From assembly GCA_016125495.1 (NCBI GenBank), contig WGLQ01000009.1, positions 124,001 to 188,000 of the forward strand: a DNA stretch of 64,000 bases, given 5' to 3'. Below are positions 1 to 64,000 of this stretch, piece by piece. This DNA is from Hyphomicrobiales bacterium. Lineage in GTDB: Bacteria > Pseudomonadota > Alphaproteobacteria > Rhizobiales > RI-29. Made by a program: the position numbers and the translations under genes. The first letter of the stretch is position 1. Each line of letters starts with the position of its first letter. The notes below the pieces were generated by a model that saw nothing but the letters and a program-made list of their open reading frames with translations, did no database searches and had not been told where the DNA came from.

Positions 1-951
1 AAAGAGACCGACCCCGATATTGGCCGCACCCTGGGCGACGAGCTCGCAGTTCGAGCGGTGCCGCCGGCCCGTCATCCCGTCCGCGACAACCGCCGAAAGC
101 AGCGATTCGATCGCTCCCAGCATGGCGAATGCGATGGCATCGGGCATGACGGCGACGATCCGCTCCCCGCTCACCTCCGGCAAGCCCGGCCATGGCAACG
201 TGTGAGGAATCCCGCCGAACCGGCTGCCCACCGTCTCGACCGGCAATCCAGCGAGCCCCGACACGAGGGAGACCAGGGCAACGGCGATCAGGATGCCCGG
301 CAGCCCCGGCCTCGCCCGACGCAGCGCCAGGATGATGGCGACCGTCGCGAGCCCCGCCCCGACAGCCGCCGGATTGGCGGTGCCGACCGCACCACCGATC
401 GCCTGGAGCTTCTCGACGATGGGTCCCGGCTCGACGCCCTCGAGCCGCAGCCCGAGCAACTCCTTGATCTGGGTGATGAGAATGATGACACCGATGCCCG
501 CCGTGAAGCCGACCGTCACCGGATACGGCACCAGTTTGACGTAGCTTCCGAGCCGCAGAAAGCCGAGTGCCAGCAGGATGAAGCCCGACAGCATGGTGGC
601 GAGGACCAGACCATCGACGCCGTGTCGCGCCACCGTCGCGCCGACCAGGACGATGAAGGCGCCGGCCGGCCCGCCGATCTGGAACCGGCTACCCCCCAGC
701 AACGAGACGAGGAACCCGCCGACCACGGCCGTATAGAGGCCGCGATCGGGCGTCACTCCCGAGGCAATGGCGATCGCCATCGACAGCGGCAGCGCCACGA
801 TGGCGACCGTCAACCCGGACAGCGCATCGGCCCGCAGTTCGCGCGCCCCATACCCCTCCTGAAGGACCGTGAGGAGTTTGGGCGAGAACTGCTCACTGAA
901 CGTGAGCGTAGGTGCGCGGACCTGACGTCCGGCTGGGTTCATCGTCGGCAT
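1..951 (-). CDS. SulP-family anion transporter, N-terminal part (cut by window edge)
   Basis: The gene runs off the left edge; 317 codons are present with no stop. The protein is strongly hydrophobic with many membrane spans. The SulP signature region lies at about residues 46-66 (GLTVAIVALPLSMAIAIASG), followed by a Gly/Pro-rich QIGGPAGAF segment near 91-100. SulP proteins carry sulfate, bicarbonate or related anions across the inner membrane, and many end in a cytoplasmic STAS domain, which would lie outside the window. The start at 951 gives MPTMNP; a second ATG at 942 is equally possible, since neither has a clear ribosome-binding site. The substrate cannot be decided from sequence. Confidence 0.9.
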   Translation of the reverse strand, partial: MPTMNPAGRQVRAPTLTFSEQFSPKLLTVLQEGYGARELRADALSGLTVAIVALPLSMAIAIASGVTPDRGLYTAVVGGFLVSLLGGSRFQIGGPAGAFIVLVGATVARHGVDGLVLATMLSGFILLALGFLRLGSYVKLVPYPVTVGFTAGIGVIILITQIKELLGLRLEGVEPGPIVEKLQAIGGAVGTANPAAVGAGLATVAIILALRRARPGLPGILIAVALVSLVSGLAGLPVETVGSRFGGIPHTLPWPGLPEVSGERIVAVMPDAIAFAMLGAIESLLSAVVADGMTGRRHRSNCELVAQGAANIGVGLF

Positions 952-1115
952 GGTTCGGAGCCGAAGGCGGCGGCGCGGCCGCACTGATCGCAGGGGCACC
1001 GGTCCGTTACAGCTCCCCTGACCCAATCGATAGCACACCGCCAGTGCTTCGGGTCAAGGCGCGCCGGCAGCCGGCCCGGCGCGGCACCATCGGCGGGGTT
1101 CGTGAAATCAGGAAT

Positions 1116-1976
1116 TCAGGCGCTGGCCCGCGCGCCATAGGCAACCACGTCCTGGCGCTGCTCGCCGAGCCCGTCGATACCGAGTGCCATGACGTCACCC
1201 GGCTTGAGATACTGCGGCGGTTTCATCCCGAGCCCGACGCCCGCGGGCGTCCCCGTCGCGATCACGTCGCCAGCCCTCAGGCGCATGAAGCGGCTCATGT
1301 ACGAGATGATCTCGGCAACCGAGAAGATCATGTCAGACGTGTTGGAGCGCTGCCGCTCATCACCGTTCACGGTTAACCACATTCCCAGATTCTGCGGATC
1401 GGGAACCTCGTCGGCCGTCACCAGGAAGGGACCGATCGGGGCGAACGTCGGCGCCGACTTGCCCTTGACCCATTGGCCCGAGCGCTCGATCTGGAAGGCG
1501 CGCTCCGACACGTCGTTGAAGACGAGGTAACCCGACACCGCCTCGAGCGCGACGGCCTCCGATATATGCTCCACATCGCGCCCGATGACGACGCCGAGTT
1601 CGCACTCCCAGTCGGTTTTCTCGCTGTCCTTTGGGATCACGACGGGATCGTAGGGCCCGCTGATCGACGATGTCGCCTTGGAAAAGAGAATGGGCTCGAC
1701 GGGGATTTTCAGCCCCGTCTCCATCGCGTGCTGGCGGTAATTGAGCCCGATGCAGTGCAGGTTGGGAGCATCGGCGAGGCAGGCCCCGATCCGCACGTTC
1801 CCCTCCACCTCGGGAAGCTGCTCCAGCGCCACCGCCTCCAGTGCCCCGAGTGACGAGAGCGAGACCGTGGCTCCGGCGAGATCGCCGATCGCGCCCGAAA
1901 GATCACGGATCACACCGTCGGGTCCGAGAATCCCGGGCCGCTCACGTCCGCACGCACCGTACCTCAACAGCTTCAT
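1116..1976 (-). CDS. Fumarylacetoacetate hydrolase (FAH) family protein
   Basis: The product is 286 residues, the usual length of the two-part FAH fold (small N-terminal cap, C-terminal FAH barrel). Family hallmarks are visible: CIGLNYRQHAMETG, the WECELGVVIG metal-ligand region, GYLVFNDVSER and the terminal DVIATGTPAGVGLGMKPP segment. Members hydrolyse C-C bonds in acylpyruvates or fumarylpyruvate, or decarboxylate oxaloacetate, using Mg or Mn in the cytoplasm. The start at 1976 (MKLLRYG) is favoured by a GGAGG just upstream, although the frame stays open to 2432. No catabolic partner sits next to it, so the substrate is unknown. Confidence 0.88.
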   Translation of the reverse strand: MKLLRYGACGRERPGILGPDGVIRDLSGAIGDLAGATVSLSSLGALEAVALEQLPEVEGNVRIGACLADAPNLHCIGLNYRQHAMETGLKIPVEPILFSKATSSISGPYDPVVIPKDSEKTDWECELGVVIGRDVEHISEAVALEAVSGYLVFNDVSERAFQIERSGQWVKGKSAPTFAPIGPFLVTADEVPDPQNLGMWLTVNGDERQRSNTSDMIFSVAEIISYMSRFMRLRAGDVIATGTPAGVGLGMKPPQYLKPGDVMALGIDGLGEQRQDVVAYGARASA

Positions 1977-2101
1977 GGCTCGCCTCCTCGTCCTGACGCG
2001 GATGCGGCCTGCCATCGCCATTTCCTGGCCGGGCCCCACCGCCGACCGTACTCGCCGCAGGCTCGGCGTGTGCCACGTGCCCCGCCCGCACGCAAGCCCC
2101 G

Positions 2102-2632
2102 TCAACCGGTCCAGGGTCGGGAAAGCAAGCGCGCGGAGCCCCCCGCTCCCCGGCGTCGCACTTCGACGAGGCCGCCGATGACGCGTGTCCGCTGCTCGGC
2201 GCGCAACCGTTCGACCTCGACCATCCGCGCGAGCCGCAGGTGCCGCAACAGAAGCCTCACGTTGCATCGCAACAGGTCGCCTCCGGCATCCTTGGGAAGG
2301 AAGCAAACCACCCCGTCGCTCGGCACGGCAACGAGTCCAGGATTCGTGGTCCTGCCAATGAGGAACAGGACGGCGGGACCGAAACCGGTCGGACGGGGAT
2401 TCGTGAGCCTCGACTGGCGCCACGCGTCGCAATCATCGACACTTGCATCGATCACCGCGAGGTCATGGCGAAATCGCGTGCGCTCCTCGCAGAATTGCCT
2501 GAGGCCGCCGAACTCGTCGACCTCGTGGCCGTCCTCCCGCAGCAAGCTCGCCACTCTTGCCCGCTCACCGACATCGGCATCAGCCACCGCAATGACGGAG
2601 TGTCCGCCCGTATCGAGTTCATCCAACCGCAT
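2102..2632 (-). CDS. Stand-alone receiver-like (REC) domain protein
   Basis: The product is 176 residues from the ATG at 2632, chosen because a GGGGGCG precedes it; GTG 2659 and ATG 2653 are also in frame. The N-terminal ~120 residues resemble a response-regulator receiver: a hydrophobic strand with an acidic pocket (VIAVADADVGER), a helix RVASLLREDGHEV, a candidate phospho-acceptor in LAVIDAS, and a lysine in VCFLPKDAGGD where REC domains have theirs. No DNA-binding output domain follows, only a basic tail. It lies next to Tad-pilus genes, and CpaE proteins carry receiver-like N-termini, but no ATPase part is present here. The assignment is fold-level only. Confidence 0.5.
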   Translation of the reverse strand: MRLDELDTGGHSVIAVADADVGERARVASLLREDGHEVDEFGGLRQFCEERTRFRHDLAVIDASVDDCDAWRQSRLTNPRPTGFGPAVLFLIGRTTNPGLVAVPSDGVVCFLPKDAGGDLLRCNVRLLLRHLRLARMVEVERLRAEQRTRVIGGLVEVRRRGAGGSARLLSRPWTG

Positions 2633-2983
2633 TCCACGCCCCCACAAACGCATGGGCACTCTATTCGCCGTGTGTTACGCGACAGGTAATGCAGATGAAC
2701 GGAATTTTATCGTATTGAGACTGCTTTACCATCGAAGTTTGCGCAGTTCACGCCAACGGGTCCGACTGGCGTCGGAATTGCATGCCCGCATCGGGCGATG
2801 CCGACCTTTCAGGTGTGCCCCCGGTCCCTGGTGTCCGTAACCCACCGGGCGCGCAACCGTGGGGTCGCCGCGCTTTACGATCCCCGGGTGCGGCGTGGCA
2901 CCGGGCGGGGCACCGCTGGTCCGGCCCCGCGTCGGAGGGTCATAAAATGCAAGAGCCACGGGAGCCCGCGCCGATCGCCCCCG
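2633..2983. other. Intergenic stretch, no supported gene
   Basis: No convincing gene is seen. Open frames here are arginine/proline-rich and lack initiation signals. An AT-rich patch near 2700-2720 could contain the -10 region for the receiver-like gene on the minus strand. The rest is GC-rich with short inverted repeats. Confidence 0.4.
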
Positions 2984-3298
2984 TCAGCCGCCGGCTCCCC
3001 CGCCACCCGAAGGAATCGAATCCGTCGTTCCCTGCTGGTTGGGCTTGAACGTCTGGTTCGTGCGATAGCGATCGACCGCCCGGCGGGCCCGCTCGCCGTC
3101 CATGGGCGGATAATGCACGCGCGAAGCCGGCGGCCAGGGATCGATGGCATGGGTGTGGGCGTTGAGGTGCGGGGCATCTCCCGAATGGCGTGTCAGTCCG
3201 TCGCGCCGGTCGAGGTATTCCTGGCACCCCGCCAGCAGCGCGAGCAAGGCGAACCCCGTTGCGAGGCGACCCGCGCCCATGTCATTTCGCCGCTGCAT
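2984..3298 (-). CDS. Small Tad-locus lipoprotein
   Basis: The product is 104 residues. A short basic start, a hydrophobic stretch and the lipobox LLAGC predict an outer-membrane-type lipoprotein. The mature part has a WPPASR motif (DPWPPASRVHYPPMDGER) that, from memory, is shared by short lipoproteins encoded beside the secretin gene in alphaproteobacterial Tad loci. The start at 3298 is supported by AAGGAG about 7 bases upstream and overlaps the end of cpaC by 17 bases, so translation is probably coupled. An internal ATG at 3280 would still leave a signal peptide. It may take the place of a CpaD-type lipoprotein, but it is much shorter. Confidence 0.75.
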   Translation of the reverse strand: MQRRNDMGAGRLATGFALLALLAGCQEYLDRRDGLTRHSGDAPHLNAHTHAIDPWPPASRVHYPPMDGERARRAVDRYRTNQTFKPNQQGTTDSIPSGGGGAGG

Positions 3299-4865
3299 AG
3301 GAGATCTCCTTGCCGAGCCTGATGATGTGACCGAAGGGCTGACCGGCCGTCGGCCGCCCCCCGCGGCTCGCGGTCTCGCGGGCCGCAAGCTCCTGGCGAC
3401 CGCGCAGGAACAGATCGACGTCGTTGCCGGGCACCGTCTCGTCGAGAGGTGTCGCAAGGCGCTCGCCCGGTGCCTTCGCGCGGATCAGCCGCGGCGTGAC
3501 GATGATGACGAGATCGGTCTCCTGCTTCTGGTATTCGGCGCTGCGAAAGAGGGCACCGAGCACCGGAACGTTGCCGAGCCAGGGGATCTGCTCCTGCGTC
3601 TTGCGGTGCGTGTGCTGCAGCAGGCCAGCGATCGCAAAGCTCTGCCCGTCGTTGAGTTCCACCGTGGTATCCGCGCGCCGGACGACGAGCCCCGGCACCG
3701 TCACGCCGGCCACCTGCACCGTGGTCGCCTGGTCGATCTCGCTCACCTCCGGAACGATCCGAAGATTGATGAGGCCGTTTCCGAGCACCGTCGGCGTGAA
3801 CGCAAGGGAGACACCGAACTGTTTGAATTCGATCACGATCCGGTTGTCCTCCGCGCCGATCGGGATCGGGAACTCGCCGCCGGCCAGGAAGCTCGCCGTA
3901 TCGCCCGAAAGCGCCGTGAGGTTCGGCTCCGCGAGGCGCCGGGCCAGGGATTTCTCCTCCAGCGCACGAATGATGAGATCGACGTCCGTGCCACTGTCGA
4001 GAAGGCGCGCGATCATCGTTCCGAAGGGTGCGGCACCCGAATTGAGGGCGCTGGTCACGATCGGGCCGGGATCGACGACGAAGGCCTGACCGCCCGTGTC
4101 GACATTGAAATTCTTGCCGCGCGTGCGCGTTCCGACACCGAGTTCGCGCGCTGCCGTCCGGGTCGCCTCCACGAAGCGCACCTCGAGCAGCACTTGCTGG
4201 CTCGCTGCCACCTTGAGCCCGTTCGTCACCTTCTTGGGGGCGAACTGCTCGGCGATGGCCATCGCCTTCTCGAGCTCGCTCGCATCGCGAACGGTTCCAC
4301 TGAGCAGGATGCCCTCGTTGATCGCCGAGACCTCGATCTGCTCGGACGGAAGATTTTCCGCGAGCCGCTGGCGCAGCATCTCCATGTCCGCGTTGACGGC
4401 CACCTCGACGATCCGCAGCACCTGCTTGTCCGCATCGAGGATGACGAGGCGGGTCGAGCCGATCTCCTTGCCGACGACGTAGAGCGTCTGGTCCGTGATC
4501 GCAACGACATCGGCCACTTTGTCGCTGCCGACCATCACCGTCGCGAACGGCTTGTGCACCCGGATGATGACCGACTTGTGCAGCACGACCTCGGTCTGAG
4601 ACACGGAGCCACCGTACTGCCCGACCGCATCCGTGCTCGCCGCGACGCTGACCGTCGCCCCGTTCGCGCGCGCATCGGCCAACGGGCCGACGAGGCCCGC
4701 GAGCAGCACGACAACGAGGCTGAGGATTGAAATCCCGGAGCCGGGCCGCCGCCGGCCCTCAATCGTCCGGTCATCCGGGGATGCCGCACGCGCTGGTGCG
4801 CAATGCCGCACCAGACCGAAAAGCTGCTCGTACACGACCACCACCTCCGACATCACGACCCGCAC
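3282..4865 (-). CDS. cpaC: Type II/Tad secretin CpaC (RcpA)
   Basis: The product is 527 residues. A hydrophobic export signal at about 46-64 precedes a pilus/flagellar-type N-domain (VVLHKSVIIRVHKPFATVMVG), a BON-like region and the C-terminal secretin domain with VPGLVVRRADTTVELNDG and IPWLGNVPVLGALFRS, the usual secretin landmarks. It should form the outer-membrane channel of a Flp/Tad pilus. The start codon is GTG at 4865, preceded by AAGGGGGG at a good distance. The unusually long stretch before the signal sequence suggests translation may begin further in, for example at ATG 4853. cpaB lies 90 bases upstream on the same strand. Confidence 0.93.
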   Translation of the reverse strand: MRVVMSEVVVVYEQLFGLVRHCAPARAASPDDRTIEGRRRPGSGISILSLVVVLLAGLVGPLADARANGATVSVAASTDAVGQYGGSVSQTEVVLHKSVIIRVHKPFATVMVGSDKVADVVAITDQTLYVVGKEIGSTRLVILDADKQVLRIVEVAVNADMEMLRQRLAENLPSEQIEVSAINEGILLSGTVRDASELEKAMAIAEQFAPKKVTNGLKVAASQQVLLEVRFVEATRTAARELGVGTRTRGKNFNVDTGGQAFVVDPGPIVTSALNSGAAPFGTMIARLLDSGTDVDLIIRALEEKSLARRLAEPNLTALSGDTASFLAGGEFPIPIGAEDNRIVIEFKQFGVSLAFTPTVLGNGLINLRIVPEVSEIDQATTVQVAGVTVPGLVVRRADTTVELNDGQSFAIAGLLQHTHRKTQEQIPWLGNVPVLGALFRSAEYQKQETDLVIIVTPRLIRAKAPGERLATPLDETVPGNDVDLFLRGRQELAARETASRGGRPTAGQPFGHIIRLGKEISYAAAK

Positions 4866-4955
4866 GCAACCGCCCCCCTTGCGGGGTCGAAATCGGTCCG
4901 TTGTGCGTTCGCTCGCCTGTCGGCAGGCGGCCGGAGCCGCTCACCTTCCGGTTTT

Positions 4956-5942
4956 TCAGGTCCCTCCCGCCCGCGTCAGACGCGCGCCTTCACTCGGAAC
5001 CTCGTAGCTTTCGCGTGTGGTCACCCTGACGACGGACACCACCGGACCGACTGCTTTCGTTACAGGAGCCTGATTCGGGGTTGGATCGGCAACTGCGGCT
5101 GTCGGAATGAGCAGTCCACCCGCATCGACGTCCCCTCGGAAGTCGGCGGTTGTCACCCGTTCATGCACAGTGTTTTCCACATCCGCCGGATCGCGTATCA
5201 CCAGGGAAAGAGTACCGATTTGGGCAGCCAGCGCCAGTTTCTGCGCCTGGCGCGTCGTCACCTCGAGGGTGATCGTGCGTGAAAGCGTCGGCGTGCTGGA
5301 GCCCTGATCGACCACTTGATCCGCGGCGAGCACGCGGATGCCTTCGAGCAGCACGTCCGTCATCTCGGTCTTGGACTTGCCACCCTCATCGGTGACATTC
5401 TTCTCCACGTGTGTGACGAGGACGTCGACCGTATCGCCGGGCCTGACGAATCCGCCGACATTGCCGGACTCGTCCACCCGGATGGTCGCGGCCTTCATAT
5501 TGTCGCGCAGCATCGCCGCCATGCCGGCGCGCCGGCCGGGTCCGGTCACCTTGTAGCCGAGCACTGCCTCACCCGGCACGATCCGGGTCAGTGCCACACG
5601 CTCGCGATGCTCGGAGAAGAATTGCGAGATGTTGCCGTAAGCGCCCTCGGGAACGGAATGAGAAGGCCAATCAACGACTTGAAGGACAGCCGTGTTGATG
5701 CGATCGCCATAGTTGAGTTCGGAACGCGCGACCAGCACGCGTGTGGTCTGGATGGAGGGGGCGGCGGCCGGGGCAGGCGCTTCGACGATCCTCTGGACGA
5801 CCTGCTTCTTGGTCATCAGGTCCTGGGCCATGAGCGCTGCCGCGATCGCCGAGACCAGCGAGATCGTCATCGCGATCGCCTTCTCCTTGAAGAAGGAGGG
5901 TCGGCGGGTCACTGTCTTCAACGGGTAATTGTCGCGTTTCAT
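4956..5942 (-). CDS. cpaB: Flp pilus assembly protein CpaB (RcpC)
   Basis: The product is 328 residues starting MKRDNYPLK. One membrane segment (AIAMTISLVSAIAAALMA, about residues 23-40) is followed by a periplasmic part with the SAF-like domain (VLVARSELNYGDRINTAVLQVVDWP) and the RcpC core (GFVRPGDTVDVLVTHVE). CpaB is thought to stabilise or modulate the Tad secretin. It is first in the cpaB-cpaC-lipoprotein run. The ATG at 5942 fits family length; upstream in-frame sequence to 6020 lacks family character. No flp pilin, cpaE, cpaF or tadBC follows within the window. Confidence 0.92.
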   Translation of the reverse strand: MKRDNYPLKTVTRRPSFFKEKAIAMTISLVSAIAAALMAQDLMTKKQVVQRIVEAPAPAAAPSIQTTRVLVARSELNYGDRINTAVLQVVDWPSHSVPEGAYGNISQFFSEHRERVALTRIVPGEAVLGYKVTGPGRRAGMAAMLRDNMKAATIRVDESGNVGGFVRPGDTVDVLVTHVEKNVTDEGGKSKTEMTDVLLEGIRVLAADQVVDQGSSTPTLSRTITLEVTTRQAQKLALAAQIGTLSLVIRDPADVENTVHERVTTADFRGDVDAGGLLIPTAAVADPTPNQAPVTKAVGPVVSVVRVTTRESYEVPSEGARLTRAGGT

Positions 5943-6206
5943 CCGTCTGCCCGAATTTTCAGAGCGCTGTTGACGAATTGTTTGTAGCGCGCAAGCCTTT
6001 CCGGAGGCATCAACATGCACACACGGTTTTTATCCATAGTTGTCTAAAATCCCACGCATTGCGCCCCCCGGACCGACTGCCGGCTTGCAGCTCCAACGAA
6101 TCGTCGTTCTATGTGCAAGACGAGCCGATCGCCGACTTGGCGGCACAAACCGTGCGCCAATCGGAGCCGACGGCGATCGACGGACGATTTCGAGGGGGAT
6201 GGAGTG

Positions 6207-6710
6207 ATGCGCGCTCGAGGCTTTGCCGCTGGAACGCTCGTGGTGCTGCTGGCGCTGGCGGGCTGCGCCGGTCACACGGACGGTGAGACGCTTTCACTTG
6301 TAGCCTCCGACGTCGTTCCCGAGGCTGCTTTGGCAGAGGCGCAGATGCAGTTCGAGGAGGGCAATTATGGCCTCGCTGCGACCAGCTTCAAGCGCGCCGT
6401 GGAGAATACGCCCAAGGACCCCGAGGCCTGGCTCGGGCTTGCCGCCTCTTACGACCAGATCCGCCGCTTCGATCTCGCCGACCGGGCGTATTCCGAACTC
6501 GGCAAGCTCGTCGGCAGCAACTCGGTCATGCTCAACAACATCGGCTATTCCTATCTCCTGCGCGGCGATCTCGAGAAGTCGCGCATGACTCTCGAGGCGG
6601 CCTGGCGCAGCGACCCCTCGAATCCGACGATCCTCAACAACATCACGCTGCTCAACACGCAGCTCGAGGCGGTCAACTCGGCTCCCCTCGTGGTCGCGAG
6701 CAACGGCTGA
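6207..6710 (+). CDS. TPR-containing lipoprotein (TadD-like)
   Basis: The product is 167 residues. Signal MRARGFAAGTLVVLLALAGC ends in a lipobox (LAGC). Tetratricopeptide repeats follow: AEAQMQFEEGNYGLAATSFKRA, DPEAWLGLAASYDQIRRFDLADRAYSELG and LNNIGYSYLLRGDLEKSRMTLEAA. The start at 6207 is chosen for the GGGGGATGGAG just upstream. It is divergent from cpaB across a 264-base gap that probably holds both promoters. TadD-type TPR lipoproteins help assemble the Tad machine at the outer membrane. The role here is inferred from neighbourhood and architecture. Confidence 0.82.
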   Translation: MRARGFAAGTLVVLLALAGCAGHTDGETLSLVASDVVPEAALAEAQMQFEEGNYGLAATSFKRAVENTPKDPEAWLGLAASYDQIRRFDLADRAYSELGKLVGSNSVMLNNIGYSYLLRGDLEKSRMTLEAAWRSDPSNPTILNNITLLNTQLEAVNSAPLVVASNG

Positions 6711-6756
6711 ACAGCTGTCACCCGGAACGCTGATCGAGGGACGGCCGGTCGGAGGC

Positions 6757-7518
6757 TCAGCCCGCTCCGCGCCGCAGCAGATAACAGTCCATGATCCAGC
6801 CGTGGCGCTCCCTCGCCGCCGCCCGCGCCGCCACGATTCTCGGACCCACTGCCTCCAGCGGCCCGGATTCGACGATCTGCTCCGGCATCCCGAGAAAAGC
6901 TCCCCACCAGATCGTGATGTCTGCTGGAGCGAGCGTCGTGAACGAGCATTCCCCGTCGAGCATCACGACGACGGTGTCGGCGGCCGCCGGCCAGCCCTCC
7001 TCCCGCAACCGGCGACCTGTCGTCACCACGAACGGACGCCCGATCGCATTGAGCGCGATGGCGTGCGCGGCTGTCAGCACCTGGAGGCTCATGATCCCAG
7101 GAACCACACGCACGGCGAGTTCCAACCCCGACGACGCGAGCCGCTCGGCGATCCTGAGCGAGCTATCGTAGAGCGCGGGATCGCCCCAGATGAGAAGCGC
7201 GACACGGCCGGACGTGCCGACACCATCGACGATGGTCCGTCGCCACACATCGGCGATCGCATCGTGCCAGTCGTCGACGCCGGCCCTGTAGGAGGGGTTG
7301 GTCACGTCCCTGCGGGGCAGATCGAATTCGACGACGCGGCAGGAGGGGCTGGAGATGACCTCGGCGCAGATCGAACGCCGCAGTTCAGCGAGATCGGCCT
7401 TCTCGTCGCCCTTGCGCGGAATCATCACCAGGTCTGCGGAATTGAGCGCCCGTATCGCCTCGAGCGTCAGATGCTCGGGATTGCCCGTTCCGATACCGAT
7501 CAACAACAGCTCGATCAT
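6757..7518 (-). CDS. cobF: Precorrin-6A synthase (deacetylating) CobF
   Basis: The product is 253 residues in the SAM-dependent tetrapyrrole methyltransferase fold: an N-terminal LLIGIGTGNPEHLTLEAIRAL nucleotide/SAM loop, LLIWGDPALYDSS in the middle and VVPGIMSLQVLTAA. CobF methylates C-1 of precorrin-5 and releases acetate in the aerobic B12 pathway. It starts at ATG 7518 in a weak translational context. It is separated from the main cob run by bluB on the other strand. No cobalamin riboswitch is visible in its 200-base upstream region. Confidence 0.94.
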   Translation of the reverse strand: MIELLLIGIGTGNPEHLTLEAIRALNSADLVMIPRKGDEKADLAELRRSICAEVISSPSCRVVEFDLPRRDVTNPSYRAGVDDWHDAIADVWRRTIVDGVGTSGRVALLIWGDPALYDSSLRIAERLASSGLELAVRVVPGIMSLQVLTAAHAIALNAIGRPFVVTTGRRLREEGWPAAADTVVVMLDGECSFTTLAPADITIWWGAFLGMPEQIVESGPLEAVGPRIVAARAAARERHGWIMDCYLLRRGAG

Positions 7519-7726
7519 CCAGCACACCCCGTGCGCAAGCGCGCGTTCCAACACAGGTTTTTGATTGAATTCGTCTTTTTTGAAGCGACTGTCATCCGGC
7601 CCGTCGGGCCTCCGCTGGGCCTGTGATCGTAGCCGAGCCCCGAGGTCGGTCAAGGCACGTCGATGCCGGACCGCTTGACGATCACCCGATGCGATGCACA
7701 GTCGAAGTCGACAAGGAGGTCTCTCC

Positions 7727-8350
7727 GTGCGGTTCACTCCCGATGCGGCCGACGTGCTGATCGATATTCTGAGATGGCGGCGCGATGTGCGCCACTTCCG
7801 CCGCGACCCTGTGCCGGAGGAGACGATCGCGCGCCTCGCGGCCGTAATGGAGCTTTCTCCGTCCGTCGGCAATTCGCGCCCGTGGCGGGTTCTGCGGGTA
7901 TGCGATCCGGCCCTGCGAGAGGCGGTCGCGGCCAATTTCGAACGGGCCAATTGCGCCGCCGCCTGCGCCTACGACGACGAGGCCCGCAACGAGTACATGC
8001 GCCTGAAGCTCGCCGGCCTGCGCGAGGCGCCCGAGCATCTCGCGGTGTTCACCGAAATCGACCCCGCCGAGGGGCGTGGGCTCGGGCGCCGCACCATGCC
8101 TGAAACGCTCGCTTTTTCGACCGCCATGGCGATCAACACGCTCTGGCTCGCCGCCCGGGCCGAGAACCTCGGGCTCGGCTGGGTCTCCATCCTGGAGCCG
8201 CGCGAGGTCGAACAACTGCTCGACGTGCCACCCTCCTGGCGCCTCACGGCTTACCTCTGCCTCGGCCAGCCGGCATTCGAGGACGACACACCATTGCTGC
8301 ACCGGGTCGGCTGGCAGGAAAACGTGGCACAGGGCTGGCAGGTCCGCTGA
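7727..8350 (+). CDS. bluB: 5,6-dimethylbenzimidazole synthase BluB
   Basis: The product is 207 residues of the flavin-dependent nitroreductase-like BluB family. It begins with ILRWRRDVRHFRRDPVPEETI and contains MELSPSVGNSRPWRVLRV and the C-terminal LGLGWVSILEP region. BluB breaks down reduced FMN with oxygen to make dimethylbenzimidazole, the lower ligand of B12. The start is GTG 7727, six bases after a perfect AAGGAGGT. It converges on cobA (49 bases between the two ends) and diverges from cobF. Its presence means the cell can make its own DMB aerobically. Confidence 0.95.
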   Translation: MRFTPDAADVLIDILRWRRDVRHFRRDPVPEETIARLAAVMELSPSVGNSRPWRVLRVCDPALREAVAANFERANCAAACAYDDEARNEYMRLKLAGLREAPEHLAVFTEIDPAEGRGLGRRTMPETLAFSTAMAINTLWLAARAENLGLGWVSILEPREVEQLLDVPPSWRLTAYLCLGQPAFEDDTPLLHRVGWQENVAQGWQVR

Positions 8351-8399
8351 AGGCGCAAGAAAACAGGCGCTCCCAATTGCAAGGTGCGATGCCGTGCGG

Positions 8400-9167
8400 T
8401 CAGTCCTGCTCGGCGAGCGGCCCATAGAGCACGAGCACCGGCGAACGTGCATTGACCGGACCGTCGCCCGCGGCAAGCAGCGTAGCGAGTTCGCCGACCG
8501 TCCCCCGCCAGAATTCCTGTTCCGGCGTGCTGACCGCGGCGGCAACCAGCGCCGGCATTCCGGCGGGAAGTCCCTCAGCCATCAGTCGACCGGCGAGTTC
8601 CGCGAACGTGCGGCGTCCCATGAAGACCACGGTCGTCGCCGTCGGATCGGCGAGTGCAGCGATGTTGAGATCGTCGGGCAGCGCTCCCGATACGTCGTGC
8701 CCCGTGACGAACTGCACGCGTCGCGCGGTCAGGCGCCGGGTGAGCGGGATGCCCGCCGCCGCCGCCGCCGCCATCGCCGAAGTCACGCCTGGGATGATCT
8801 CGTAGGCGATCCCCGCGCCCCGCAGCGCCACCAATTCCTCCTCGAGCCGGCCGAATAGCCCGGCGTCACCTGATTTGAGCCGCACGACGCGGGCGCCCGT
8901 GCGGGCATAATCGACCAGCAGACGGCTGACATGATCCTGCCGAGGTGAGGGCCGGCCGGCTCGCTTGCCGACCGCGACGAGATCCGCCCCCGGCCGCGCA
9001 TGCGCGAGGATCGGCCCCGAGGAGAGGTCGTCGAACAGCACGGCATCGGCCCGTCCGAGACGGTCGACCGCCTTCACCGTCAGCAGCTCCGGATCGCCCG
9101 GCCCGGACGAAACGAAGCTGACCAGCACCTCGCCCGGCGCGCGGTTCTCGCTCGTCACGCTCATCAT
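8400..9167 (-). CDS. cobA: Uroporphyrinogen-III C-methyltransferase CobA
   Basis: The product is 255 residues. SAM-binding landmarks are SSGPGDPELLTVKA (20-33), VVRLKSGDAGLFGR (94-107) and IIPGVTSA (124-131). CobA methylates uroporphyrinogen III at C-2 and C-7 to give precorrin-2. No siroheme-type dehydrogenase domain is fused, so it is the single-function form. The first ATG at 9167 overlaps the cobB stop in an ATGA arrangement. It is the last gene of the minus-strand cob run. Confidence 0.95.
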   Translation of the reverse strand: MMSVTSENRAPGEVLVSFVSSGPGDPELLTVKAVDRLGRADAVLFDDLSSGPILAHARPGADLVAVGKRAGRPSPRQDHVSRLLVDYARTGARVVRLKSGDAGLFGRLEEELVALRGAGIAYEIIPGVTSAMAAAAAAGIPLTRRLTARRVQFVTGHDVSGALPDDLNIAALADPTATTVVFMGRRTFAELAGRLMAEGLPAGMPALVAAAVSTPEQEFWRGTVGELATLLAAGDGPVNARSPVLVLYGPLAEQD

Positions 9168-10519
9168 GCGGCCTCCGCTTCGGCGATCAGATGAAAATAG
9201 GTCCCGCTGACGCGCCCCCGCCACGAGCCTCCTTCGGCGACCGGGCTTGTGGTGGCATCGACGACCTTGGCGAGTGCCGCGTCCGGCTGCGCGATGATCG
9301 TGGAATAGTGGAACTCGTGACCGCGCAATCGTGTTCCCGCCCCGCAACCCGGCATCCCTGCGACGAGTTCCGCGACCCGATACCCGAGGTGCATGCGCCG
9401 CTTGGCGAACGACGTCTCGAGCCCGAGAAGCCCGACCATCTCGTGGCGTGCGCCTTTGGCATCGACGAGTCCGGCACCGAGCACCATGTACCCCCCGCAT
9501 TCCCCATGCACCGGTCGGCGTTCGGCGAACCGCTTCAATCCCTCGCGAAAGTGCCCTGCCGCCGCGAGCCGTCCCGCATGCAGTTCCGGATATCCTCCCG
9601 GCAACCAGACGACGTCCGCGCTCGCATCCGGCGCCTCGTCGGCGAGGGGTGAGAATGGCAGGAGCGTTGCCCCTGCCGCCCGCCAATGCGCCAGCAGATG
9701 CGGATAGACGAACGAGAACGCCGCGTCGCGGGCAAGGGCGATGCGCCCTCCGGGCGGTGGGGGCAGATTTCCCGACGCCTCGCCCGGTTGCCCCGGCTTT
9801 CGCGTCGGCCTCGCTCCAGCCCGTACCGCTTCGAGATCGACATGCTCGCCGACGAGCGTCGCGAGCGCCGCCATCCGCTCCTCGAGATCGCCCTGCTCCT
9901 CGGCTTGTACGAGGCCGAGGTGACGTTCGGGCAGCGCGATCGCCTCACGCCGGGGCAGCGCCCCGAGCACATTGATCCCCGCGCGTTCCATGCCGTCGCG
10001 CACCAGTGCTTCGTGGCGCGCGCTCGAAACCTGGTTGAGCACCACGCCTGCGAGCGAAACGCCCGGACGGAAATTGGCAAACCCCGTGGCCATCGCCGCC
10101 GCCGATTGCGCCTGCCCGGACACGTCCATCACCAAGACGACCGGCCAGCCCGTCATCGCCGCGAGGTCGGCACTCGCCCCGATGCCGCTGGCCCCCGGCC
10201 GTGCGACGCCGTCGAAGAGCCCCATCGAGCCTTCCGCCACGATGATGTCGGCGCCCGCGGCTTCGCCGAGGATGCCACCAATTGTCTCCTCGCGCATCGA
10301 CCAACTGTCGAGATTGAAGGAGGCGCGACCGGCGGCCGCGGCGTGAAAAGCCGGATCGATGTAATCCGGACCGCTCTTGAAGGGCTGCACGACGAGACCG
10401 GCCATCCGCAAGGCCCGCATCAGCCCGAGGCTGAGCGTCGTCTTGCCGGCACCAGAGCGCGGGGCCGAGACGATGAGCCCGGGCGGCAGTCCGATCGGCG
10501 CTCGGAGCCCTTCGATCAC
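9164..10519 (-). CDS. cobB: Hydrogenobyrinic acid a,c-diamide synthase CobB
   Basis: The product is 451 residues. The N-terminal ATP-binding domain carries the P-loop [11 protein letters not shown] (18-28) and a [13 protein letters not shown] segment. The C-terminal class-I-like glutamine amidotransferase domain has the nucleophile in [11 protein letters not shown] (Cys about 341) and the late GHEFHYS motif (about 400-406). It amidates the a and c side chains with glutamine and ATP before cobalt insertion. The start is GTG 10519 after GGGAGGGAGG, overlapping the cobM stop as GTGA. A proline/glycine-rich linker separates the two domains. Confidence 0.95.
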
Positions 10520-11316
10520 GGCCTCCCTCCCCCGCCGTCCCTCTCCCCGCCCGACGCCTCTGCGCGCTGCGGCCTGAAGCGGCGGTCGTAGTCCGTCGAA
10601 TAGAGTGCGCTCTCGTCGAATCCTTCGGCGGCAAGAGCCCGCCCGACGATGATGAGCGCCGTGCGCTCCATCTCCGCGCCGATGGAGGTCTCGAGCGTGG
10701 CGAGTGTCGCGCGCACGATCCGCTGGTCGGGCCAGCTCGCGCGCCAGACCACCGCCACGGGACAACCGGGACCATAATGCGGTATCAGCTCGGCCACCAC
10801 CTCGGCGAGCACGTGGACGGAGAGATGAATGGCGAGTGTCGCGCGCGTCGCGGCGAAAGCCGCGAGCCGCTCGCTCTCGGGCATCGCCGAAGCCCGCCCG
10901 GACGTTCGCGTCAGCACCACCGATTGCACCAGCCCTGGCAGCGTCAGCTCGGCCCCGAGCGCCGCCGCAGCAGCCGCGAACGAAGGCACACCCGGCGTCA
11001 CGGTGTAGGGAATGGAAAGCTCGCGCAGCCGGCGCAGTTGCTCGCCCATCGCCGACCACACCGAGAGATCTCCCGAATGCAATCGTGCGACGTCGAGACC
11101 AGCCGCATGCGCCCGCGAGATCTCCTCCATGATCGCATCGAGATCGAGCGGTGCGGTGTTGACGATCCGCGCCCCGGGTGGACAATGCGAGAGCACCGCC
11201 TCGGGGATCAGTGAGCCCGCATAGAGACAGACGGGCGAGGCCGCGATGAGATCGCGCCCGCGCAGCGTCAGCAGGTCCGGCGCCCCCGGCCCGGCACCGA
11301 TGAAATGCACCGTCAT
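10516..11316 (-). CDS. cobM: Precorrin-4 C11-methyltransferase CobM
   Basis: The product is 266 residues. It shows [16 protein letters not shown] near the N-terminus, [15 protein letters not shown], and [15 protein letters not shown], which are typical of CobM/CbiF within the corrin methyltransferase family. It methylates C-11 of precorrin-4. A basic, glycine-rich tail (ending [10 protein letters not shown]) extends past the conserved fold. The start overlaps the cobE stop by ATGA and its own stop overlaps the cobB start. Confidence 0.95.
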
Positions 11317-11708
11317 ACGTTCGTCTCCCTCGTCGCGGCGAGCGCCGCCGTCGCCGTCCGGCAGGCGGAAATGGCGCGCGGCGCCAGTAATCTTGCCCCC
11401 GGCCCGGCGGCGGCGAGTGCCGAGGCCTCGGCGACGCTTCCCGTGCCGGCCACCGCGAGGCTCCGCGCCGAGCGTGTCGCCGTCGCGACGGAGGCGAGCC
11501 GCTGCGAATCGACCGCGACGATGACCACCCCGAGCCGCCGCGCGACCTCGGCCACCACCGGCGCCGACGCCTTGGAAAACGGCGTGGCAAGCATCCCGAC
11601 CGCCTCCCCGGCGTCCGTGAACCCCGCCGCCCGCCGCGCGGCCGCGATCGCCCCCAGAATCGCCTCCACACTCGCCTCGGAGCGAAAACCGATCCCCGCC
11701 ACGATCAT
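11313..11708 (-). CDS. cobE: CobE / CbiG C-terminal-like protein
   Basis: The product is 131 residues matching the small CobE family, which corresponds to the C-terminal domain of CbiG. It begins [13 protein letters not shown] and contains [20 protein letters not shown] and the central [16 protein letters not shown]. CobE is needed in the aerobic pathway but its exact reaction is unsettled; CbiG opens a lactone ring in the anaerobic route. The start at 11708 overlaps the cobL stop (ATGA) and has GGAG nine bases upstream; ATG 11723 would add five residues. Confidence 0.88.
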
Positions 11709-12895
11709 CTGACGACGCTCCATTGCACGACCGGCAGCGCCGCGCGCCACCCCCGTCGGCTGCCGAGGCCACCCGCCTCCGCCAGTTCGATGCGCAGCAT
11801 GCTCCCCCCGTGGCGCTCCGACCAGTGCGCCAGCAGCGCCTCGGTCTCGAGCGTCACCGCATTGGCGACGATGCGCGTGCCCGGCCGACAGTGCGACCAG
11901 ACCGCGGCGAGCAGTACCTCGCTCGCTCCCCCGCCGACGAAAACGGCATCGGCCGCCGGCAGGTCGCCGAGGCAGGCCGGCGCGCTCGCCTCGATCACGG
12001 TCAGTCTCTGGCCGAGACCGAAGGCCGCGCCGTTGCGGCGCACGCGTTCGGCCCGCTCGCTCTTCGGCTCGATCGCATAGGCCCGGCTCGCTTCCGCCGC
12101 CAGCAGGAATTCGACCGATATCGATCCCGAGCCGGCGCCGATGTCCCAAAGCACCTCACCCGGCCTCGGGGCCAGCGCCGAGAGCGTCAAGGCACGTACG
12201 GGCCGCTTGGTGATTTGCCCGTCGTGTTCGAAGTGGTCGTCCGCGAGGCCGCTGGCGGTCGTCATCCCGGGCGCCCCGGCAGGCTCGATCGCCACCGCCA
12301 CAGGATGCGTCACATCGTCGAAGGCATAGGCATCGGCCTGCGCCTCGCGCACCCGCTCACGCGATCCGCCGAGTGCCTCGAGCACGGTGAGCCGTGTGGC
12401 CCCGAAGCCGGCAGCCGTCAGCCACCCCGCCAATTCCCCGACGGCCGCGCCGTCACGCACGGTCGCGATCATCCGCGCTCCCGGATGGAGCCGCGTGAGG
12501 AGCCGTTCGAACGGCGCCGCGTGGAGGCCGACGCAATGCGTCTCCTCGATCCGCCAGCCGAGCCGCGACGCCGCCAGCGCGAACGTCGATGGTGCTGGAA
12601 AGGCGCGCCACTCGGACGGCGAAAGCACACGTGCGATCGAGCCCCCGGCCCCGAGCCAGAACGGATCGCCCGAAGCAAGGACCGCCACCCGGCGCCCGCG
12701 GACCGCCATCAGCGGCGCCAGGGAGAACGGCACCGGCCACTCGCGCGCTCGTTTTCCGGCCGTCCCTGCCAATTCGTGGTGCCGAGGGGCCCCGAACACG
12801 ATTTCCGCCTCTGCGAGTGCCGCCCGGCTTGCCTCTCCGAGCCCGGACAGGCCATCCTCCCCGATACCGATGATCGCGAGCCAAGGGTCAGCCAT
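11705..12895 (-). CDS. cobL: Precorrin-6Y C5,15-methyltransferase (decarboxylating) CobL
   Basis: The product is 396 residues with two fused parts. An N-terminal CbiE-like corrin methyltransferase domain has [13 protein letters not shown] and [12 protein letters not shown] (about 73-84). A C-terminal CbiT-like class-I SAM domain has [15 protein letters not shown] (about 249-263). The enzyme methylates C-5 and C-15 and decarboxylates the C-12 acetate. Its start codon lies within a CATG shared with the divergent cobK start, so the two coding regions overlap by two bases head to head. Confidence 0.95.
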
Positions 12896-13655
12896 GACAC
12901 GTGTTCTCATACTCGGCGGCACCACCGAGGCGGGCCTGCTCGCGCGCGCAGTCGCCGAAGCTGGCATTCCAGCGATCTACTCCTATGCCGGCCGGACGGC
13001 CAGCCCCGTTCGCCAGCCGCTGGCGACGCGCGTCGGCGGCTTCGGCGGCCCACAGGGCCTTGCCGATTTCCTCCGCGCCGAGGCGATCACCGCCGTCGTC
13101 GACGCCACCCATCCCTTCGCCGCCCGCATGAGCGCCAACGCCGTCGCCGCATGCGCCGCGACCGGTGTTCCGCTCGCCGCCTTCGAGCGCGAGCCCTGGC
13201 GCCCCCGCCCCGGCGACGATTGGCGCCGGGTTCCCGACATCGATGCCGCCGTCGCCGCGCTCGCCGGTGAGCCGGCCCGTGTCTTCCTCGCCCTCGGCCG
13301 CCTCCACCTTGCAGCATTCGCGGCGGCGCCGCAGCACGATTACCTCCTCCGCCTCGTCGACGCCCCGACCACCCCACTGCCCCTGCCGAACGCGAGGGCC
13401 GTGATCGCGCGCGGTCCTTTCACCATCGAGGATGATATCTCGCTCTTGCGCAGCCACGCCATCGAACTCGTCGTTGCAAAGAACGCCGGCGGCGTCGGGG
13501 CGAGCGCGAAGCTCGATGCCGCCCGCCACCTTTCGCTCCCCGTGATCCTCATCGACCGCCCGTACGTGCCGGAGCGCCTCGTCCTGCGCTCCCTCGCCGA
13601 GGTCATGGCCTGGCTCGGTCACGATGTCCCCCCGGAGACCTTGCGCGGCGTATAG
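12894..13655 (+). CDS. cobK: Precorrin-6A reductase CobK
   Basis: The product is 253 residues. It shows the nucleotide loop LILGGTTEAGLLA (5-17), VVDATHPFAARMSANA (68-83) and AKNAGGVGASAKLDAA near the C-terminus, as in CobK/CbiJ, which reduces precorrin-6A with NADPH. It is the only pathway gene between cobN and cobA on the plus strand. Its 5' end overlaps cobL by 2 bases (shared CATG) and its 3' end overlaps the end of cobJ by 37 bases. Any promoter must lie inside cobL, antisense to it. Confidence 0.94.
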   Translation: MTRVLILGGTTEAGLLARAVAEAGIPAIYSYAGRTASPVRQPLATRVGGFGGPQGLADFLRAEAITAVVDATHPFAARMSANAVAACAATGVPLAAFEREPWRPRPGDDWRRVPDIDAAVAALAGEPARVFLALGRLHLAAFAAAPQHDYLLRLVDAPTTPLPLPNARAVIARGPFTIEDDISLLRSHAIELVVAKNAGGVGASAKLDAARHLSLPVILIDRPYVPERLVLRSLAEVMAWLGHDVPPETLRGV

Positions 13656-14392
13656 ACCCAGCGGGTGCCGTCGATCGCGCGCGTCGCGGAATTGCCGACG
13701 ATGACCACCGTGCGCATGTCCGCCATCTCCGGCGTCGCCTCCGCGAGGCGCACGGTCACGATCCGCTCGTCCGGCGTCGTCACGGCCCGCGCGAACGAGA
13801 TCAGCCGCTCGCCGCCACACACCTCGCGCAGCACCTCGAGGGCCCGCGCGAACTGGTGCGGCCGGCTTGCCGAACGCGGGTTGTAAAACGCCATCGCGAG
13901 GTCCGCCTCGCCGGCGAGGCGGAGCCGGCGCTCGACGACATCCCAGGGTTTGAGGTTGTCCGAGAGGTTGATGGCGCAGAAATCGTGCCCGAGCGGCGCT
14001 CCGATCCGCGCCGCGGCAGCCAGCATCGCCGTAATGCCCGGCAGGATCCGGATGTCGAGCGCGCGCCAGCTCCGCGGCCCGCCCTCGAGGGCTTCGAAGA
14101 GCGCGGAAGCCATGGCGAACACGCCCGGATCGCCCGAGGAGACGACCACGACGCGCCCGCCCGCCGCCGCCAGTTCGAGCGCGTGGTTCGCCCGTTCGAC
14201 CTCGACCCGGTTGTCGGACGCGTGCAGTTTCAGTCCCTCGCGTGGTGCGACGCGCGCGACATAGGGAATGTATCCGACGACATCGCTCGCCCCGGCGAGC
14301 GCGGCCGCAACCTCTGGCGTGACGAGCGAGTCGGCTCCGGGCCCGAGACCCGCCACCGCGAGCCAGCCCGCACCAGAATTCCTGTCCGTCAT
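13619..14392 (-). CDS. cobJ: Precorrin-3B C17-methyltransferase CobJ
   Basis: The product is 257 residues. Landmarks are VAGLGPGADSLVTPE (13-27), VVSSGDPGVFAMA (83-95), ILPGITAMLAAAARIGAPLGHDF and MAFYNPRS, all standard for CobJ. It methylates C-17 and drives ring contraction. The ATG at 14392 overlaps the cobI stop (ATGA). The last 37 bases are shared with the opposite-strand cobK. Confidence 0.95.
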   Translation of the reverse strand: MTDRNSGAGWLAVAGLGPGADSLVTPEVAAALAGASDVVGYIPYVARVAPREGLKLHASDNRVEVERANHALELAAAGGRVVVVSSGDPGVFAMASALFEALEGGPRSWRALDIRILPGITAMLAAAARIGAPLGHDFCAINLSDNLKPWDVVERRLRLAGEADLAMAFYNPRSASRPHQFARALEVLREVCGGERLISFARAVTTPDERIVTVRLAEATPEMADMRTVVIVGNSATRAIDGTRWVYTPRKVSGGTS

Positions 14393-15162
14393 GGGCGCCG
14401 CCCTTGGCCGTGCACCAGCACGATGGCGAAATAGGGCCGCGCCTCGGGGTCCGCCTCGGCGAGGCACTCGACTTTCTCTCCGGGCATCGTACCGCGCTCG
14501 ACCAGCCAGGCGGCCTCGAGCCGGCCGGCCGCCTCGAGCGCCCGGCGGATCTTCGGGATGTTGCGTCCGGTTTTCATAATGACGAGCGCATCGCTTCCGG
14601 CCGCCCGCCGCGCCAGTTCGTCTTCCGAAAGAGTCCCGGTCAGAACCGTCAACACATCGTCGCCCCAGGTGATCGGAATGCCCGTCGCCGTCCAGCAGCC
14701 GCTCATGCCGGTTATTCCCGGCACCACCTCGACCGGCACGCGACCCTTGAGTCGCGCGTGCAGGTGCATGAAGGAGCCGTAAAAGAACGGGTCCCCCTCG
14801 CACAACACCACGACGCGCTCGTGCTGAGCGAGTTCGGCGAGCCGTTCCGTCCAGTCGGCATAAAAGCCCGCGAGCGCGCTCGTATAGGCAGGATCGCCGA
14901 ACGGAATTTCCGTCGTCACCGGATACTCCATCGCGTGCTCGGTGACGCCCTCGGCCAGCATCCCTTGGACGATCTGTCTCGCTTGGCCCGCCCGGCCCGC
15001 CTTGCGGAAATAGGCAACGTGGCGCGCACCGCGGATGATCCGGTCGGCGCGAACACTCATCAACTCGGGGTCACCCGGGCCGAGCCCGACACAGACGACC
15101 CCGCGTCCGTCATTCCGCCCGCCGTCGGTCATCACCACCCGCCCTCCCGCCATATCCGTCAT
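14389..15162 (-). CDS. cobI: Precorrin-2 C20-methyltransferase CobI
   Basis: The product is 257 residues. SAM-binding motifs GLGPGDPELMSVRA (26-39) and VVVLCEGDPFFYGS (117-130), plus VVPGITGMSGCW, mark the CobI/CbiL subgroup. It converts precorrin-2 to precorrin-3A. The N-terminus is about 20 residues longer than the core fold, and ATG at residue 11 is an alternative start. The chosen start overlaps cobH by ATGA. Confidence 0.94.
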   Translation of the reverse strand: MTDMAGGRVVMTDGGRNDGRGVVCVGLGPGDPELMSVRADRIIRGARHVAYFRKAGRAGQARQIVQGMLAEGVTEHAMEYPVTTEIPFGDPAYTSALAGFYADWTERLAELAQHERVVVLCEGDPFFYGSFMHLHARLKGRVPVEVVPGITGMSGCWTATGIPITWGDDVLTVLTGTLSEDELARRAAGSDALVIMKTGRNIPKIRRALEAAGRLEAAWLVERGTMPGEKVECLAEADPEARPYFAIVLVHGQGRRP

Positions 15163-15788
15163 TCCTTCCGACTGGCGAGCGCGTTGACGGCTGCCACCGT
15201 GATGGCACTGCCGCCGAGCCGCCCCTCGACGATGAGCGATGGCGCCGGCAGGTCCTGCATGAGTGCTTCCTTGGATTCGGCCGCCCCGATGAATCCGACC
15301 GGACAGCCCACGATCGCCGCCGGCCGCGGACAGGACGGATCCTCCAGCATGTTGAGCAGATGGAAAAGTGCGGTAGGTGCGTTACCGATCGCCACCACCG
15401 AACCCGCGAGCTTCGGGCGCCAGAGTTCCACCGCCGCCGCCGAGCGCGTGTTCCCCATTTGCCTCGCCATGTCCGCGACCTGCGGATCGTGCAGCGTGCA
15501 GATCACCTCGTTGTCCGCCGGCAGGCGCGGGCGCGTGATCCCCTCGCTCACCATGCGCGCGTCACAGAGGATCGGCGCCCCCGCCTCCAGCGCCGCACGA
15601 GCCGCGATAGCCATTCCAGGAGAAAAACGCACATGCCGTTCCAGCCCGACCATGCCGGCCGCGTGGATCATGCGCACGACGACCACCTCCTCTTCGGGCG
15701 AAAATCGGGCGAGTTCCGCCTCCGCCCGGATCGTGGCGAACGAGCGCAGGTAGATTTTCGCTCCGTCTGTCTCGTATTGGTGTGGCAT
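15159..15788 (-). CDS. cobH: Precorrin-8X methylmutase CobH
   Basis: The product is 209 residues. The catalytic histidine lies in VVRMIHAAGMVG (His42), matching the known active-site position of CobH. Other family segments are LCDARMVSEGI, ALFHLLNMLED and AIVGCPVGFIGAAESK. It moves the C-11 methyl group to C-12 to give hydrogenobyrinic acid. The start shares one base with the cobG stop (TGATG). Confidence 0.96.
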   Translation of the reverse strand: MPHQYETDGAKIYLRSFATIRAEAELARFSPEEEVVVVRMIHAAGMVGLERHVRFSPGMAIAARAALEAGAPILCDARMVSEGITRPRLPADNEVICTLHDPQVADMARQMGNTRSAAAVELWRPKLAGSVVAIGNAPTALFHLLNMLEDPSCPRPAAIVGCPVGFIGAAESKEALMQDLPAPSLIVEGRLGGSAITVAAVNALASRKE

Positions 15789-16978
15789 CAGTGCTTTCCG
15801 AAAATGAGGTCGGGATCGGCAGCGATCGCCTCTCCCTCGAGATCGCGCACGACCGGCTCGTCGCCCGGGCGCCCGTCACGCACGAGATCGAAGCCGCGCG
15901 GCGTCGCGATCAGCACGTGGTCGGCCGGCCCGCGCATGGCGCAACTCTTGACGCAGCCCGAGACATGCAGCCGCTGCCCCTCGGGCAGCCGCCGCGCGAG
16001 CCGGTCGGCGAGCGGCCGCGTTGCCGCGTGCGCCTGCGGACAGAACGGCGCGCCACTGCACGCCTCGACCGCGAGTCTCGGGTCGTCCGGCGAGACCATG
16101 ACCCCGTCGGGGAGAGCTTCGAGACGCTTCGCCCCCTCGAGCAATAGCATCCGCCACGGCGTCACCCGGATCGCGGTCGCCGCCCGCGCCAGTTCTTCGA
16201 GCGCATCGGCATGGAGTTGACCATAGGCGAAGCCGACGAGGAGACCGAGGTCGTGCCGCCCGGGCCCCGGCAAGGGACCTGTCTCGGCCGGCGCCTCGAT
16301 CGCACGGAACCAGGAGGGCAACGGAGTGCCAGCCGCGAGATGGCGCGCCATGCGACCACGGCCGTCCGGCGCACCTCCCGAGGAAAGAAACCACTCGGCG
16401 AGCCTGACAGCCAGCCCCGGGGCCTCCCCCGGCGCCACCGGCATGCCACGAACGGCCCCATCCGCCCGCACGATGAGCCCCCCCGATGCACCGCGCTCGA
16501 TCCGGATGTCGGCGGCGACCCGACCCAGAACCGAGGTCGCGCCGCAGTCGACGGCGAACCCGAACTTGGCCGGCACGCGCGGCCCCTGCGCCATGGCGTC
16601 CGCAAGCCGCTCGGCGATGGCGAGCGTGTCGTCGCCATCCCGCCAGAAAGGCGCCACGACGATGTTCCTACGGCGCTCGACCTCCGCGCTCGGATCGATG
16701 AGCCCCGCCTCGGTGAGCCGCGCGATGAGATCGCCGTGTCCCGCCTCGCGCACACCGCGCAACTGCACGTTGGCCCGGTTGGAGAGGTCGATGATACCGC
16801 TGCCGTACTTGCGGGCTGCATCGGCGATGGCGCCGGCCTGTTCCGGCGTCAGCCTGCCGGAACGCGGACGAACGCGAACGACGAGCCCGTCGCCCGATTC
16901 CATCGGCCGCAGCGCACCGGGGCACCAGCCCCGCACCACCGGCTCGACGGCGATATTTTCATCCACGACGTCGGCCAT
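15788..16978 (-). CDS. cobG: Precorrin-3B synthase CobG
   Basis: The product is 396 residues, related to nitrite/sulfite reductases. The first half has a ferredoxin-like half-domain (RPRSGRLTPEQAGAIADAARKYG) and LSNRANVQLRG. The Fe4S4/siroheme-type cysteines are Cys307, Cys313, Cys342 and Cys346 (CSGAPFC and GCVKSC). CobG uses oxygen to hydroxylate precorrin-3A, so its presence defines the aerobic pathway. The start shares one base with the cobN stop. Confidence 0.94.
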   Translation of the reverse strand: MADVVDENIAVEPVVRGWCPGALRPMESGDGLVVRVRPRSGRLTPEQAGAIADAARKYGSGIIDLSNRANVQLRGVREAGHGDLIARLTEAGLIDPSAEVERRRNIVVAPFWRDGDDTLAIAERLADAMAQGPRVPAKFGFAVDCGATSVLGRVAADIRIERGASGGLIVRADGAVRGMPVAPGEAPGLAVRLAEWFLSSGGAPDGRGRMARHLAAGTPLPSWFRAIEAPAETGPLPGPGRHDLGLLVGFAYGQLHADALEELARAATAIRVTPWRMLLLEGAKRLEALPDGVMVSPDDPRLAVEACSGAPFCPQAHAATRPLADRLARRLPEGQRLHVSGCVKSCAMRGPADHVLIATPRGFDLVRDGRPGDEPVVRDLEGEAIAADPDLIFGKH

Positions 16979-19900
16979 CAGACGCCCGCCTCCATCATGG
17001 CCGCGATCGAGTTGCGCCGCGTCATCCAGAGCCCCGCTTCCCGAAGCGCCCGGAACCTGTCGCGCATGGCGGCCAGAGCCGCCGGATTTTCCCGCTCCAT
17101 GAAGGCGACGAGATCGTCACGCCCGAGCGTCGCCTCGTGGTAGAGATCGAAAAGGTGGGTCGGCACCACGCGCGAGAGGTGTGCGAACGCCGCAAGCTGG
17201 TCGAGCGTCGCCGCGATCTCCGCCGCTCCGCGAAACCCGTGGCGCATCATGCCGCTTGCCCAGTCCGGGTTGGCCGCCCGCCCCCGCACCACCCGGGCCA
17301 GCTCCTCGCCGACGGTGCGCGCGCGCGGACTGTCGGGACGGGTCGCATCGAGATGATAGAGCGACGGAGCCTCCCCGCCGAGCCGGGCCACCGCCGCCGC
17401 GAAACCGCCTTCGTGCGCGGCGTAGTCCGACGCTAGGAGAATATCGGTCTCGACGAGGTCCTGGACGTGCACGAAGGCATCGGCAGCCATGACGCGCATC
17501 TCGAGTGCAGCCCGTTCGTGGCTGGCCTCGCCCTTCTCGTCGATCGCCCAGGCCGAGGCCGCGAGCCAGGCTTCGCCCGCCTGCGCCCGCCCTTCCGGTG
17601 AATAATCCTCGAGCGCCGCCCCCATCGAAAGCCCGTAGTGGCCCGGCCGTGGACCGAAAACACGCGGCTCGTCCCGGAGGTATGGATTGTCCTCCAGCTC
17701 TTCTCCCCGCGCCGCGAGTGCCGCCACCGCCTGCTCGAACATCTGCGCGAGCCCCGGAAAGACATCGCGGAACAGACCCGAGACGCGGAGTGTCACGTCG
17801 ATGCGCGGGCGCCCCAGCATGACGAGCGGCAGCACCTCGAAGCCCGACACCCGCTCCGATCCCTTGTCCCAGAGCGGCGCGAGCCCGGCAAGGTGCAACG
17901 CCATCGCGAATTCCTCGCCCGCCGTGCGCATCGTCGCGCTGCCCCAGAGATCGACGACGAGTCCTCGCGGCCAGTCGCCGTGATCCTGGAGATGGCGACG
18001 CAGCAGTTCCTCGGCGAGTTTCACCCCCTGGGCGTGCGCAGCCCGACTCGGCACGGCGCGCGGGTCGACGGAAAAGAGGTTGCGCCCGCTCGGCAGCACA
18101 TCATCGCGCCCGCGCCACGGCGAACCCGCCGGACCGGCGGCGACCCGCTTTCCGTCGAGCGCGCGAAGCAGCCCCTCGCGCTCGCCCGCTCCATGCTCGC
18201 CGCGCCCGAGGACATGCAGCCCGTCCCCGAACTGGCTCTCCTTGACGTCGCACACGAAGCGGTCGATGCGCGTGATCGCCTCGGCCGCGCTCGCCTCCTC
18301 GGCGAGCCCGAGATCGCTCTCGACGCCGGCAGCACGCGCCTCGGCCCGGATTTCGGCGATCAGGCGATCGCGCCGTGACGGATCGAGCCCGTCGGCGGTC
18401 GAATATTCATCCAGGAGCCGTTCGAGCCGGTTGAGTTCGACCGGTACGTGGGACAATGCGAGCGGTGGTGGCACGTGCCCGAGCGTCACCGCCCCGATGC
18501 GCCGCTTGGCCTGCGCCGCCTCGCCCGGATCGTTGACGATGAACGGATAAATGACCGGAAGCCCCCCGACGAGCACCTCCGGCCAGCAAGCATCGGATAG
18601 TGCGACCGATTTCCCGGGCAGCCATTCGAGCGTGCCGTGCGCGCCCATGTGCACCAGCGCCGCGACACCGCGCGCCCGGAGCCAGAGGTAGAAGGCGACA
18701 TAGCCATGGCGCGGAGTGCGCGAAAGATCGTGGTAATCCTCCACGCGGCTGGCGACCTCCCCGCGTTCGGGTTGCAGCGCCACGACCGCGTTTCCGGCCT
18801 CGACCGCGGCGAAGCGGAACTGGCCATCAGCCACAGCGGGATCGTCTTCCGGCTCGCCCCACGCCTCGCGCAATTTGCTCTGCAGCTCATCCGGCAACGC
18901 GGCGAGCGCGGACCGGTAGTCCGCCACGGGCCAGGCGATCGCTTCCTGCGTCAGCCGTTCGCCGAGCCGGCCGACCGCCGCCACCCGATAATCTTCCCTC
19001 GCGAGGTCCTCGAGCACCGCCTCCACCGAAGCGATCGCATCGAGCCCAACGGCATGCGCGAGCTGGTGCGACTTGCCCGGGTAGGTCGATAGCACGAGCG
19101 CCACGCGGCGATCGCCCACCGAAGTTCCTGCAAGGCGCCGCCAGCCGTCGACCCGCTCGCAGACCGCCTCGATCCGCCCGCCGTCCGCACGATGGGCAAA
19201 GCGGGAGAACTGCAGCTCCGGGTCCCGGCGCTCCGGTGACTTGAAGCTCGCCACGCCCGCGAAGATGCGCCCGTCCACCTCCGGCAGGACGACGTGCATC
19301 GCAAGGTCCGCCGGCGAGAGCCCGCGTTCGGCCGCCGCCCACTCCCTTTTGCGCGCCGTCGAAAGCGCCACCTGGAACACCGGGCACTCTGCCGCATCGA
19401 GCGGCGAGGGTGAACCGTCGGACCCGCGTGCCGAAAACGCCGTCGCGTTGATGACGGCGTCGGGCTCGAGCCGCCCGATCTCACCCTTCACCCAGGCCGC
19501 GATGTCCGGCTCCTTCAATGTCGGCGCAAAGAGGCCGATGGCCTCGTATCCGCGCGCCTCCAGCGCGCGGATGAGTTCATCGACCGGATCGGTATCGGCC
19601 GCCGTCAGATAGGAGCGATAAAAGACGACGATCGCGCGAGGCCGCCCGTCGCCCCGCCCGGCCGGCCCCGCCACGACGCCCCTGCCGGGGAGATAATAAC
19701 CGGTCGGCGGCACGCTTTTCTCACCCGCCACCGGCCCCGCATAGAGCCCCGCCGCGAGTGCCAGCTGGGCGAGCGCGGCCTGCGCCGCGACCGCACCGCC
19801 CGCATCGCACAGCGCCGAAAGCCGCCGCAGCGTCGAGACCGGAAGCGTCGAGAGCCTGTCGAGCCTTTCGTCGATCCGCCCGTCCGCCGGCAGCACCGCG

Positions 19901-20232
19901 AGCGCGATGCCCTTCTCGCGCGCCAGATCGTTCAATTGCGCGAGGCCATAGGCCCAGTACTGCTCCCCGCCGATCAGCCGCACCAGGATGCCGCGCGCAT
20001 GCTGCAACGTGCGCTCCAGATAGGTGTCGACCGAGAGGGGATGGCGCAGGGCCACGAGGTTTGCCAGCCGCAGCGTCGGCAGCGACCCGGCCGCCCTGCG
20101 CCAGCCGGCCGCGAACGCGCCGAGGTCGCTGTCCGAGAATGACAGCGCGACGAGGTCGGCCGGGTCCTGGCCGACATCGAATGGCGTATCGGTCTCCTCG
20201 AGACCGTGGCTCTCGCGAAAGACGACGTGCAT
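16978..20232 (-). CDS. cobN: Cobaltochelatase large subunit CobN
   Basis: The product is 1084 residues of the CobN/magnesium-chelatase H family. Conserved segments include GYYLPGRGVV, GLFAPTLKEPDIAAWV, VVLPEVDGRIFAGV, LVHMGAHGTLEWLPGKSVALS, the VDLWGSATMRTAGEEFAMAL region and a C-terminal HGFRGAAEIAATLDQL. It inserts cobalt into hydrogenobyrinic acid a,c-diamide together with CobS and CobT, which are not in this window. It is shorter than the classical Pseudomonas denitrificans enzyme of about 1,275 residues. cobW ends 21 bases upstream. Confidence 0.95.
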   Translation of the reverse strand: MHVVFRESHGLEETDTPFDVGQDPADLVALSFSDSDLGAFAAGWRRAAGSLPTLRLANLVALRHPLSVDTYLERTLQHARGILVRLIGGEQYWAYGLAQLNDLAREKGIALAVLPADGRIDERLDRLSTLPVSTLRRLSALCDAGGAVAAQAALAQLALAAGLYAGPVAGEKSVPPTGYYLPGRGVVAGPAGRGDGRPRAIVVFYRSYLTAADTDPVDELIRALEARGYEAIGLFAPTLKEPDIAAWVKGEIGRLEPDAVINATAFSARGSDGSPSPLDAAECPVFQVALSTARKREWAAAERGLSPADLAMHVVLPEVDGRIFAGVASFKSPERRDPELQFSRFAHRADGGRIEAVCERVDGWRRLAGTSVGDRRVALVLSTYPGKSHQLAHAVGLDAIASVEAVLEDLAREDYRVAAVGRLGERLTQEAIAWPVADYRSALAALPDELQSKLREAWGEPEDDPAVADGQFRFAAVEAGNAVVALQPERGEVASRVEDYHDLSRTPRHGYVAFYLWLRARGVAALVHMGAHGTLEWLPGKSVALSDACWPEVLVGGLPVIYPFIVNDPGEAAQAKRRIGAVTLGHVPPPLALSHVPVELNRLERLLDEYSTADGLDPSRRDRLIAEIRAEARAAGVESDLGLAEEASAAEAITRIDRFVCDVKESQFGDGLHVLGRGEHGAGEREGLLRALDGKRVAAGPAGSPWRGRDDVLPSGRNLFSVDPRAVPSRAAHAQGVKLAEELLRRHLQDHGDWPRGLVVDLWGSATMRTAGEEFAMALHLAGLAPLWDKGSERVSGFEVLPLVMLGRPRIDVTLRVSGLFRDVFPGLAQMFEQAVAALAARGEELEDNPYLRDEPRVFGPRPGHYGLSMGAALEDYSPEGRAQAGEAWLAASAWAIDEKGEASHERAALEMRVMAADAFVHVQDLVETDILLASDYAAHEGGFAAAVARLGGEAPSLYHLDATRPDSPRARTVGEELARVVRGRAANPDWASGMMRHGFRGAAEIAATLDQLAAFAHLSRVVPTHLFDLYHEATLGRDDLVAFMERENPAALAAMRDRFRALREAGLWMTRRNSIAAMMEAGV

Positions 20233-20253
20233 CGCCGCGCCCCGTCTCTTCGA

Positions 20254-21291
20254 TTATGCTCCCGCGAGCACGGCGCGGATCGCTTGCGGATCGACGTCGT
20301 CGTGCTCGGCGATGACGACCAGACGGCTCACCCGGTCACCGGCACCCCAGGGTCTGTCGTACTGCATCCGCACGCGCTCGCCGACCGCCTGCACGAGGAG
20401 CCGCATCGGCTTGCCGGCAACCGCCACGTACCCCTTGACCCGCAGGATGCGCTGCTCGCGCGCCAGGCGCCGGATCGCCTCGGCGAGCCGCTCGGGGTCG
20501 CTCTCCTCCGCGAGCTCGACCACCACGGTGTCGAAATCCTCGTGCTCGTGATCGTCGGCCCCGTCGTGATGGGACGGGCGCGAGGCGATATCGTCCTCGG
20601 CGGCCGAGTTCAGCCCCAGCACGACACGCGGATCGACACGCCCCTCCGCCATCTCCACGATCGCCAGCTTGCGCGGCGCCTCGGCAGCGATGACCTCCTT
20701 GGCCTTTTCGATCTCGGCGCGCGAGGTGAGATCGACCTTGGTCAGGAGCACGAGGTCGGCGCAGGCGATCTGGTCCTCGAAGACCTCGGCGAGCGGGGTT
20801 TCGTGATCGAGGCTGTCGTCGGCGGCGCGCTGCGCATCGACCGCCTCGGGGTTCGGCGCGAAGCGCCCGGCGGCAACCGCCTCGGCATCCGCGAGCGCGA
20901 TTACGCCATCCACCGTGATGCGCGAGCGGATCGCCGGCCAGTCGAAGGCCTTGAGCAGCGGCTTGGGCAGCGCGAGCCCGGAGGTCTCGATGAGAATGTG
21001 ATCCGGCCGGCTCGGCAGCGCCATCAGCGCCTCGATGGTCGGGATGAAATCGTCGGCCACGGTGCAGCAGATGCAGCCGTTTGCGAGTTCGACGATGTTC
21101 TCCTCGGGGCAGTTCTCGTCCGCGCACGAGCGCAGGATCTCGCCGTCCACCCCGAGTGAGCCGAATTCGTTCACCACCACCGCGAGCCGCCGCCCGCCAG
21201 CGTTCGCCATGAGGTGGCGGATGAGCGTCGTCTTGCCAGCACCGAGAAAGCCGGTGACGACCGTGACCGGAATTTTTGCGAGATCGGCCAT
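20254..21291 (-). CDS. cobW: Cobalamin-pathway metallochaperone GTPase CobW
   Basis: The product is 345 residues of the COG0523 G3E GTPase family. The P-loop is GFLGAGKTT (14-22), the metal motif is GCICC (Cys73, Cys75, Cys76), a Walker-B-like LIETSGLALP follows, and the base-recognition loop is LLTKVDL. A His/Asp-rich stretch (SHHDGADDHEHED, about 241-253) could bind metal. CobW is thought to deliver cobalt for chelation; its position directly before cobN fits that. It follows the DUF1636 gene with no gap. Confidence 0.94.
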   Translation of the reverse strand: MADLAKIPVTVVTGFLGAGKTTLIRHLMANAGGRRLAVVVNEFGSLGVDGEILRSCADENCPEENIVELANGCICCTVADDFIPTIEALMALPSRPDHILIETSGLALPKPLLKAFDWPAIRSRITVDGVIALADAEAVAAGRFAPNPEAVDAQRAADDSLDHETPLAEVFEDQIACADLVLLTKVDLTSRAEIEKAKEVIAAEAPRKLAIVEMAEGRVDPRVVLGLNSAAEDDIASRPSHHDGADDHEHEDFDTVVVELAEESDPERLAEAIRRLAREQRILRVKGYVAVAGKPMRLLVQAVGERVRMQYDRPWGAGDRVSRLVVIAEHDDVDPQAIRAVLAGA

Positions 21292-21747
21292 TCAATGCTC
21301 CTGCGGTGGAATGCGGGCAATCGACTGCTTGCGGAAGATCGTCGGGCGTTCGCGCCACGGCACGAGCCCGTCGGTGCTGGCGGCATAGGCCGTCACCCCC
21401 GCCACGATGTCGGCGACATGGTTTTCCGGGTCCAGGCGGCCGTAGACGTAGCCCCAGCGCCCGGGACCGGAGATGGCGATCGAGCAGCCGTTGACGCAGG
21501 CCGACAGGCACTCGACCGGCACGAGTTCCACCCCCTCGGGCAGGCCCGCTTCGGCGATCGCCGCGTGCAATCGCGCGCCCGGCCTCGGCTCGCCGGCTCC
21601 GGGATCGCGCAGCGCACCGTCGGGCCCATAGGCCGCCGCCCCGCGGCACGTCACGCAGACGTGCAACTTCACCCGGCCGGCCGGTCGCCCTGCCTGCTCC
21701 AGTTTTCGCTCGTCCTGCTCGCTGTCTGTCACCGCAACGCCCTTCAT
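21292..21747 (-). CDS. DUF1636 ferredoxin-like metal-binding protein
   Basis: The product is 151 residues. Its cysteines are arranged like those of thioredoxin-fold [2Fe-2S] ferredoxins: CVTC (Cys31, Cys34) and CLSACVNGC (Cys80, Cys84, Cys88). Family resemblance is to DUF1636 proteins often found beside cobW. It is the first coding gene after the cobalamin riboswitch. ATG 21747 is given as the start; GTG 21732, with AAGGG at a better distance, is a good alternative. A role in electron or metal transfer during cobalt insertion is inference. Confidence 0.82.
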   Translation of the reverse strand: MKGVAVTDSEQDERKLEQAGRPAGRVKLHVCVTCRGAAAYGPDGALRDPGAGEPRPGARLHAAIAEAGLPEGVELVPVECLSACVNGCSIAISGPGRWGYVYGRLDPENHVADIVAGVTAYAASTDGLVPWRERPTIFRKQSIARIPPQEH

Positions 21748-21847
21748 CGGGCGGGGGCCGACCGCACCATCGGCCAGCCGGACCGCCTGGCATTGCCAGC
21801 GCCCTGCCGACCGCGGCGCACCCCGTCCGCTCGTCAACACCACCTCG

Positions 21848-22039
21848 TGCTGGCAGGTCTCCCGGCTTGCGGAGTTCGAGGCAGCGCCTCTCGGCCACCC
21901 GCCTTCCCGGCTTTCGCCAGTGGCTGGGGGCCCCTCCGGTCACGGTCGCGGGGGCGGCTGCGCCTCGGTTGCGCACCCGGCATCGGCTGCGCGCCCTGTC
22001 GCATTCCCTCTTCGCCTGTCATAAGGACAGGAACCAGCA
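21848..22039 (-). promoter_or_regulatory. Cobalamin riboswitch upstream of the cob biosynthesis operon
   Basis: Read on the minus strand, the element begins with a TGCTGG arm and ends with its complement CCAGCA (P1). Between them are the B12-box features: GCCGCCCCCGCGACCGTGACCGG, the receptor-loop CCAGCCACTGGCG followed by GCCGGGAAGGCG, and the terminal GCCGGGAGACCTGCC. Bound adenosylcobalamin should repress the DUF1636-cobW-cobN-to-cobA run. The gap to the first start codon is about 100 bases and could hold the expression platform. Confidence 0.93.
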
Positions 22040-22085
22040 TCGCCCCACCTGATGCCCAACGCCATTCGTTGTCAAGGAACCGCGC

Positions 22086-22751
22086 ATGACCAAAGCCTCG
22101 GCGCAACCCCCTGTTGCTGCAAGTGAGACCTCGGCGGCCGTCGCCCCCGAGGAGGCCACCCGCCATGCCGACAAGATGGCCAAGCGCAAGGCCGCCCGCG
22201 ACCGCATGATGGCTGAAAAGAAGGGAGAAAAGGGCCTCGTCATCGTCCACACGGGCGCCGGTAAGGGCAAGTCATCGGCCGCCTTCGGCATGATCATGCG
22301 CTGCATTGCGCACGGCTTTCCGTGTGCCGTGGTGCAGTTCATCAAGGGGGCCTGGTCGACCGGTGAACGCACCCTGATCGAGCGCCACTTCTCCGACCTC
22401 TGCAAGTTTCACGCGATGGGAGAAGGATTTACCTGGGAAACCCAGGACAAGGCCCGCGACATCGCCGCCGCCCGCGCCGCCTGGGAGAAGGCCAAGGAGC
22501 TGATCCGCGATCCCGCCAACCGCATGGTGCTGCTCGACGAAATCAACATCGCCCTGCGTTACGACTATCTCGACATCGCCGAGGTGGTGAACTTCCTCGT
22601 CGAGGAAAAGCCGGCGATGACGCACGTCGTCCTCACCGGCCGCAACGCCAAGGAGGAACTCGTCGCGATCGCCGATCTCGTCACCGAGATGACGCTGGTC
22701 AAGCACCCCTTCCGCGACGGCATCAAGGGTCAGCCCGGGGTGGAGTTCTGA
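22086..22751 (+). CDS. cobO: Corrinoid adenosyltransferase CobO
   Basis: The product is 221 residues. It has the inverted P-loop-like [14 protein letters not shown] (55-68), [39 protein letters not shown] and VVLTGRNA, all hallmarks of the CobA/CobO adenosyltransferases. It adds the 5'-deoxyadenosyl group from ATP to cob(I)yrinic acid diamide. A 50-residue lysine/alanine-rich N-terminal arm precedes the fold. It starts 46 bases beyond the outer end of the divergent riboswitch and is itself not behind it. Confidence 0.95.
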
Positions 22752-22839
22752 AAATGTCATGGGGGGAGCAGCGGGCTTCGAACGACCGCCCGTCGTCGGC
22801 CCGCGGCGCCACCCCGAAACCTTTGCTGGGAGGGCATCC

Positions 22840-24300
22840 GTGACCAGGGCCCTGATGATCCAGGGGGCAGGTTCCAACGTCGGCAAGTCCATGCTGGTTG
22901 CCGGCCTCTGTCGCGCTGCCGTCCGGCGCGGGCTAAGCGTCGCCCCCTTCAAACCGCAGAACATGTCGAACAATGCCGCCGTCACGGTCGATGGTGGCGA
23001 GATCGGGCGCGCCCAGGCGCTCCAGGCCATCGCCTGCCGCCGCCCGGCCATCACCGACATGAACCCGGTGCTCCTCAAGCCCGAGAGCGACGTCGGCTCG
23101 CAGGTCATCGTCCAGGGCAAGCGCGTTGCAACCGTGCGCGCGCGCGAATACGCGGCCCTCAAACCACGCCTCATGGCTCCCGTGCTCGAGAGCTTTCACC
23201 GCCTTGCCGGGAGCCTCGATCTGATCGTCGTCGAAGGCGCGGGCAGCCCCGCCGAGGTGAACCTGCGTGCCGGCGACATCGCCAACATGGGCTTTGCGCG
23301 CGCCGCCGGCGTGCCGGTGGTGCTCGTCGGCGACATCGACCGTGGCGGCGTCATCGCCCAGATGGTCGGCACCCGCGCCGTCCTCGATCCCGACGACGAG
23401 CGGATGGTGAAGGGTTTTCTCATAAACAAGTTCCGCGGCGACGTGCGGCTCTTCGACGACGGCTACCGGCTCATCGCCGAGCGCACCGGCTGGCCGGGCT
23501 TCGGCGTCCTGCCCTGGTTCTCGGGCGCCTCGCGGCTCCCGGCCGAGGACGCCCTCGACCTGCCGCGCGGGACGACCGGCGGCAGCTATCGTATCGCCTG
23601 CCTCGCCCTTTCGCGCATCGCCAACTTCGACGACCTCGATCCCCTGAAGCTCGAGCCCGGCGTCAGCGTGCGCATGGTGCGGGCAGGCGAGGCGATCCCC
23701 GGCGACACCGACCTCGTCATCATCCCCGGCAGCAAATCGACACGCGGCGACCTCGCGTTTCTGAGGACTCAGGGCTGGGACATCGACATCCTGGCCCACC
23801 ACCGTCGCGGCGGTCGCGTGCTGGGCATCTGCGGTGGTTTCCAGATGCTGGGCAGGAGCGTCACCGATCCGCACGGCATCGAGGGCCCCGCCGGCACGAC
23901 GCCCGGCCTCGGTCTGCTCGACGTCGAGACCGCCATGACACCGGACAAGCGCCTCACCCGCGTCAGTGCCCTCCATGCCTCGAGCGGCGCGCCGATCGAG
24001 GCCTACGAGATCCACATCGGGCGCACCGAAGGTCCGGACCGTGATCGCCCCTTCGCCATTGTCGATGGCGCCCCCGAAGGAGCGACCTCCCGCGACGGCC
24101 GTGTCACCGGCAGCTACCTGCATGGCATGTTCGTCGACGATGCCTTTCGCGCGGCGTTCCTTCGAGGCGTCGGCGTGGCCTCGGCGGACGTGAGCTACGA
24201 CCAGGAGGTCGATCGCACGCTCGACGACCTCGCCACCCACATGGAGGCCAACCTCGACATCGATGGCCTCCTGGCGCTCACGACCGAGCCGGCTCCGTAG
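22840..24300 (+). CDS. cobQ: Cobyric acid synthase CobQ
   Basis: The product is 486 residues from GTG 22840, chosen over ATG 22759 because GGGAGGG precedes it and family members start right at this point (TRALMIQG). The ATP-binding domain has GAGSNVGKS (9-17) and [12 protein letters not shown]. The glutaminase-like domain has the nucleophile in [10 protein letters not shown] (Cys331) and the catalytic His in GSYLHGMF (about 428). It amidates the remaining b, d, e and g side chains. It follows cobO by 88 bases and likely shares its transcript. Confidence 0.94.
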
Positions 24301-24507
24301 AGGCGGGCGCACCGACACGCTTGCGTCTTCGATACGACCGCGCGGGGCTTGACCGAAATCAATGTCGCTGCTTGCCTTGTTCTCCATCCTCGCGCCAGAG
24401 GTGGCGATCCGACCTGTCGATTCGCGTCGGCCGCGCGCTCGGCGTGCGGATGCATCGAGGCCGGCCGGGGCACGGTCGGGGACGACCACCTCACAGGGAG
24501 GGTTGGC

Positions 24508-25314
24508 ATGAACACGCGCACGCTGGGGTCTGAAGCGGGCTATGGCCCACGCGCCAAGGTACGCCAGGTGCCGTTCGATGCGCCGTGGGAGTGGTTGCGG
24601 CGCGGCTGGCAGGACCTCTGGGCAGAACCGCGGATCGGCCTTTCGTACGGTGCCGTGGCGGCATTCATGTCCCTGACGTTCATATGGGGCTTGACCCACG
24701 TCGGATGGCAGTCGGCGATCCTCGTCCTCTGTGGCGGCTTCCTCATCGTTGCACCGATGTTCGCGGTCGGCCTTTACGAGGTCTCCCGCCGCCGTCAGGC
24801 GGGCGAACCGGTGACCGCATCGAACGCCTTCTTCGCCAAGGCGAAGTCCCCTGGCCAGCTCGCCTTCATGGGCTTCATCCTGCTCTTTCTCTTCGGCGCC
24901 TGGCTTCGCATCGCGTTCATGTTGTTCGCCATCTTCTTCGGCAGCTCCGATCTGCCGGCGATCGAGAACTTCGTTCCGAGCCTGCTCTTCACTGCGCATG
25001 GCCTTTCGATGCTGGTTTTCGGCACCATCGTCGGTGGCGGGCTCGCCCTCGTTGCATATGTGATTTCGGTCGTTTCCATCCCGATGCTCACGGCCGAACG
25101 CACGGACGTTTACACGGCCATCGAGACGGGCGTTCGCGCCGTCGCGACAAATCCTCGCCCCATGCTGCTCTGGGCGGCGCTGATCGCCGCCTTCACCGCC
25201 TGCGGCATCGCCACCCTGATGCTCGGATTGATCGTGGTCTTCCCGCTGCTCGGCCACGCGACGTGGCACGCCTACCGCGCCGTCGTCGAGATCGAGCGCA
25301 AGGGTCACGAGTAG
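24508..25314 (+). CDS. DUF2189-type integral membrane protein
   Basis: The product is 268 residues with about six hydrophobic spans, for example FMSLTFIWGLTHVGW, LCGGFLIVAPMFAVGLYEVSRR and LAFMGFILLFLFGAW. The motif LIVAPMFAVGLYEVSRRRQAGE resembles DUF2189 family proteins of unknown function. The start at 24508 is chosen for GGGAGGG just upstream. It lies between the B12 genes and the convergent cbb3 assembly genes (74 bases to ccoS). No functional assignment is possible. Confidence 0.78.
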   Translation: MNTRTLGSEAGYGPRAKVRQVPFDAPWEWLRRGWQDLWAEPRIGLSYGAVAAFMSLTFIWGLTHVGWQSAILVLCGGFLIVAPMFAVGLYEVSRRRQAGEPVTASNAFFAKAKSPGQLAFMGFILLFLFGAWLRIAFMLFAIFFGSSDLPAIENFVPSLLFTAHGLSMLVFGTIVGGGLALVAYVISVVSIPMLTAERTDVYTAIETGVRAVATNPRPMLLWAALIAAFTACGIATLMLGLIVVFPLLGHATWHAYRAVVEIERKGHE

Positions 25315-25388
25315 CGGCCGAGGGCCTCCCTCATCGGGAATTCGAGCCGAGCCAGCCCGGCGCCCGGCCGGTTGCTTCCCGCGCGGCG

Positions 25389-25661
25389 TCAGTTGCCCCG
25401 CGATGTCCCACCTGAGCCGGCGTGCGCGCCATGCCCGGTCGCCCCTGCGCTGCCCTCCACGCCAATGGCACGCTGTTCGGTCGTTCCGGCACGGCCGTCT
25501 TCAACAGGCACGCCGGTCGCGTCCCCATCGTCGTCGAGAACGCGGTAGGCGGCGCCGTCGGGGTCCTCGAACTGGCCGGACCGCAGCGCCCAGAGGAACG
25601 CCAGGAGGCCGACGAGCCCGAGCACGAGGGCGGAGGGAATGAGCCAGGCCAGTGCACTCAT
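25389..25661 (-). CDS. ccoS: cbb3 oxidase maturation protein CcoS
   Basis: The product is 90 residues. The N-terminal membrane segment (IPSALVLGLVGLLAFLWALRSGQFEDPDG) is the CcoS core including the conserved GQFEDPDG turn. The remaining ~45 residues are a Gly/Ala-rich tail, longer than the usual short CcoS. It is needed for cofactor loading of cbb3 oxidase in studied species. Its start overlaps the ccoI stop (ATGA), and it is last in the ccoG-H-I-S run. Confidence 0.88.
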   Translation of the reverse strand: MSALAWLIPSALVLGLVGLLAFLWALRSGQFEDPDGAAYRVLDDDGDATGVPVEDGRAGTTEQRAIGVEGSAGATGHGAHAGSGGTSRGN

Positions 25662-27898
25662 CCCGCAAGCCTGACACGCGCGCCCCTGAGACGCAACGCA
25701 TTCGCCGTGACCACGATCGAGGACGTCGACATGGCGATGGCGGCGATCAGCGGAGTCACAAAGCCCGCCATGGCGAGGGGCACGCAGACCGCATTGTAGG
25801 CGAGCGCGATGGCGAAGTTTTCAAAGCACATCCGCCGTGACCGCCTCGCGACCGCAAGCACGTCGAGGATGGGTCCGAGCCGACCGCCCTGGATGATACC
25901 GTCCGAGGCGAGTTGACTGATGTCGACCGCCGCCGCCGGTGACAGCGAGGCGTGCGCGGCCGCGAGCGCCGGCGCGTCGTTGAGCCCGTCCCCGACCATC
26001 AGCACGCGCCGTCCGCGGCCGGCGAGCGCCTCGAGCGCCGCGATCTTTTCGTGCGGCTTCTGCCCGGCGAGATAGTCGGCGATGCCGGCCTCGCGCGCCG
26101 CGGCCGCGACCGTGCTCGCCCTGTCGCCAGAAACCAGGATGACCTGCAAACCCGCCTGCTCGAGCCGCGCGACCGTATCGGCGGCATCCGACCGCAGTCG
26201 GTCGACGAAGCGCAACGCCACCGCATCGCCACCGTCCGCCGGGCGATACCAGAGCACCGCCGCGCCGTCTCCCCCAGTTTCTCCGGTTGCAACCGCGACG
26301 CCACAGTGCTCGCTGGAGCCGAGCCGCTCCTCGGTGCCCGTTTCCGTGAACCGGCTGAGCCCGGCACCGGGCTTTTCCGTGACGCCGGCGACCGCCTTGA
26401 CCGCGAGCCCGCGTCGCTCGGCCGCGCGCACGACGGCCCGCGCGTATGGATGCCGGCTCGAGGCCGCGAGCGCCGCCGCCGCCCCGAGCACGGCATCGTC
26501 GATCTCGAAGCCCGTTGCGAGTTCAGGCTCGCCCTCCGTCAGCGTTCCCGTCTTGTCGAGGACGACCGTGTCGATCTCCGCCAGGCGCTCGAGCCCATCC
26601 GGTGCCGTCATGATGACGCCCGCCTCGAAAAGCCGGCTGACCGCTGCCACCTGCACCGCCGGCACCGCGAGCGCGAGCGCGCAGGGACACGTGATGATGA
26701 GCACCGCGATCGCCGGCAGCATCGCCGCCTCCCAACCGGCGCCCGCGATCATCCAGCCGATGAAGGTCGCCGCGCCGAGGATGTGCACTGCCGGAGAATA
26801 AATACGCGCGGCTCGGTCGGCGAGACGAACGTAGCGCCCCTTGCTCTGCTCGGCGGCCTCCATGAGACGCGCGATCTCGGCGATCAGCGTCCCCTCGTCG
26901 GTCGCCGTCGCCTCGATCTCCAAGGGCGCCGTCAGCGCGACGGTGCCAGCGAGCACGAGAGCCCCCGGCCCGACGGATCGCGGCACGGTCTCGCCCGTCA
27001 TCAGCTGCTCGTCGACATCCGTGCTGCCCGAGCGCACCCGCCCGTCGACGGGAATGCGCTCGCCCGCCGCCACCAGCACCACCATGCCGGATTCGAGGTC
27101 GCGCGCGGCCAGCCGCCGTGTCGCGCCATGCCCGTCGAGCACGGTCGCCCAGCCCGACTTCAGTCCGAGGAGATTTTGTGCCGCTCCCTGCGCATGGCTC
27201 CTGAGACTCTGGTCCAGATAGCGCCCGATCAGCAGGAAGAACGTGAGCGAGATCCCGGCATCGAAATAGACCTGATCGCCCCCTCGGATGGTCTGAAAGA
27301 GACTCATCGCGCTCGCCAGGATGAGCGCCAGGGAGATCGGCACGTCCATGTTGAGGTGACGGGCCGAAAGCGCTGTCAGGGCCGAGCGAAAGAACGGTTG
27401 TCCGGCATAGAGCACGGCGGGCAGCGCGATCATCGCCGAAAGCCAATGGAACAGCGAGCGAAGCTCGTGGTCCATGTCGCTCGCCAGACCCGCCCAGACC
27501 GAGACGGACAGGAGCATGACATTGGCGGTCGCAAATCCCGCGACCGCGAGGCGGCGCAAAAGATCACGGTCGCTCGCGACCCCATCGTTGGTGCGGGACC
27601 GCAGGGCGAGGTCCGCGGCACGGTAGCCTGCCCCGGCGAGCGCCTTGACCAACCCCTCGACGTCCGTCTCGTTCGGCTGGTAGCCGACGCTGACGCGCTT
27701 GGCGGAAAGATTCGCGCGCACCTCGATCACCCCCGCATGGGCCTCGAGGACACGCTCGATCTTGCGCATGCATCCGCCGCAGTTCATGTTCTCGACGGCG
27801 AGCGTGGCGCGCGCGCCGATCAGCGGGCGCCTCGCCTCGCCATTCGTCGAACCTGCCGTCCCGATGCCGCCGGCCCTGGGAGCTATTGCGAGATCCAT
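25658..27898 (-). CDS. ccoI: Copper-transporting P1B-type ATPase CcoI (FixI)
   Basis: The product is 746 residues. An N-terminal heavy-metal domain with NCGGC (Cys40, Cys43) is followed by membrane helices, the TGE actuator loop (about 301-303), the CPC ion site (404-406), the phosphorylation site DKTGT (448-452), the SSRHP nucleotide-domain signature and the GDGLNDAPAL hinge. CcoI supplies copper for cbb3 oxidase assembly by exporting it from the cytoplasm. It overlaps ccoH by 16 bases and ccoS by 4, so the assembly genes form one unit. Confidence 0.95.
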   Translation of the reverse strand: MDLAIAPRAGGIGTAGSTNGEARRPLIGARATLAVENMNCGGCMRKIERVLEAHAGVIEVRANLSAKRVSVGYQPNETDVEGLVKALAGAGYRAADLALRSRTNDGVASDRDLLRRLAVAGFATANVMLLSVSVWAGLASDMDHELRSLFHWLSAMIALPAVLYAGQPFFRSALTALSARHLNMDVPISLALILASAMSLFQTIRGGDQVYFDAGISLTFFLLIGRYLDQSLRSHAQGAAQNLLGLKSGWATVLDGHGATRRLAARDLESGMVVLVAAGERIPVDGRVRSGSTDVDEQLMTGETVPRSVGPGALVLAGTVALTAPLEIEATATDEGTLIAEIARLMEAAEQSKGRYVRLADRAARIYSPAVHILGAATFIGWMIAGAGWEAAMLPAIAVLIITCPCALALAVPAVQVAAVSRLFEAGVIMTAPDGLERLAEIDTVVLDKTGTLTEGEPELATGFEIDDAVLGAAAALAASSRHPYARAVVRAAERRGLAVKAVAGVTEKPGAGLSRFTETGTEERLGSSEHCGVAVATGETGGDGAAVLWYRPADGGDAVALRFVDRLRSDAADTVARLEQAGLQVILVSGDRASTVAAAAREAGIADYLAGQKPHEKIAALEALAGRGRRVLMVGDGLNDAPALAAAHASLSPAAAVDISQLASDGIIQGGRLGPILDVLAVARRSRRMCFENFAIALAYNAVCVPLAMAGFVTPLIAAIAMSTSSIVVTANALRLRGARVRLAG

Positions 27899-28392
27899 AG
27901 CCGTTCCTTGAGCTTGAGAGATGCGGCATCGGCGCCTTGCCCGGCCGGCCGGCCTTCGACGGCGACGATCCAGCTGCCAGCCGCGAGAACGATCGGCTGG
28001 CTTTCGTAGCGCCCGAGGTCCGTTTCCTCGAAACCGATCGAGGCATCGAAGCGGTCGGTCGGCCCCCGGCCGACGCTCGCCTCGAGCAGCAGCCCGGAAA
28101 CCGGCCCGCCGTCGGATTTCCGAACCGTCACCACGAGCCGGTCGCCCTCACGCGACAGCGCCGCACCCCAACCGAGCCCGTCGGCCAGCCGCGCCTCCGC
28201 GATCCGCGTGTCATAGGCCAGCCCCTTGCGATACGCATCGGACGTTTCCACACCCGTGAACGTGCTGATCGCATAGTAGAGGAAAACCCCGTTGGCTCCC
28301 ATCATCACGCCGAAAAAGGCAATGAATGCATAGAGGACGTGCCGTCCGGTCAGTTGGAATTCCCGTCCGTTCCGAGTCGTCGCTGCGCTCAT
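27883..28392 (-). CDS. ccoH: cbb3 oxidase accessory protein CcoH (FixH)
   Basis: The product is 169 residues. One N-terminal membrane helix (VLYAFIAFFGVMMGANGVFLYYA) is followed by a periplasmic domain with TFTGVETSDAYRKGLAYD, the typical FixH signature. It helps assemble the cbb3 complex with the copper pump. AGGAG lies about ten bases before the ATG at 28392, which overlaps the ccoG stop. Confidence 0.93.
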   Translation of the reverse strand: MSAATTRNGREFQLTGRHVLYAFIAFFGVMMGANGVFLYYAISTFTGVETSDAYRKGLAYDTRIAEARLADGLGWGAALSREGDRLVVTVRKSDGGPVSGLLLEASVGRGPTDRFDASIGFEETDLGRYESQPIVLAAGSWIVAVEGRPAGQGADAASLKLKERLWISQ

Positions 28393-29984
28393 CGTGTGGG
28401 GCTCCTGAATGTGGTTTCCCGCCGCGTTTCATTTCCATCCCCGAGATCACGCACCACGAACGTGATCGCGCTCGTATCATCCTGGAGCCGAGCGAGCGCC
28501 TCGCGCGGCACGGAGATGAAGACCCGGAGGGCGCGAAGATTATCCGGCACAACCTCGGCGACCGGCTCACCCCCCTCGAGCCCGATGATCTCCATGGCGG
28601 GTGTCACTCCCTCGAGCGGCCCCTCCAGCGAGATCGCGAACCGGCGCGTCTCATGGCGCTTGTTGAGGATCTTGATCGTATAGCCGTTGCGCACACCGCC
28701 ATCCGAGAGTTTGACGAAGAGCGGATTGCGATCCCTGAGGACCGAAACATCGAGTTCCGAACGGTTGAGCCAGCCGTACGTCATGAGCGCCAGCACGATC
28801 GGGATGAGGACCATGTAGAGCAGCGTGCGCGGACGCACGAGGTGCAGCTTTGCCTCCTCGCCCCGGCCCTTGCTCTCCAACCGATGCACCGTGTCGTACG
28901 CGATGAGGTTCGCCGGCCGGCCGACCTTCGTCATGATCTCGTTGCACGCGTCGATGCAGAGCGCGCACTGGATGCACTCGAGCTGCGGTCCGTCGCGGAT
29001 GTCGATCCCCATCGGACAGACGACGACACACTGCTTGCAGTCGATGCAGTCGCCCCGCCCTTCCCAGGTATCGCCCTTCTTGTGGGGGCCGCGCGGCTCA
29101 CCGCGGTAGGCCCTGTAGCTGACAAGCAGCGAATGGTCATCGAACATCGCGCCCTGGATGCGCGGCCATGGGCACATGTAGATGCAGACCTGCTCGCGCG
29201 CGAGCCCTCCGAGGAGATATGTCGAGAGGGTAAAGACACCGAGGAAGACATAGGCGATGTAGGGCGCCGTCCCGCTGACGAATTCGCCCGCCAGCGTCGG
29301 CGCGTCACGGAAGTAGAAAACGAGGGCGCCGCCCGTCGCGAGCGAGATCAGCAGCCAGATCGCATGCGTGACGGATATCTTCCAGGCCTTGTCGAATGTC
29401 CAGGGGGCCTTTTCCAATCGCAGCCGGGCATTTCGGTCCCCCTGGATGAAGCGCTCGACGGAAACGAACAGATCGGTCCACACCGTCTGCGGGCAGGCAT
29501 AGCCGCACCACACGCGCCCCGCCAGCGCCGTGACCAGGAACAGCCCGAGCGCCGAGACCACCAGAATACCCGTGACGTAGTAGAATTCCTGCGCCCAGAT
29601 CTCGAGCGGCCCGAAGAAGAGACGCTGGTTCGCGAAGTCCATGAGGAAGGCTTGGTCCGGCAGGCTCGGTCCGCGATCCCACCGCAGCCAGGGCAGGAGG
29701 TAGTAGATACCGAGGGCGACGATCATCATCGCCCACTTGAGGTTACGGAACGTCCCGCGCACCCGCTTCGGATGCACCTTGACGCGAGCCGCATAGAGTT
29801 CGCGGTTGTCCTTGGCGTTGACGGCCTCGACGTCGTGACGCACGACACCGGGCGCGGCATCACCGGCGCTTGCGGTCGCAGCTTGGCCTTTGCCTCCCAC
29901 CGAACCCTGAGGGCCGACCGGATCGATGATGTAGGCCTCTGGCGCAACCGGCCGCTTCCCGGATCCCGACATCTCGCCCGCCAT
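28389..29984 (-). CDS. ccoG: Polyferredoxin-type assembly protein CcoG (FixG/RdxA)
   Basis: The product is 531 residues. It has several membrane helices (IVALGIYYLLPWLRW and others), CGYACPQTVWTDLF, and two 4Fe-4S motifs in GDCIDCKQCVVVCPMGIDI and LECIQCALCIDACNEI, then a periplasmic Ig-like C-terminal domain. CcoG is proposed to reduce Cu(II) for cbb3 maturation. The first ATG is given; one four codons in (29972) is possible. A 142-base gap without an obvious FNR box separates it from ccoP. Confidence 0.95.
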   Translation of the reverse strand: MAGEMSGSGKRPVAPEAYIIDPVGPQGSVGGKGQAATASAGDAAPGVVRHDVEAVNAKDNRELYAARVKVHPKRVRGTFRNLKWAMMIVALGIYYLLPWLRWDRGPSLPDQAFLMDFANQRLFFGPLEIWAQEFYYVTGILVVSALGLFLVTALAGRVWCGYACPQTVWTDLFVSVERFIQGDRNARLRLEKAPWTFDKAWKISVTHAIWLLISLATGGALVFYFRDAPTLAGEFVSGTAPYIAYVFLGVFTLSTYLLGGLAREQVCIYMCPWPRIQGAMFDDHSLLVSYRAYRGEPRGPHKKGDTWEGRGDCIDCKQCVVVCPMGIDIRDGPQLECIQCALCIDACNEIMTKVGRPANLIAYDTVHRLESKGRGEEAKLHLVRPRTLLYMVLIPIVLALMTYGWLNRSELDVSVLRDRNPLFVKLSDGGVRNGYTIKILNKRHETRRFAISLEGPLEGVTPAMEIIGLEGGEPVAEVVPDNLRALRVFISVPREALARLQDDTSAITFVVRDLGDGNETRRETTFRSPTR

Positions 29985-30126
29985 CCGTGCTCATCCATCT
30001 CTTGTTGACGGTCCGCCCTGGCGAGCCTTCAGCCCGCCGCAGCGCCCGCGCCGGCCGGTTGATCCCGCCGGTCCCGCCGATCCGCGCCGCCGGTTGCCCC
30101 GGCGACGCGGCACACACGCGATCGAC

Positions 30127-30999
30127 TTACTCGCCACCTCCGAGGCTGTGCACGTAGATCGCGAGCTGTTTGACGGTGACATCGTCGAGCCGCGTGTTCC
30201 ACGCCGGCATCACACCGCCTCGCCCCGTGACGATCGACTGCACGATATCCTCCCTGGCGTCGCCGTAGAGCCAGATGGCGTCGTTGAGCCGGGGTGCGCC
30301 GAGCTCACGGCTACCCTCGCCCTTCTCACCGTGGCAGGACGCGCACTGGTCGGCATAGATCGTCTCGCCGCGCCCGGCCGATGCGGCATCGGCGGTTCCC
30401 CCCGAGAGGGCGATCACGTGACTGGTCACATCGTTGATCTCCTCGCGCGTGAGGATCTGGTCGAGCCCGAACCGCGGCATCGCGTTCTGGCGCGAATTCT
30501 CGTCCGAGTTGCGGATGCCGTGCGCGATGGTGGCATGGATTTCATCGAGCGTGCCGCCCCAGATCCAGTCGTCGTCATTGAGGTTCGGATAGCCTTTGAA
30601 ACCCTGCGCGCCGCGCCCGTGGCAGGGAGCGCAGTTGTCACCGAATGCCGCATTGCCACCGGCCATGGCGAAGTTGAGGAGCCTCTGGTCACTCTTGATG
30701 GCCGAAAGCTCCGCCTCGCCGATCGCCTTGCGCAGGTCGCCCTGTGCCGCCTTGGCCGCAGCCACCTGGTCGGCGACGACCTGGCGTTGGCTGTAGCCCC
30801 AGATCCCGCGCGTGTAGTCGGTCGCCAGCGGCCAGGCCGGATAGACGATCCAATACCCGATCGACCAGAGGATGCTCGCATAGAGCACGTAGACCCACCA
30901 CTTCGGCAGCGGCTTGTTGAGCTCCCTGAGGTCGTCGTCCCAGACGTGCCCGGTCGTCTCGATCCCGGTCACCTCGTCGACATGCTTGCGGTCAGACAT
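30127..30999 (-). CDS. ccoP: cbb3 oxidase diheme cytochrome c subunit CcoP (FixP)
   Basis: The product is 290 residues. An N-terminal membrane anchor (WWVYVLYASILWSIGYWIVYP) is preceded by VWDDDLRELNKPLP, typical of CcoP. Two c-type heme sites follow: CAPCH (123-127) and CASCH (219-223). Downstream methionine ligands are plausible in AMPRFG and GVMPAW. It passes electrons to CcoO/CcoN in the periplasm. It overlaps ccoQ by 8 bases; a GTG two codons upstream is also in frame. Confidence 0.96.
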   Translation of the reverse strand: MSDRKHVDEVTGIETTGHVWDDDLRELNKPLPKWWVYVLYASILWSIGYWIVYPAWPLATDYTRGIWGYSQRQVVADQVAAAKAAQGDLRKAIGEAELSAIKSDQRLLNFAMAGGNAAFGDNCAPCHGRGAQGFKGYPNLNDDDWIWGGTLDEIHATIAHGIRNSDENSRQNAMPRFGLDQILTREEINDVTSHVIALSGGTADAASAGRGETIYADQCASCHGEKGEGSRELGAPRLNDAIWLYGDAREDIVQSIVTGRGGVMPAWNTRLDDVTVKQLAIYVHSLGGGE

Positions 31000-31195
31000 T
31001 GCCACCCCCGAATTTTTCGCCGCTGACGGGACGCCCCGTCGCCTCAGGATCGTTCTCGAGCGGCAGCCGGGCGGCCCGCTCGAAAGTGGCCCGGTTGCCC
31101 GGCCAGAGCGCGTAGAGAACGGCGAGGAAGAAAACCACCATGAAGAAGACGAGCGCGATGGACTGCGTCGTTCCGGCGACAGTTTCGTATGTCAT
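30992..31195 (-). CDS. ccoQ: cbb3 oxidase small subunit CcoQ (FixQ)
   Basis: The product is 67 residues with a single membrane span (SIALVFFMVVFFLAVLYALWP) followed by a short polar tail with RAARLPLENDP, as in CcoQ. It stabilises the cbb3 complex. It sits in the standard ccoN-O-Q-P order, 7 bases after ccoO. Confidence 0.93.
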   Translation of the reverse strand: MTYETVAGTTQSIALVFFMVVFFLAVLYALWPGNRATFERAARLPLENDPEATGRPVSGEKFGGGNV

Positions 31196-31202
31196 CTCCG
31201 CC

Positions 31203-31934
31203 TCACCTCAGGTTCGGGCCGGCCGCGTCGTACTTCGTGAAGTCGACGAGCGTGCCGAGCATTTGCAGGTAGGCGATCATGGCGTCGAGTTCGGTGAGCC
31301 GCCCCGGATCGCCGTCGAAAGCGCGCACCTGCGCTTTGGGATAGCGTTGCGCGACGGCCTCGGCCCCATCCGACTCCGGGTCAGCCTGTGCCCTGAGGTC
31401 GTCGAGCGCGCTGGCCACCATTTCATCGGTGTAGGGGACGCCGACCATCTGCTGGGCCTTCAGCTTGTCCGCGATGTCGTCGGTGTCCAGCAATCGCCGA
31501 CCGAGCCATCCGTACGAAGGCATGATGCTCTCCGGAACCACCGAACGCGGGTCGTTCATGTGGGCCACGTGCCAGTCGTCGGAATATTTCCCACCGACCC
31601 GCGCGAGATCCGGCCCCGTACGCTTCGAACCCCACTGGAAGGGATGGTCGTACATGCTCTCGGCCGCGAGGCTGTAGTGGCCGTAGCGCTCGACCTCGTC
31701 GCGCAGCGAGCGGATCATCTGCGAGTGGCAGACGTAGCAGCCCTCCCGCAGGTAGATGTCCCGCCCGGCGAGTTCGAGGGGCGTGTAGGGGCGCATCCCC
31801 TCCACCTTCTCGATGGTTGATTTCAGGTAGAAGAGCGGCGCGATCTCCACGATGCCGCCGATGGCGACCACCACCAGGATGGCGACCGAGAGAACAATGG
31901 AGTTCCGCTCCAGGAAACCGTGTCTGCTAAGCAT
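31203..31934 (-). CDS. ccoO: cbb3 oxidase monoheme cytochrome c subunit CcoO (FixO)
   Basis: The product is 243 residues. One N-terminal anchor ([23 protein letters not shown]) is followed by [19 protein letters not shown] and the heme site CYVCH (66-70). Typical CcoO segments [23 protein letters not shown] and [14 protein letters not shown] supply the distal ligand region. It begins 13 bases after ccoN. Confidence 0.96.
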
Positions 31935-31947
31935 GATCTATCCCCTC

Positions 31948-33612
31948 TCACTCGGCCGGCGTTGCCGCGGCGCGCAGCTCCGGCGCCGCCGCAACGGCAG
32001 GCTGCGCATGTGCGTCGACCATCTCGTCACCCCGCGCGGTGCGCCAGAGATTGTAGGCCATGATCAGCGATCCGATGACGAACAGCGAGCCGCCGCTGGC
32101 ACGGATGATATATGGGATGTGCATGGCCTCGACGGTTTCCACGAACGAGTACTTGAGGAAGCCGACATCGTCATAGGCGCGCCACATCAGGCCCTGCAGG
32201 ATGCCCGACACCCACATCGCGGTGATGTAGAGGAGGATGCCGACCGTGGAGATCCAGAAGTGCCATTCGACGAGGCGGATCGAATAGAGTCCGCGCCGCT
32301 TGTAGAGCCACGGAAAGAGGCAATAGAGAGCCCCGAACGACACCATCCCGACCCACCCGAGCGCGCCGGAGTGCACGTGCCCGATCGTCCAGTCCGTGTA
32401 GTGGCTGAGCGAGTTGACCGCCTTGACCGACATCAGCGGTCCCTCGAACGTCGACATGCCGTAGAAAGCCACAGAGACGACGAGGATGCGGATGACCGGG
32501 TCCGTGCGCAGCTTGTCCCAGGCGCCCGAGAGCGTCATGAGGCCGTTGATCATACCGCCCCACGAAGGCATCCAGAGCATGATCGAGAACGTCATGCCGA
32601 GGGTCTGGGCCCAGTCCGGCAGAGCGGTGTAGTGCAGGTGGTGCGGCCCCGCCCAGATGTAGAGGAAAATCAGCGACCAGAAGTGGACGATCGAGAGCCG
32701 ATAGGAATAGACCGGCCGCTCGGCGCGCTTGGGAATGAAATAGTACATCATCCCGAGGAAGCCCGCCGTGAGGAAGAAGCCGACGGCGTTGTGGCCGTAC
32801 CACCACTGCGTCATGGCGTCCTGCACGCCGGCAAAGAGGTTGTAGCTCTTGATCCCCGTGAACGACACCGGCACCGCCAGGTTGTTGACGATGTGCAGCA
32901 TCGCGATGGTCAGGATGAACGAGAGATAGAACCAGTTCGCGACGTAGATGTGCCGTTCCTTGCGCTTGAGGATCGTGCCGAGGAAGACCACGAGATAGAC
33001 GACCCACACGATCGTCAGCCAGAGGTCGGCGTACCACTCGGGCTCGGCGTACTCCTTGCCCTGCGTCACGCCCAGGATGTAACCGGTGCCGGCGATGACG
33101 ATAAAGAGGTTGTAACCGAGCACCACGAACCACGGTGCCCAGCGCCCGAACACACGCACCTTGCATGTGCGTTGAACGACATAGAGCGACGTCGCCAGAA
33201 GGGCGTTGCCACCGAAAGCGAAGATGACCGCCGAGGTGTGCAGCGGCCGCAGACGCCCGAAGCTCGTCCAGGGCAGATCGAAATTGAGGAACGGAAACGC
33301 CATCTGCCAGGCGATGATCGCACCCACCAGGAAGCCGGCGATGCCCCAGAAGACCGTCGCGATGGCGGCGAACTTGACCGGTCCATCGTCATAGACCGCT
33401 TCGCTCACCTTGTGACGGCCGGACATGCTGGCGAATACCATCATGATCCAGCCGAGCCCCGCGAGCAGGAACACGACGCCATGGAACATCATGGCCGGAT
33501 CCTTCGCCTTGAGAGCGAGCAGGGCGCCGATCGCGCTGCACAATCCACCCACACCGATCGCGAGCGCGTCGGTGAGCGCGGACATTTCTTCCCGGTTTTC
33601 CGCTGCCGGCAT
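31948..33612 (-). CDS. ccoN: cbb3 oxidase catalytic subunit CcoN (FixN)
   Basis: The product is 554 residues with about twelve membrane spans. Heme and CuB ligand regions are visible: [53 protein letters not shown] and [18 protein letters not shown]. It reduces oxygen to water with high affinity at low oxygen tension. The start at 33612 (MPAAENREE) is chosen for GGGGGAG upstream. It is the first gene of ccoNOQP, behind an FNR/FixK-type box. Confidence 0.97.
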
Positions 33613-33704
33613 GAGGTTCTCCCCCCAATTTCTGCGTCGCCAAGCGCAATGCGCGGACTGCGCAAAGCTGCCGGTCTCAATCCCGCGCGACCGCCCATGC
33701 CGCA

Positions 33705-33718
33705 TTGATCCAGATCAA
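33705..33718 (-). promoter_or_regulatory. FNR/FixK box for ccoNOQP
   Basis: TTGATCCAGATCAA is a perfect match to the FNR/FixK consensus TTGAT-N4-ATCAA. It is 93 bases before the ccoN start codon, a normal activating position for induction at low oxygen. Because it is palindromic and lies 172 bases before the divergent hemerythrin gene, it might act on both. Confidence 0.9.
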
Positions 33719-33889
33719 GGCGTTTCGCCGCCTTTGGTAGGAGCGTTCGGAAGGGATGATCGATGCCTGCGCCCGCTGGAACGCCGACGCGCATTCCGGT
33801 GGCGAACCGCGATACCGGGTGAGGACGCAGGCCCGTTCGGTGTCGGGCGCATGTGGGCCTCGTGTTTCAGCCAACTTGGAGGCGGCGAG

Positions 33890-34438
33890 ATGAATGACCA
33901 GCCCCCCGCGCCTCGATCGCAGACAGGTCGCGGTCGGACCGGGCTCGATGCTCTGGAGCTGATCGAGGCCGACCACAGCTTTCAGCTCGAGTTCTGCGAC
34001 ATGCTCGAGGCAATCGCCGACGCGCTACCCGACAACATCGACCGGGTGGCCGCATCGATGGCCGTGACCGTTCTCACCACCAACCTGCCGCGCCACATGG
34101 CATTCGAGGAAGAGGTGCTCTTTCCGATCCTGCGCCGCCGCGCGACGGGCGACGATGATCTGTCGCGCGTCCTCGACCAACTCGCCGTCGAGCACGCGAC
34201 CGACGCCGGCTTTGCCAGCGAGATCGCGGAAGAGCTCGAGATCCTCGCCACCTGTGGCCGCGCCGGAAATCCGCAGACGCTCGGTTACATGTTGCGCGGC
34301 TTCTTCATGACGCAGCGCCGACACATCGAATGGGAGAATGTAACGCTTCTTCCGCGGGCCAGGACCGTGCTCATCCCCGACGATCTGGCCCTGCTCGCCC
34401 GGGCGATCGCATCCCCTCCGTACGTTTCGAACGGTTGA
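33890..34438 (+). CDS. Hemerythrin HHE-domain protein
   Basis: The product is 182 residues. It has the spaced helix motifs of hemerythrin-like proteins: LELIEADHSFQLEFCDMLEAIAD, LPRHMAFEEEVLFPIL, LAVEHATDAGFASEIAEEL and MTQRRHIEWENVTLLP, giving His/Glu candidates for a di-iron site. The start at 33890 has GGAGG ten bases upstream. Possible roles are oxygen or NO sensing/binding. It is divergent from ccoN across a 277-base gap holding the FNR box. Confidence 0.86.
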   Translation: MNDQPPAPRSQTGRGRTGLDALELIEADHSFQLEFCDMLEAIADALPDNIDRVAASMAVTVLTTNLPRHMAFEEEVLFPILRRRATGDDDLSRVLDQLAVEHATDAGFASEIAEELEILATCGRAGNPQTLGYMLRGFFMTQRRHIEWENVTLLPRARTVLIPDDLALLARAIASPPYVSNG

Positions 34439-34864
34439 TGGCGCGCCAGCGGTTGGTCATCGTCATCTGCCACCCGACGGACTGCGGTCGCACGCGCGCC
34501 GTCACGCCGATGCCGCCACGCATCGGGGTAGGTCTCCGAAAAATTATCAGGGGCTCGGCGCTTTTCGATGCCCATGCGCGCGCCTCGGCGCTGGCCCGAT
34601 GCGGTGACACATGCTAATTCTCAGGGGTTGTGGTTGCCTGCCCTTTCTGGGGACAGGCAGAATCGGGAACGCAGCAGGCGAGCCGCTACGTCCGGCTTTC
34701 CGATCTGCGGCCGCCCTCGCGACTGTGAACGGCGACCGTCTGCTCAATGGCCACTGGCTTCGGCTGGGAAGGTGAGCAGCCCGGCGAGACCCGTGAGCCA
34801 GGAGACCGGCCACAACACGTTGCCTGCCATGATCGCCGATGGGGCGATGAGAAGGGATACGCAG
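34439..34864. other. Leader region of cbtBA
   Basis: No gene is supported here. The first 190 bases show nothing recognisable; the rest is the cobalamin riboswitch (34627-34816) and the short stretch to the cbtB start, which contains the cbtB ribosome-binding region (AGAAGGGA). Confidence 0.6.
34627..34816 (+). promoter_or_regulatory. Cobalamin riboswitch upstream of cbtBA
   Basis: A GTTGTGG arm at the start pairs with CCACAAC at the end (P1). The core shows GCGACTGTGAACGGCGACC, GGCCACTGGCTTCGGCTGGGAAGG and the terminal GAGCCAGGAGACCGGCC, matching the conserved B12-box layout. It lies 48 bases before cbtB and should turn off cobalt import when B12 is plentiful. Confidence 0.92.
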
Positions 34865-35041
34865 ATGACCAACTACTCGACCACTCGCACCACCACGGCT
34901 TTCGACGGCGTCCGTGCCATCGCACTCGCCCTGTTCGTTGCCGGCGCCGCCCTCGTCTATACGGTCGGCTTCTCGCACTCGATGACTCTGCACAATGCCG
35001 CGCACGACTCGCGTCACGCGCTCGCATTCCCCTGCCACTGA
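34865..35041 (+). CDS. cbtB: Cobalt transporter subunit CbtB
   Basis: The product is 58 residues with one membrane span (VRAIALALFVAGAALVYTVGF) followed by the His-rich end SHSMTLHNAAHDSRHALAFPCH, the CbtB signature thought to bind cobalt. It is followed 6 bases later by cbtA, and the pair is preceded by a B12 riboswitch, the standard arrangement. Confidence 0.93.
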   Translation: MTNYSTTRTTTAFDGVRAIALALFVAGAALVYTVGFSHSMTLHNAAHDSRHALAFPCH

Positions 35042-35047
35042 AATTCC

Positions 35048-35833
35048 ATGCTCCATCGGATGCTGGCGGCCTGCCTCGCGGCAGGCCTTCTTGCTGGGCT
35101 TGCGACTGCGGCCCTGCAGGAATTCACCACGACTCCGCTGATCATCAAAGCCGAGGCCTATGAGTCGGGCGCGCCCGCCGATGGCCACGGACACGGTCAC
35201 GGTGGGCATAGCCATTCCGGACAGCAGAGTTCGCTCGGCGGCGACCCGCAGGGCAAGCTCGGCCACCCCGAGGTCACCATGTCGGCGACCGGCGACGCCT
35301 CACACGGCAGCGAGGCGAGCGTCTGGGCGCCAGCCGACGGCATCGAGCGCCAAGCCTTCACGGCGGTTTCCACCATCGCGCTCACCTTCGGCTTTGCGCT
35401 GATGCTGCTATCCGCGATGCTGATCGCAGGCGCACCGATCACGGCCCGCTCGGGACTCGCCTGGGCAGCCGCCGCGTTCGTTGCAACGGGCCTTGCCCCG
35501 GCTCTCGGGCTGAGCCCCGAATTGCCCGGATCGGCTGCCGCCGACCTCGTCGATCGCCAGTCGTGGTGGTTCGCCACGGCCGCCGCAACTGCGCTCGGTC
35601 TCTATCTGGCGCTGCGTGTCTCTTCCCCGATCGCGATTGCGGCCGGTCTGGTTCTGCTCGTCGCGCCCCATGTCGTCGGGGCCCCGCATCCCGAAGGCTA
35701 CACCAGCGGCGTTCCGTCAGAAATCGCCGGTCACTTCTCCGCCGCCTCACTCGTCGTCCATGCGGCGATGTGGGCCATGGTTGGAGCGATCGCCGGCTAC
35801 GTCTGGCAGCGGGGGGACGAGGCCGCCGCATAG
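35048..35833 (+). CDS. cbtA: Cobalt transporter subunit CbtA
   Basis: The product is 261 residues with about five membrane spans. The first helix (MLAACLAAGLLAGLATAAL) is followed by a His/Gly-rich loop DGHGHGHGGHSHSG (45-58), then further spans and the LVLLVAPHVVGAPHP segment typical of CbtA. CbtAB is proposed to import cobalt for corrin synthesis. Confidence 0.93.
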   Translation: MLHRMLAACLAAGLLAGLATAALQEFTTTPLIIKAEAYESGAPADGHGHGHGGHSHSGQQSSLGGDPQGKLGHPEVTMSATGDASHGSEASVWAPADGIERQAFTAVSTIALTFGFALMLLSAMLIAGAPITARSGLAWAAAAFVATGLAPALGLSPELPGSAAADLVDRQSWWFATAAATALGLYLALRVSSPIAIAAGLVLLVAPHVVGAPHPEGYTSGVPSEIAGHFSAASLVVHAAMWAMVGAIAGYVWQRGDEAAA

Positions 35834-35891
35834 GCCCGGAGGGGTTCGCGGCGGGAGGTTCGGCCGGTGCCAGAGGCGCGCCGGCCGGCGC

Positions 35892-35918
35892 GGCTGGCGA
35901 TACGACGGGTCGCCAGCC
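35892..35918 (+). terminator. Hairpin after cbtA
   Basis: A 9-base perfect stem (GGCTGGCGA / TCGCCAGCC) with a 9-base loop starts 58 bases past the cbtA stop. It lacks a following T-run, so factor-independent termination is uncertain. The rest of the 285-base gap before cobU shows no gene. Confidence 0.35.
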
Positions 35919-36118
35919 CCTCGACCATGCTCGGACCCGTCGACGTCGGGCCCGAGGCTCTTTCGAGCGATCTTGCTCGCCCCCTTGCATGGACGGGACG
36001 CCGAACCCGAACCGTGCATATCCGAGATGCGAGACATCCGATGTTGCCCCGACCTGCGGCGGGACGGCTGACCCGCGCCCTGGAGAAACACTGCGGGCAA
36101 CCATTATCGGCTGCGCAA

Positions 36119-36643
36119 TCAATCCACCGGGCGCGGCGACTTGACGACGAGCGGCAACCCACAAACCGCAAGCACCACCTCGTCGGCGACCTCCGCAACC
36201 CATTGATTGAGCTTTCCGGCATTGTCGCGGAACGCACGCGCCAGGGCATTTTCCGGCACGATCCCGAGGCCGACCTCGTTGGTGACCAGAACCACGGGAC
36301 TGCGCTGCTGACCGAGCGTTTCGACCAATTCGCGGCCCGCGCGCTCCCAATCGATCTCGGCCAGCATCAGGTTGGTGAGCCAGAGCGTCAGGCAATCCAC
36401 GAGGCGCGGCCCGGTTCCATCACTTTCGCGAAGGGCCGTGGTGAGATCGATCGGCGCGTTACGTGTCGTCCACTCCGGTCCGCGGCGCGCCTGATGTGCG
36501 GCGATACGCGCCGCCATCTCCCCATCCCAGGCTTCGGCGGTGGCGATGTAAACAGCGCTCGCGCCAAGCTCCAGTGTGCGCCTTTCCGCGATTGCGCTCT
36601 TGCCGGAGCGTGCCCCTCCGGTGACGAGAAGAATTTGGCTCAT
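36119..36643 (-). CDS. cobU: Bifunctional adenosylcobinamide kinase / guanylyltransferase (CobU; CobP in P. denitrificans naming)
   Basis: The product is 174 residues. The P-loop GGARSGKS (9-16) is followed by VYIATAEAWDGEMAARIAAHQARRG, containing the covalent-GMP histidine region, and LVDCLTLWLTNLM, VVLVTNEVGLGIVPEN and the C-terminal ADEVVLAVCGLPLVVK. It phosphorylates adenosylcobinamide and then forms the GDP-activated precursor. The start MSQILL at 36643 fits family length. It is divergent from the next gene across 65 bases. Confidence 0.95.
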   Translation of the reverse strand: MSQILLVTGGARSGKSAIAERRTLELGASAVYIATAEAWDGEMAARIAAHQARRGPEWTTRNAPIDLTTALRESDGTGPRLVDCLTLWLTNLMLAEIDWERAGRELVETLGQQRSPVVLVTNEVGLGIVPENALARAFRDNAGKLNQWVAEVADEVVLAVCGLPLVVKSPRPVD

Positions 36644-36708
36644 GGCAACGAGCCAGAGCACATCGGCGGACGCTATGGAAGGGGTGCATTACATCGGAGG
36701 GACGCAGT

Positions 36709-37302
36709 ATGACGCGCCCGGCGACCACGGAACTCCTGCTGATCCGCCATGCCCCCTCGATCCCGGCCGACCGCCTCGCCGGGCGCACCGATGTCGCCGC
36801 CGATTGCAGCGACCGCGACCGGCTGGCGGCCGTCGCAACCTCACTCCCGGGCATCAGCGCACTCTATGCCAGTCCGGCCCGCCGCTGCCTCGAAACGGCC
36901 GCCGGGCTTTGGCCCGGCCGCCTCCCGGAGACCAGGGCGGCTCTCTGGGAGCAGGACTTCGGCTCCTGGGAGGGACGACCTTTCGTCGAATTGCCCGACC
37001 TCGGACCGCTGTCGCGCGCCGACCTCGTGCGCCACCGCGCCCCGGGCGGCGAAAGCTTTCTCGACGTCTGCGCGCGCGCCGGCACCGAGATCGAGGCAAT
37101 CGCCCGAACCGAAGCCGGCCGCTCGATCGGCCTGGTGGTCCACGCCGGCACGATCCGCGCCGCCCTCGCCCTCGCCATCGGCACACCCGAGGCGGCCATC
37201 GCGTTCACCATCGCACCGCTCTCGGCAACCCGGCTCGCATTTACTGCGCCGGGAGGCTGGAGCGTTGTGTGCGTCAATCAGACCTTGCCGGGGACACGCT
37301 GA
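36709..37302 (+). CDS. Histidine phosphatase family protein, probable alpha-ribazole phosphatase
   Basis: The product is 197 residues in the phosphoglycerate-mutase-like fold. The catalytic histidine lies in LLIRHAPS, with Ala where the classical motif has RHG, and the second histidine in GLVVHAGTIRAAL. ALWEQDFGSWEG matches the usual acid-base region. GGAGGG precedes the ATG at 36709. It overlaps cbiB by one base (TGATG), so a role in removing phosphate from adenosylcobalamin 5'-phosphate or alpha-ribazole phosphate is likely but unproven. Confidence 0.82.
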   Translation: MTRPATTELLLIRHAPSIPADRLAGRTDVAADCSDRDRLAAVATSLPGISALYASPARRCLETAAGLWPGRLPETRAALWEQDFGSWEGRPFVELPDLGPLSRADLVRHRAPGGESFLDVCARAGTEIEAIARTEAGRSIGLVVHAGTIRAALALAIGTPEAAIAFTIAPLSATRLAFTAPGGWSVVCVNQTLPGTR

Positions 37303-38267
37303 TGACGGCCGCCGCGATGCTCGTTGCCCTCGGGATCGATGCCCTCGTCGGCTGGCCGCGCTGGCTCTATGAGCGCGTCGGCCACCCGGTCACCTGGATC
37401 GGCGCCCTCATCTCGGCCCTCGATCGCACCCTCAACGAACCCGCTCGGGGTATGGCTCGCGGCCGCGCGATAGGCCTGCTGGCGGCGCTGGTGACCATTG
37501 GCGTGGCGACGGGCGCGGCATGGGGCCTCGCCACCATCTTGCCCGGCGGCTGGCTCGGCGTCGCCACCACCGGCCTCCTCGCCTGGCCCTTCGTTGCCAC
37601 CCGCGCCATGCACGATCACGTCACAGCCGTGGCCGACCCTCTCGAAGCCGGTGACCTTCCCACCGCTCGGCGGGCCGTCTCCATGATCGTCGGACGCGAT
37701 CCGACCCAGCTGGATGCACCCGCGGTCGCTCGCGCCAGCCTCGAGAGCCTCGCCGAAAACACCTCGGACGGCATCGTCGCACCGGTCTTCTGGGGAGCGC
37801 TTCTCGGGCTTCCCGGCATCGTCGCCTACAAGGCCATCAACACCCTTGATTCGATGATCGGTCACCGCACCCCCCGGCACGAGGCCTTCGGCTGGGCCTC
37901 GGCGCGCATCGACGATGTCGTGAACCTTGCCCCGGCGCGCCTCACGGGCCTGCTGTTCGTCCTCGCCAGTGGCCGGCCTGCCGCCGCGTTCACCACCATG
38001 CTGCGCGATGCCCGCCACCACCGCTCACCGAATGCCGGCTGGCCCGAAGCCGCCATGGCGGGTGCCCTCGGTGTGCGCCTCTCGGGCCCACGCGTCTATG
38101 CCGACCGCATCGCTGAGGAGCCCTGGCTCAATGGCACGGCGCGCGATCCGCAGGCGACGGACATCCGCCACGGGCTCGCTCTCTTCCGGCGCGCCATGAT
38201 GTTTCTTGCGCTGTTGCTCGCGCTCGCTGTCGCGCTGGTTATCATCTCCTGGAGAGCGGGGAGCTGA
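37302..38267 (+). CDS. cbiB: Adenosylcobinamide-phosphate synthase CbiB (CobD)
   Basis: The product is 321 residues with several membrane spans. Family segments include DALVGWPRWLYERVGHPVTWIGALI, IVGRDPTQLDAPAVARASLESLAENTSDGIVAPVFW, GLPGIVAYKAINTLDSMIGHR and DDVVNLAPARLTGLL. It joins the aminopropanol (phosphate) arm to cobyric acid at the inner membrane. cobC follows after 2 bases. Confidence 0.95.
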   Translation: MTAAAMLVALGIDALVGWPRWLYERVGHPVTWIGALISALDRTLNEPARGMARGRAIGLLAALVTIGVATGAAWGLATILPGGWLGVATTGLLAWPFVATRAMHDHVTAVADPLEAGDLPTARRAVSMIVGRDPTQLDAPAVARASLESLAENTSDGIVAPVFWGALLGLPGIVAYKAINTLDSMIGHRTPRHEAFGWASARIDDVVNLAPARLTGLLFVLASGRPAAAFTTMLRDARHHRSPNAGWPEAAMAGALGVRLSGPRVYADRIAEEPWLNGTARDPQATDIRHGLALFRRAMMFLALLLALAVALVIISWRAGS

Positions 38268-38269
38268 AT

Positions 38270-39262
38270 ATGACCCGTGATCATGGTGGAGATATCGACC
38301 GTGCGATCGCCCGCTTCGGCGGCAAGCACGAAGAGTGGATCGACCTGTCGACCGGCATCAACCGGGTGCCCTACCCGGTTCCCCCGCTCGGCGAGCATGC
38401 CTTGCGGTCCCTGCCGACACGTGCGGATATCGAGCGCCTCGTCGACGCCGCCCGCCGGCGTTATGCGACGTGCGCCGCGATCCTTCCCGTGGCCGGTGCC
38501 CAGGCCGCGATCCAGTTGCTCCCCTTGCTCGAGCGCGCGCCCTCGCGCTGCGGCACCGCGCGCATCCTCTCGCCGACCTACAACGAGCATGCCGCGAGCT
38601 GGCGCTCCGCCGGCTGGCGCATCGAGGAGGCGGGCGACCTTGCCGGTCTCGTCGGCGCCGCCGCCGCCGTCGTCGTCAACCCGAACAATCCGGAAGGCCG
38701 CGCCTTCACGCCGAATGACCTCCTCGAACTCTCCGGCCGGGTCGCGCGCCTCGTGGTCGACGAGAGTTTCGCCGACCACGACGCCGCACTGTCCCTCGCC
38801 CCGGACATCGGCACCGAGCGCGGCGTTTTCGTCCTTCGATCGTTCGGAAAGTTCTACGGTCTCGCCGGCATCCGGCTCGGTTTCGTCATCGGTCACGAGG
38901 ACGATATCTCCAGCCTGGCGGCAATGGCCGGTCCCTGGCCGGTGTCTGGCCCCGCGATCGCCATCGGTGCGCTCGCGCTCGCCGATGACGCCTGGGCTGG
39001 CGGCACCGCCCGGCGCCTCGAGGCCGAAACGCTCCGCCTCGACGCGCTTGCCGTGACGGCCGGCTGGCAGCCGGCTGGCGGCAGCGCCCTCTTTCGCCTC
39101 TACGAGACCCCCGATGCCGGCGCCGCCCAGGCCGCCCTTGCCCGGTCTCGCATCTGGAGCCGGATTTTCCCCTACTCCTCCACCTGGCTGCGGCTCGGAA
39201 TTCCCGGCGGGCAAACGGAATGGTCACGCGTTGCGGACGCGCTCGGCGCGATGGGCGAGTGA
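38270..39262 (+). CDS. cobC: Threonine-phosphate decarboxylase-like CobC (PLP)
   Basis: The product is 330 residues of the aminotransferase class I/II fold. Landmarks are HEEWIDLSTGINRVPYP, VVVNPNNPEGR (134-144), LVVDESFADH (161-170) and the PLP lysine in RSFGKFYGLAGIRLG (Lys194). In B12 synthesis it makes (R)-1-amino-2-propanol phosphate from threonine phosphate. Its linkage to cbiB supports this. It converges on the iron-dependent dehydrogenase, with 43 bases between stops. Confidence 0.93.
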   Translation: MTRDHGGDIDRAIARFGGKHEEWIDLSTGINRVPYPVPPLGEHALRSLPTRADIERLVDAARRRYATCAAILPVAGAQAAIQLLPLLERAPSRCGTARILSPTYNEHAASWRSAGWRIEEAGDLAGLVGAAAAVVVNPNNPEGRAFTPNDLLELSGRVARLVVDESFADHDAALSLAPDIGTERGVFVLRSFGKFYGLAGIRLGFVIGHEDDISSLAAMAGPWPVSGPAIAIGALALADDAWAGGTARRLEAETLRLDALAVTAGWQPAGGSALFRLYETPDAGAAQAALARSRIWSRIFPYSSTWLRLGIPGGQTEWSRVADALGAMGE

Positions 39263-39305
39263 GCGGCGCAGCCTGGCGAGGCAGCCGGCGCCGCGCGCCC
39301 CAACC

Positions 39306-40460
39306 CTATATCACCTCCTCGAAGAGCCGCACGGCGGCCTCACGCGTCAACTCGACGGGATTTCCCCCCGCCGTCGGATCGACGATCGCCATCTCGGCCA
39401 TCTCCGCGATACGGTCACGCTTGACGCCGAGTGCGGCGAGCTTGTCCGGGATGGCGAGCTTGGCGCGCAACTCCATCACGAACGCGAAAAACCCATCGAA
39501 GCCTCCGTCGATCCCGAGATAGGCGGCAACCCGCGCGATCTTCGGCTCGATCGCCCCCCGATTGAAGGTCAGGACGGCCGGCATCACCACCGCGTTCGTC
39601 GTTCCGTGGTGCGTGTTGTAGATCGCCCCGACCGGATGCGACAGCGAATGGATCGCCCCGAGCCCCTTCTGGAAGGCGACCGCCCCCATCGCCGCGGCGC
39701 TCATCATGTGCGCGCGCGCCTCGAGGTCGCTGCCGTCGGCATAGGCGCGCGGAAGATATTCCTTGACGAGCCGCATCCCCTCAAGCGCCACGCCTTCGCT
39801 CATGGGATGGTAGAACGGGCTGCAATAGGCCTCGAGACAATGCGCGAACGCGTCCATTCCCGTCCCCGCCGTGATCGCCTTCGGCATCCCGACCGTCAAC
39901 TCGGGATCGCAGATCACGATCGAAGGGAGCATTTTCGGATGGAAGATGATCTTCTTGACGTGCGTCTGGCTGTTCGTGACGACGCCGGCGCGCCCGACCT
40001 CGGAACCCGTGCCCGCCGTGGTCGGGACAGCCACGTTGGGCGCGATCTTGGCGGCGTCGGCCCGCGTCCACCAGTCGCCGATATCCTCGAAGTCCCAGAC
40101 CGGCCGCGTCTGGCCCGCCATGAAGGCGACGAGCTTGCCGAGGTCGAGCCCCGAGCCGCCACCGAAGGCAACGACGCCATCGTGCCCACCCGCCTTGAAG
40201 ACCGCAACGCCCGCCGCGAGGTTCCTTTCCGTCGGGTTCGGATCGACGTCGGCGAACACCGCCCGACCAAGCCCGCCCGCCTCGAGCACATCGAGCGCCC
40301 GGCCGGTGATGGGCAGACCAGCGAGCCCCCGGTCCGTGACCAGCAACGGTTTTGCGATGCCCGCGGCGCGACAGGCCTCGGCGAGTTCCCCGATGCGCCC
40401 CGCGCCGAACCGAACCGCAGTCGGGTAGCTCCAATTTGCCCTTGGAATCATGGACATCAT
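39306..40460 (-). CDS. Iron-containing alcohol dehydrogenase
   Basis: The product is 384 residues of the group III (iron) alcohol dehydrogenases. The NAD loop is FGGGSGLDLGK (99-109); metal ligands lie around MDAFAHCLEAYC (His207) and GLGAIHSLSHPVGAIYNTHHG (His271, His275, His284 and His285 are candidates). TTAGTGSEVGR is also standard. The start overlaps the aldehyde dehydrogenase stop (ATGA). It is the last gene of the operon, where it would oxidise an alcohol to the aldehyde used by its neighbour. Substrate unknown. Confidence 0.92.
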   Translation of the reverse strand: MMSMIPRANWSYPTAVRFGAGRIGELAEACRAAGIAKPLLVTDRGLAGLPITGRALDVLEAGGLGRAVFADVDPNPTERNLAAGVAVFKAGGHDGVVAFGGGSGLDLGKLVAFMAGQTRPVWDFEDIGDWWTRADAAKIAPNVAVPTTAGTGSEVGRAGVVTNSQTHVKKIIFHPKMLPSIVICDPELTVGMPKAITAGTGMDAFAHCLEAYCSPFYHPMSEGVALEGMRLVKEYLPRAYADGSDLEARAHMMSAAAMGAVAFQKGLGAIHSLSHPVGAIYNTHHGTTNAVVMPAVLTFNRGAIEPKIARVAAYLGIDGGFDGFFAFVMELRAKLAIPDKLAALGVKRDRIAEMAEMAIVDPTAGGNPVELTREAAVRLFEEVI

Positions 40461-41839
40461 GCCTTCTTGAGATGGTAGGATTTCGGCCGCGTCAGGTTCT
40501 GGTAGCCGATGACCGAGAGCGCCCCGCCCCGCCCGGTGTTCTTGCAGCCCGTCCAGCACAGCGCCGGATCGAGATAATCGCAGCGGTTCATGAAGACCGT
40601 TCCCGTCGCGATCCGGGCCCCGACGCGGGCCGCCCGTTCGTCGTCCCGCGTCCAAAGCGAGGCCGTCAGACCGTAGCTGCTGTCGTTCATAAGCGCGATC
40701 GCTTCCTCGTCGCCGTCCACCGCCATGATGCCGACCACGGGTCCGAAGTTTTCTTCCCGCATCAGCGACATGGAATGGTCGACACCGGTCAGCACCTGCG
40801 GCATCAGGTAGGCCGCCCCGTCATCGGCCGGAAAGAGCTTGCGATCGATATGGGCGCGCGCGCCCTTGGCGATGGCCTCGTCCGTCTGCTCGCGCACCGT
40901 CGCGGCGAACCGCTCGCTCGCCATCGGCCCGAGTGTGGTTGCCTGATCGAGCGGGTTGCCGAGGACGTAGCCGGAGGTGATCTCGACCGCCTTGGCGACG
41001 AAGTCGTCGAAGAGGCGCCGAGCCACGTAGATGCGCTCGATGCCACAGCAGCACTGGCCGGAATTGAACATCGCTCCGTCGATCAGAGTCGCCGCGGCGG
41101 CCTCGACGTCCGCGTCCTCCATGACGTAGCCCGGGTCCTTTCCGCCGAGTTCGAGGCCGAGGGGGGTGAACGTGCCCGCCGCCGCCCGCTCGATCGCCTG
41201 TCCTCCCGCCACCGAGCCCGTGAAGTTGACGAAATCGAAGGCTCGCGAAGAAATCAATCCTTCGGTCGTCGCGTGATCGAGGAAGAGATTGACGAAGACG
41301 TCCTCCGGCACGCCGGCCTCGAGGAATGCGCGAACCATCCGCTCGCCGACCAGCAGCGTCTGCGTGGCGTGCTTGATGACGACGGCATTGCCCGCGATCA
41401 GCGCCGGCGCAACCGTATTGATCGCCGTGAGGTAGGGATAGTTCCAGGGCGCGATGACGAAGACGACACCGTGCGGCTCGCGCAGGATGCGCCTCTCGAA
41501 GCGGTCGGAATTCTCGATGACGATCGGCGCGAGGGCCATCTCAGCGATCGACGCCATGTAGGTGGCCCGCTCGTCGACACCGCGGAACTCCCCGCCGTAG
41601 CGCACGGGCCGCCCCATCATGCGCGCGAGTTCCGGCACGACCTCCGCAGTCATTTCACCGAGCCGCGCAACGCCCTTGCGCACGAGTGCGATCCGCTCGT
41701 CGAGGGGGCGAGCGGCCCACGCCGACTGCGCCCGGCGCGTCCTGGCGACGATCCGTTCCGAATCCCCGAGCGTCATGACGGGACGCTCGGCGACCAGTGA
41801 GCCGTCGACCGGCGAGATGCAACGCAGGTTCTTCGTCAT
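40457..41839 (-). CDS. NAD(P)-dependent aldehyde dehydrogenase
   Basis: The product is 460 residues. Active-site features are Asn133 in APWNYP, Glu230 in LGLELGGKDPGYV and the nucleophile in NSGQCCCGIER (Cys264 by the GQxC pattern). It converts an aldehyde to the acid. It begins with MTKNLRCISP at 41839, 4 bases after the glutamine-synthetase-like gene, and overlaps the alcohol dehydrogenase. The order suggests consecutive oxidation steps on one substrate. Confidence 0.93.
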   Translation of the reverse strand: MTKNLRCISPVDGSLVAERPVMTLGDSERIVARTRRAQSAWAARPLDERIALVRKGVARLGEMTAEVVPELARMMGRPVRYGGEFRGVDERATYMASIAEMALAPIVIENSDRFERRILREPHGVVFVIAPWNYPYLTAINTVAPALIAGNAVVIKHATQTLLVGERMVRAFLEAGVPEDVFVNLFLDHATTEGLISSRAFDFVNFTGSVAGGQAIERAAAGTFTPLGLELGGKDPGYVMEDADVEAAAATLIDGAMFNSGQCCCGIERIYVARRLFDDFVAKAVEITSGYVLGNPLDQATTLGPMASERFAATVREQTDEAIAKGARAHIDRKLFPADDGAAYLMPQVLTGVDHSMSLMREENFGPVVGIMAVDGDEEAIALMNDSSYGLTASLWTRDDERAARVGARIATGTVFMNRCDYLDPALCWTGCKNTGRGGALSVIGYQNLTRPKSYHLKKA

Positions 41840-41843
41840 GTTC

Positions 41844-43208
41844 TCAGCACCTCTCGAACCCACGCGCCACCTCCCAGTCGGTGACGCGGGTATCATATTC
41901 CTTCTGCTCCCAACGCCCGGCATGCACGTAGTGGTCGATCACGTCGTCGCCGAAGGCCTTGCGCAGCATTGCCGATCCGTCGAGCGCCGCCGTCGCGTCG
42001 CGCAGCGTCTTGGGGATTTCCCGTCCCGAGCCGCCATAGGCATCGCCCCTGAAGGCGGGCTCGAGCACCAGCTTTCGCTCGATGCCGTCGAGCCCGGCGG
42101 CAAGCAGCGCCGCCATTGCGAGGTAGGGATTGAGGTCCGCCCCCCCGACCCGGCACTCGACCCGGACCGCCTTGGAATCCGCGCCGCACACCCGATAGCC
42201 CGCCGTGCGGTTGTCCATCGACCAGACCGCCTTCGTCGGTGCGAAGGTACCCGCCATGAAGCGCTTGTAGGAGTTGATGTAGGGCGCGAGGAAGTAAGTG
42301 ATCTCGCTGGCGTGCGTCAGCAGCCCCGCAAGGTACTGGCGCATCATTTCCGACATCCCGTGATCGGCTGCGGGATCGAAGAACATAGGCTTGCCCGCCC
42401 TCGACCAGAGCGACTGGTGGATGTGCGAGGATGATCCGGCGCGGGCGGTGTTCCACTTCGCCATGAAGCTGACCGAGCGACCGTTCTGCCAGGCGATCTC
42501 CTTGACCGCGTTCTTGATGATGGCGTGGCGGTCCGCCATCGTCAGCGCGTCGGCATAGCGGACATTGATCTCTTCCTGACCGGCGTCCGCCTCGCCCTTC
42601 GAATTCTCCACCGGAACATCGGCGTTGTTGAGACCGTTGCGGATCGCCCGCATCACGTTTTCTTCCTTGGTGGTCTGGAAGATGTGGTAGTCCTCGTTGT
42701 AGGCGCTGATGGGTGTGAGCCCCCGGTAGCCCTTGCGGCTGGCGTCCTCGAAACTCTCCTCGAAAAGGAAGAATTCGAGTTCGGACGCCATCTTGGCCTC
42801 GAGCCCCACGGCCTCGAGGCGGGCGATCTGGCGCTTGAGGATCGCGCGCGGCGAATGAGCCACCTCCCCATGCGTGTGATGGTCGAGCACGTCGCAAAGA
42901 ACGAGCGCGGTTCCCTCGAGCCAGGGTATGCGCCGCAGGGTCGCAAGGTCCGGCTTCATGGTATAATCGCCATAACCCGCCTGCCAGCTCGTCGCCTTGT
43001 AGCCGTCGACGGTGAACATCTCCATGTCCGTCGCCAGGAGGTAGTTGCAGCTGTGTGTCTCCTGCCAGGCGCTCTCGACGAAATATTCCGCCTGAAAGCG
43101 CTTGCCCATCAGTCGGCCCTGCATGTCGACCTGTGCCGCCACGACCGTGTCGATGCGGCCGGCGGCCACCTCCTGCCTCAGTTCCTCGATCGTGAGCTTG
43201 CCCGCCAT
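41844..43208 (-). CDS. Glutamine-synthetase-family ligase, possible gamma-glutamyl-amine synthetase
   Basis: The product is 454 residues. Glutamine synthetase features are MASELEFFLFEE, NSKGEADAGQEEINVRYADAL, SFMAKWNTARAGSSSHIHQSL and NSYKRFMAGTFAPTKAVWSMDNRTAGYRV. It lacks the adenylylation-loop context of housekeeping GlnA and groups by eye with PuuA/GlnA3-4/GmaS-like enzymes that join glutamate to amines. Its tight linkage to alcohol and aldehyde dehydrogenases and a TRAP transporter supports a catabolic role. The amine substrate is unknown. Confidence 0.88.
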   Translation of the reverse strand: MAGKLTIEELRQEVAAGRIDTVVAAQVDMQGRLMGKRFQAEYFVESAWQETHSCNYLLATDMEMFTVDGYKATSWQAGYGDYTMKPDLATLRRIPWLEGTALVLCDVLDHHTHGEVAHSPRAILKRQIARLEAVGLEAKMASELEFFLFEESFEDASRKGYRGLTPISAYNEDYHIFQTTKEENVMRAIRNGLNNADVPVENSKGEADAGQEEINVRYADALTMADRHAIIKNAVKEIAWQNGRSVSFMAKWNTARAGSSSHIHQSLWSRAGKPMFFDPAADHGMSEMMRQYLAGLLTHASEITYFLAPYINSYKRFMAGTFAPTKAVWSMDNRTAGYRVCGADSKAVRVECRVGGADLNPYLAMAALLAAGLDGIERKLVLEPAFRGDAYGGSGREIPKTLRDATAALDGSAMLRKAFGDDVIDHYVHAGRWEQKEYDTRVTDWEVARGFERC

Positions 43209-43268
43209 TTTGGTCCCGGTCCCTGCTGGTGGATTGGAATGGGGCGCACGCCCCTGGCATGCGCCCGA

Positions 43269-43293
43269 GACCCGCGGGCCTTGCCCGCGGGTC
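43269..43293 (-). terminator. Strong hairpin between dctP and the ligase gene
   Basis: A 10-base perfect stem (GACCCGCGGG / CCCGCGGGTC) with a 5-base loop lies 64 bases past the dctP stop, before the glutamine-synthetase-like gene on the same strand. There is no T-run. It could stabilise the upstream mRNA end or partly terminate transcription, making the binding protein more abundant than the enzymes. Confidence 0.45.
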
Positions 43294-43356
43294 CCCTGTG
43301 TTTCGAACCATCGGCCGCCTCGTCACCGCCGCCCGATGGCCGCGCCCTCGAGAGGC

Positions 43357-44406
43357 TCAGGTGCAGCGGTAAGGCTGGCTGGCCTTGCTCATCACATCGT
43401 TGTACTCGCGGATGATTTTGACGACCCGTGCAGCCGTCTCGTTCTCGGCGGCGATTTCGTCCCAGAACTTGACCGCCGCGTCCTCGACCGTCTTCCACTC
43501 GTCGGCGGGGATCGATGTGAGCTTGAGTTTGTCACCCTGAACGCGAAGCTTCGCCTCCCCACCCCAGTACCAGTGCTGGCGATAGTAGTGCGAGGAATCC
43601 ATGCAGAGGTTGAAAAGCGTCTTGAGATGCTCGGGCAGCGCGTTCCAGCGCTCCGAGTTCGCGAAATAGGAGCCGATCCAGGCGCCCGAGATGTTGTTCG
43701 TGAGGAAGTAATTGGTCACGTTGGCCCAGCCGACGGTATAGTCTTCCGTGATGCCCGACCAGGCGATGCCATCGAGTTCGCCTGTCTGAACCGCGACCTC
43801 GATATCCTCCCAGGGCAGCGTGACCGGCACGACACCGAACTGCGTCAGGAAACGCCCGGCGGTCGGGAACGTGAACACCTTCTTGCCCTTGAGGTCCGCG
43901 AGGCTGTTGATCGGATCCTTGGTCGCGAAATGACAGGGGTCCCAGGCACCGGCCGACAGCCAAGTCACGCCGTCGACCTTGTCGTAGGCCTCCTTCCAGA
44001 TCTCGTTGAGGCCCCACTGGTTGAAGATCACCGGCACGTCGAGGCTGTAGCGCAGCGCGAGCGGGAAGTAGCCGCCGAAGACGCGCACGTCCGTCGGTGC
44101 GGCGATGGAATCGTCGTCCGACTGCACCGCGTCGATCGTGCCATTCTGCATGGCGCGGAACAGCTCGCCCGTCGGCACGAGCTGGTCGGCCGTATAGAGC
44201 TCGATCACCATCTCCCCGTTCGCGACCTTGTTGAAGGCATCGATCGAGGGCTTGATCACGTGCTCGGCGAGGGCGGGTCCCGCATAGGTCTGCAAACGCC
44301 ACTTGATCTGCGACTGGCCGAGCACGGCCGGTGCCGCCAGGGGGGATGCGGCGGCCGCGACGCCGGCGACGCCGGCCGTCTTGAGGAAGCTGCGTCTGGT
44401 GGTCAT
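43357..44406 (-). CDS. dctP: TRAP transporter substrate-binding protein (DctP family)
   Basis: The product is 349 residues. A Tat-type signal (TTRRSFLKTAGVAGVAAAASPLAAPAVLG) leads into the DctP fold: IKWRLQTYAGPALAEHVIKPSIDAFNK, LADLKGKKVFTFP, GRFLTQFGVVPVTLPWEDIEVAVQTGELDGI. The region KKVFTFPTAGRF corresponds to the ligand-binding arginine segment, usually specific for carboxylates. It captures substrate in the periplasm for the dctQM permease encoded just upstream. The substrate is not known; the neighbours suggest an amino compound with a carboxylate. Confidence 0.93.
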   Translation of the reverse strand: MTTRRSFLKTAGVAGVAAAASPLAAPAVLGQSQIKWRLQTYAGPALAEHVIKPSIDAFNKVANGEMVIELYTADQLVPTGELFRAMQNGTIDAVQSDDDSIAAPTDVRVFGGYFPLALRYSLDVPVIFNQWGLNEIWKEAYDKVDGVTWLSAGAWDPCHFATKDPINSLADLKGKKVFTFPTAGRFLTQFGVVPVTLPWEDIEVAVQTGELDGIAWSGITEDYTVGWANVTNYFLTNNISGAWIGSYFANSERWNALPEHLKTLFNLCMDSSHYYRQHWYWGGEAKLRVQGDKLKLTSIPADEWKTVEDAAVKFWDEIAAENETAARVVKIIREYNDVMSKASQPYRCT

Positions 44407-44445
44407 CGGATTTCTCCTCTCCTCGAAAGCCCGTTCTGAGCCGAC

Positions 44446-44482
44446 GGTCCGCGGACCGGCCGGGGGCGCCGGGCTCGCCCCC
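44446..44482 (-). terminator. Inverted repeats between dctM and dctP
   Basis: A palindrome GGTCCGCGGACC is followed by a 7-base stem (GGGGGCG / CGCCCCC, loop 7) in the 91-base gap between dctM and dctP. No T-run follows. It is plausible as an RNA-stability or attenuation element. Confidence 0.35.
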
Positions 44483-44497
44483 GATGTGCAGGAGGTC

Positions 44498-45820
44498 TCA
44501 ATTCCCGTAGACGTACTGCGGCAGCCACAGCGCGATCTGCGGAAACGCCATGACGAGACAGAGACCGAATATCATGACCGCCACGAAGGGAAAGATCGAG
44601 CGGTAGATGTCGATGAGCGTGATCTCCGGCGGCGCCATGGCCCGCATCAGGAAGAGGTTGTAGCCGAATGGCGGTGTCATGTAGGCGATCTGACAGGTGA
44701 TCGTATAGAGCACGCCGTACCACACCAGATCGAAACCGAGCACCTTGACGAGCGGCACATAGAGCGGCGCGACGATGACCAGCATGGCGGTATCGTCGAG
44801 GAACGTACCCATCAGCAGATAGGAAAGCTGCATCAGGATCAGGATTTCCCACGGGCCCAGCCCGAGCTGGCCGATGAAGAAGCCCTCGATCGCCTTGACG
44901 GCCCCGAGCCCGTCGAAGACCGCCCCGAAGCACAGCGCCGCCATGATGATCCACATGAACATGCAGCTGATGCCGAGCGTCTTTCGCAGCGTCGTCTCCA
45001 TGACGGCCCACGTCAGGCGCCCCTTTGCGATCGCCGCGAGCGTGGCTGCGAGTGCCCCGACCGCCGAACTCTCGACGAGGCTCGTGAAGCCCATCACGAA
45101 CAGCCCCGTCATCGAAAAGAAAATCAGGAACGGCAGGATACCCGCGCGCAAGAGCGCCAGCTTCTCGCCGAGCGGCATGTTTCGCTCCTCGACCGGCAGC
45201 GCCGGCCCGAGGCTCGGCTGCAACCGGCAGCGAACGACGATGTAGATGATGAAGAGGCTCGCCATCATCAGCCCGGGAAACACCCCCGCCAGCCAGAGTT
45301 GGCCGACCGGCTGGCGGGCGATCATGCCATAGAGCACGAGCACCACGCTCGGCGGCACCAGGATCCCGAGCGATGAGCCCGCCTGTATCACCCCCGTCAC
45401 CATGATCTTGTCGTAGCCGCGCCTGAGGAGTTCGGGCAACGCGATGGTCGCGCCGATTGCCATACCCGCGACACTGAGCCCGTTCATCGCCGAGATCACC
45501 ACCATCAGCATGATGGTGCCGATCGCCAGCCCGCCATTCAGTGGCCCGAACCAGACGTGGAATGCCTTGTAGAGGTCGTCGGCGATGCGCGCCTCGGACA
45601 GCATGTAACCCATGTAGACGAACAGCGGCAGCGTCAGCAGCGGATACCACTTCATGAGCTTCATGGCCGACGAGAACGGCAGCTCGAACCCGCCCTTGCC
45701 CCAGAGGGCGAGCGCCGCGATGACCGCCACCGCTCCGATCGCCGCGAAAACCCGCTGGCCGGTCAGCAGCATCAGCATCATCGATGCGAACATCAACAGC
45801 GCGATGACCTCGTAGCTCAT
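44498..45820 (-). CDS. dctM: TRAP transporter large permease (DctM family)
   Basis: The product is 440 residues with about twelve membrane spans. DctM signatures include LPLFVYMGYMLSEARIADDLY, SAMNGLSVAGMAIGATIALPELLRRGYD, GVIQAGSSLGILVPPSVVLVLYG and the late DDTAMLVIVAPLYVPLVKVLGFD and CQIAYMTPPFGYNLF. It is the transport channel driven by a sodium or proton gradient. It overlaps dctQ by one base (TGATG). Confidence 0.95.
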   Translation of the reverse strand: MSYEVIALLMFASMMLMLLTGQRVFAAIGAVAVIAALALWGKGGFELPFSSAMKLMKWYPLLTLPLFVYMGYMLSEARIADDLYKAFHVWFGPLNGGLAIGTIMLMVVISAMNGLSVAGMAIGATIALPELLRRGYDKIMVTGVIQAGSSLGILVPPSVVLVLYGMIARQPVGQLWLAGVFPGLMMASLFIIYIVVRCRLQPSLGPALPVEERNMPLGEKLALLRAGILPFLIFFSMTGLFVMGFTSLVESSAVGALAATLAAIAKGRLTWAVMETTLRKTLGISCMFMWIIMAALCFGAVFDGLGAVKAIEGFFIGQLGLGPWEILILMQLSYLLMGTFLDDTAMLVIVAPLYVPLVKVLGFDLVWYGVLYTITCQIAYMTPPFGYNLFLMRAMAPPEITLIDIYRSIFPFVAVMIFGLCLVMAFPQIALWLPQYVYGN

Positions 45821-46359
45821 CAGAGCTCCTCTCCACGAAGCTTCGCAACGTCCTTGATGAGCGCCGAAATCGCTTGCAGCAGCATGAGGAAGATCGCGAA
45901 GGTCATCACCACCTTGATCGGCCACATGTAGGGCCTCCAGGCGGAATAGCTGCGCTCGCCGTACGCAATGGCGTACTGCGTGCTCGAGACGGCCCCGGCC
46001 AGAAGCCAGAAGAGATAGAAAATGAGGAACAGCACCGTGAATGCATCGACCCAGGCGCGCGTGCGGTCCGACCAGGCGCCATAGAGGAGATCCATGCGCA
46101 CGTGCTCGTTCTGCTGCATCGAGTAGGGGCCCCCGAGGAGAAAATAGGCGACCATCAGGAACTGCGCCACCTCGAGGGTCCACAGCGAGGGCGAGAACCA
46201 CGGCAACTTCGAGAGTGCGGAATAAAAGAGAACCGCCATCATCACGAAGATGAGATACATGGTCGCTCGTCCGACCAGGCGGTTGAAGCCATCGACGATC
46301 CGCACGTACCATCGCAAGAACGACGGCATCGCGCGTCTGCTGGCGCCCGCCTCGCTCAT
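45820..46359 (-). CDS. dctQ: TRAP transporter small permease (DctQ family)
   Basis: The product is 179 residues with four membrane spans (for example ATMYLIFVMMAVLFYSAL and AFTVLFLIFYLFWLLAGAV). LEVAQFLMVAYFLLGGPYSMQQNEHVRMDLLY matches the DctQ core. The start at 46359 overlaps the amidohydrolase stop (ATGA). Confidence 0.93.
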   Translation of the reverse strand: MSEAGASRRAMPSFLRWYVRIVDGFNRLVGRATMYLIFVMMAVLFYSALSKLPWFSPSLWTLEVAQFLMVAYFLLGGPYSMQQNEHVRMDLLYGAWSDRTRAWVDAFTVLFLIFYLFWLLAGAVSSTQYAIAYGERSYSAWRPYMWPIKVVMTFAIFLMLLQAISALIKDVAKLRGEEL

Positions 46360-47156
46360 GACGTGCCCCTCGCTCCGGCCCCCGCCGCACACCTCGACAG
46401 CGCCCTGGGCAATCGCGCCGCAAGGCACCGCGCGAGGTCGGCCTGCTGCGCGGCGGTTTCGACATGGTCGCTTCGGATTTCGATCATGACATTGTGTTGC
46501 CGGCGGGCAAGGCCGTGCTTGACGAGGGTGTGCGTCACGCCATCCGCCGGGCCATAGGGCTCATTGCGCCGAACCACCCAGTCGCAATGCTCACCATACC
46601 CCTCGAGCAGGGCATCGGCGAGCCGGCTGTCCGTATCGTGCAGGATGCCGAGATCGATATCGCGACGCCGCCCGGCATAGACGGGCGTGAACGTGTGGAT
46701 GGTCACCAATGCCGAACTGCGCCGTTCGGCGGCGCGCCGGTCGAGGCAGCGCGACACCGCATCGTGGAACGGCCGGTAGTAGCCGGCGATCCGCGCCGCG
46801 CGCGCGCGCGCATCGAGATTGGCATTGCCCGGCACGTCGTAAACCTCGCTGCGCGCGACGATCGCGCTCTCGGATTCGGGCGGGCGGTTGCAGTCGTAGA
46901 CGAGCCGCGAGACCGTGGCCGCGATCAGCGGGGCATCGAGGAACTCGCTGAGGAGACCGGCCACGGCAAGGGCGCCGGGGTCCCAGGCGATGTGGCTCGC
47001 CCTGGCGTGATCGTCGAGCCCGAGGCCGTCGAACTCAGGAGGAATGAAGTTCGAGGCGTGCTCGCAGATGACCACGAATGCACCGCGTCCGGCGGGATTG
47101 CGCACGTCGGCGACGCCGCCCTCCCCCGCCTCTGCGATCGCCCCGGGCTGGCCCAT
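46356..47156 (-). CDS. N-formylglutamate amidohydrolase family protein
   Basis: The product is 266 residues. Family motifs are FVVICEHASNFIPPEF, HIAWDPGALAVAGLL, RLVYDCNRPPES, VTIHTFTPVYAGRRRDIDLGIL and NVMIEIRSDH, with His and Glu residues that could bind a metal ion. Relatives cleave the N-formyl group of formylglutamate. In this operon it could instead hydrolyse a gamma-glutamyl or similar amide; that is inference. ATG 47156 follows an in-frame GTG (47159) directly. It is the first gene of the operon, divergent from the RpiR regulator. Confidence 0.87.
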   Translation of the reverse strand: MGQPGAIAEAGEGGVADVRNPAGRGAFVVICEHASNFIPPEFDGLGLDDHARASHIAWDPGALAVAGLLSEFLDAPLIAATVSRLVYDCNRPPESESAIVARSEVYDVPGNANLDARARAARIAGYYRPFHDAVSRCLDRRAAERRSSALVTIHTFTPVYAGRRRDIDLGILHDTDSRLADALLEGYGEHCDWVVRRNEPYGPADGVTHTLVKHGLARRQHNVMIEIRSDHVETAAQQADLARCLAARLPRALSRCAAGAGARGTS

Positions 47157-47285
47157 CACCCGCTACCCCCTGCGCCCTTGTAAATCCATCCTTTCACATG
47201 GCCCACGAGAGTCAATGGCTCGTCTGTACGATTTGTTTCATTTCCCGACGGCTTGTAGACTTTCCTTCGACAGCGCCCGCGCGCC

Positions 47286-48197
47286 ATGCCAGACTGGACG
47301 CCGATGGAGAGCACCGACAACGGCGACGGGCCGCGCACCGGGACGGTCGCCGAGCGCATCAGGGCGATGTTCGACAAGTTGACGCGTGCCGAGCGCCAGC
47401 TCGCCAACACCATGCTCGCCAACTACCCGGTGTCCGGTCTCGGCAGCATCACCGCGCTCGCCGAAGCCGCCGCCGTCTCGACGCCGACGGTCGCCCGCAT
47501 GGCCCGCAAGCTCGGCTTTGGCGGTTTTCCCGAATTGCAGGCGGCGCTCCGCGCCGAACTCGAGGCGACCATCTCGAACCCGATCTCCAAGCACGACCGC
47601 TGGGCCGAACACGCCCCCGACACCCATATCCTCAACCGCTTCGCCGACGCCGTCATGGACAACCTGCGCCAGACGCTGCGCCAATTGCGCACGGAGGATT
47701 TCGATGCCGCCGTGGCCCTGCTGACCGACCCCGTGCGCCGCCTCCACATCGTCGGCGGGCGCATCACCCGCCCCCTTGCCGAATACCTCTTCACCCACCT
47801 CCAGGTGGTGCGCGACGGCGTGGTCCTGGTGCCGACGAACGCCAGCTCCTGGCCGCACTACGTGCTCTCGATGCAGGAGGGCGACGTGCTGGCGATCTTC
47901 GACATCCGCCGCTACGAGCAGAACGCCCAGCGGCTCGCCGAACTGGCGCGTGGGCGCGGCCTCGAGATTGTCCTCTTCACCGACCAATGGGGCTCGCCGA
48001 TCGCCCGTCAGGCCCGTGTCGCCTTCAATGCCCGCATCGAGGCGCCGTCCGCCTGGGATTCGTCCGTCGTCACACTCTTCATCGTCGAAGCCCTGATCTC
48101 GGCCGCCCAGACCGCGACCTGGGGCGAGAGCCGCGAGCGCATGCGCGCCCTCGAGGAGCTGATCGACCAGACCCGGATGTTCCGCAAGTTCACCTGA
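47286..48197 (+). CDS. MurR/RpiR-type transcriptional regulator
   Basis: The product is 303 residues. An N-terminal HTH_6 domain (RAERQLANTMLANYPVSGLGSITALAEAAAVSTPTVARMARKLGF) is followed by a SIS domain (LHIVGGRITRPLAEYLFTHL and ending EALISAAQ). RpiR proteins bind phosphosugars or other metabolites through the SIS domain and usually repress the neighbouring operon. The 129-base intergenic region to the amidohydrolase gene contains repeated TTTCA/TTTC motifs that may be operator parts. The start could also be ATG 47304. Confidence 0.93.
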   Translation: MPDWTPMESTDNGDGPRTGTVAERIRAMFDKLTRAERQLANTMLANYPVSGLGSITALAEAAAVSTPTVARMARKLGFGGFPELQAALRAELEATISNPISKHDRWAEHAPDTHILNRFADAVMDNLRQTLRQLRTEDFDAAVALLTDPVRRLHIVGGRITRPLAEYLFTHLQVVRDGVVLVPTNASSWPHYVLSMQEGDVLAIFDIRRYEQNAQRLAELARGRGLEIVLFTDQWGSPIARQARVAFNARIEAPSAWDSSVVTLFIVEALISAAQTATWGESRERMRALEELIDQTRMFRKFT

Positions 48198-48229
48198 GGC
48201 CCGGCCCGAGGGCACCACGTGGCGACGGC

Positions 48230-48718
48230 TCAGCCCTCGCCGATGAGGCGCGCGAGTGGCTCGCCATGGATGGCGTGGGCAACGACCGCCTCGCTCATCG
48301 CCCCGAGGCCCGCATAGAAGGCCTGCGCCTCGCTGTTCCAGGCCTTCGAGACCCACCAGAGATAGACGAGGCCGCGTGCTTCGACCTCCCTGGCGACCGC
48401 GACGAGCAGCCGGCGGCCGGCGCCGCGACCGCGCGCCTCGTCACTGACGAAGAGGTCGCAGACATAGAGCCCGCGCGCGGCATGGGCGGCCTCGTAGGCG
48501 GACTGGAACGTGACATAGCCGACGAGGCGGCCGGCCTCCTCGGCAACGAGGCAATCGACGGCCCGCCCCGGCGAGATCATGTCGCGCAGAACCGCCTCGG
48601 TGGTCGCGTGCTCGGTCGGATCACCTTGATGGACGCAGAGCGCACGCACGAGACCGCCGAGCGCCTCGGCGTCGGCCGGCGTCGGGGGGCGGATGTGGGG
48701 GGTTGCATTCGAAAGCAT
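48230..48718 (-). CDS. GNAT-family N-acetyltransferase
   Basis: The product is 162 residues. It shows the GNAT order: IRPPTPADAEALGGLVRAL, LVAEEAGRLVGYVTFQ, GLYVCDLFVSDEARGRGAGRRLL (acetyl-CoA pyrophosphate loop) and WNSEAQAFYAGLGA. This layout resembles diamine/amino acid acetyltransferases. The substrate is not predictable. Confidence 0.88.
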   Translation of the reverse strand: MLSNATPHIRPPTPADAEALGGLVRALCVHQGDPTEHATTEAVLRDMISPGRAVDCLVAEEAGRLVGYVTFQSAYEAAHAARGLYVCDLFVSDEARGRGAGRRLLVAVAREVEARGLVYLWWVSKAWNSEAQAFYAGLGAMSEAVVAHAIHGEPLARLIGEG

Positions 48719-49024
48719 GTGTCAGCGCTTCGATCAGCCCAAATCATCAAAGTGTCGCAATGTTCCTCAAACCTGAGACATCGACAACGAATGATTCCCG
48801 ACGAGCCCAGGCCCACGGCAAGGTCCAACTTGTCCACACGATCGGCTCCAACGTCTCTCACCCGCAATTGCCGACATGCGCTTAAGCAGCTGCACCAAAC
48901 TTGACCAAAGGCCAAACGAAAGTCAAATTTGCTCGTCGCGGAGGAGCACGCATCAGAATGATTCGTTTTTGAGAACCGCCGATTTGCACAATCGGAACAA
49001 TCAACGCAAGCTGAGCATAAAAAA
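48719..49024. other. AT-rich gap before the TIR/NDT-like gene
   Basis: No gene is supported. Base composition falls sharply from the GC-rich norm of the window, and the drop continues through the next gene. AT-rich segments near 48955-48975 and 49015-49025 could serve as promoter elements. No clear Shine-Dalgarno sequence precedes the ATG at 49025. Confidence 0.45.
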
Positions 49025-50077
49025 ATGTCACCCTTTGCATTTGTGGTTATGCCATTTGACGAAGAATTCCGTGACCTGTATGAATTTGGAATAAAGGAAC
49101 CGCTAACGAAGCTTGACTATCGCGTCGCACGCAATGACGACCCTGCAAATTTTTCCGCCGATGATATGCTCGACCGCATCAAGAGGTCAATAATAAGCTC
49201 CGACATAATTGTCGCCGTTACAGACGGTGCCAATGCCAACGTAATGTGGGAAATTGGCTTTGCGATGGCACACCAGAAGCCATGCGCATTACTCACGAAA
49301 GACCCCCACTCAATTCCCTTCAATCTAAAGCATAGCGATCATATAATTTACACTAACGTTACGGACTTGGGCGGTAAGCTGTCCAAATGGGCAGCCAATT
49401 CGGCACGAGCGATTCGCGGAGAATCTGCAGCCGAGGATTTAGGAAAAACCATCACCCACCGCACGCAAGCAGGTGTGAGTCGGGGCACTGAATTCGACAG
49501 CGCCGCCCATCAAATTTCTACAAGACTCCTACATAAGTACGACATCAATTCCTCGGCGGAAGGTGGCGATTTATTTGAAGAAACGTTTACATTGCGAGTG
49601 GAATCTAAAAAGTTGCTGAAAAACATTCGGATCATTTCTGAGGCAGAGGTCGAAGAGTTCGTCGTGTCCAATGACGGCGATGGGGGAATATATCATGACC
49701 CCGCACCCAAGACGCACCAATTTCCTCTTCAAAAAATTCCGGATTTGAACCCTGGTGAACATATTGATATCGAACTCTTGGAGGCAATATCACACCTGCG
49801 GGCATCGCCTCATTTTGTGAGCGGATCTCAATCCAGCACAATGCCCGCCAAACCTCCCACTTCCACCTTAAAAACCTCCCCCAGAGAATCCGTGGATCTT
49901 TCTGCGGTTGGATACATCCAATTCAAAGCAAAGATAAGTCATGCAGAGGGCGCCCCATTTGAGATCGGCGTCCGCATTGCAAATAATCGTAGAGTCTATC
50001 CAGTATTAGAGCCGTACCATCTGTCAGGACCAGTTGAATTGGAGCTGACAAAAAATTGGAGGACGATGGGAGATTAA
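49025..50077 (+). CDS. Nucleoside-deoxyribosyltransferase/TIR-like domain protein, candidate defence effector
   Basis: The product is 350 residues. The N-terminal ~110 residues follow a Rossmann-like nucleotide-hydrolase pattern: FAFVVMPFDEEF (4-15), SADDMLDRIKRSI (45-57) and SDIIVAVTDGANANVMWEIG (59-78), with Glu76 in the usual catalytic place of NDT/TIR-type domains. The remaining 240 residues are unrecognised and look beta-rich. The gene is strikingly AT-rich with codon choice unlike its neighbours, which suggests recent transfer. Similar N-terminal domains occur in NAD-consuming anti-phage proteins; defence is inference. It ends 6 bases from the convergent reductase gene. Confidence 0.7.
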   Translation: MSPFAFVVMPFDEEFRDLYEFGIKEPLTKLDYRVARNDDPANFSADDMLDRIKRSIISSDIIVAVTDGANANVMWEIGFAMAHQKPCALLTKDPHSIPFNLKHSDHIIYTNVTDLGGKLSKWAANSARAIRGESAAEDLGKTITHRTQAGVSRGTEFDSAAHQISTRLLHKYDINSSAEGGDLFEETFTLRVESKKLLKNIRIISEAEVEEFVVSNDGDGGIYHDPAPKTHQFPLQKIPDLNPGEHIDIELLEAISHLRASPHFVSGSQSSTMPAKPPTSTLKTSPRESVDLSAVGYIQFKAKISHAEGAPFEIGVRIANNRRVYPVLEPYHLSGPVELELTKNWRTMGD

Positions 50078-50083
50078 GTTCCC

Positions 50084-51106
50084 TCAATCCACCGCGAGTT
50101 CGCTCGGATCGAGGGCATCCTCGGGATAGACCGGATAAACGCCCTGCGTGCGGCCGAGCTGCTTGGTGAGCGCCAGCACGATGTCGATCGCCGGCGTTTC
50201 GACCCCGACGAGACGGCCCATTTCCTGGACCACGCCCAAAAGCGCGTCGAGTTCGATGGCGCGACCTTTTTCGAGGTCCTGCAGCATGCTGGTGCGGTGC
50301 GCCCCGACCGCCGCCGCCCCGTTGATGCGCTTGGTGATGTCGACGCGGAAATGCACCCCGATCCGCCGCCCGATGCTCTCGGCCTCTTCCATCATCCGCC
50401 GCGCGACGCGCCGCGTTCCCGGGTCCGTCGCCATCACGTCGAGCGTCGCGCGCGTCAGCACCGAAATCGGGTTGAAACAGAGGTTGCCCCAGAGCTTCAG
50501 CCAGATGTCGTCGCGGATGTCGGGATAGAGGCGCGGGGAGAGTCCGCCGGCCTCGAATGCCGCGACCAGCGCCTCGACGCGCGGCGTCACCTCGCGGTTC
50601 GGCTCGCCGAAGCCGAAGCGGTCACCGTAGATGTGCTTGATGACACCCGGCTCGACGATCTCGGTCGCCGGATAGACCGTCGCCCCGATCGCGCGCTGCG
50701 GACCGATCGCATTCCACTGGCGGGCCTGCGGATCGACAGTCTGGAGCTGGAGGTTGGCGAACTGCCCCTCGAGCCCGTGGAAATACCACCAGGGGATGCC
50801 GTTCTGCATGGTGACGACGGCCGTCTCGGGCCCAAGCAGGGGCGCGAGCTTCTCCGCCGATTCCCAGGCCTGATGCGCCTTGAGGGCAACGATCACATAA
50901 TCCTGTGGCCCGAGTTCGGCCGGATCGCTCGCGGCCCTGAGGCGGGCCGTCCGCTCACCGTCCTTGAAACGCACCGTGAGCCCCTTGGCCTGCATCGCCG
51001 AAAGGTGCGGGCCGCGCGCGACGACCGAGACCTCCGCCCCGCTCCCTGCCAGCATGACCCCGACATAGCCGCCGATCGCCCCGGCGCCGTAGATGCAGAT
51101 TTTCAT
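50084..51106 (-). CDS. panE: 2-dehydropantoate 2-reductase family protein
   Basis: The product is 340 residues. The Rossmann loop IYGAGAIGGYVGVMLAGSG (4-22) is followed by VALKAHQAW, VVTMQNGIPWWYF and the C-terminal helical domain with KLWGNLCFNPISVLTRATLD and KRINGAAAVGAHRTSMLQDLEKGRAIELDALLG, typical of the PanE/ApbA family. It may make pantoate, or reduce another 2-keto acid, since paralogs are common. The start MKICIYG at 51106 has GGGGGAGA upstream. Confidence 0.88.
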   Translation of the reverse strand: MKICIYGAGAIGGYVGVMLAGSGAEVSVVARGPHLSAMQAKGLTVRFKDGERTARLRAASDPAELGPQDYVIVALKAHQAWESAEKLAPLLGPETAVVTMQNGIPWWYFHGLEGQFANLQLQTVDPQARQWNAIGPQRAIGATVYPATEIVEPGVIKHIYGDRFGFGEPNREVTPRVEALVAAFEAGGLSPRLYPDIRDDIWLKLWGNLCFNPISVLTRATLDVMATDPGTRRVARRMMEEAESIGRRIGVHFRVDITKRINGAAAVGAHRTSMLQDLEKGRAIELDALLGVVQEMGRLVGVETPAIDIVLALTKQLGRTQGVYPVYPEDALDPSELAVD

Positions 51107-51249
51107 GTCTCCCCCTTCGGGTTCGGCTTCGACGGCCACGGGGCGCGGGCCCACTCGAACCGCACCCGTCGGGCCGTGGCTAGTCGAAGGGGCTGGCGCT
51201 GACAACCATGCCAAGGGGTGGGATACCAGATGCCAGCCACGAGCCCGAC

Positions 51250-51546
51250 CTACTCGAAAAGGCGGTCTCCGCGCTCGGCGATCACCTGGCGGGCTTTGCG
51301 CAGGGTCGCGTTCGCCGCCTCCTCGCGCGAGGCAAAGAGGTCCGCACGGATCAACCGGTGCGTGCGCACCGCGCCGTCGACGGTCCGACTGATCTCGCCG
51401 CAGACGCGGTACTGCCCACCCTCCTTCTGCGGCATCGCCTTGATGTGGAAGCCCTCGTGCTCCAACTCGGCCGCGACCGCCTCGCCGCCGCCCCCGCCGG
51501 TGTCAGCGCCACCGCCCCCACCGAACAGTTTTTTCAGGAATGACAT
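51250..51546 (-). CDS. HlyU-family small protein
   Basis: The product is 98 residues. It starts MSFLKKLFGGGGG, then has a Gly-rich linker and the HlyU-type domain HEGFHIKAMPQKEGGQYRVCG, followed by THRLIRADLFASREEA and KARQVIAERGDRLF. HlyU was named as a virulence regulator in Vibrio, but alphaproteobacterial members are uncharacterised. A glycine tract separates the first helix from the domain. Confidence 0.82.
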   Translation of the reverse strand: MSFLKKLFGGGGGADTGGGGGEAVAAELEHEGFHIKAMPQKEGGQYRVCGEISRTVDGAVRTHRLIRADLFASREEAANATLRKARQVIAERGDRLFE

Positions 51547-51650
51547 GGCGTCTCCTTTCGCTCCGAAGCTACGGGGCCTTTCGGCACGCCGCCGCCCGCC
51601 CGGCCGCCCCCACTAGGCCCGCCGCCGCCCGGCACGTCAACCGCGCCCGC

Positions 51651-52670
51651 TCAGAATGCCACTTTGTCTCCGCCCTTGAGCTCCAGGATTTCGCGCGCCT
51701 CGTCGGGCGTTGCCACCTCGAGACCCAGCCCCTCGATGATGCCGCGCACCTTCGTCACCTGCTCGGCATTCGAGCGCGCGAGCTGACCGGCTCCGATCCA
51801 GAGCGAATCCTCGAGCCCCACCCGCACGTTGCCGCCCATCGAGGCGGACATGGCCGCGATCGTCATCTGGTTGCGCCCGGCCCCGAGCACGCTCCAGCGA
51901 TAGTCGCTGCCGAAGAGGCGGTCGGCCGTGCGCTTCATCATCATGACGTCTTCCGGGTGGCCGCCGATGCCGCCGAGGATGCCGAACACGGACTGGATGA
52001 AAAACGGCGGCTTGACGATGCCGCGCTCGGCGAAGTGCGCGAGCGTATAGAGATGGCCGATGTCGTAGCACTCGATCTCGAAGCGCGTGCCGTTCTCGGC
52101 GCAGGTCGTCAGGATGAATTCGATGTCGGCGAAGGTGTTGCGGAAGATGCGCTCGCGCGAGCCTTCGAGATACGGCCGCTCCCAGTCATGCTTGAATTCC
52201 GTGAAGCGGGCGAGCATCGGATAGAGACCGAAATTCATGGTCCCCATGTTGAGCGAGGCGACCTCCGGCTTGAAGAGGGCGGCCGGGCGCGCGCGCTCCT
52301 CGATGGTCATGGTCGCGGCCCCGCCCGTGGTGATGTTCACGACGCAGTTCGAGCGCTGCTTGATGACGCCGAGGAAGCGCCCGAAGGCCTCCGGCGTCTG
52401 GTCCGGGCGACCATCGACGGGGTTGCGGGCATGGAGGTGGACGATGGCCGCGCCCGCCTCGGCGGCGCCGACCGCGGCATCCGCGATCTCCTCGGCCGTG
52501 ACGGGCAGGTGCGGTGACATCGAGGGCGTGTGGATCGAGCCCGTCACCGCGCAGGTGATGATGACCTTGCGGGCCCCGCGCGGCTTGCCGCCCGCGCCGC
52601 CGCCCGCCGAGCCGCCGGCCGGTCCGCTGGCCGCACCTGCCGCGCCCGCCTTGCCATCACCTGCCGCCAT
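51651..52670 (-). CDS. BKACE-family beta-keto acid cleavage enzyme
   Basis: The product is 339 residues. The conserved core starts with KVIITCAVTGSIHTPSMSPHLPVT and includes AIVHLHARNPVDGRPDQ (zinc histidines), NMGTMNFGLY, FEIECYDIGHLYTLAHF and VRVGLEDSLWIGAGQLARSNAEQV. BKACE enzymes condense a beta-keto acid with acetyl-CoA and release acetoacetate. About 34 Ala/Gly-rich residues precede the core, which is unusual. The start at 52670 has GGGGAG upstream; ATG 52685 is also possible. Confidence 0.9.
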   Translation of the reverse strand: MAAGDGKAGAAGAASGPAGGSAGGGAGGKPRGARKVIITCAVTGSIHTPSMSPHLPVTAEEIADAAVGAAEAGAAIVHLHARNPVDGRPDQTPEAFGRFLGVIKQRSNCVVNITTGGAATMTIEERARPAALFKPEVASLNMGTMNFGLYPMLARFTEFKHDWERPYLEGSRERIFRNTFADIEFILTTCAENGTRFEIECYDIGHLYTLAHFAERGIVKPPFFIQSVFGILGGIGGHPEDVMMMKRTADRLFGSDYRWSVLGAGRNQMTIAAMSASMGGNVRVGLEDSLWIGAGQLARSNAEQVTKVRGIIEGLGLEVATPDEAREILELKGGDKVAF

Positions 52671-52747
52671 CTCACTGCTCCCCATGCTCTGCCTGCCGGC
52701 GCCACCGCCCGAGCCGCCACTATCGGCCGGAAGGTGGCCCGCGCCAA

Positions 52748-52862
52748 GGGGGGGGGGTGGGGCGAGGCGAGGCAAGGCGACGCCAGCGGCTCCCGGGAGG
52801 AGGCCGCACACGCGAGGCGGGGCGAGGCGAGGCGAGGCGGGGCGGGGCGCGGCGCCCCCCCC
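52748..52862. repeat. G-rich low-complexity patch with GGCGA-type pentamer repeats
   Basis: The patch begins with ten consecutive G, then two blocks built from GGCGA/GGGGCGAGGCGA units, the second with three GGGG runs, and ends in a C-run. It lies in the gap between the BKACE gene and a plus-strand membrane protein gene. G-quadruplex formation is possible on the plus strand. Slippage may vary the length. Confidence 0.8.
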
Positions 52863-52887
52863 TGGCTTACGATGTTTTCACGTCGAG

Positions 52888-53496
52888 ATGGTAAGCCCCG
52901 AGCACCTGCAAGTGCCCATCCCCGTCACGTTTCGAGTTCCGCCAGACATGTTGACCGTATTCGGATTGGCCGTGTTCGCTTTCCTTTTCGGCGGAATGCT
53001 CCGGGCCAAAGCCTATCGCTGGCGCTATCTGGCCGAAAGCTATGCCGCCGACCCCGGTCCCCCTGTCGGCGAGCGAAACATGCGCAGCGCGGTTCTGGTC
53101 GGGCTCGGCGCCTTCAACTCGCTGAAGGGCATCATGACGATCCGCACACATGAAACCGGTGTGTCGTTCCGTGTCATGCCGGCCTTCTCATTGTTCCATG
53201 AGCCGTTGTTCGTGCCCTACACCGACATTCGCGGCTGGAAGACGACCTGGTATCTCGATGCCCCCTCGAGCGAGCTCGAGTTCCGCCGCGCGCCGCAGGT
53301 CAAGATGATCCTGCCGGCCGAGGATGCCGAATGGATCCGGGAACACGCGGGTCAGAAAATGGCGTTCCGCAACGTCCCTCCGCCGCAAGGCAATGCCGGC
53401 CGGGCCTCGCACTTCTTTGCGACGACACATGCGTTGTTATCGCTCGTCATGCTCGCAGGCCTTGCGTTTTTCTTCTTCTTCGGCCCCGCGAGATAG
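52888..53496 (+). CDS. Membrane protein with bacterial PH-like domain, function unknown
   Basis: The product is 202 residues from ATG 52888, or 182 from ATG 52948; neither has a clear ribosome-binding site. A membrane span (MLTVFGLAVFAFLFGGML) comes first, a second (HALLSLVMLAGLAFFFFFG) is at the C-terminus. Between them is a soluble part with VPYTDIRGWKTTWYLD and ELEFRRAPQVKMILPAEDAEWIREHAG, reminiscent of bacterial PH domains. Not recognised beyond that. Confidence 0.65.
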   Translation: MVSPEHLQVPIPVTFRVPPDMLTVFGLAVFAFLFGGMLRAKAYRWRYLAESYAADPGPPVGERNMRSAVLVGLGAFNSLKGIMTIRTHETGVSFRVMPAFSLFHEPLFVPYTDIRGWKTTWYLDAPSSELEFRRAPQVKMILPAEDAEWIREHAGQKMAFRNVPPPQGNAGRASHFFATTHALLSLVMLAGLAFFFFFGPAR

Positions 53497-53991
53497 CACG
53501 GGCATGCACCGTCTGGCATTCGCGAACCGATGAACGCGCCGCTACACTTCGCTCTGCGGCCCGGCACGACCCGCCACCTCGGAATGATCGCGACACGCGC
53601 GCCCGCTTGCCACCCACGCCGCAGCCCGAATAGATGTGGCATCGCCTCACGGGGCTCGCATCTCATGATGTCCGTGCGAATTGCGCCCGAAGCGCCCACC
53701 GCGCCCGAGCCGCCATTCGGTCGCAAGCGGGCTGGCAGGGGCGGATCGAGGGGTGTCGCTCGTGACAAGGAGCGGACATGACCCTTCGGTACCGTTATGC
53801 GCCGCAGCAACGGCGTTATGGGCCAAGTGCGGACTCATGCGGCGTAGCGTATTTCGCACCGCAAAACCGTCGCGCCCATACAGAAGCGGCCGTTCGCCAC
53901 ACGCGGTCTACGGGCTCGTCGACGCTCGGCGGGCACGGTCGGTGTCGGGAGCATTGCGACAAATTATCGGTGGTCCGAAGAACGGGCACAG

Positions 53992-54057
53992 GTCACCATC
54001 GTTCATCTCGTCACGTCCAGCTCCCCCGGTGAGGATGTCGTCCCCGTTCATGCCGGA
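53992..54057 (-). pseudogene. Possible remnant of an RTX calcium-binding repeat
   Basis: On the minus strand a short segment encodes MNGDDILTGGAGRDEMNDGD, which matches the GGxGxDxLx nonapeptide pattern of RTX proteins over about two units. Nothing on either side continues the repeat, and no secretion-type C-terminus is seen. It may be a decayed fragment of a larger gene or a chance match. Confidence 0.3.
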
Positions 54058-54189
54058 CGGACTACCGTCATGAACAAACGTCACGATAGGAACGGCGTCC
54101 GAACCCGCCCGCGAGGCGGCCTTCACCGGATGGGTACTTCTGTCCGGCTTCTGGGAGCTGAGCAGAGTAGCGGCACGCCCGTCACTTTC

Positions 54190-54236
54190 CCCGGATGCAG
54201 TGCAGAACGCGAGTGGCGTACTGCACTGCTTCCGGG
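54190..54236 (-). terminator. Long hairpin after the TonB-receptor gene
   Basis: A 16-base arm (CCCGGATGCAGTGCAG) pairs with CTGCACTGCTTCCGGG with only one mismatch and a 15-base loop. It starts about 43 bases past the receptor stop codon. No T-run follows, but the stem is very stable, so it probably ends or protects the transcript. Confidence 0.5.
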
Positions 54237-54278
54237 CTCGCTTGAAGGAAAATGTAGAACGCCGGCGGTTCGAGGCAA

Positions 54279-56528
54279 TCAGTTGAGCTTGATCGAGCCG
54301 AAGACGCGGACGTTGGCGCCCGGCTCCAGAACCTCTTCGCGACGCTTGAAGGAGGCGTGGTTCAAGATCTCCTCGTTGGTCAGGTTCTCACCCTTGATGC
54401 CAATCGTCATCGAGGGACCTAAACCCGCGCCGGGCTCGAGCCGCGCCGTATAGGACAGCTCTGCGGAGACGTTCGTGTAACCAGGCGTTGCGATCTCGTT
54501 CTCGCCAATCCGGTTCTGCTCGAATGCGTGTAGGACACCGGCACGGGCCAACCAGTTGTCGTCGCGATAGACGAGGGCACCGCCGAGACGGTGTGGTGGA
54601 ATACGCGGCACATTACCACCCTCGTCGAAGCGGGCGTGCACGAAGTCGTACTGTGCCTCGATGCCCCAGACGCCGTTCCAGATCGGCGCCACATCGTACT
54701 GGGCCGCCAGCTCAAAACCATAGAACGTGGCGTTGCGCTGCTGGAAAAAGACGAGGTCAAACAGGTGCTCGTGGTGTTCCTCGTCATGGTCGTGTTCTTC
54801 GTGACCGGCCTCGGCGCAGTGGAAGTGGCCATTGTGGGCACCGGGCTCGCATTCGACGTCGGTGAGCTGGCGATAAATGAAGCCATGGTAGCGCGTGTAG
54901 AACGCCGAGGCATCGAAGCGCAGCGGTCCGGATGCCCGGGCCAGTCCTGCCTCCAGCGTGAAGGCTTTCTCCTTTTCCAGGAAGGGGTTGCCGACCTCGA
55001 ATGTGCCGGTTGCCTCATGCATGCCCTTTGAGAAAAGCTCCGCCGCATCGGGTGCGCGCTCGGTAAATTGGGCGTTGAGGCGAGCCTTGGCGAGGGAGAG
55101 GTCCTGAACGACGCCGAGGCTGGCACTCACCGGAGCGAAATCACGCACTCCGGTGAAGGTCGTTGCAAACCATGGGTGGTGGTCATTATGACCTTCGCCC
55201 TCTGAAAAGTCCGACCACCCGGTTCCATCGACCCTGGTGTGCTCGATGCGAGCGGCAGCCTGCATCTTCAACGTGGCATCGAGGTCGAATTCCTCGAAGA
55301 CGAAGGCCGCGAGCGAATTCGTCTCCACAGGTTCGAGAAGGGACTCCCCCTCGAAGCTCTGGCCCCGTGTCTCGCGATGAACGACCTGGATTCCAGCTGC
55401 CCCGCGCATCTCACCGAGCACGGTCCAGACCGGTAGGTGCTGAATCTCAATGCGCCCCTCCTGTTCGCGGTTCGTGAAGCGCGAGCCGAGCGAGAGGGGA
55501 ATTTCTCCCTCGTGATCCTCCTCATGCTCCTCTTCATGATCGCCATGCTCCTCGCCCTCCTCGTGCCGGGCGAGTTCGTCGTGTGCGTAGTCGGACGCGC
55601 CGAACCAGAAGCGCAGTGCCTCGACGCCAAAGGCGTTGGGGCGCCATTCGCCGCGCGCCATGACCTTGTCCTGCTCCAGGTCGATGCGCGGGTCCACCCC
55701 CTCGTCAGCTTCCTCTCCCGGCACGCCGTAGAGGCTCTCGACGCGGCTGACCGAGATGCCGATAAAGCCGTCCGACCAGATCCGCGATAGGCCGAGCCCA
55801 AAGCCCCTATTGTCGATGAACGAGTTCGCCTGAGGTCCGCGCGGCGTGTCGTAGTCGTCGGCCTTGCGCACGAAGGCATCCGCATGGAACGCAAAACCGT
55901 CGGCGCCGACGGTGGCATTGAAGGCGCCGTCACGACCATCGTCGACGGACGTGAAGCCTCCCATGATCTCCGCGGCAATGCCGGTCGGCGGTATGAAGGT
56001 CGGAATGCGCTCGTTCTCCACGGCGACCACGCCGCCGATCGCCCCGCTGCCGTAGCGCAGTGTCGCCGGGCCCCGCACGACCTCGATGCGGTCAGCGGAA
56101 AACGGGTCGATCGGGACCGCGTGGTCTTCCGAGATCGCCGAGACGTCGTGCGAGCCGATGCCGTTCTCCTGCACTCGGACCCGGTATGAATCGAGACCGC
56201 GAATGATCGGCCTGCTGGCTCCGGGAGCGAATGTCGAACTCGTGATGCCCGGCCGCTCGTCGAGCACGCCGGAAACGTTCGCGCCGCCCTCGCTGAGGAC
56301 GTCACGCTCCGTTGCGACGGTGGTGGACACGAAGGCATCCTCGACGACGATCAGCGTTCCGGGCATGCCTACATCCGCCGCCACCAACGTACCGGTAGTA
56401 AGCACCGGTGAAGGCGTGGATATTACGATCCCTTCGAGTTCGATCGGCTGTTGCGCGTGGGCCCCGATCGGAACACCGGCCGCAAGGATGCATCCGGTCG
56501 CGAGCCGGAGTGTTGAATACGAACGCAC
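54279..56528 (-). CDS. TonB-dependent outer-membrane receptor with His-rich loops (zinc-type, ZnuD-like)
   Basis: The product is 749 residues from GTG 56528, preceded by GGGAAGGGGGG. A signal peptide ends at AHA/QQP (about 25). The plug domain includes ERPGITSSTFAPGASRPIIRGLDSYRVRVQENGI and RIEVVRGPATLRYGSGAIGGVVAV. Two extracellular-type His/acid clusters stand out: residues 316-341 and 560-588, the latter flanked by Cys560 and Cys571. Such loops occur in ZnuD zinc receptors. The next gene over has Zur-like operators and a CobW-type GTPase, supporting zinc. ATG 56585 is an alternative start. Confidence 0.88.
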   Translation of the reverse strand: MRSYSTLRLATGCILAAGVPIGAHAQQPIELEGIVISTPSPVLTTGTLVAADVGMPGTLIVVEDAFVSTTVATERDVLSEGGANVSGVLDERPGITSSTFAPGASRPIIRGLDSYRVRVQENGIGSHDVSAISEDHAVPIDPFSADRIEVVRGPATLRYGSGAIGGVVAVENERIPTFIPPTGIAAEIMGGFTSVDDGRDGAFNATVGADGFAFHADAFVRKADDYDTPRGPQANSFIDNRGFGLGLSRIWSDGFIGISVSRVESLYGVPGEEADEGVDPRIDLEQDKVMARGEWRPNAFGVEALRFWFGASDYAHDELARHEEGEEHGDHEEEHEEDHEGEIPLSLGSRFTNREQEGRIEIQHLPVWTVLGEMRGAAGIQVVHRETRGQSFEGESLLEPVETNSLAAFVFEEFDLDATLKMQAAARIEHTRVDGTGWSDFSEGEGHNDHHPWFATTFTGVRDFAPVSASLGVVQDLSLAKARLNAQFTERAPDAAELFSKGMHEATGTFEVGNPFLEKEKAFTLEAGLARASGPLRFDASAFYTRYHGFIYRQLTDVECEPGAHNGHFHCAEAGHEEHDHDEEHHEHLFDLVFFQQRNATFYGFELAAQYDVAPIWNGVWGIEAQYDFVHARFDEGGNVPRIPPHRLGGALVYRDDNWLARAGVLHAFEQNRIGENEIATPGYTNVSAELSYTARLEPGAGLGPSMTIGIKGENLTNEEILNHASFKRREEVLEPGANVRVFGSIKLN

Positions 56529-57053
56529 GGTTACGCCCCCCTTCCCAAGACACTTCTGAGAGATTTCATTCGCCCTGATTTCCATCCCGGTGTCTGACGA
56601 CCCGCCACCGCGACCAGCTGAGATCCGAAATCCAGCCGGGAGGATCACGAACGGCGCAGGCCGGATCGACGGGCATCGCTTCCCGGCTCGCGCGTTTGAG
56701 GGAGTGGAATTCATACCGGTACCCGTGTCGCCGCTCTCTGATGGGATGGGCGGAACCGCTCCTGGCCAATACCGGGGCGATGGCACGGCACGCCAAGGCG
56801 CGGCGACCGTCGGTCTCGCACGAGAGAGAGGTGTTCGTCCGGCGATCCGACACCAGCTGGCCCCGCCAGCGTGGCAACTGCCGGGCCCGGATCGCCGGCA
56901 AGACGCTCGACGCGCGATCGCGGTTGTCAGCCCTGGCCCTTGGCACAGCGGCGCGTGATCGCAAGGCCATCGAATTCCGCCTGCATGGCCTGGTCAATTT
57001 CGCATCCTCTCGTTCAACACGCCCCGAACCAGAGGCGACACGTCCACACCTGT

Positions 57054-57072
57054 TATGTTATATAATAACGAT
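57054..57072. promoter_or_regulatory. Zur-like operator 1
   Basis: TATGTTATATAATAACGAT contains the perfect dyad GTTAT-ATA-ATAAC (57057-57069), an AT-rich palindrome of the kind bound by alphaproteobacterial Zur. It lies 258 bases before the GTPase gene and 526 bases before the receptor start, so it may serve the divergent receptor. Confidence 0.65.
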
Positions 57073-57275
57073 ATGTGGTGGCGGAGCAAAGGCTGGCAAC
57101 GCTTGGCTGGAGGAACTTGGCCTCATCTGTTGCGGACTGGTGACACTCGGTCACCCGTTCCGGGTCCTCCGTCTGGTCCCGCAACCCACGCCCCGCGCAA
57201 GCACGATGGCCTCAGCGGCGCTCGGCCGGTTGGAGCCTCGATGGCATCAAACACAGGAGCCTGCATACCTCTTGA

Positions 57276-57293
57276 CGTATATTATAACATACG
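57276..57293 (+). promoter_or_regulatory. Zur-like operator 2, directly before the GTPase gene
   Basis: CGTATATTATAACATACG is a near-perfect palindrome (one mismatched pair) that shares TATGTTATA with operator 1 when read on the other strand. It ends 36 bases before the start codon, overlapping the likely promoter, as expected for zinc-dependent repression. Confidence 0.7.
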
Positions 57294-57329
57294 CAATGTT
57301 CCAGACAACGTTGAAAGGGCCAAGCGGGC

Positions 57330-58592
57330 ATGGACGAGAAACTCATCGCGCAGCGGTCGAACGACGCAGACCACGTCGATCGCCGCCTGCCTGTCACGGT
57401 GCTGTCGGGCTTTCTGGGCGCCGGCAAGACGACGCTGCTCAACAATGTGCTCGCCAACCGCGAGGGCAAGAAGGTCGCGGTCATCGTCAACGACATGAGC
57501 GAGGTCAACATCGACGCCGAACTCGTTCGCGACGGCGGTGCGAACCTCTCGCGCACCGACGAGACGCTGGTCGAGATGACCAACGGCTGCATCTGCTGCA
57601 CGCTGCGCGACGACCTCCTGAAGGAGGTCAAGAGCCTCGCGGCGCAAGGGCGCTTCGACTATCTCCTCATCGAATCGACTGGTATCGCAGAGCCGCTGCC
57701 CGTCGCCTCCACCTTCGAGTTCCGCGACGAGGAGGGAAACAGCCTGGCCGACGTCGCCCGTCTCGACACCATGGTGACAGTGGTCGATGCAGCAAATCTC
57801 CTGCGAGACTATTCATCGCACGACTTCCTCGCGGATCGGGGCGAGACGGCAGGTGAAAAGGACGGGCGCGCGTTGGTCGATCTCCTCGTCGAGCAGATCG
57901 AATTCGCCGACGTCATCGTGCTCAACAAACTTGATGTGGCGAATTCAAACGAGGTCGCTGCCGCGCGGGCCATCATACGCTCCCTCAACGCAGATGCCCG
58001 CATCATCGAGACGAGCAATGCGCAGGTCGAGATGTCCGCAATCATCGACACCGGTCTCTTCAGCTTCGAGGCCGCCCGTCGTCACCCGACGTGGCTCCAG
58101 GAGCTCAATGGATTCATGGATCACGTCCCAGAGACGGAGGAATACGGCATCTCGAGCTTCGTCTATCGGGCACGCCAGCCGTTCGATCCGGTCAAGGTGC
58201 ATTCGTTCTTTGCCAGGAATTGGCCGGGTGTCATCAGGGCGAAGGGCTTTTTCTGGATCGCATCGCGGGCTGAATTCGTCGGAGAACTGTCGCAGGCGGG
58301 TCCCATCGTGCGCACGGCGGGCGTGGGCTACTGGTGGGCGTCCGTGCCGCGCACAAACTGGCCCGAGGACGACCGCGCCGTTGCCCGCATCGAGAAGGGC
58401 TGGCACGACGTCTGGGGGGACCGGCGTCAGGAACTCGTATTCATCGGGACACCCGACATGAACGAGGCCGCCATCCGCTCCGAACTCGACGCCTGCCTCT
58501 TGGAAATCCCGAACAGCGACAACATCGACACGCGCGCGTGGCGTACCCTGCCGGACCCCTTCCCGACGTGGCGCAATGATGCGGCCGAATGA
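57330..58592 (+). CDS. COG0523 G3E GTPase, probable Zur-regulated zinc metallochaperone
   Basis: The product is 420 residues. The P-loop is GFLGAGKTT (27-35), the metal motif GCICC (Cys87, Cys89, Cys90), with [15 protein letters not shown] and the base loop VLNKLD. The C-terminal CobW_C domain has [18 protein letters not shown] and [10 protein letters not shown]. It is distinct from the pathway CobW at 20254-21291: longer, no His-rich stretch, and next to Zur-like operators. It fits the ZigA/ZagA subgroup that supplies zinc to client enzymes under zinc starvation. Confidence 0.9.
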
Positions 58593-59198
58593 GTGTGCCA
58601 CGCGATCAGGCAGGCCGAGACGATTGTGCGGCGGATGCATATCCGGGTTGCGCTCACGGTGGCGCCCACTTGCCACACGATGTTTTCTCAAGCGCACTGA
58701 TCGCAAGCGCGGTCAACTTTCATGACTTGACTTGGCAGGCACGGTTGCTCAAGTTGGATGTGCTCAGGTGCCATTTTCTCCGTATTGAGGAGATGGAAAA
58801 GGGAACACGGGACGTTCTGATTTCTCGTCGGAACGGAGCCGTGACTGCCCCCGCAACTGTGAGCGGCAAGCAGGTTCTGCAGGTACCACTGGCCAACTGA
58901 ACGAGAGGCCGGGAAGGTGCAGGGCAAGCGTTCGAGCCGCGAGTCAGGAGACCTGCCTGAGCACGGTCGTTCTTCCCTCGCGCGGTGGGCGCGTCGGAGG
59001 CGGATACGCTGTGGCGACCGATTTGTAACCCAATTGGGGAGCTCGTGGGATGCACAGCGCTTCGATACCGACCGTCTGACCCGTCGGACATCATTGCCGT
59101 CAAGCGGTGCTGCAAGGCGCATGTCCCCCGCGCGTTGCTGAGCCGTGCGACATGCCGCCTGCGGGCTCCCGATCGTTCTGTCGGGAGGCTTAAAAGTA
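58593..59198. other. Leader of btuB
   Basis: No gene is supported. The region holds the cobalamin riboswitch (58761-58963) and about 235 further bases to the btuB start, where the expression platform and the GGGAGG ribosome-binding site (about 59183) lie. Confidence 0.6.
58761..58963 (+). promoter_or_regulatory. Cobalamin riboswitch upstream of btuB
   Basis: An 8-base P1 helix (TGCTCAGG / CCTGAGCA) closes the element. The core includes AAAAGGGAAC, GCCGTGACTGCCCCCGCAAC, GTGAGCGG, CCACTGGCC, AGGCCGGGAAGG and GCGAGTCAGGAGACCTGCC, a near-textbook B12 element. It should repress B12 uptake genes when cobalamin is abundant. Confidence 0.96.
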
Positions 59199-61250
59199 AT
59201 GCGTAAACGAGGTGGCAATGGCGTCGGCGCGGCGCTGCTGACCGGATTGCTGGGCGGTGCGAGCGTGTTGGCGGGCGCCGTGTCCGCAACACAGAGCGCG
59301 AACGCTCAGGTCGTGCTCGAGGGCATCCTCATCACCGGCGACACGGCCGGCGGGGCCCCCGTTGCCGGAGAGACCGTCGGCACGGCGTTCACGGTGATCA
59401 CGGGCGAGCAGCTGCAACAGCAAGGGATCAAATATGCATCCGATGCGTTGCGCCAGGTTCCCGGCGTCGCGGTCTCGCGAACCGGTTCATTCGGCGAACT
59501 GACCCAGATCCGGATACGCGGCGCGGAGGGCAACCACGTGCTCGTTCTCGTGGATGGTGTCGAGGTCGCCGACCCGAGCCAAGGCGAGTTCGATTTCTCC
59601 AGTCTTCTCACCGAGAACATCGAGCGCATCGAGGTGCTTCGAGGGGCACAGAGCGCCCTCTGGGGAGCCGACGCACTTGCTGGCGTGATCAACATCGTCA
59701 CGAAGGCAGGGAGCCGGGGCACGAACGTGCAGGCCTCCTTCGAGGCAGGATCGTTCGACACCTACCAAGGCTCGGGCCGCATCGCTCATGGCAACGATCT
59801 CTTTCGCTTCGCCCTGAGCGGCACCCAACTGTCGACCAACGGCTTCGATATCTCCGAGTTCGGACGCACCATCGCGGACCCGACATCGGAGGATGACGGC
59901 TATGTCAACCGGACCCTGTCGTTCAAGGGCGACATCGATCTCCTGCCGTTCTTCAACGTGAGCGCGGTGCTTCGCCATGTCGACCGCCTGGGCGACGCGG
60001 ATGATCAGGATTTCACGTTCGGCAGTCCGACCCAAGGCTTCACGATCGACCGGTTCTCACAGTCCGGCAGCAAGGAGGCCTTTGCGCGGGTCGAAGCCAC
60101 GCTGAGCACCTTCCAGGACCATTGGGAACACGCCGTCTATTTCTCCATGTCGGATATCGAGCGCGAGAACTTCAACGATCTCGGCCGGTTCTCGTCGGGA
60201 AACTCGTCCACGCGCGAGACGACCGGCTATCGCTCGACCCTGAAGTTCGACACCCCCGAGCTCCTCGATGCCAGGCACACCATCGTCGAGCTCTACGAGC
60301 AGGAGACCGAGACCTTCCGAAATACCGCCCCGACCGCGGTCGGATCGGCTGGCGAGCGGCGGGAGCGGATGACCAAGAGTCTCGTCGGCGAGTATCGGCT
60401 GTCGCTGCTCGACAGCATTTTCCTCACCGCCGCCGTGCGCTCGGACGACTTCGACGGCTTCGATGATGCCGTGACCTACCGGACGACGGGCGCCTACGTC
60501 GTACGTGAGACCGGCACGCGTCTTCACGCGAGCTACGGCGAAGGCGTCAAGCCCCCCTCGTTCTTCGAGCAGTTCGGTTTCGTGCCCGACACGTTCGATG
60601 GCAACCCGAACCTCGTGCCGGAGACGTCGGTCTCCTGGGACGTCGGGATCGAGCAACGGATCATCCCCGGCATTCTGACCGTCGATGTCACCTATTTCGA
60701 GGCCAATCTCGACAACGAGATCTTCTCCACATTCTCGCTCACCCCGACGGGATTCAGGTCCAGCGTCGCCAACGAAGACGAGGAAAGCACGCGCGAGGGC
60801 ATCGAGGTCAGCCTGACGGCAACCCCGACAGACTGGCTGTCGATCAAGGGAAGCTACACCTATCTCGAGGCGTTCGAGAATCGCAACGGTGTGCGCCTGC
60901 TCGAGGTTCGGCGTCCGCAGCACTCCGGCAGCCTCGACATCTTCGCCCGGTTTCTCGACGGCCGTGCCCGGGCCAATCTGGGCATCGTCTACAATGGCGA
61001 GATGGACGACCTAGAGTTCGTCAACACCACGCCGCAGACGCGCATCACGCTGCCCGAATACACGGTTGTGCGTCTTGGGGCGGAATACGATCTCTCCGAC
61101 CAGATCACCTGGTACGCACGGGGCGAAAACGTCTTCAATGAGGACTACCAGGAGGTATACACGTTCGAGACCGCCGGGGCATCGTTCTACACGGGCATCC
61201 GCATGAACCTGTCGGACGTCCTTGGTGATGACTACGGGTCGCTCAAGTGA
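59199..61250 (+). CDS. btuB: TonB-dependent vitamin B12 receptor BtuB
   Basis: The product is 683 residues. The signal peptide ends near AQVVLEG (about 37); a TonB-box-like LEGILITGD follows. The plug has GTAFTVITGEQLQQQGIKYASDALRQVPGVAVSRTG, IRIRGAEGNHVLVLVDGVEVADPS and IEVLRGAQSALWGADALAGVINIVTK, typical of BtuB. It starts at ATG 59199, ten bases after GGGAGG. The riboswitch and the following btuF-btuC genes make cobalamin the near-certain substrate. Confidence 0.95.
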   Translation: MRKRGGNGVGAALLTGLLGGASVLAGAVSATQSANAQVVLEGILITGDTAGGAPVAGETVGTAFTVITGEQLQQQGIKYASDALRQVPGVAVSRTGSFGELTQIRIRGAEGNHVLVLVDGVEVADPSQGEFDFSSLLTENIERIEVLRGAQSALWGADALAGVINIVTKAGSRGTNVQASFEAGSFDTYQGSGRIAHGNDLFRFALSGTQLSTNGFDISEFGRTIADPTSEDDGYVNRTLSFKGDIDLLPFFNVSAVLRHVDRLGDADDQDFTFGSPTQGFTIDRFSQSGSKEAFARVEATLSTFQDHWEHAVYFSMSDIERENFNDLGRFSSGNSSTRETTGYRSTLKFDTPELLDARHTIVELYEQETETFRNTAPTAVGSAGERRERMTKSLVGEYRLSLLDSIFLTAAVRSDDFDGFDDAVTYRTTGAYVVRETGTRLHASYGEGVKPPSFFEQFGFVPDTFDGNPNLVPETSVSWDVGIEQRIIPGILTVDVTYFEANLDNEIFSTFSLTPTGFRSSVANEDEESTREGIEVSLTATPTDWLSIKGSYTYLEAFENRNGVRLLEVRRPQHSGSLDIFARFLDGRARANLGIVYNGEMDDLEFVNTTPQTRITLPEYTVVRLGAEYDLSDQITWYARGENVFNEDYQEVYTFETAGASFYTGIRMNLSDVLGDDYGSLK

Positions 61251-61283
61251 TCGCGTGACGCGCACTCGAGCAACAGCGCAGGG

Positions 61284-61313
61284 GCGAAAGGGCACTCAGC
61301 GGGGCCTTTTCGC
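61284..61313 (+). terminator. Hairpin after btuB
   Basis: A 10-base stem (GCGAAAGGGC / GCCTTTTCGC, one G-T pair) with a 10-base loop starts 34 bases past the btuB stop. Only a short T-containing stretch follows, so it may be a partial terminator that lowers expression of the downstream uptake genes relative to the receptor. Confidence 0.5.
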
Positions 61314-61451
61314 TCCGTTTGCCTTGGCGGGTGGGCCTCGAGCTCCGACTAGGACGGGCGGTCGCATCGGGCAGGCCCAAGCCGACGCGCCAGGGGATGG
61401 CGGCGCCTCTGATCCGCTGCACGAGAGGAATGGGGTACGAGAGGAATGGAC

Positions 61452-62051
61452 ATGATCGCGCTCCCCATATGTTCGCCCGAGCCAACCGAGACGCTACGCG
61501 CCGGCGATGGTTCGATCTCGCGCGAGTTGTGGCGAGTGCCGACGGACGAACAGGTGCTGGAAGCCTTCCTGCGCGACATCTTCGAGACGCATTGGGAGGG
61601 GATCCGTTTCGGGCCCCTGATCCAGGGTGCGGCCTACGAATGGAAGTGCCCTTCGGCGCCGACCAAGATCGATCTGATGGATGGCTATCTCACCGTCCAC
61701 TTCGGTCGCGGCGGGCATTTTCATCTCTGCATCGGCGAGAACAAGGGAAGCGAGGCCTTTCCGACGCCGCCGGAGCTGCGGGCCCACCGCAGGCCGTCCA
61801 AGGCACAGATTTTCCGGGGCTACGGTCGAGACGGAAAACCCGTCACCTGGGGCTTCGAGATGTGGAACGGCAAGGACGAGCCGATGATCTCAATCTTCTT
61901 TGCCAACCCATTCATCGACGATGACGACACCCTCGCCAACGAGCCTCGATGGGAGCGCCTCGCCATGTGGCGCAGCATCGCCGAGCGCTGGCTCGGGCGC
62001 GCACCGGAGCCGATCGACGAGCAGGGGGCAGGCTTCAGGGGGCGCGCATGA
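61452..62051 (+). CDS. Uncharacterised protein in the B12 uptake operon
   Basis: The product is 199 residues, soluble, without signal peptide or membrane spans. Notable segments are THWEGIRFGPLIQGAAYEWKC, MDGYLTVHFGRGGHFHLCIGENKG, FRGYGRDGKPVTWGFEMWNGKDE and SIFFANPFIDDDD. I believe relatives (DUF7676-like) occur beside B12 or heme uptake genes, but this is from memory. Cys68 and the HFHLC segment could bind a metal or corrinoid. ATG 61452 is preferred because GAGAGGA lies at a proper distance; ATG 61446 is too close. Its stop overlaps btuF by ATGA, so it is translated with the transporter. Confidence 0.8.
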   Translation: MIALPICSPEPTETLRAGDGSISRELWRVPTDEQVLEAFLRDIFETHWEGIRFGPLIQGAAYEWKCPSAPTKIDLMDGYLTVHFGRGGHFHLCIGENKGSEAFPTPPELRAHRRPSKAQIFRGYGRDGKPVTWGFEMWNGKDEPMISIFFANPFIDDDDTLANEPRWERLAMWRSIAERWLGRAPEPIDEQGAGFRGRA

Positions 62052-62995
62052 GGACGACAGTTCGAGGGGGCGTGGCAGCGGCTCTGTCGTTTGCGCTACT
62101 CGACGCCCCGACCGGGCCGGTACATGCCGAGCCGCCGCGGCGCGTCGTCTCGATGAACCTGTGCACAGACCAACTCGCCATGCTGCTGGCGGCACCCGGC
62201 CAGCTCCACTCGGTCTCCTACCTCGCCAGCCGCGCCGACACCTCCGTGCTCGCGGCCGAGGCCAGGGCCTTCGTCCCCAATCATGGCCTTGCGGAAGAAA
62301 TCTTCCTGATGCAGCCGGACCTGATTATTGCCGGCACCTTCACCACGCGTGCCACCGTCGAGATGCTCAAGCGGTTGGGCTTTCCCGTGGAGGAATTCGC
62401 TCCGGCCAATTCGTTCGCCGACATCCGAAGCAACATCCTGCGGATGGGCGAGGTCCTCGGCCGACAGGCTGCGGCTCGGGCCCTGATCGGTGGCTTCGAT
62501 CGCGAGTTGGCGACACTCACCGAGGAGGCGGGTCAGGGCCAGGCCGGGCGCAAACCTGTTCGTCCCATTGCCGCGCTCTACTATGCCAACAGCTACACCT
62601 CCGGCAACAACACGCTTGCTGCAGAGGTCGTGGATCACGCCCAACTCGACAACCTCGGCAGCGGGCTCGGTCTCAAGGGCACGGTCACGCTGCCACTGGA
62701 ACTCCTCGTGATGAACGGCCCCGATCTCGTCGTCACCGGACGACGCTTCGGGCGTGAGGGGACGCAGGCGACCGTGGCACTCGAGCATCCTGCCCTCGAG
62801 GCCGTCGCATCGAGGACCACATCGGCGGTGGTGACGGACAAATACTGGGTCTGCGGGCTTCCCTTCACCCTTCATGCCGTTCGCCGTCTCGTCGAGGCCG
62901 CGCGATCCCTCGACCTGAGGCCAATCGCGCCGCCAGCCCTCGCCACCACGTCCTTCGCGCCTGCCAACCTCGACGAGGGGGCGAGACGCCAGTGA
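62048..62995 (+). CDS. btuF: Periplasmic cobalamin-binding protein BtuF-like
   Basis: The product is 315 residues. A signal peptide ends near VHA/EPP (27). The mature part has RRVVSMNLCTDQLAMLLA and LIIAGTFTTRATVEMLKRLGFPVEEF, the type III substrate-binding fold of the BtuF/FhuD/FecB group. It would deliver cobalamin from the periplasm to BtuC. It overlaps the preceding gene (ATGA) and btuC (GTGA). Confidence 0.9.
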   Translation: MRTTVRGGVAAALSFALLDAPTGPVHAEPPRRVVSMNLCTDQLAMLLAAPGQLHSVSYLASRADTSVLAAEARAFVPNHGLAEEIFLMQPDLIIAGTFTTRATVEMLKRLGFPVEEFAPANSFADIRSNILRMGEVLGRQAAARALIGGFDRELATLTEEAGQGQAGRKPVRPIAALYYANSYTSGNNTLAAEVVDHAQLDNLGSGLGLKGTVTLPLELLVMNGPDLVVTGRRFGREGTQATVALEHPALEAVASRTTSAVVTDKYWVCGLPFTLHAVRRLVEAARSLDLRPIAPPALATTSFAPANLDEGARRQ

Positions 62996-63987
62996 CAGTG
63001 CCCTTTCCTCTCCTCCTCGTTTGCCTTGCGGGGCTTGCCGCAACGGGCTTCACCGCCTCGCTCGTCGTCGGTCCCGCCGCGCTGACCTGGGCGACCTCGC
63101 TCGATGCGCTGCTTGGAGGCGACAACGAGGCGGCCCGTCTCGTCATGCAGGAGATCCGTCTGCCGAGGGCAATCCTCGGTGCGATGATCGGGGCGACGCT
63201 CGGTCTCTCCGGTGCCGCGCTACAAGGCTACCTGCGCAACCCGCTCGCCGATCCCGGAATACTCGGCATCAGCTCCACGGCTGCGCTCGGGGCGGTGCTG
63301 GCGATCTACAGCGGGCTATCAACCACCTCGCCGATTGCTCTGCCACTCATGGCCATGGGGGGCGCTGGCATCGCGGTCGTCGTCCTGCGGGCACTGGCCG
63401 GGCCGAATGCGGGAACGCTGACCCTGATCCTTGCCGGCGTGGCGATCAGCTCCGTTGCCGGAGCCGCCACGACACTCGCGCTTAATCTCTCGTCGAATCC
63501 GTTCGCGGCCCTCGAGATCGTGTTCTGGATGCTCGGCTCGCTCACAGACCGCTCGATGGTGCACGTGGTGCTAGCCGCGCCCTTTATGCTGATTGGCTGG
63601 GTGTTGCTGTTGCTGGCCTGGCGGGGGCTCGACGCGCTGACGCTCGGGCCGGCAGTTGCCGCGACGCTCGGGGTCAGTCCCACACGGACTCAAGCACTTG
63701 TTGTCGCCGGCTCCGCGATGGCAGTCGGCGCGGCAACGGCGGTTGCCGGTGCGATCGGCTTCATCGGTCTCGTCGTGCCGCACCTCCTGCGACCGCTCGT
63801 CGGGGCACAACCGTCGCGGCTGCTCCCGGCAAGTGCGCTCGGTGGTGCGACGCTGGTGCTCGCGGCGGACATTGCCGTGCGTGTGATCGCCCCGTCGCGA
63901 GACATCAAGCTCGGTGTGCTCACCGCCCTCATCGGCGCCCCGTTCTTCCTCTGGTTGGTCATCAGAACGCGGAGGGAGGCGCTGTGA
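62992..63987 (+). CDS. btuC: FecCD-family permease BtuC-like
   Basis: The product is 331 residues with about ten membrane spans. FecCD signatures include IRLPRAILGAMIGATLGLSGAALQGYLRNPLADPGILGIS, the LILAGVAISSV region and GAIGFIGLVVPHLLRPLVG, which contacts the ATPase. The start is GTG 62992, overlapping btuF. Placement in a riboswitch-led operon with btuB argues for cobalamin rather than iron-siderophore transport. Confidence 0.92.
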   Translation: MTVPFPLLLVCLAGLAATGFTASLVVGPAALTWATSLDALLGGDNEAARLVMQEIRLPRAILGAMIGATLGLSGAALQGYLRNPLADPGILGISSTAALGAVLAIYSGLSTTSPIALPLMAMGGAGIAVVVLRALAGPNAGTLTLILAGVAISSVAGAATTLALNLSSNPFAALEIVFWMLGSLTDRSMVHVVLAAPFMLIGWVLLLLAWRGLDALTLGPAVAATLGVSPTRTQALVVAGSAMAVGAATAVAGAIGFIGLVVPHLLRPLVGAQPSRLLPASALGGATLVLAADIAVRVIAPSRDIKLGVLTALIGAPFFLWLVIRTRREAL

Positions 63988-64000
63988 CCACGGTCCTCTC
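63984..64000 (+). CDS. First codons of the ABC ATPase gene (btuD-like), cut by window edge
   Basis: GTG 63984 overlaps the btuC stop as GTGA, the same coupling used between btuF and btuC, and starts a frame reading V-T-T-V-L. Only five codons are visible; the ATPase identity is inferred from operon order. Confidence 0.45.

What the first reader, a model, noticed from the sequence alone, without database searches (positions are those of the whole stretch)
61452..62051. Uncharacterised soluble protein translationally coupled to btuF under a B12 riboswitch
The gene sits between btuB and btuF and overlaps btuF by ATGA. It has no signal peptide, so it should act in the cytoplasm, and has an HFHLC segment. 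Coupling to the transporter suggests a role in receiving or processing imported corrinoid, for which btuBFCD has no standard partner of this kind.
Basis: partly seen in the sequence, partly recalled or inferred. Interest (0 to 1): 0.55.

Follow-up and report, generated by a model that had tools for sequence, protein, structure and literature searches.

The report
HemS-like protein in vitamin B12 import
A bacterial gene of unknown function, sitting in the vitamin B12 uptake operon, is predicted to fold like the proteins that receive imported heme inside the cell, and some of its relatives are tied to iron-sulphur redox proteins, so it probably receives and helps to reduce imported vitamin B12.

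Summary
The gene is real. It starts most plausibly at 61452, overlaps btuF by ATGA, and is Pfam PF24724 (DUF7676, 226.6 bits, cut-off 27), a family without assigned function. Operon: B12 riboswitch, btuB, DUF7676, btuF, btuC, btuD, DUF6925, exbB, tonB.

Three new points:
(1) The predicted structure (pLDDT 92.9) matches the cytosolic heme-trafficking fold HutX/ChuX/HemS. The 11 PDB chains with E<=0.001 are ten HutX/ChuX-type chains and one unnamed protein; best Z 10.6, first unrelated entry 3.5.
(2) At places from random genome draws, 12 of 15 DUF7676 genes have a cobalamin riboswitch upstream; HemS genes, 0 of 15.
(3) DUF7676 is tied to [2Fe-2S] proteins in three phyla: fused ferredoxin in cyanobacteria (7 of 7 full-length plasmid records), gene directly upstream in actinobacteria (9 of 9 loci seen), adjacent gene in Chloroflexota (3 of 7).

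Best reading: a cytosolic corrinoid acceptor that presents imported cobalamin for reduction. Binding and chemistry are untested, and sequence-profile homology to HutX/HemS is only suggestive, so "works like", not "member of".

The parts
58749..58974 (+). cobalamin riboswitch aptamer (RF00174) upstream of btuB
   Evidence: 111 bits, gathering score 31.5; one of three found in the genome, all three inside the window (which scored 150 of 245 first-look candidates)
59199..61250 (+). btuB, TonB-dependent cobalamin receptor
   Evidence: Plug and TonB_dep_Rec; best NCBIfam model TIGR01779 TonB-B12 at 217.8 bits, below its cut-off of 599.7; ATG 59199 chosen for its GGGAGG
61452..62051 (+). DUF7676 gene: proposed cytosolic corrinoid acceptor with HutX/HemS-like predicted fold (in-frame ATG also at 61446)
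   Evidence: PF24724 226.6 bits; model; fold matches
61716..61730 (+). HFHLC motif (H91 to C95 counted from ATG 61446); both His and the Cys are invariant in 71 relatives; the HxH register falls on the HGH/xGH motif of HutX/ChuX
   Evidence: both His and the Cys also kept in six cyanobacterial fusions
62048..62995 (+). btuF, periplasmic binding protein, ATGA overlap with the DUF7676 gene
   Evidence: PF01497, 51.8 bits
62992..63987 (+). btuC, FecCD-type permease, GTGA overlap with btuF
   Evidence: PF01032, 280.2 bits
63984..64000 (+). btuD, first bases; continues outside the window (L097:484-1293), followed by DUF6925 (L097:1301-2371), exbB (L097:2518-3354) and tonB (L097:4161-5216)

Best explanation
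The gene encodes a cytosolic corrinoid acceptor that does for cobalamin what HutX/HemS/PhuS does for heme. Shown: membership of PF24724; the operon; recurrent linkage of the gene to cobalamin riboswitches and BtuFCD-type importers; a predicted HutX/ChuX/HemS-like fold; invariant HxHxC; fusion or adjacency to [2Fe-2S]-type proteins in three phyla. Inferred: corrinoid leaving BtuCD is bound at the HxHxC edge of the fold, where a His or the Cys can take an axial position on cobalt. The bound Co(III) corrinoid is then reduced (and its cyanide or other upper ligand lost) by an iron-sulphur donor, which is built in in cyanobacteria, encoded next door in actinobacteria and some Chloroflexota, and probably a general ferredoxin or flavodoxin in proteobacteria. 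The reduced corrinoid is passed to the adenosyltransferase, to CbiZ remodelling or to the user enzyme. This traps the vitamin inside the cell.
For: Fold: AlphaFold2 model pLDDT 92.9, pTM 0.90. Foldseek against PDB: ChuX 2.4e-5 with probability 1.00; 11 chains at E<=0.001, ten of them from ChuX, HutX, 2ph0 and 2hqv (a HutX query finds 2ph0 and 2hqv at 3.7e-26 and 3.4e-22) and one from 3na2, an unnamed protein. VIA Z 10.6/10.5/10.4, first unrelated 3.5. Context: riboswitch upstream on the same strand at 12 of 15 places (13 genomes) from random draws against 0 of 15 HemS loci; BtuB plus BtuF or BtuC beside 10 of these 15. The operon occurs without an outer membrane: riboswitch, FecCD permease, ATPase, FhuF-like, DUF7676 in three Streptomyces loci and Longispora and in Rhodococcus, so the job does not depend on BtuB. 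Redox partners: ferredoxin domain fused in all 7 cyanobacterial plasmid records matched over their length (six inspected, four invariant Cys); a FhuF-like gene with CC-x10-C-x2-C directly upstream in 8 of 8 actinobacterial loci checked for the motif, with stop/start overlap in 7 of 8, and an annotated (2Fe-2S)-binding protein directly upstream in a ninth; a ferredoxin gene next to it in L085 and L090, and in L086 a neighbouring gene that joins such a ferredoxin (55% identical to L090's over 112 aa) to the adenosyltransferase CobA/BtuR. Corrinoid-handling neighbours: CbiZ (L060, L037, L204), Cob_adeno_trans (L078), cobyric acid synthase (L045). Precedents: PhuS hands imported heme to HemO (PMC12670364, passages); ChuX/ChuS/HutX are cytosolic heme binders with similar folds (PMC10404700, passages); Cys80 of BtuM ligates cobalt and is required for decyanation (PMC6072759, passages).
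Against: No binding or activity data. Profile-profile comparison is weak: the pooled HutX+HemS profile gives probability 6.6%, P 0.0055, score 23.5, above every control (BtuB 21.4, best of 100 column shuffles 20.4), but taken apart the HutX (20.1), HemS-N (16.8) and HemS-C (18.6) profiles score below the BtuB control. The ChuX His65 position is Leu58 here. The ferredoxin domains score below Pfam's curated cut-off for PF01257 (18-23 against 24.8), and for L086 Pfam lists only CobA. No iron-sulphur protein was found among the genes of the window's own operon that I scanned. 29 of the 80 best relatives show neither riboswitch nor btu-like gene, and 6 of the other 51 have only an ATPase-type hit. 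The family is patchy (13 of 289 genomes of the class, own included). FhuF-like genes are common beside siderophore importers (recalled), so their link may be to FecCD-type importers in general. The ninth actinobacterial case has no importer gene annotated nearby.
Confidence: 0.55

Rival explanations
1. Pure chaperone or sink: it binds corrinoid released by BtuCD and delivers it, with no redox role; the [2Fe-2S] partners serve other steps such as the adenosyltransferase.
For: The HutX and PhuS paradigm is carriage (PMC12670364, passages); no iron-sulphur protein was found among the scanned genes of the window's own operon; in L086 the ferredoxin is joined to the adenosyltransferase, not to DUF7676.
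Against: Fusion of DUF7676 itself to a ferredoxin in 7 of 7 cyanobacterial plasmid records and the 8 of 8 FhuF-like neighbours in actinobacteria point to electron delivery at this protein.
Confidence: 0.22
2. It is itself a decyanase or dealkylase in which the invariant Cys (or a His) attacks the upper ligand, as Cys80 does in BtuM.
For: Invariant HxHxC in 71 aligned relatives; Cys80 of BtuM is required for decyanation (PMC6072759, passages).
Against: The Cys may be structural; its place relative to a bound corrinoid is unknown; the ferredoxin partners suggest that electrons come from outside.
Confidence: 0.1
3. A heme protein: DUF7676 handles heme, and its place in B12 operons reflects control of heme or iron use by B12.
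For: Fold; HxH falls on the HGH/xGH motif of HutX/ChuX.
Against: Cobalamin riboswitch upstream of 12 of 15 against 0 of 15 for HemS; ligand set changed (His65 position lost, H91 and C95 invariant); CbiZ, CobA/BtuR, cobyric acid synthase and adenosyltransferase genes among the neighbours.
Confidence: 0.05
4. A helper of FecCD-type importers for several metal chelates, B12 being the commonest; it would reduce siderophores or other cargo with FhuF.
For: FhuF-like partners; 29 of 80 loci without riboswitch or btu-like gene.
Against: Riboswitches upstream in proteobacteria, actinobacteria, cyanobacteria and Chloroflexota; the gene stays with CbiZ even where btuFCD is absent (L204).
Confidence: 0.06

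Closest known systems
HutX / ChuX (PF06228) and HemS / ChuS / PhuS (PF05171), cytosolic heme acceptors
   Same: Predicted fold (Z 9.8-10.6 to the single-domain members ChuX, HutX, 2ph0 and 2hqv, 6.2-7.6 to two-domain HemS/PhuS/ChuS); place in the operon after a TonB receptor and before the importer genes, as in hmuRSTUV (order recalled); soluble and, by its N-terminus, cytosolic; HxH in the register of HutX HGH
   Different: No PF06228 or PF05171 match in the window's genome; only suggestive profile similarity; ChuX His65 position is Leu; extra invariant His and Cys; under B12 control; fused or adjacent to ferredoxin/FhuF in three phyla
BtuM, small membrane B12 transporter with Cys-mediated decyanation
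   Same: Invariant Cys and B12 uptake; a cobalt-liganding Cys is proposed by analogy only
   Different: BtuM is an integral membrane protein with six transmembrane helices; DUF7676 is soluble in the model and unrelated in sequence as far as searched
MMACHC / CblC, cytosolic cobalamin-processing protein of animals
   Same: Proposed job: receive imported cobalamin, remove the upper ligand, pass it on (CblC's job partly recalled)
   Different: CblC uses flavin as reductant (PMC6072759, passages); here the likely donors are iron-sulphur proteins and the predicted fold is HutX-like
PF24724 (DUF7676)
   Same: It is a member, 226.6 bits
   Different: The family has no assigned function; this report proposes one

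Membership tests
PF24724 DUF7676 | profile score over the curated cut-off of 27 bits | tested here: met
   226.6 bits, E 1.5e-67
HutX/ChuX (PF06228), HemS (PF05171) | match to the family profile | tested here: not met
   hmmscan at E<=0.001 lists only DUF7676 for the protein; 0 matches in genome G000 for either family
HutX/ChuX/HemS superfamily | fold | tested here: met
   predicted model only: Foldseek probability 1.00, E 2.4e-5; Z 10.5 at rmsd 3.2 over 130 residues to ChuX
HutX/ChuX/HemS superfamily | sequence homology by profile-profile comparison | tested here: inconclusive
   pooled profile: probability 6.6%, P 0.0055, score 23.5 against at most 21.4 in controls; separate HutX, HemS-N and HemS-C profiles 20.1, 16.8, 18.6
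HutX/ChuX | histidine positions His65 and His98 of ChuX (their role in heme binding is recalled) | tested here: inconclusive
   H93 falls on His98 of ChuX and Leu58 on the His65 position, by low-probability profile alignment
HutX/ChuX/HemS superfamily | binds heme | not testable with these tools
   needs purified protein
BtuM | six transmembrane helices | tested here: not met
   soluble alpha/beta fold in the predicted model
MMACHC/CblC | fold | tested here: inconclusive
   the fold searches do not settle it; a family that is not listed is not excluded
cobalamin riboswitch operon | RF00174 upstream | tested here: met
   58749-58974, 111 bits; one transcript not shown

The most novel reading that the evidence does not exclude
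DUF7676 is the bacterial counterpart of the animal cobalamin-processing protein CblC, evolved from the heme-acceptor fold. It accepts imported cobalamin, cyano- or otherwise capped, in base-off form through its invariant HxHxC edge. [2Fe-2S] partners (a fused ferredoxin, FhuF-like proteins) drive its reduction and loss of the upper ligand, before handover to adenosyltransferase, CbiZ or corrinoid enzymes.
Probability: 0.33. Interest if true: 0.8.

Novelty: new variant of a known kind. Interest (0 to 1): 0.62.

Why it matters
What happens to cobalamin between BtuCD and the enzymes that use it is, as far as I know, little studied in bacteria, while the heme pathway has named acceptors at that step. 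A soluble protein with the heme acceptors' predicted fold, in the same place of the B12 operon and tied in three phyla to iron-sulphur redox partners, makes that step testable by simple spectroscopy. If right, it would give a whole Pfam family a function, show that one fold serves both heme and corrinoid delivery, and provide a bacterial model for reductive cobalamin processing.

Tried and rejected
Profile-profile proof of homology to HutX/HemS was tried with several alignments. Only the pooled profiles (23.0 and 23.5) beat every control; the separate ones (20.1, 16.8, 18.6) fall below the BtuB control (21.4). So homology is stated as suggestive.

A sequence search of solved structures with the protein or its profile found nothing credible.

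The animal CblC fold was considered before the model was made. It is not among the rows listed, which does not exclude it.

The name BtuN was recalled as a possible older name. The two papers that use it (PMC7038796, PMC8954225, passages read) speak of a receptor gene and a transporter and do not tie it to this family, so it was dropped.

DUF6925, the next unknown gene of the operon, was modelled from 8 sequences (pLDDT 82.3); no PDB match had E<=0.001.

Paper searches for DUF7676 (0 papers), PF24724 and DUF6925 (both 0), HutX/ChuX/HemS with cobalamin, a cytosolic cobalamin chaperone or reductase with btuF, and B12 riboswitch with 2Fe-2S ferredoxin and btuB showed no report of this protein as far as titles and abstract starts in the listings tell; I read passages of PMC3597751, PMC12670364 and PMC10404700 only. 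Most subscription papers are not held.

Caveats on counts. The 80 named loci are the best 80 of 278, so they lean towards the window's relatives. The 15 random-draw places lie in 13 genomes, three of them of one genus, and six of the 15 are on contigs of the same length as loci among the 80, so the two sets overlap. Of the 15 HemS controls, L215 and L219 have under 600 bases upstream. One of the 12 riboswitch matches (L197) is cut by the contig end. L057 and L058 look like one genome binned twice under two phyla. The riboswitch model R1 was built mostly from alphaproteobacterial copies and under-scores others, so most cyanobacterial, actinobacterial and Chloroflexota loci were also searched with Rfam; this adds L074 and L090 to the 35 of 80. 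The two Trichormus plasmid records have identical fusions, so the 7 records are 6 distinct proteins. The tree labels were set by me, L094 by hand.

Full report
THE OBSERVATION. The ORF has in-frame ATGs at 61446 and 61452 and stops at 62049-62051; GAGG at 61441-61444 favours 61452. The stop overlaps btuF (62048-62995) as ATGA; btuF overlaps btuC as GTGA, and btuC overlaps btuD as GTGA. A cobalamin riboswitch lies at 58749-58974, before btuB (59199-61250). After btuD, outside the window, come DUF6925, an ExbB homologue and a TonB homologue. A search of the genome found three cobalamin riboswitches, all inside this window (it scored 150 of 245 first-look candidates). One of the other two precedes a DUF1636-cobW-cobN stretch and one precedes cbtA, so the organism probably makes B12 as well as importing it (inference). 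Among 22 relatives with btuF next, the exact 4-nt overlap recurs in 3, a possible btuF start lies before the end of DUF7676 in 15, and within 40 nt of it in 21. Residue numbers below count from ATG 61446.

WHAT THE PROTEIN IS. It is a clear member of Pfam PF24724, DUF7676 (226.6 bits, cut-off 27), a family of unknown function. NCBIfam gave no match at E<=0.001. In 71 aligned members H91, F92, H93, C95, I96, G97, E65, D79, Y81, T83, R115, R124, W135, N141 and G142 are among the invariant residues. In draws from the window's class and phylum the family is patchy: 13 of 289 genomes, 3 of 398 and 1 of 41 close relatives, the own genome included each time. A genome scan confirmed 278 relatives, of which the best 80 were kept; by their titles they come from Pseudomonadota, Actinomycetota, Chloroflexota and Verrucomicrobiota. 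Plasmid records add cyanobacteria.

FOLD. AlphaFold2 on the 71-sequence alignment gave pLDDT 92.9 and pTM 0.90. Foldseek against the PDB gave 11 chains with E<=0.001: ten from ChuX, HutX, 2ph0 and 2hqv, and one of 3na2. A HutX sequence finds 2ph0 and 2hqv at 3.7e-26 and 3.4e-22, so they belong to that family; 3na2 is an unnamed protein. HemS, ChuS and PhuS follow at E 0.011-0.027 with probability 0.99-1.00. The second aligner gives Z 10.6 (2hqv), 10.5 (ChuX) and 10.4 (HutX), and 3.5 for the first unrelated entry. Profile-profile alignment is weak. A pooled HutX+HemS profile scores 23.5 (probability 6.6%, P 0.0055), above every control: BtuB 21.4, DUF6925 17.4, BtuC 16.1, ExbB 15.0, BtuF 13.4, BtuD 12.4, A6 11.4, reversed profile 17.8, best of 100 column shuffles 20.4. 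Taken apart, HutX alone scores 20.1, HemS-C 18.6 and HemS-N 16.8, below the BtuB control. In the HutX register the GY of DGYLTV falls on the GY of HutX GYYNL, and HFHL on HGHL; the second His corresponds to ChuX His98, while Leu58 takes the place of ChuX His65. That His65 and His98 matter for heme in ChuX is recalled, not read here.

CONTEXT, WITH A CONTROL. From the random draws I took 15 DUF7676 places in 13 genomes with up to 6 kb on each side, the own gene left out, and 15 HemS places as control. A cobalamin riboswitch lies upstream on the same strand at 12 of 15 DUF7676 places (one of them cut by the contig end) and none was found in the 15 HemS stretches. The three without are L193, L194 (a 4.5-kb contig) and L198, the second copy of one genome. 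BtuB plus BtuF or BtuC hits flank DUF7676 at 10 of 15; L205 has a weak BtuB hit, and L204 has a TonB-receptor ORF by reading. 13 of the 15 HemS stretches also hold a FecCD-type permease and ATPase, so the difference is the riboswitch, not the importer type. Two HemS stretches (L215, L219) have under 600 bases upstream. Among the 80 best relatives, R1 finds a riboswitch upstream on the same strand within 6 kb in 35 (34 of the 61 that have 3 kb of upstream sequence), and Rfam adds L074 and L090. A BtuB-, BtuF- or BtuC-like gene lies within 6 kb in 45, only an ATPase-type hit in 6 more, and 29 have neither riboswitch nor any of these. Of those 29, six have a reductive-dehalogenase-like gene directly downstream (L024, L025, L028, L031, L032, L033; clustering, L025 identified), L045 has a cobyric acid synthase gene beside it and L019 a BLAST relative of that gene, L075 and L076 sit beside cobU/cobS- or cobQ-like genes (clustering, reading), and L049, L051, L071, L088 and L094 have under 1.8 kb of upstream sequence. 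The other 14 have at least 2.6 kb upstream and no corrinoid gene that I recognised; these weigh against a strict link. On a tree of 71 members the linked state is spread over both halves, and the unlinked rows need at least 7 changes on well supported branches, which fits repeated loss of linkage from a linked ancestor, though the tree is not rooted.

REDOX PARTNERS. In cyanobacterial plasmids the DUF7676 domain carries a C-terminal thioredoxin-like [2Fe-2S] ferredoxin domain: all 7 records that match the protein at 99-100% coverage have it, two of them identical. Six were inspected: all have a TonB receptor gene directly before the fusion; five continue with binding-protein and permease genes (Acaryochloris with one gene between) and have a cobalamin riboswitch upstream. 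Gloeocapsopsis has neither the importer genes next to it nor a riboswitch in the stretch seen. Four cysteines are invariant over these six, three Chloroflexota ferredoxins and one from Rhodococcus, although Pfam scores stay under the curated cut-off. In actinobacteria, a FhuF-like protein with CC-x10-C-x2-C is encoded directly upstream in 8 of 8 loci checked (seven and one Rhodococcus plasmid), and its stop codon overlaps the DUF7676 start in 7 of 8. A ninth locus, a Streptomyces anulatus plasmid, has an annotated (2Fe-2S)-binding protein directly upstream; there the DUF7676 stretch carries no listed gene and no importer gene is annotated nearby. Five of the eight have a cobalamin riboswitch upstream on the same strand (L079, L082, L084, L087, L223); L091 has riboswitches nearby in other arrangements, L092 none found, L094 is cut by the contig end. 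These cells have no outer membrane of the BtuB kind, so the protein's job does not depend on BtuB. In Chloroflexota, L085 and L090 have a ferredoxin gene next to DUF7676, and in L086 the next gene joins a ferredoxin, recognised by 55% identity to L090's, to the corrinoid adenosyltransferase CobA/BtuR: 3 of 7 loci of that phylum, L057 left out as probably misbinned.

OTHER CORRINOID NEIGHBOURS. CbiZ, which remodels imported corrinoids (recalled), lies near DUF7676 in L037, L060 and L204 by Pfam and in L061 and L062 by clustering; a Cob_adeno_trans gene directly precedes it in L078.

MECHANISM PROPOSED. Step 1, inferred from the riboswitch and gene order: the protein is made together with the importer when B12 is scarce. 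Step 2, inferred from the fold and from HutX/PhuS (PMC12670364 and PMC10404700, passages read): it takes corrinoid in the cytosol. Step 3, inferred from HxHxC and from BtuM Cys80 (PMC6072759, passages read): a His or the Cys coordinates cobalt. Step 4, inferred from fusion and adjacency: electrons from a [2Fe-2S] centre reduce the bound corrinoid and release its upper ligand. Step 5, inferred from neighbours: the product goes to the adenosyltransferase, CbiZ or the user enzyme. None of the five steps has been tested at the bench.

MEMBERSHIP AND NOVELTY. It works like HutX/HemS, but it fails the family profiles and its ligand residues differ, so it is not filed as a member. It is a member of PF24724. 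I rate it a new variant of a known kind: the acceptor step of an importer, known for heme, here proposed for B12 with a redox partner. I found no earlier report in the open-access library (searches, judged from listings and the passages named); most subscription papers are not held, so this is not proof of absence.

Noticed in passing
L204:6622-7173, L017:11542-12102, L023:11542-12114, L055:10494-11147, L066:10489-11232, L075:754-1494, L044:3484-4119: A small membrane-protein-like family without Pfam match follows or lies near DUF7676; in L017, L023, L055, L066, L075 and L204 no btuFCD was seen beside it (L017 has BtuC/BtuD hits about 5 kb on, after a second riboswitch). It has an invariant Cys in or near the first hydrophobic stretch and invariant W..NQ. 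It may be an alternative inner-membrane corrinoid transporter.
   Followed up: partly
L097:1301-2371 (directly after btuD of the window's operon): DUF6925 (PF21973, 381.3 bits) is a second unknown gene of the operon; a DUF6925-like gene lies within 6 kb of DUF7676 in 9 of 80 loci. Invariant GPHTH motif; model pLDDT 82.3 without a PDB match at E<=0.001.
   Followed up: partly
L024, L025:10613-11824, L027, L028, L031, L032, L033: Directly downstream of DUF7676 in seven related MAG loci is a 404-aa (or contig-cut) reductive-dehalogenase-like protein (clustering); the L025 copy scores over the TIGR02486 cut-off (165.5 against 160.35) and matches PceA at 1.9e-44.
   Followed up: partly
L086:4124-5164: A thioredoxin-like [2Fe-2S] ferredoxin (by similarity) joined to the corrinoid adenosyltransferase CobA/BtuR, which suggests direct electron supply to the adenosyltransferase.
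   Followed up: partly
window 57330-58592: A ZigA-type zinc metallochaperone GTPase (NF038288, 609.6 against 600 bits) lies just before the riboswitch; it is a CobW-family protein but named for zinc.
   Followed up: no
window 21295-22053 (-) and 34614-35833 (+): Two more cobalamin riboswitches: one before DUF1636-cobW-cobN, one before cbtA. DUF1636 itself resembles thioredoxin-like ferredoxins weakly (L099 copy, 18.5 against 24.8 bits) and also precedes the TonB receptor in Trichormus and Halotia, so it might be a redox partner in proteobacteria.
   Followed up: partly
window 61281-61316 and 61421-61449: Local hairpin and a 13-nt direct repeat (ACGAGAGGAATGG twice, spacing 16) in the btuB-DUF7676 gap; the fold of the whole gap is not better than shuffles.
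   Followed up: partly
L057 and L058: Operons with identical hit coordinates and scores in MAGs labelled Anaerolineae and Alphaproteobacteria; probably one genome misbinned.
   Followed up: no
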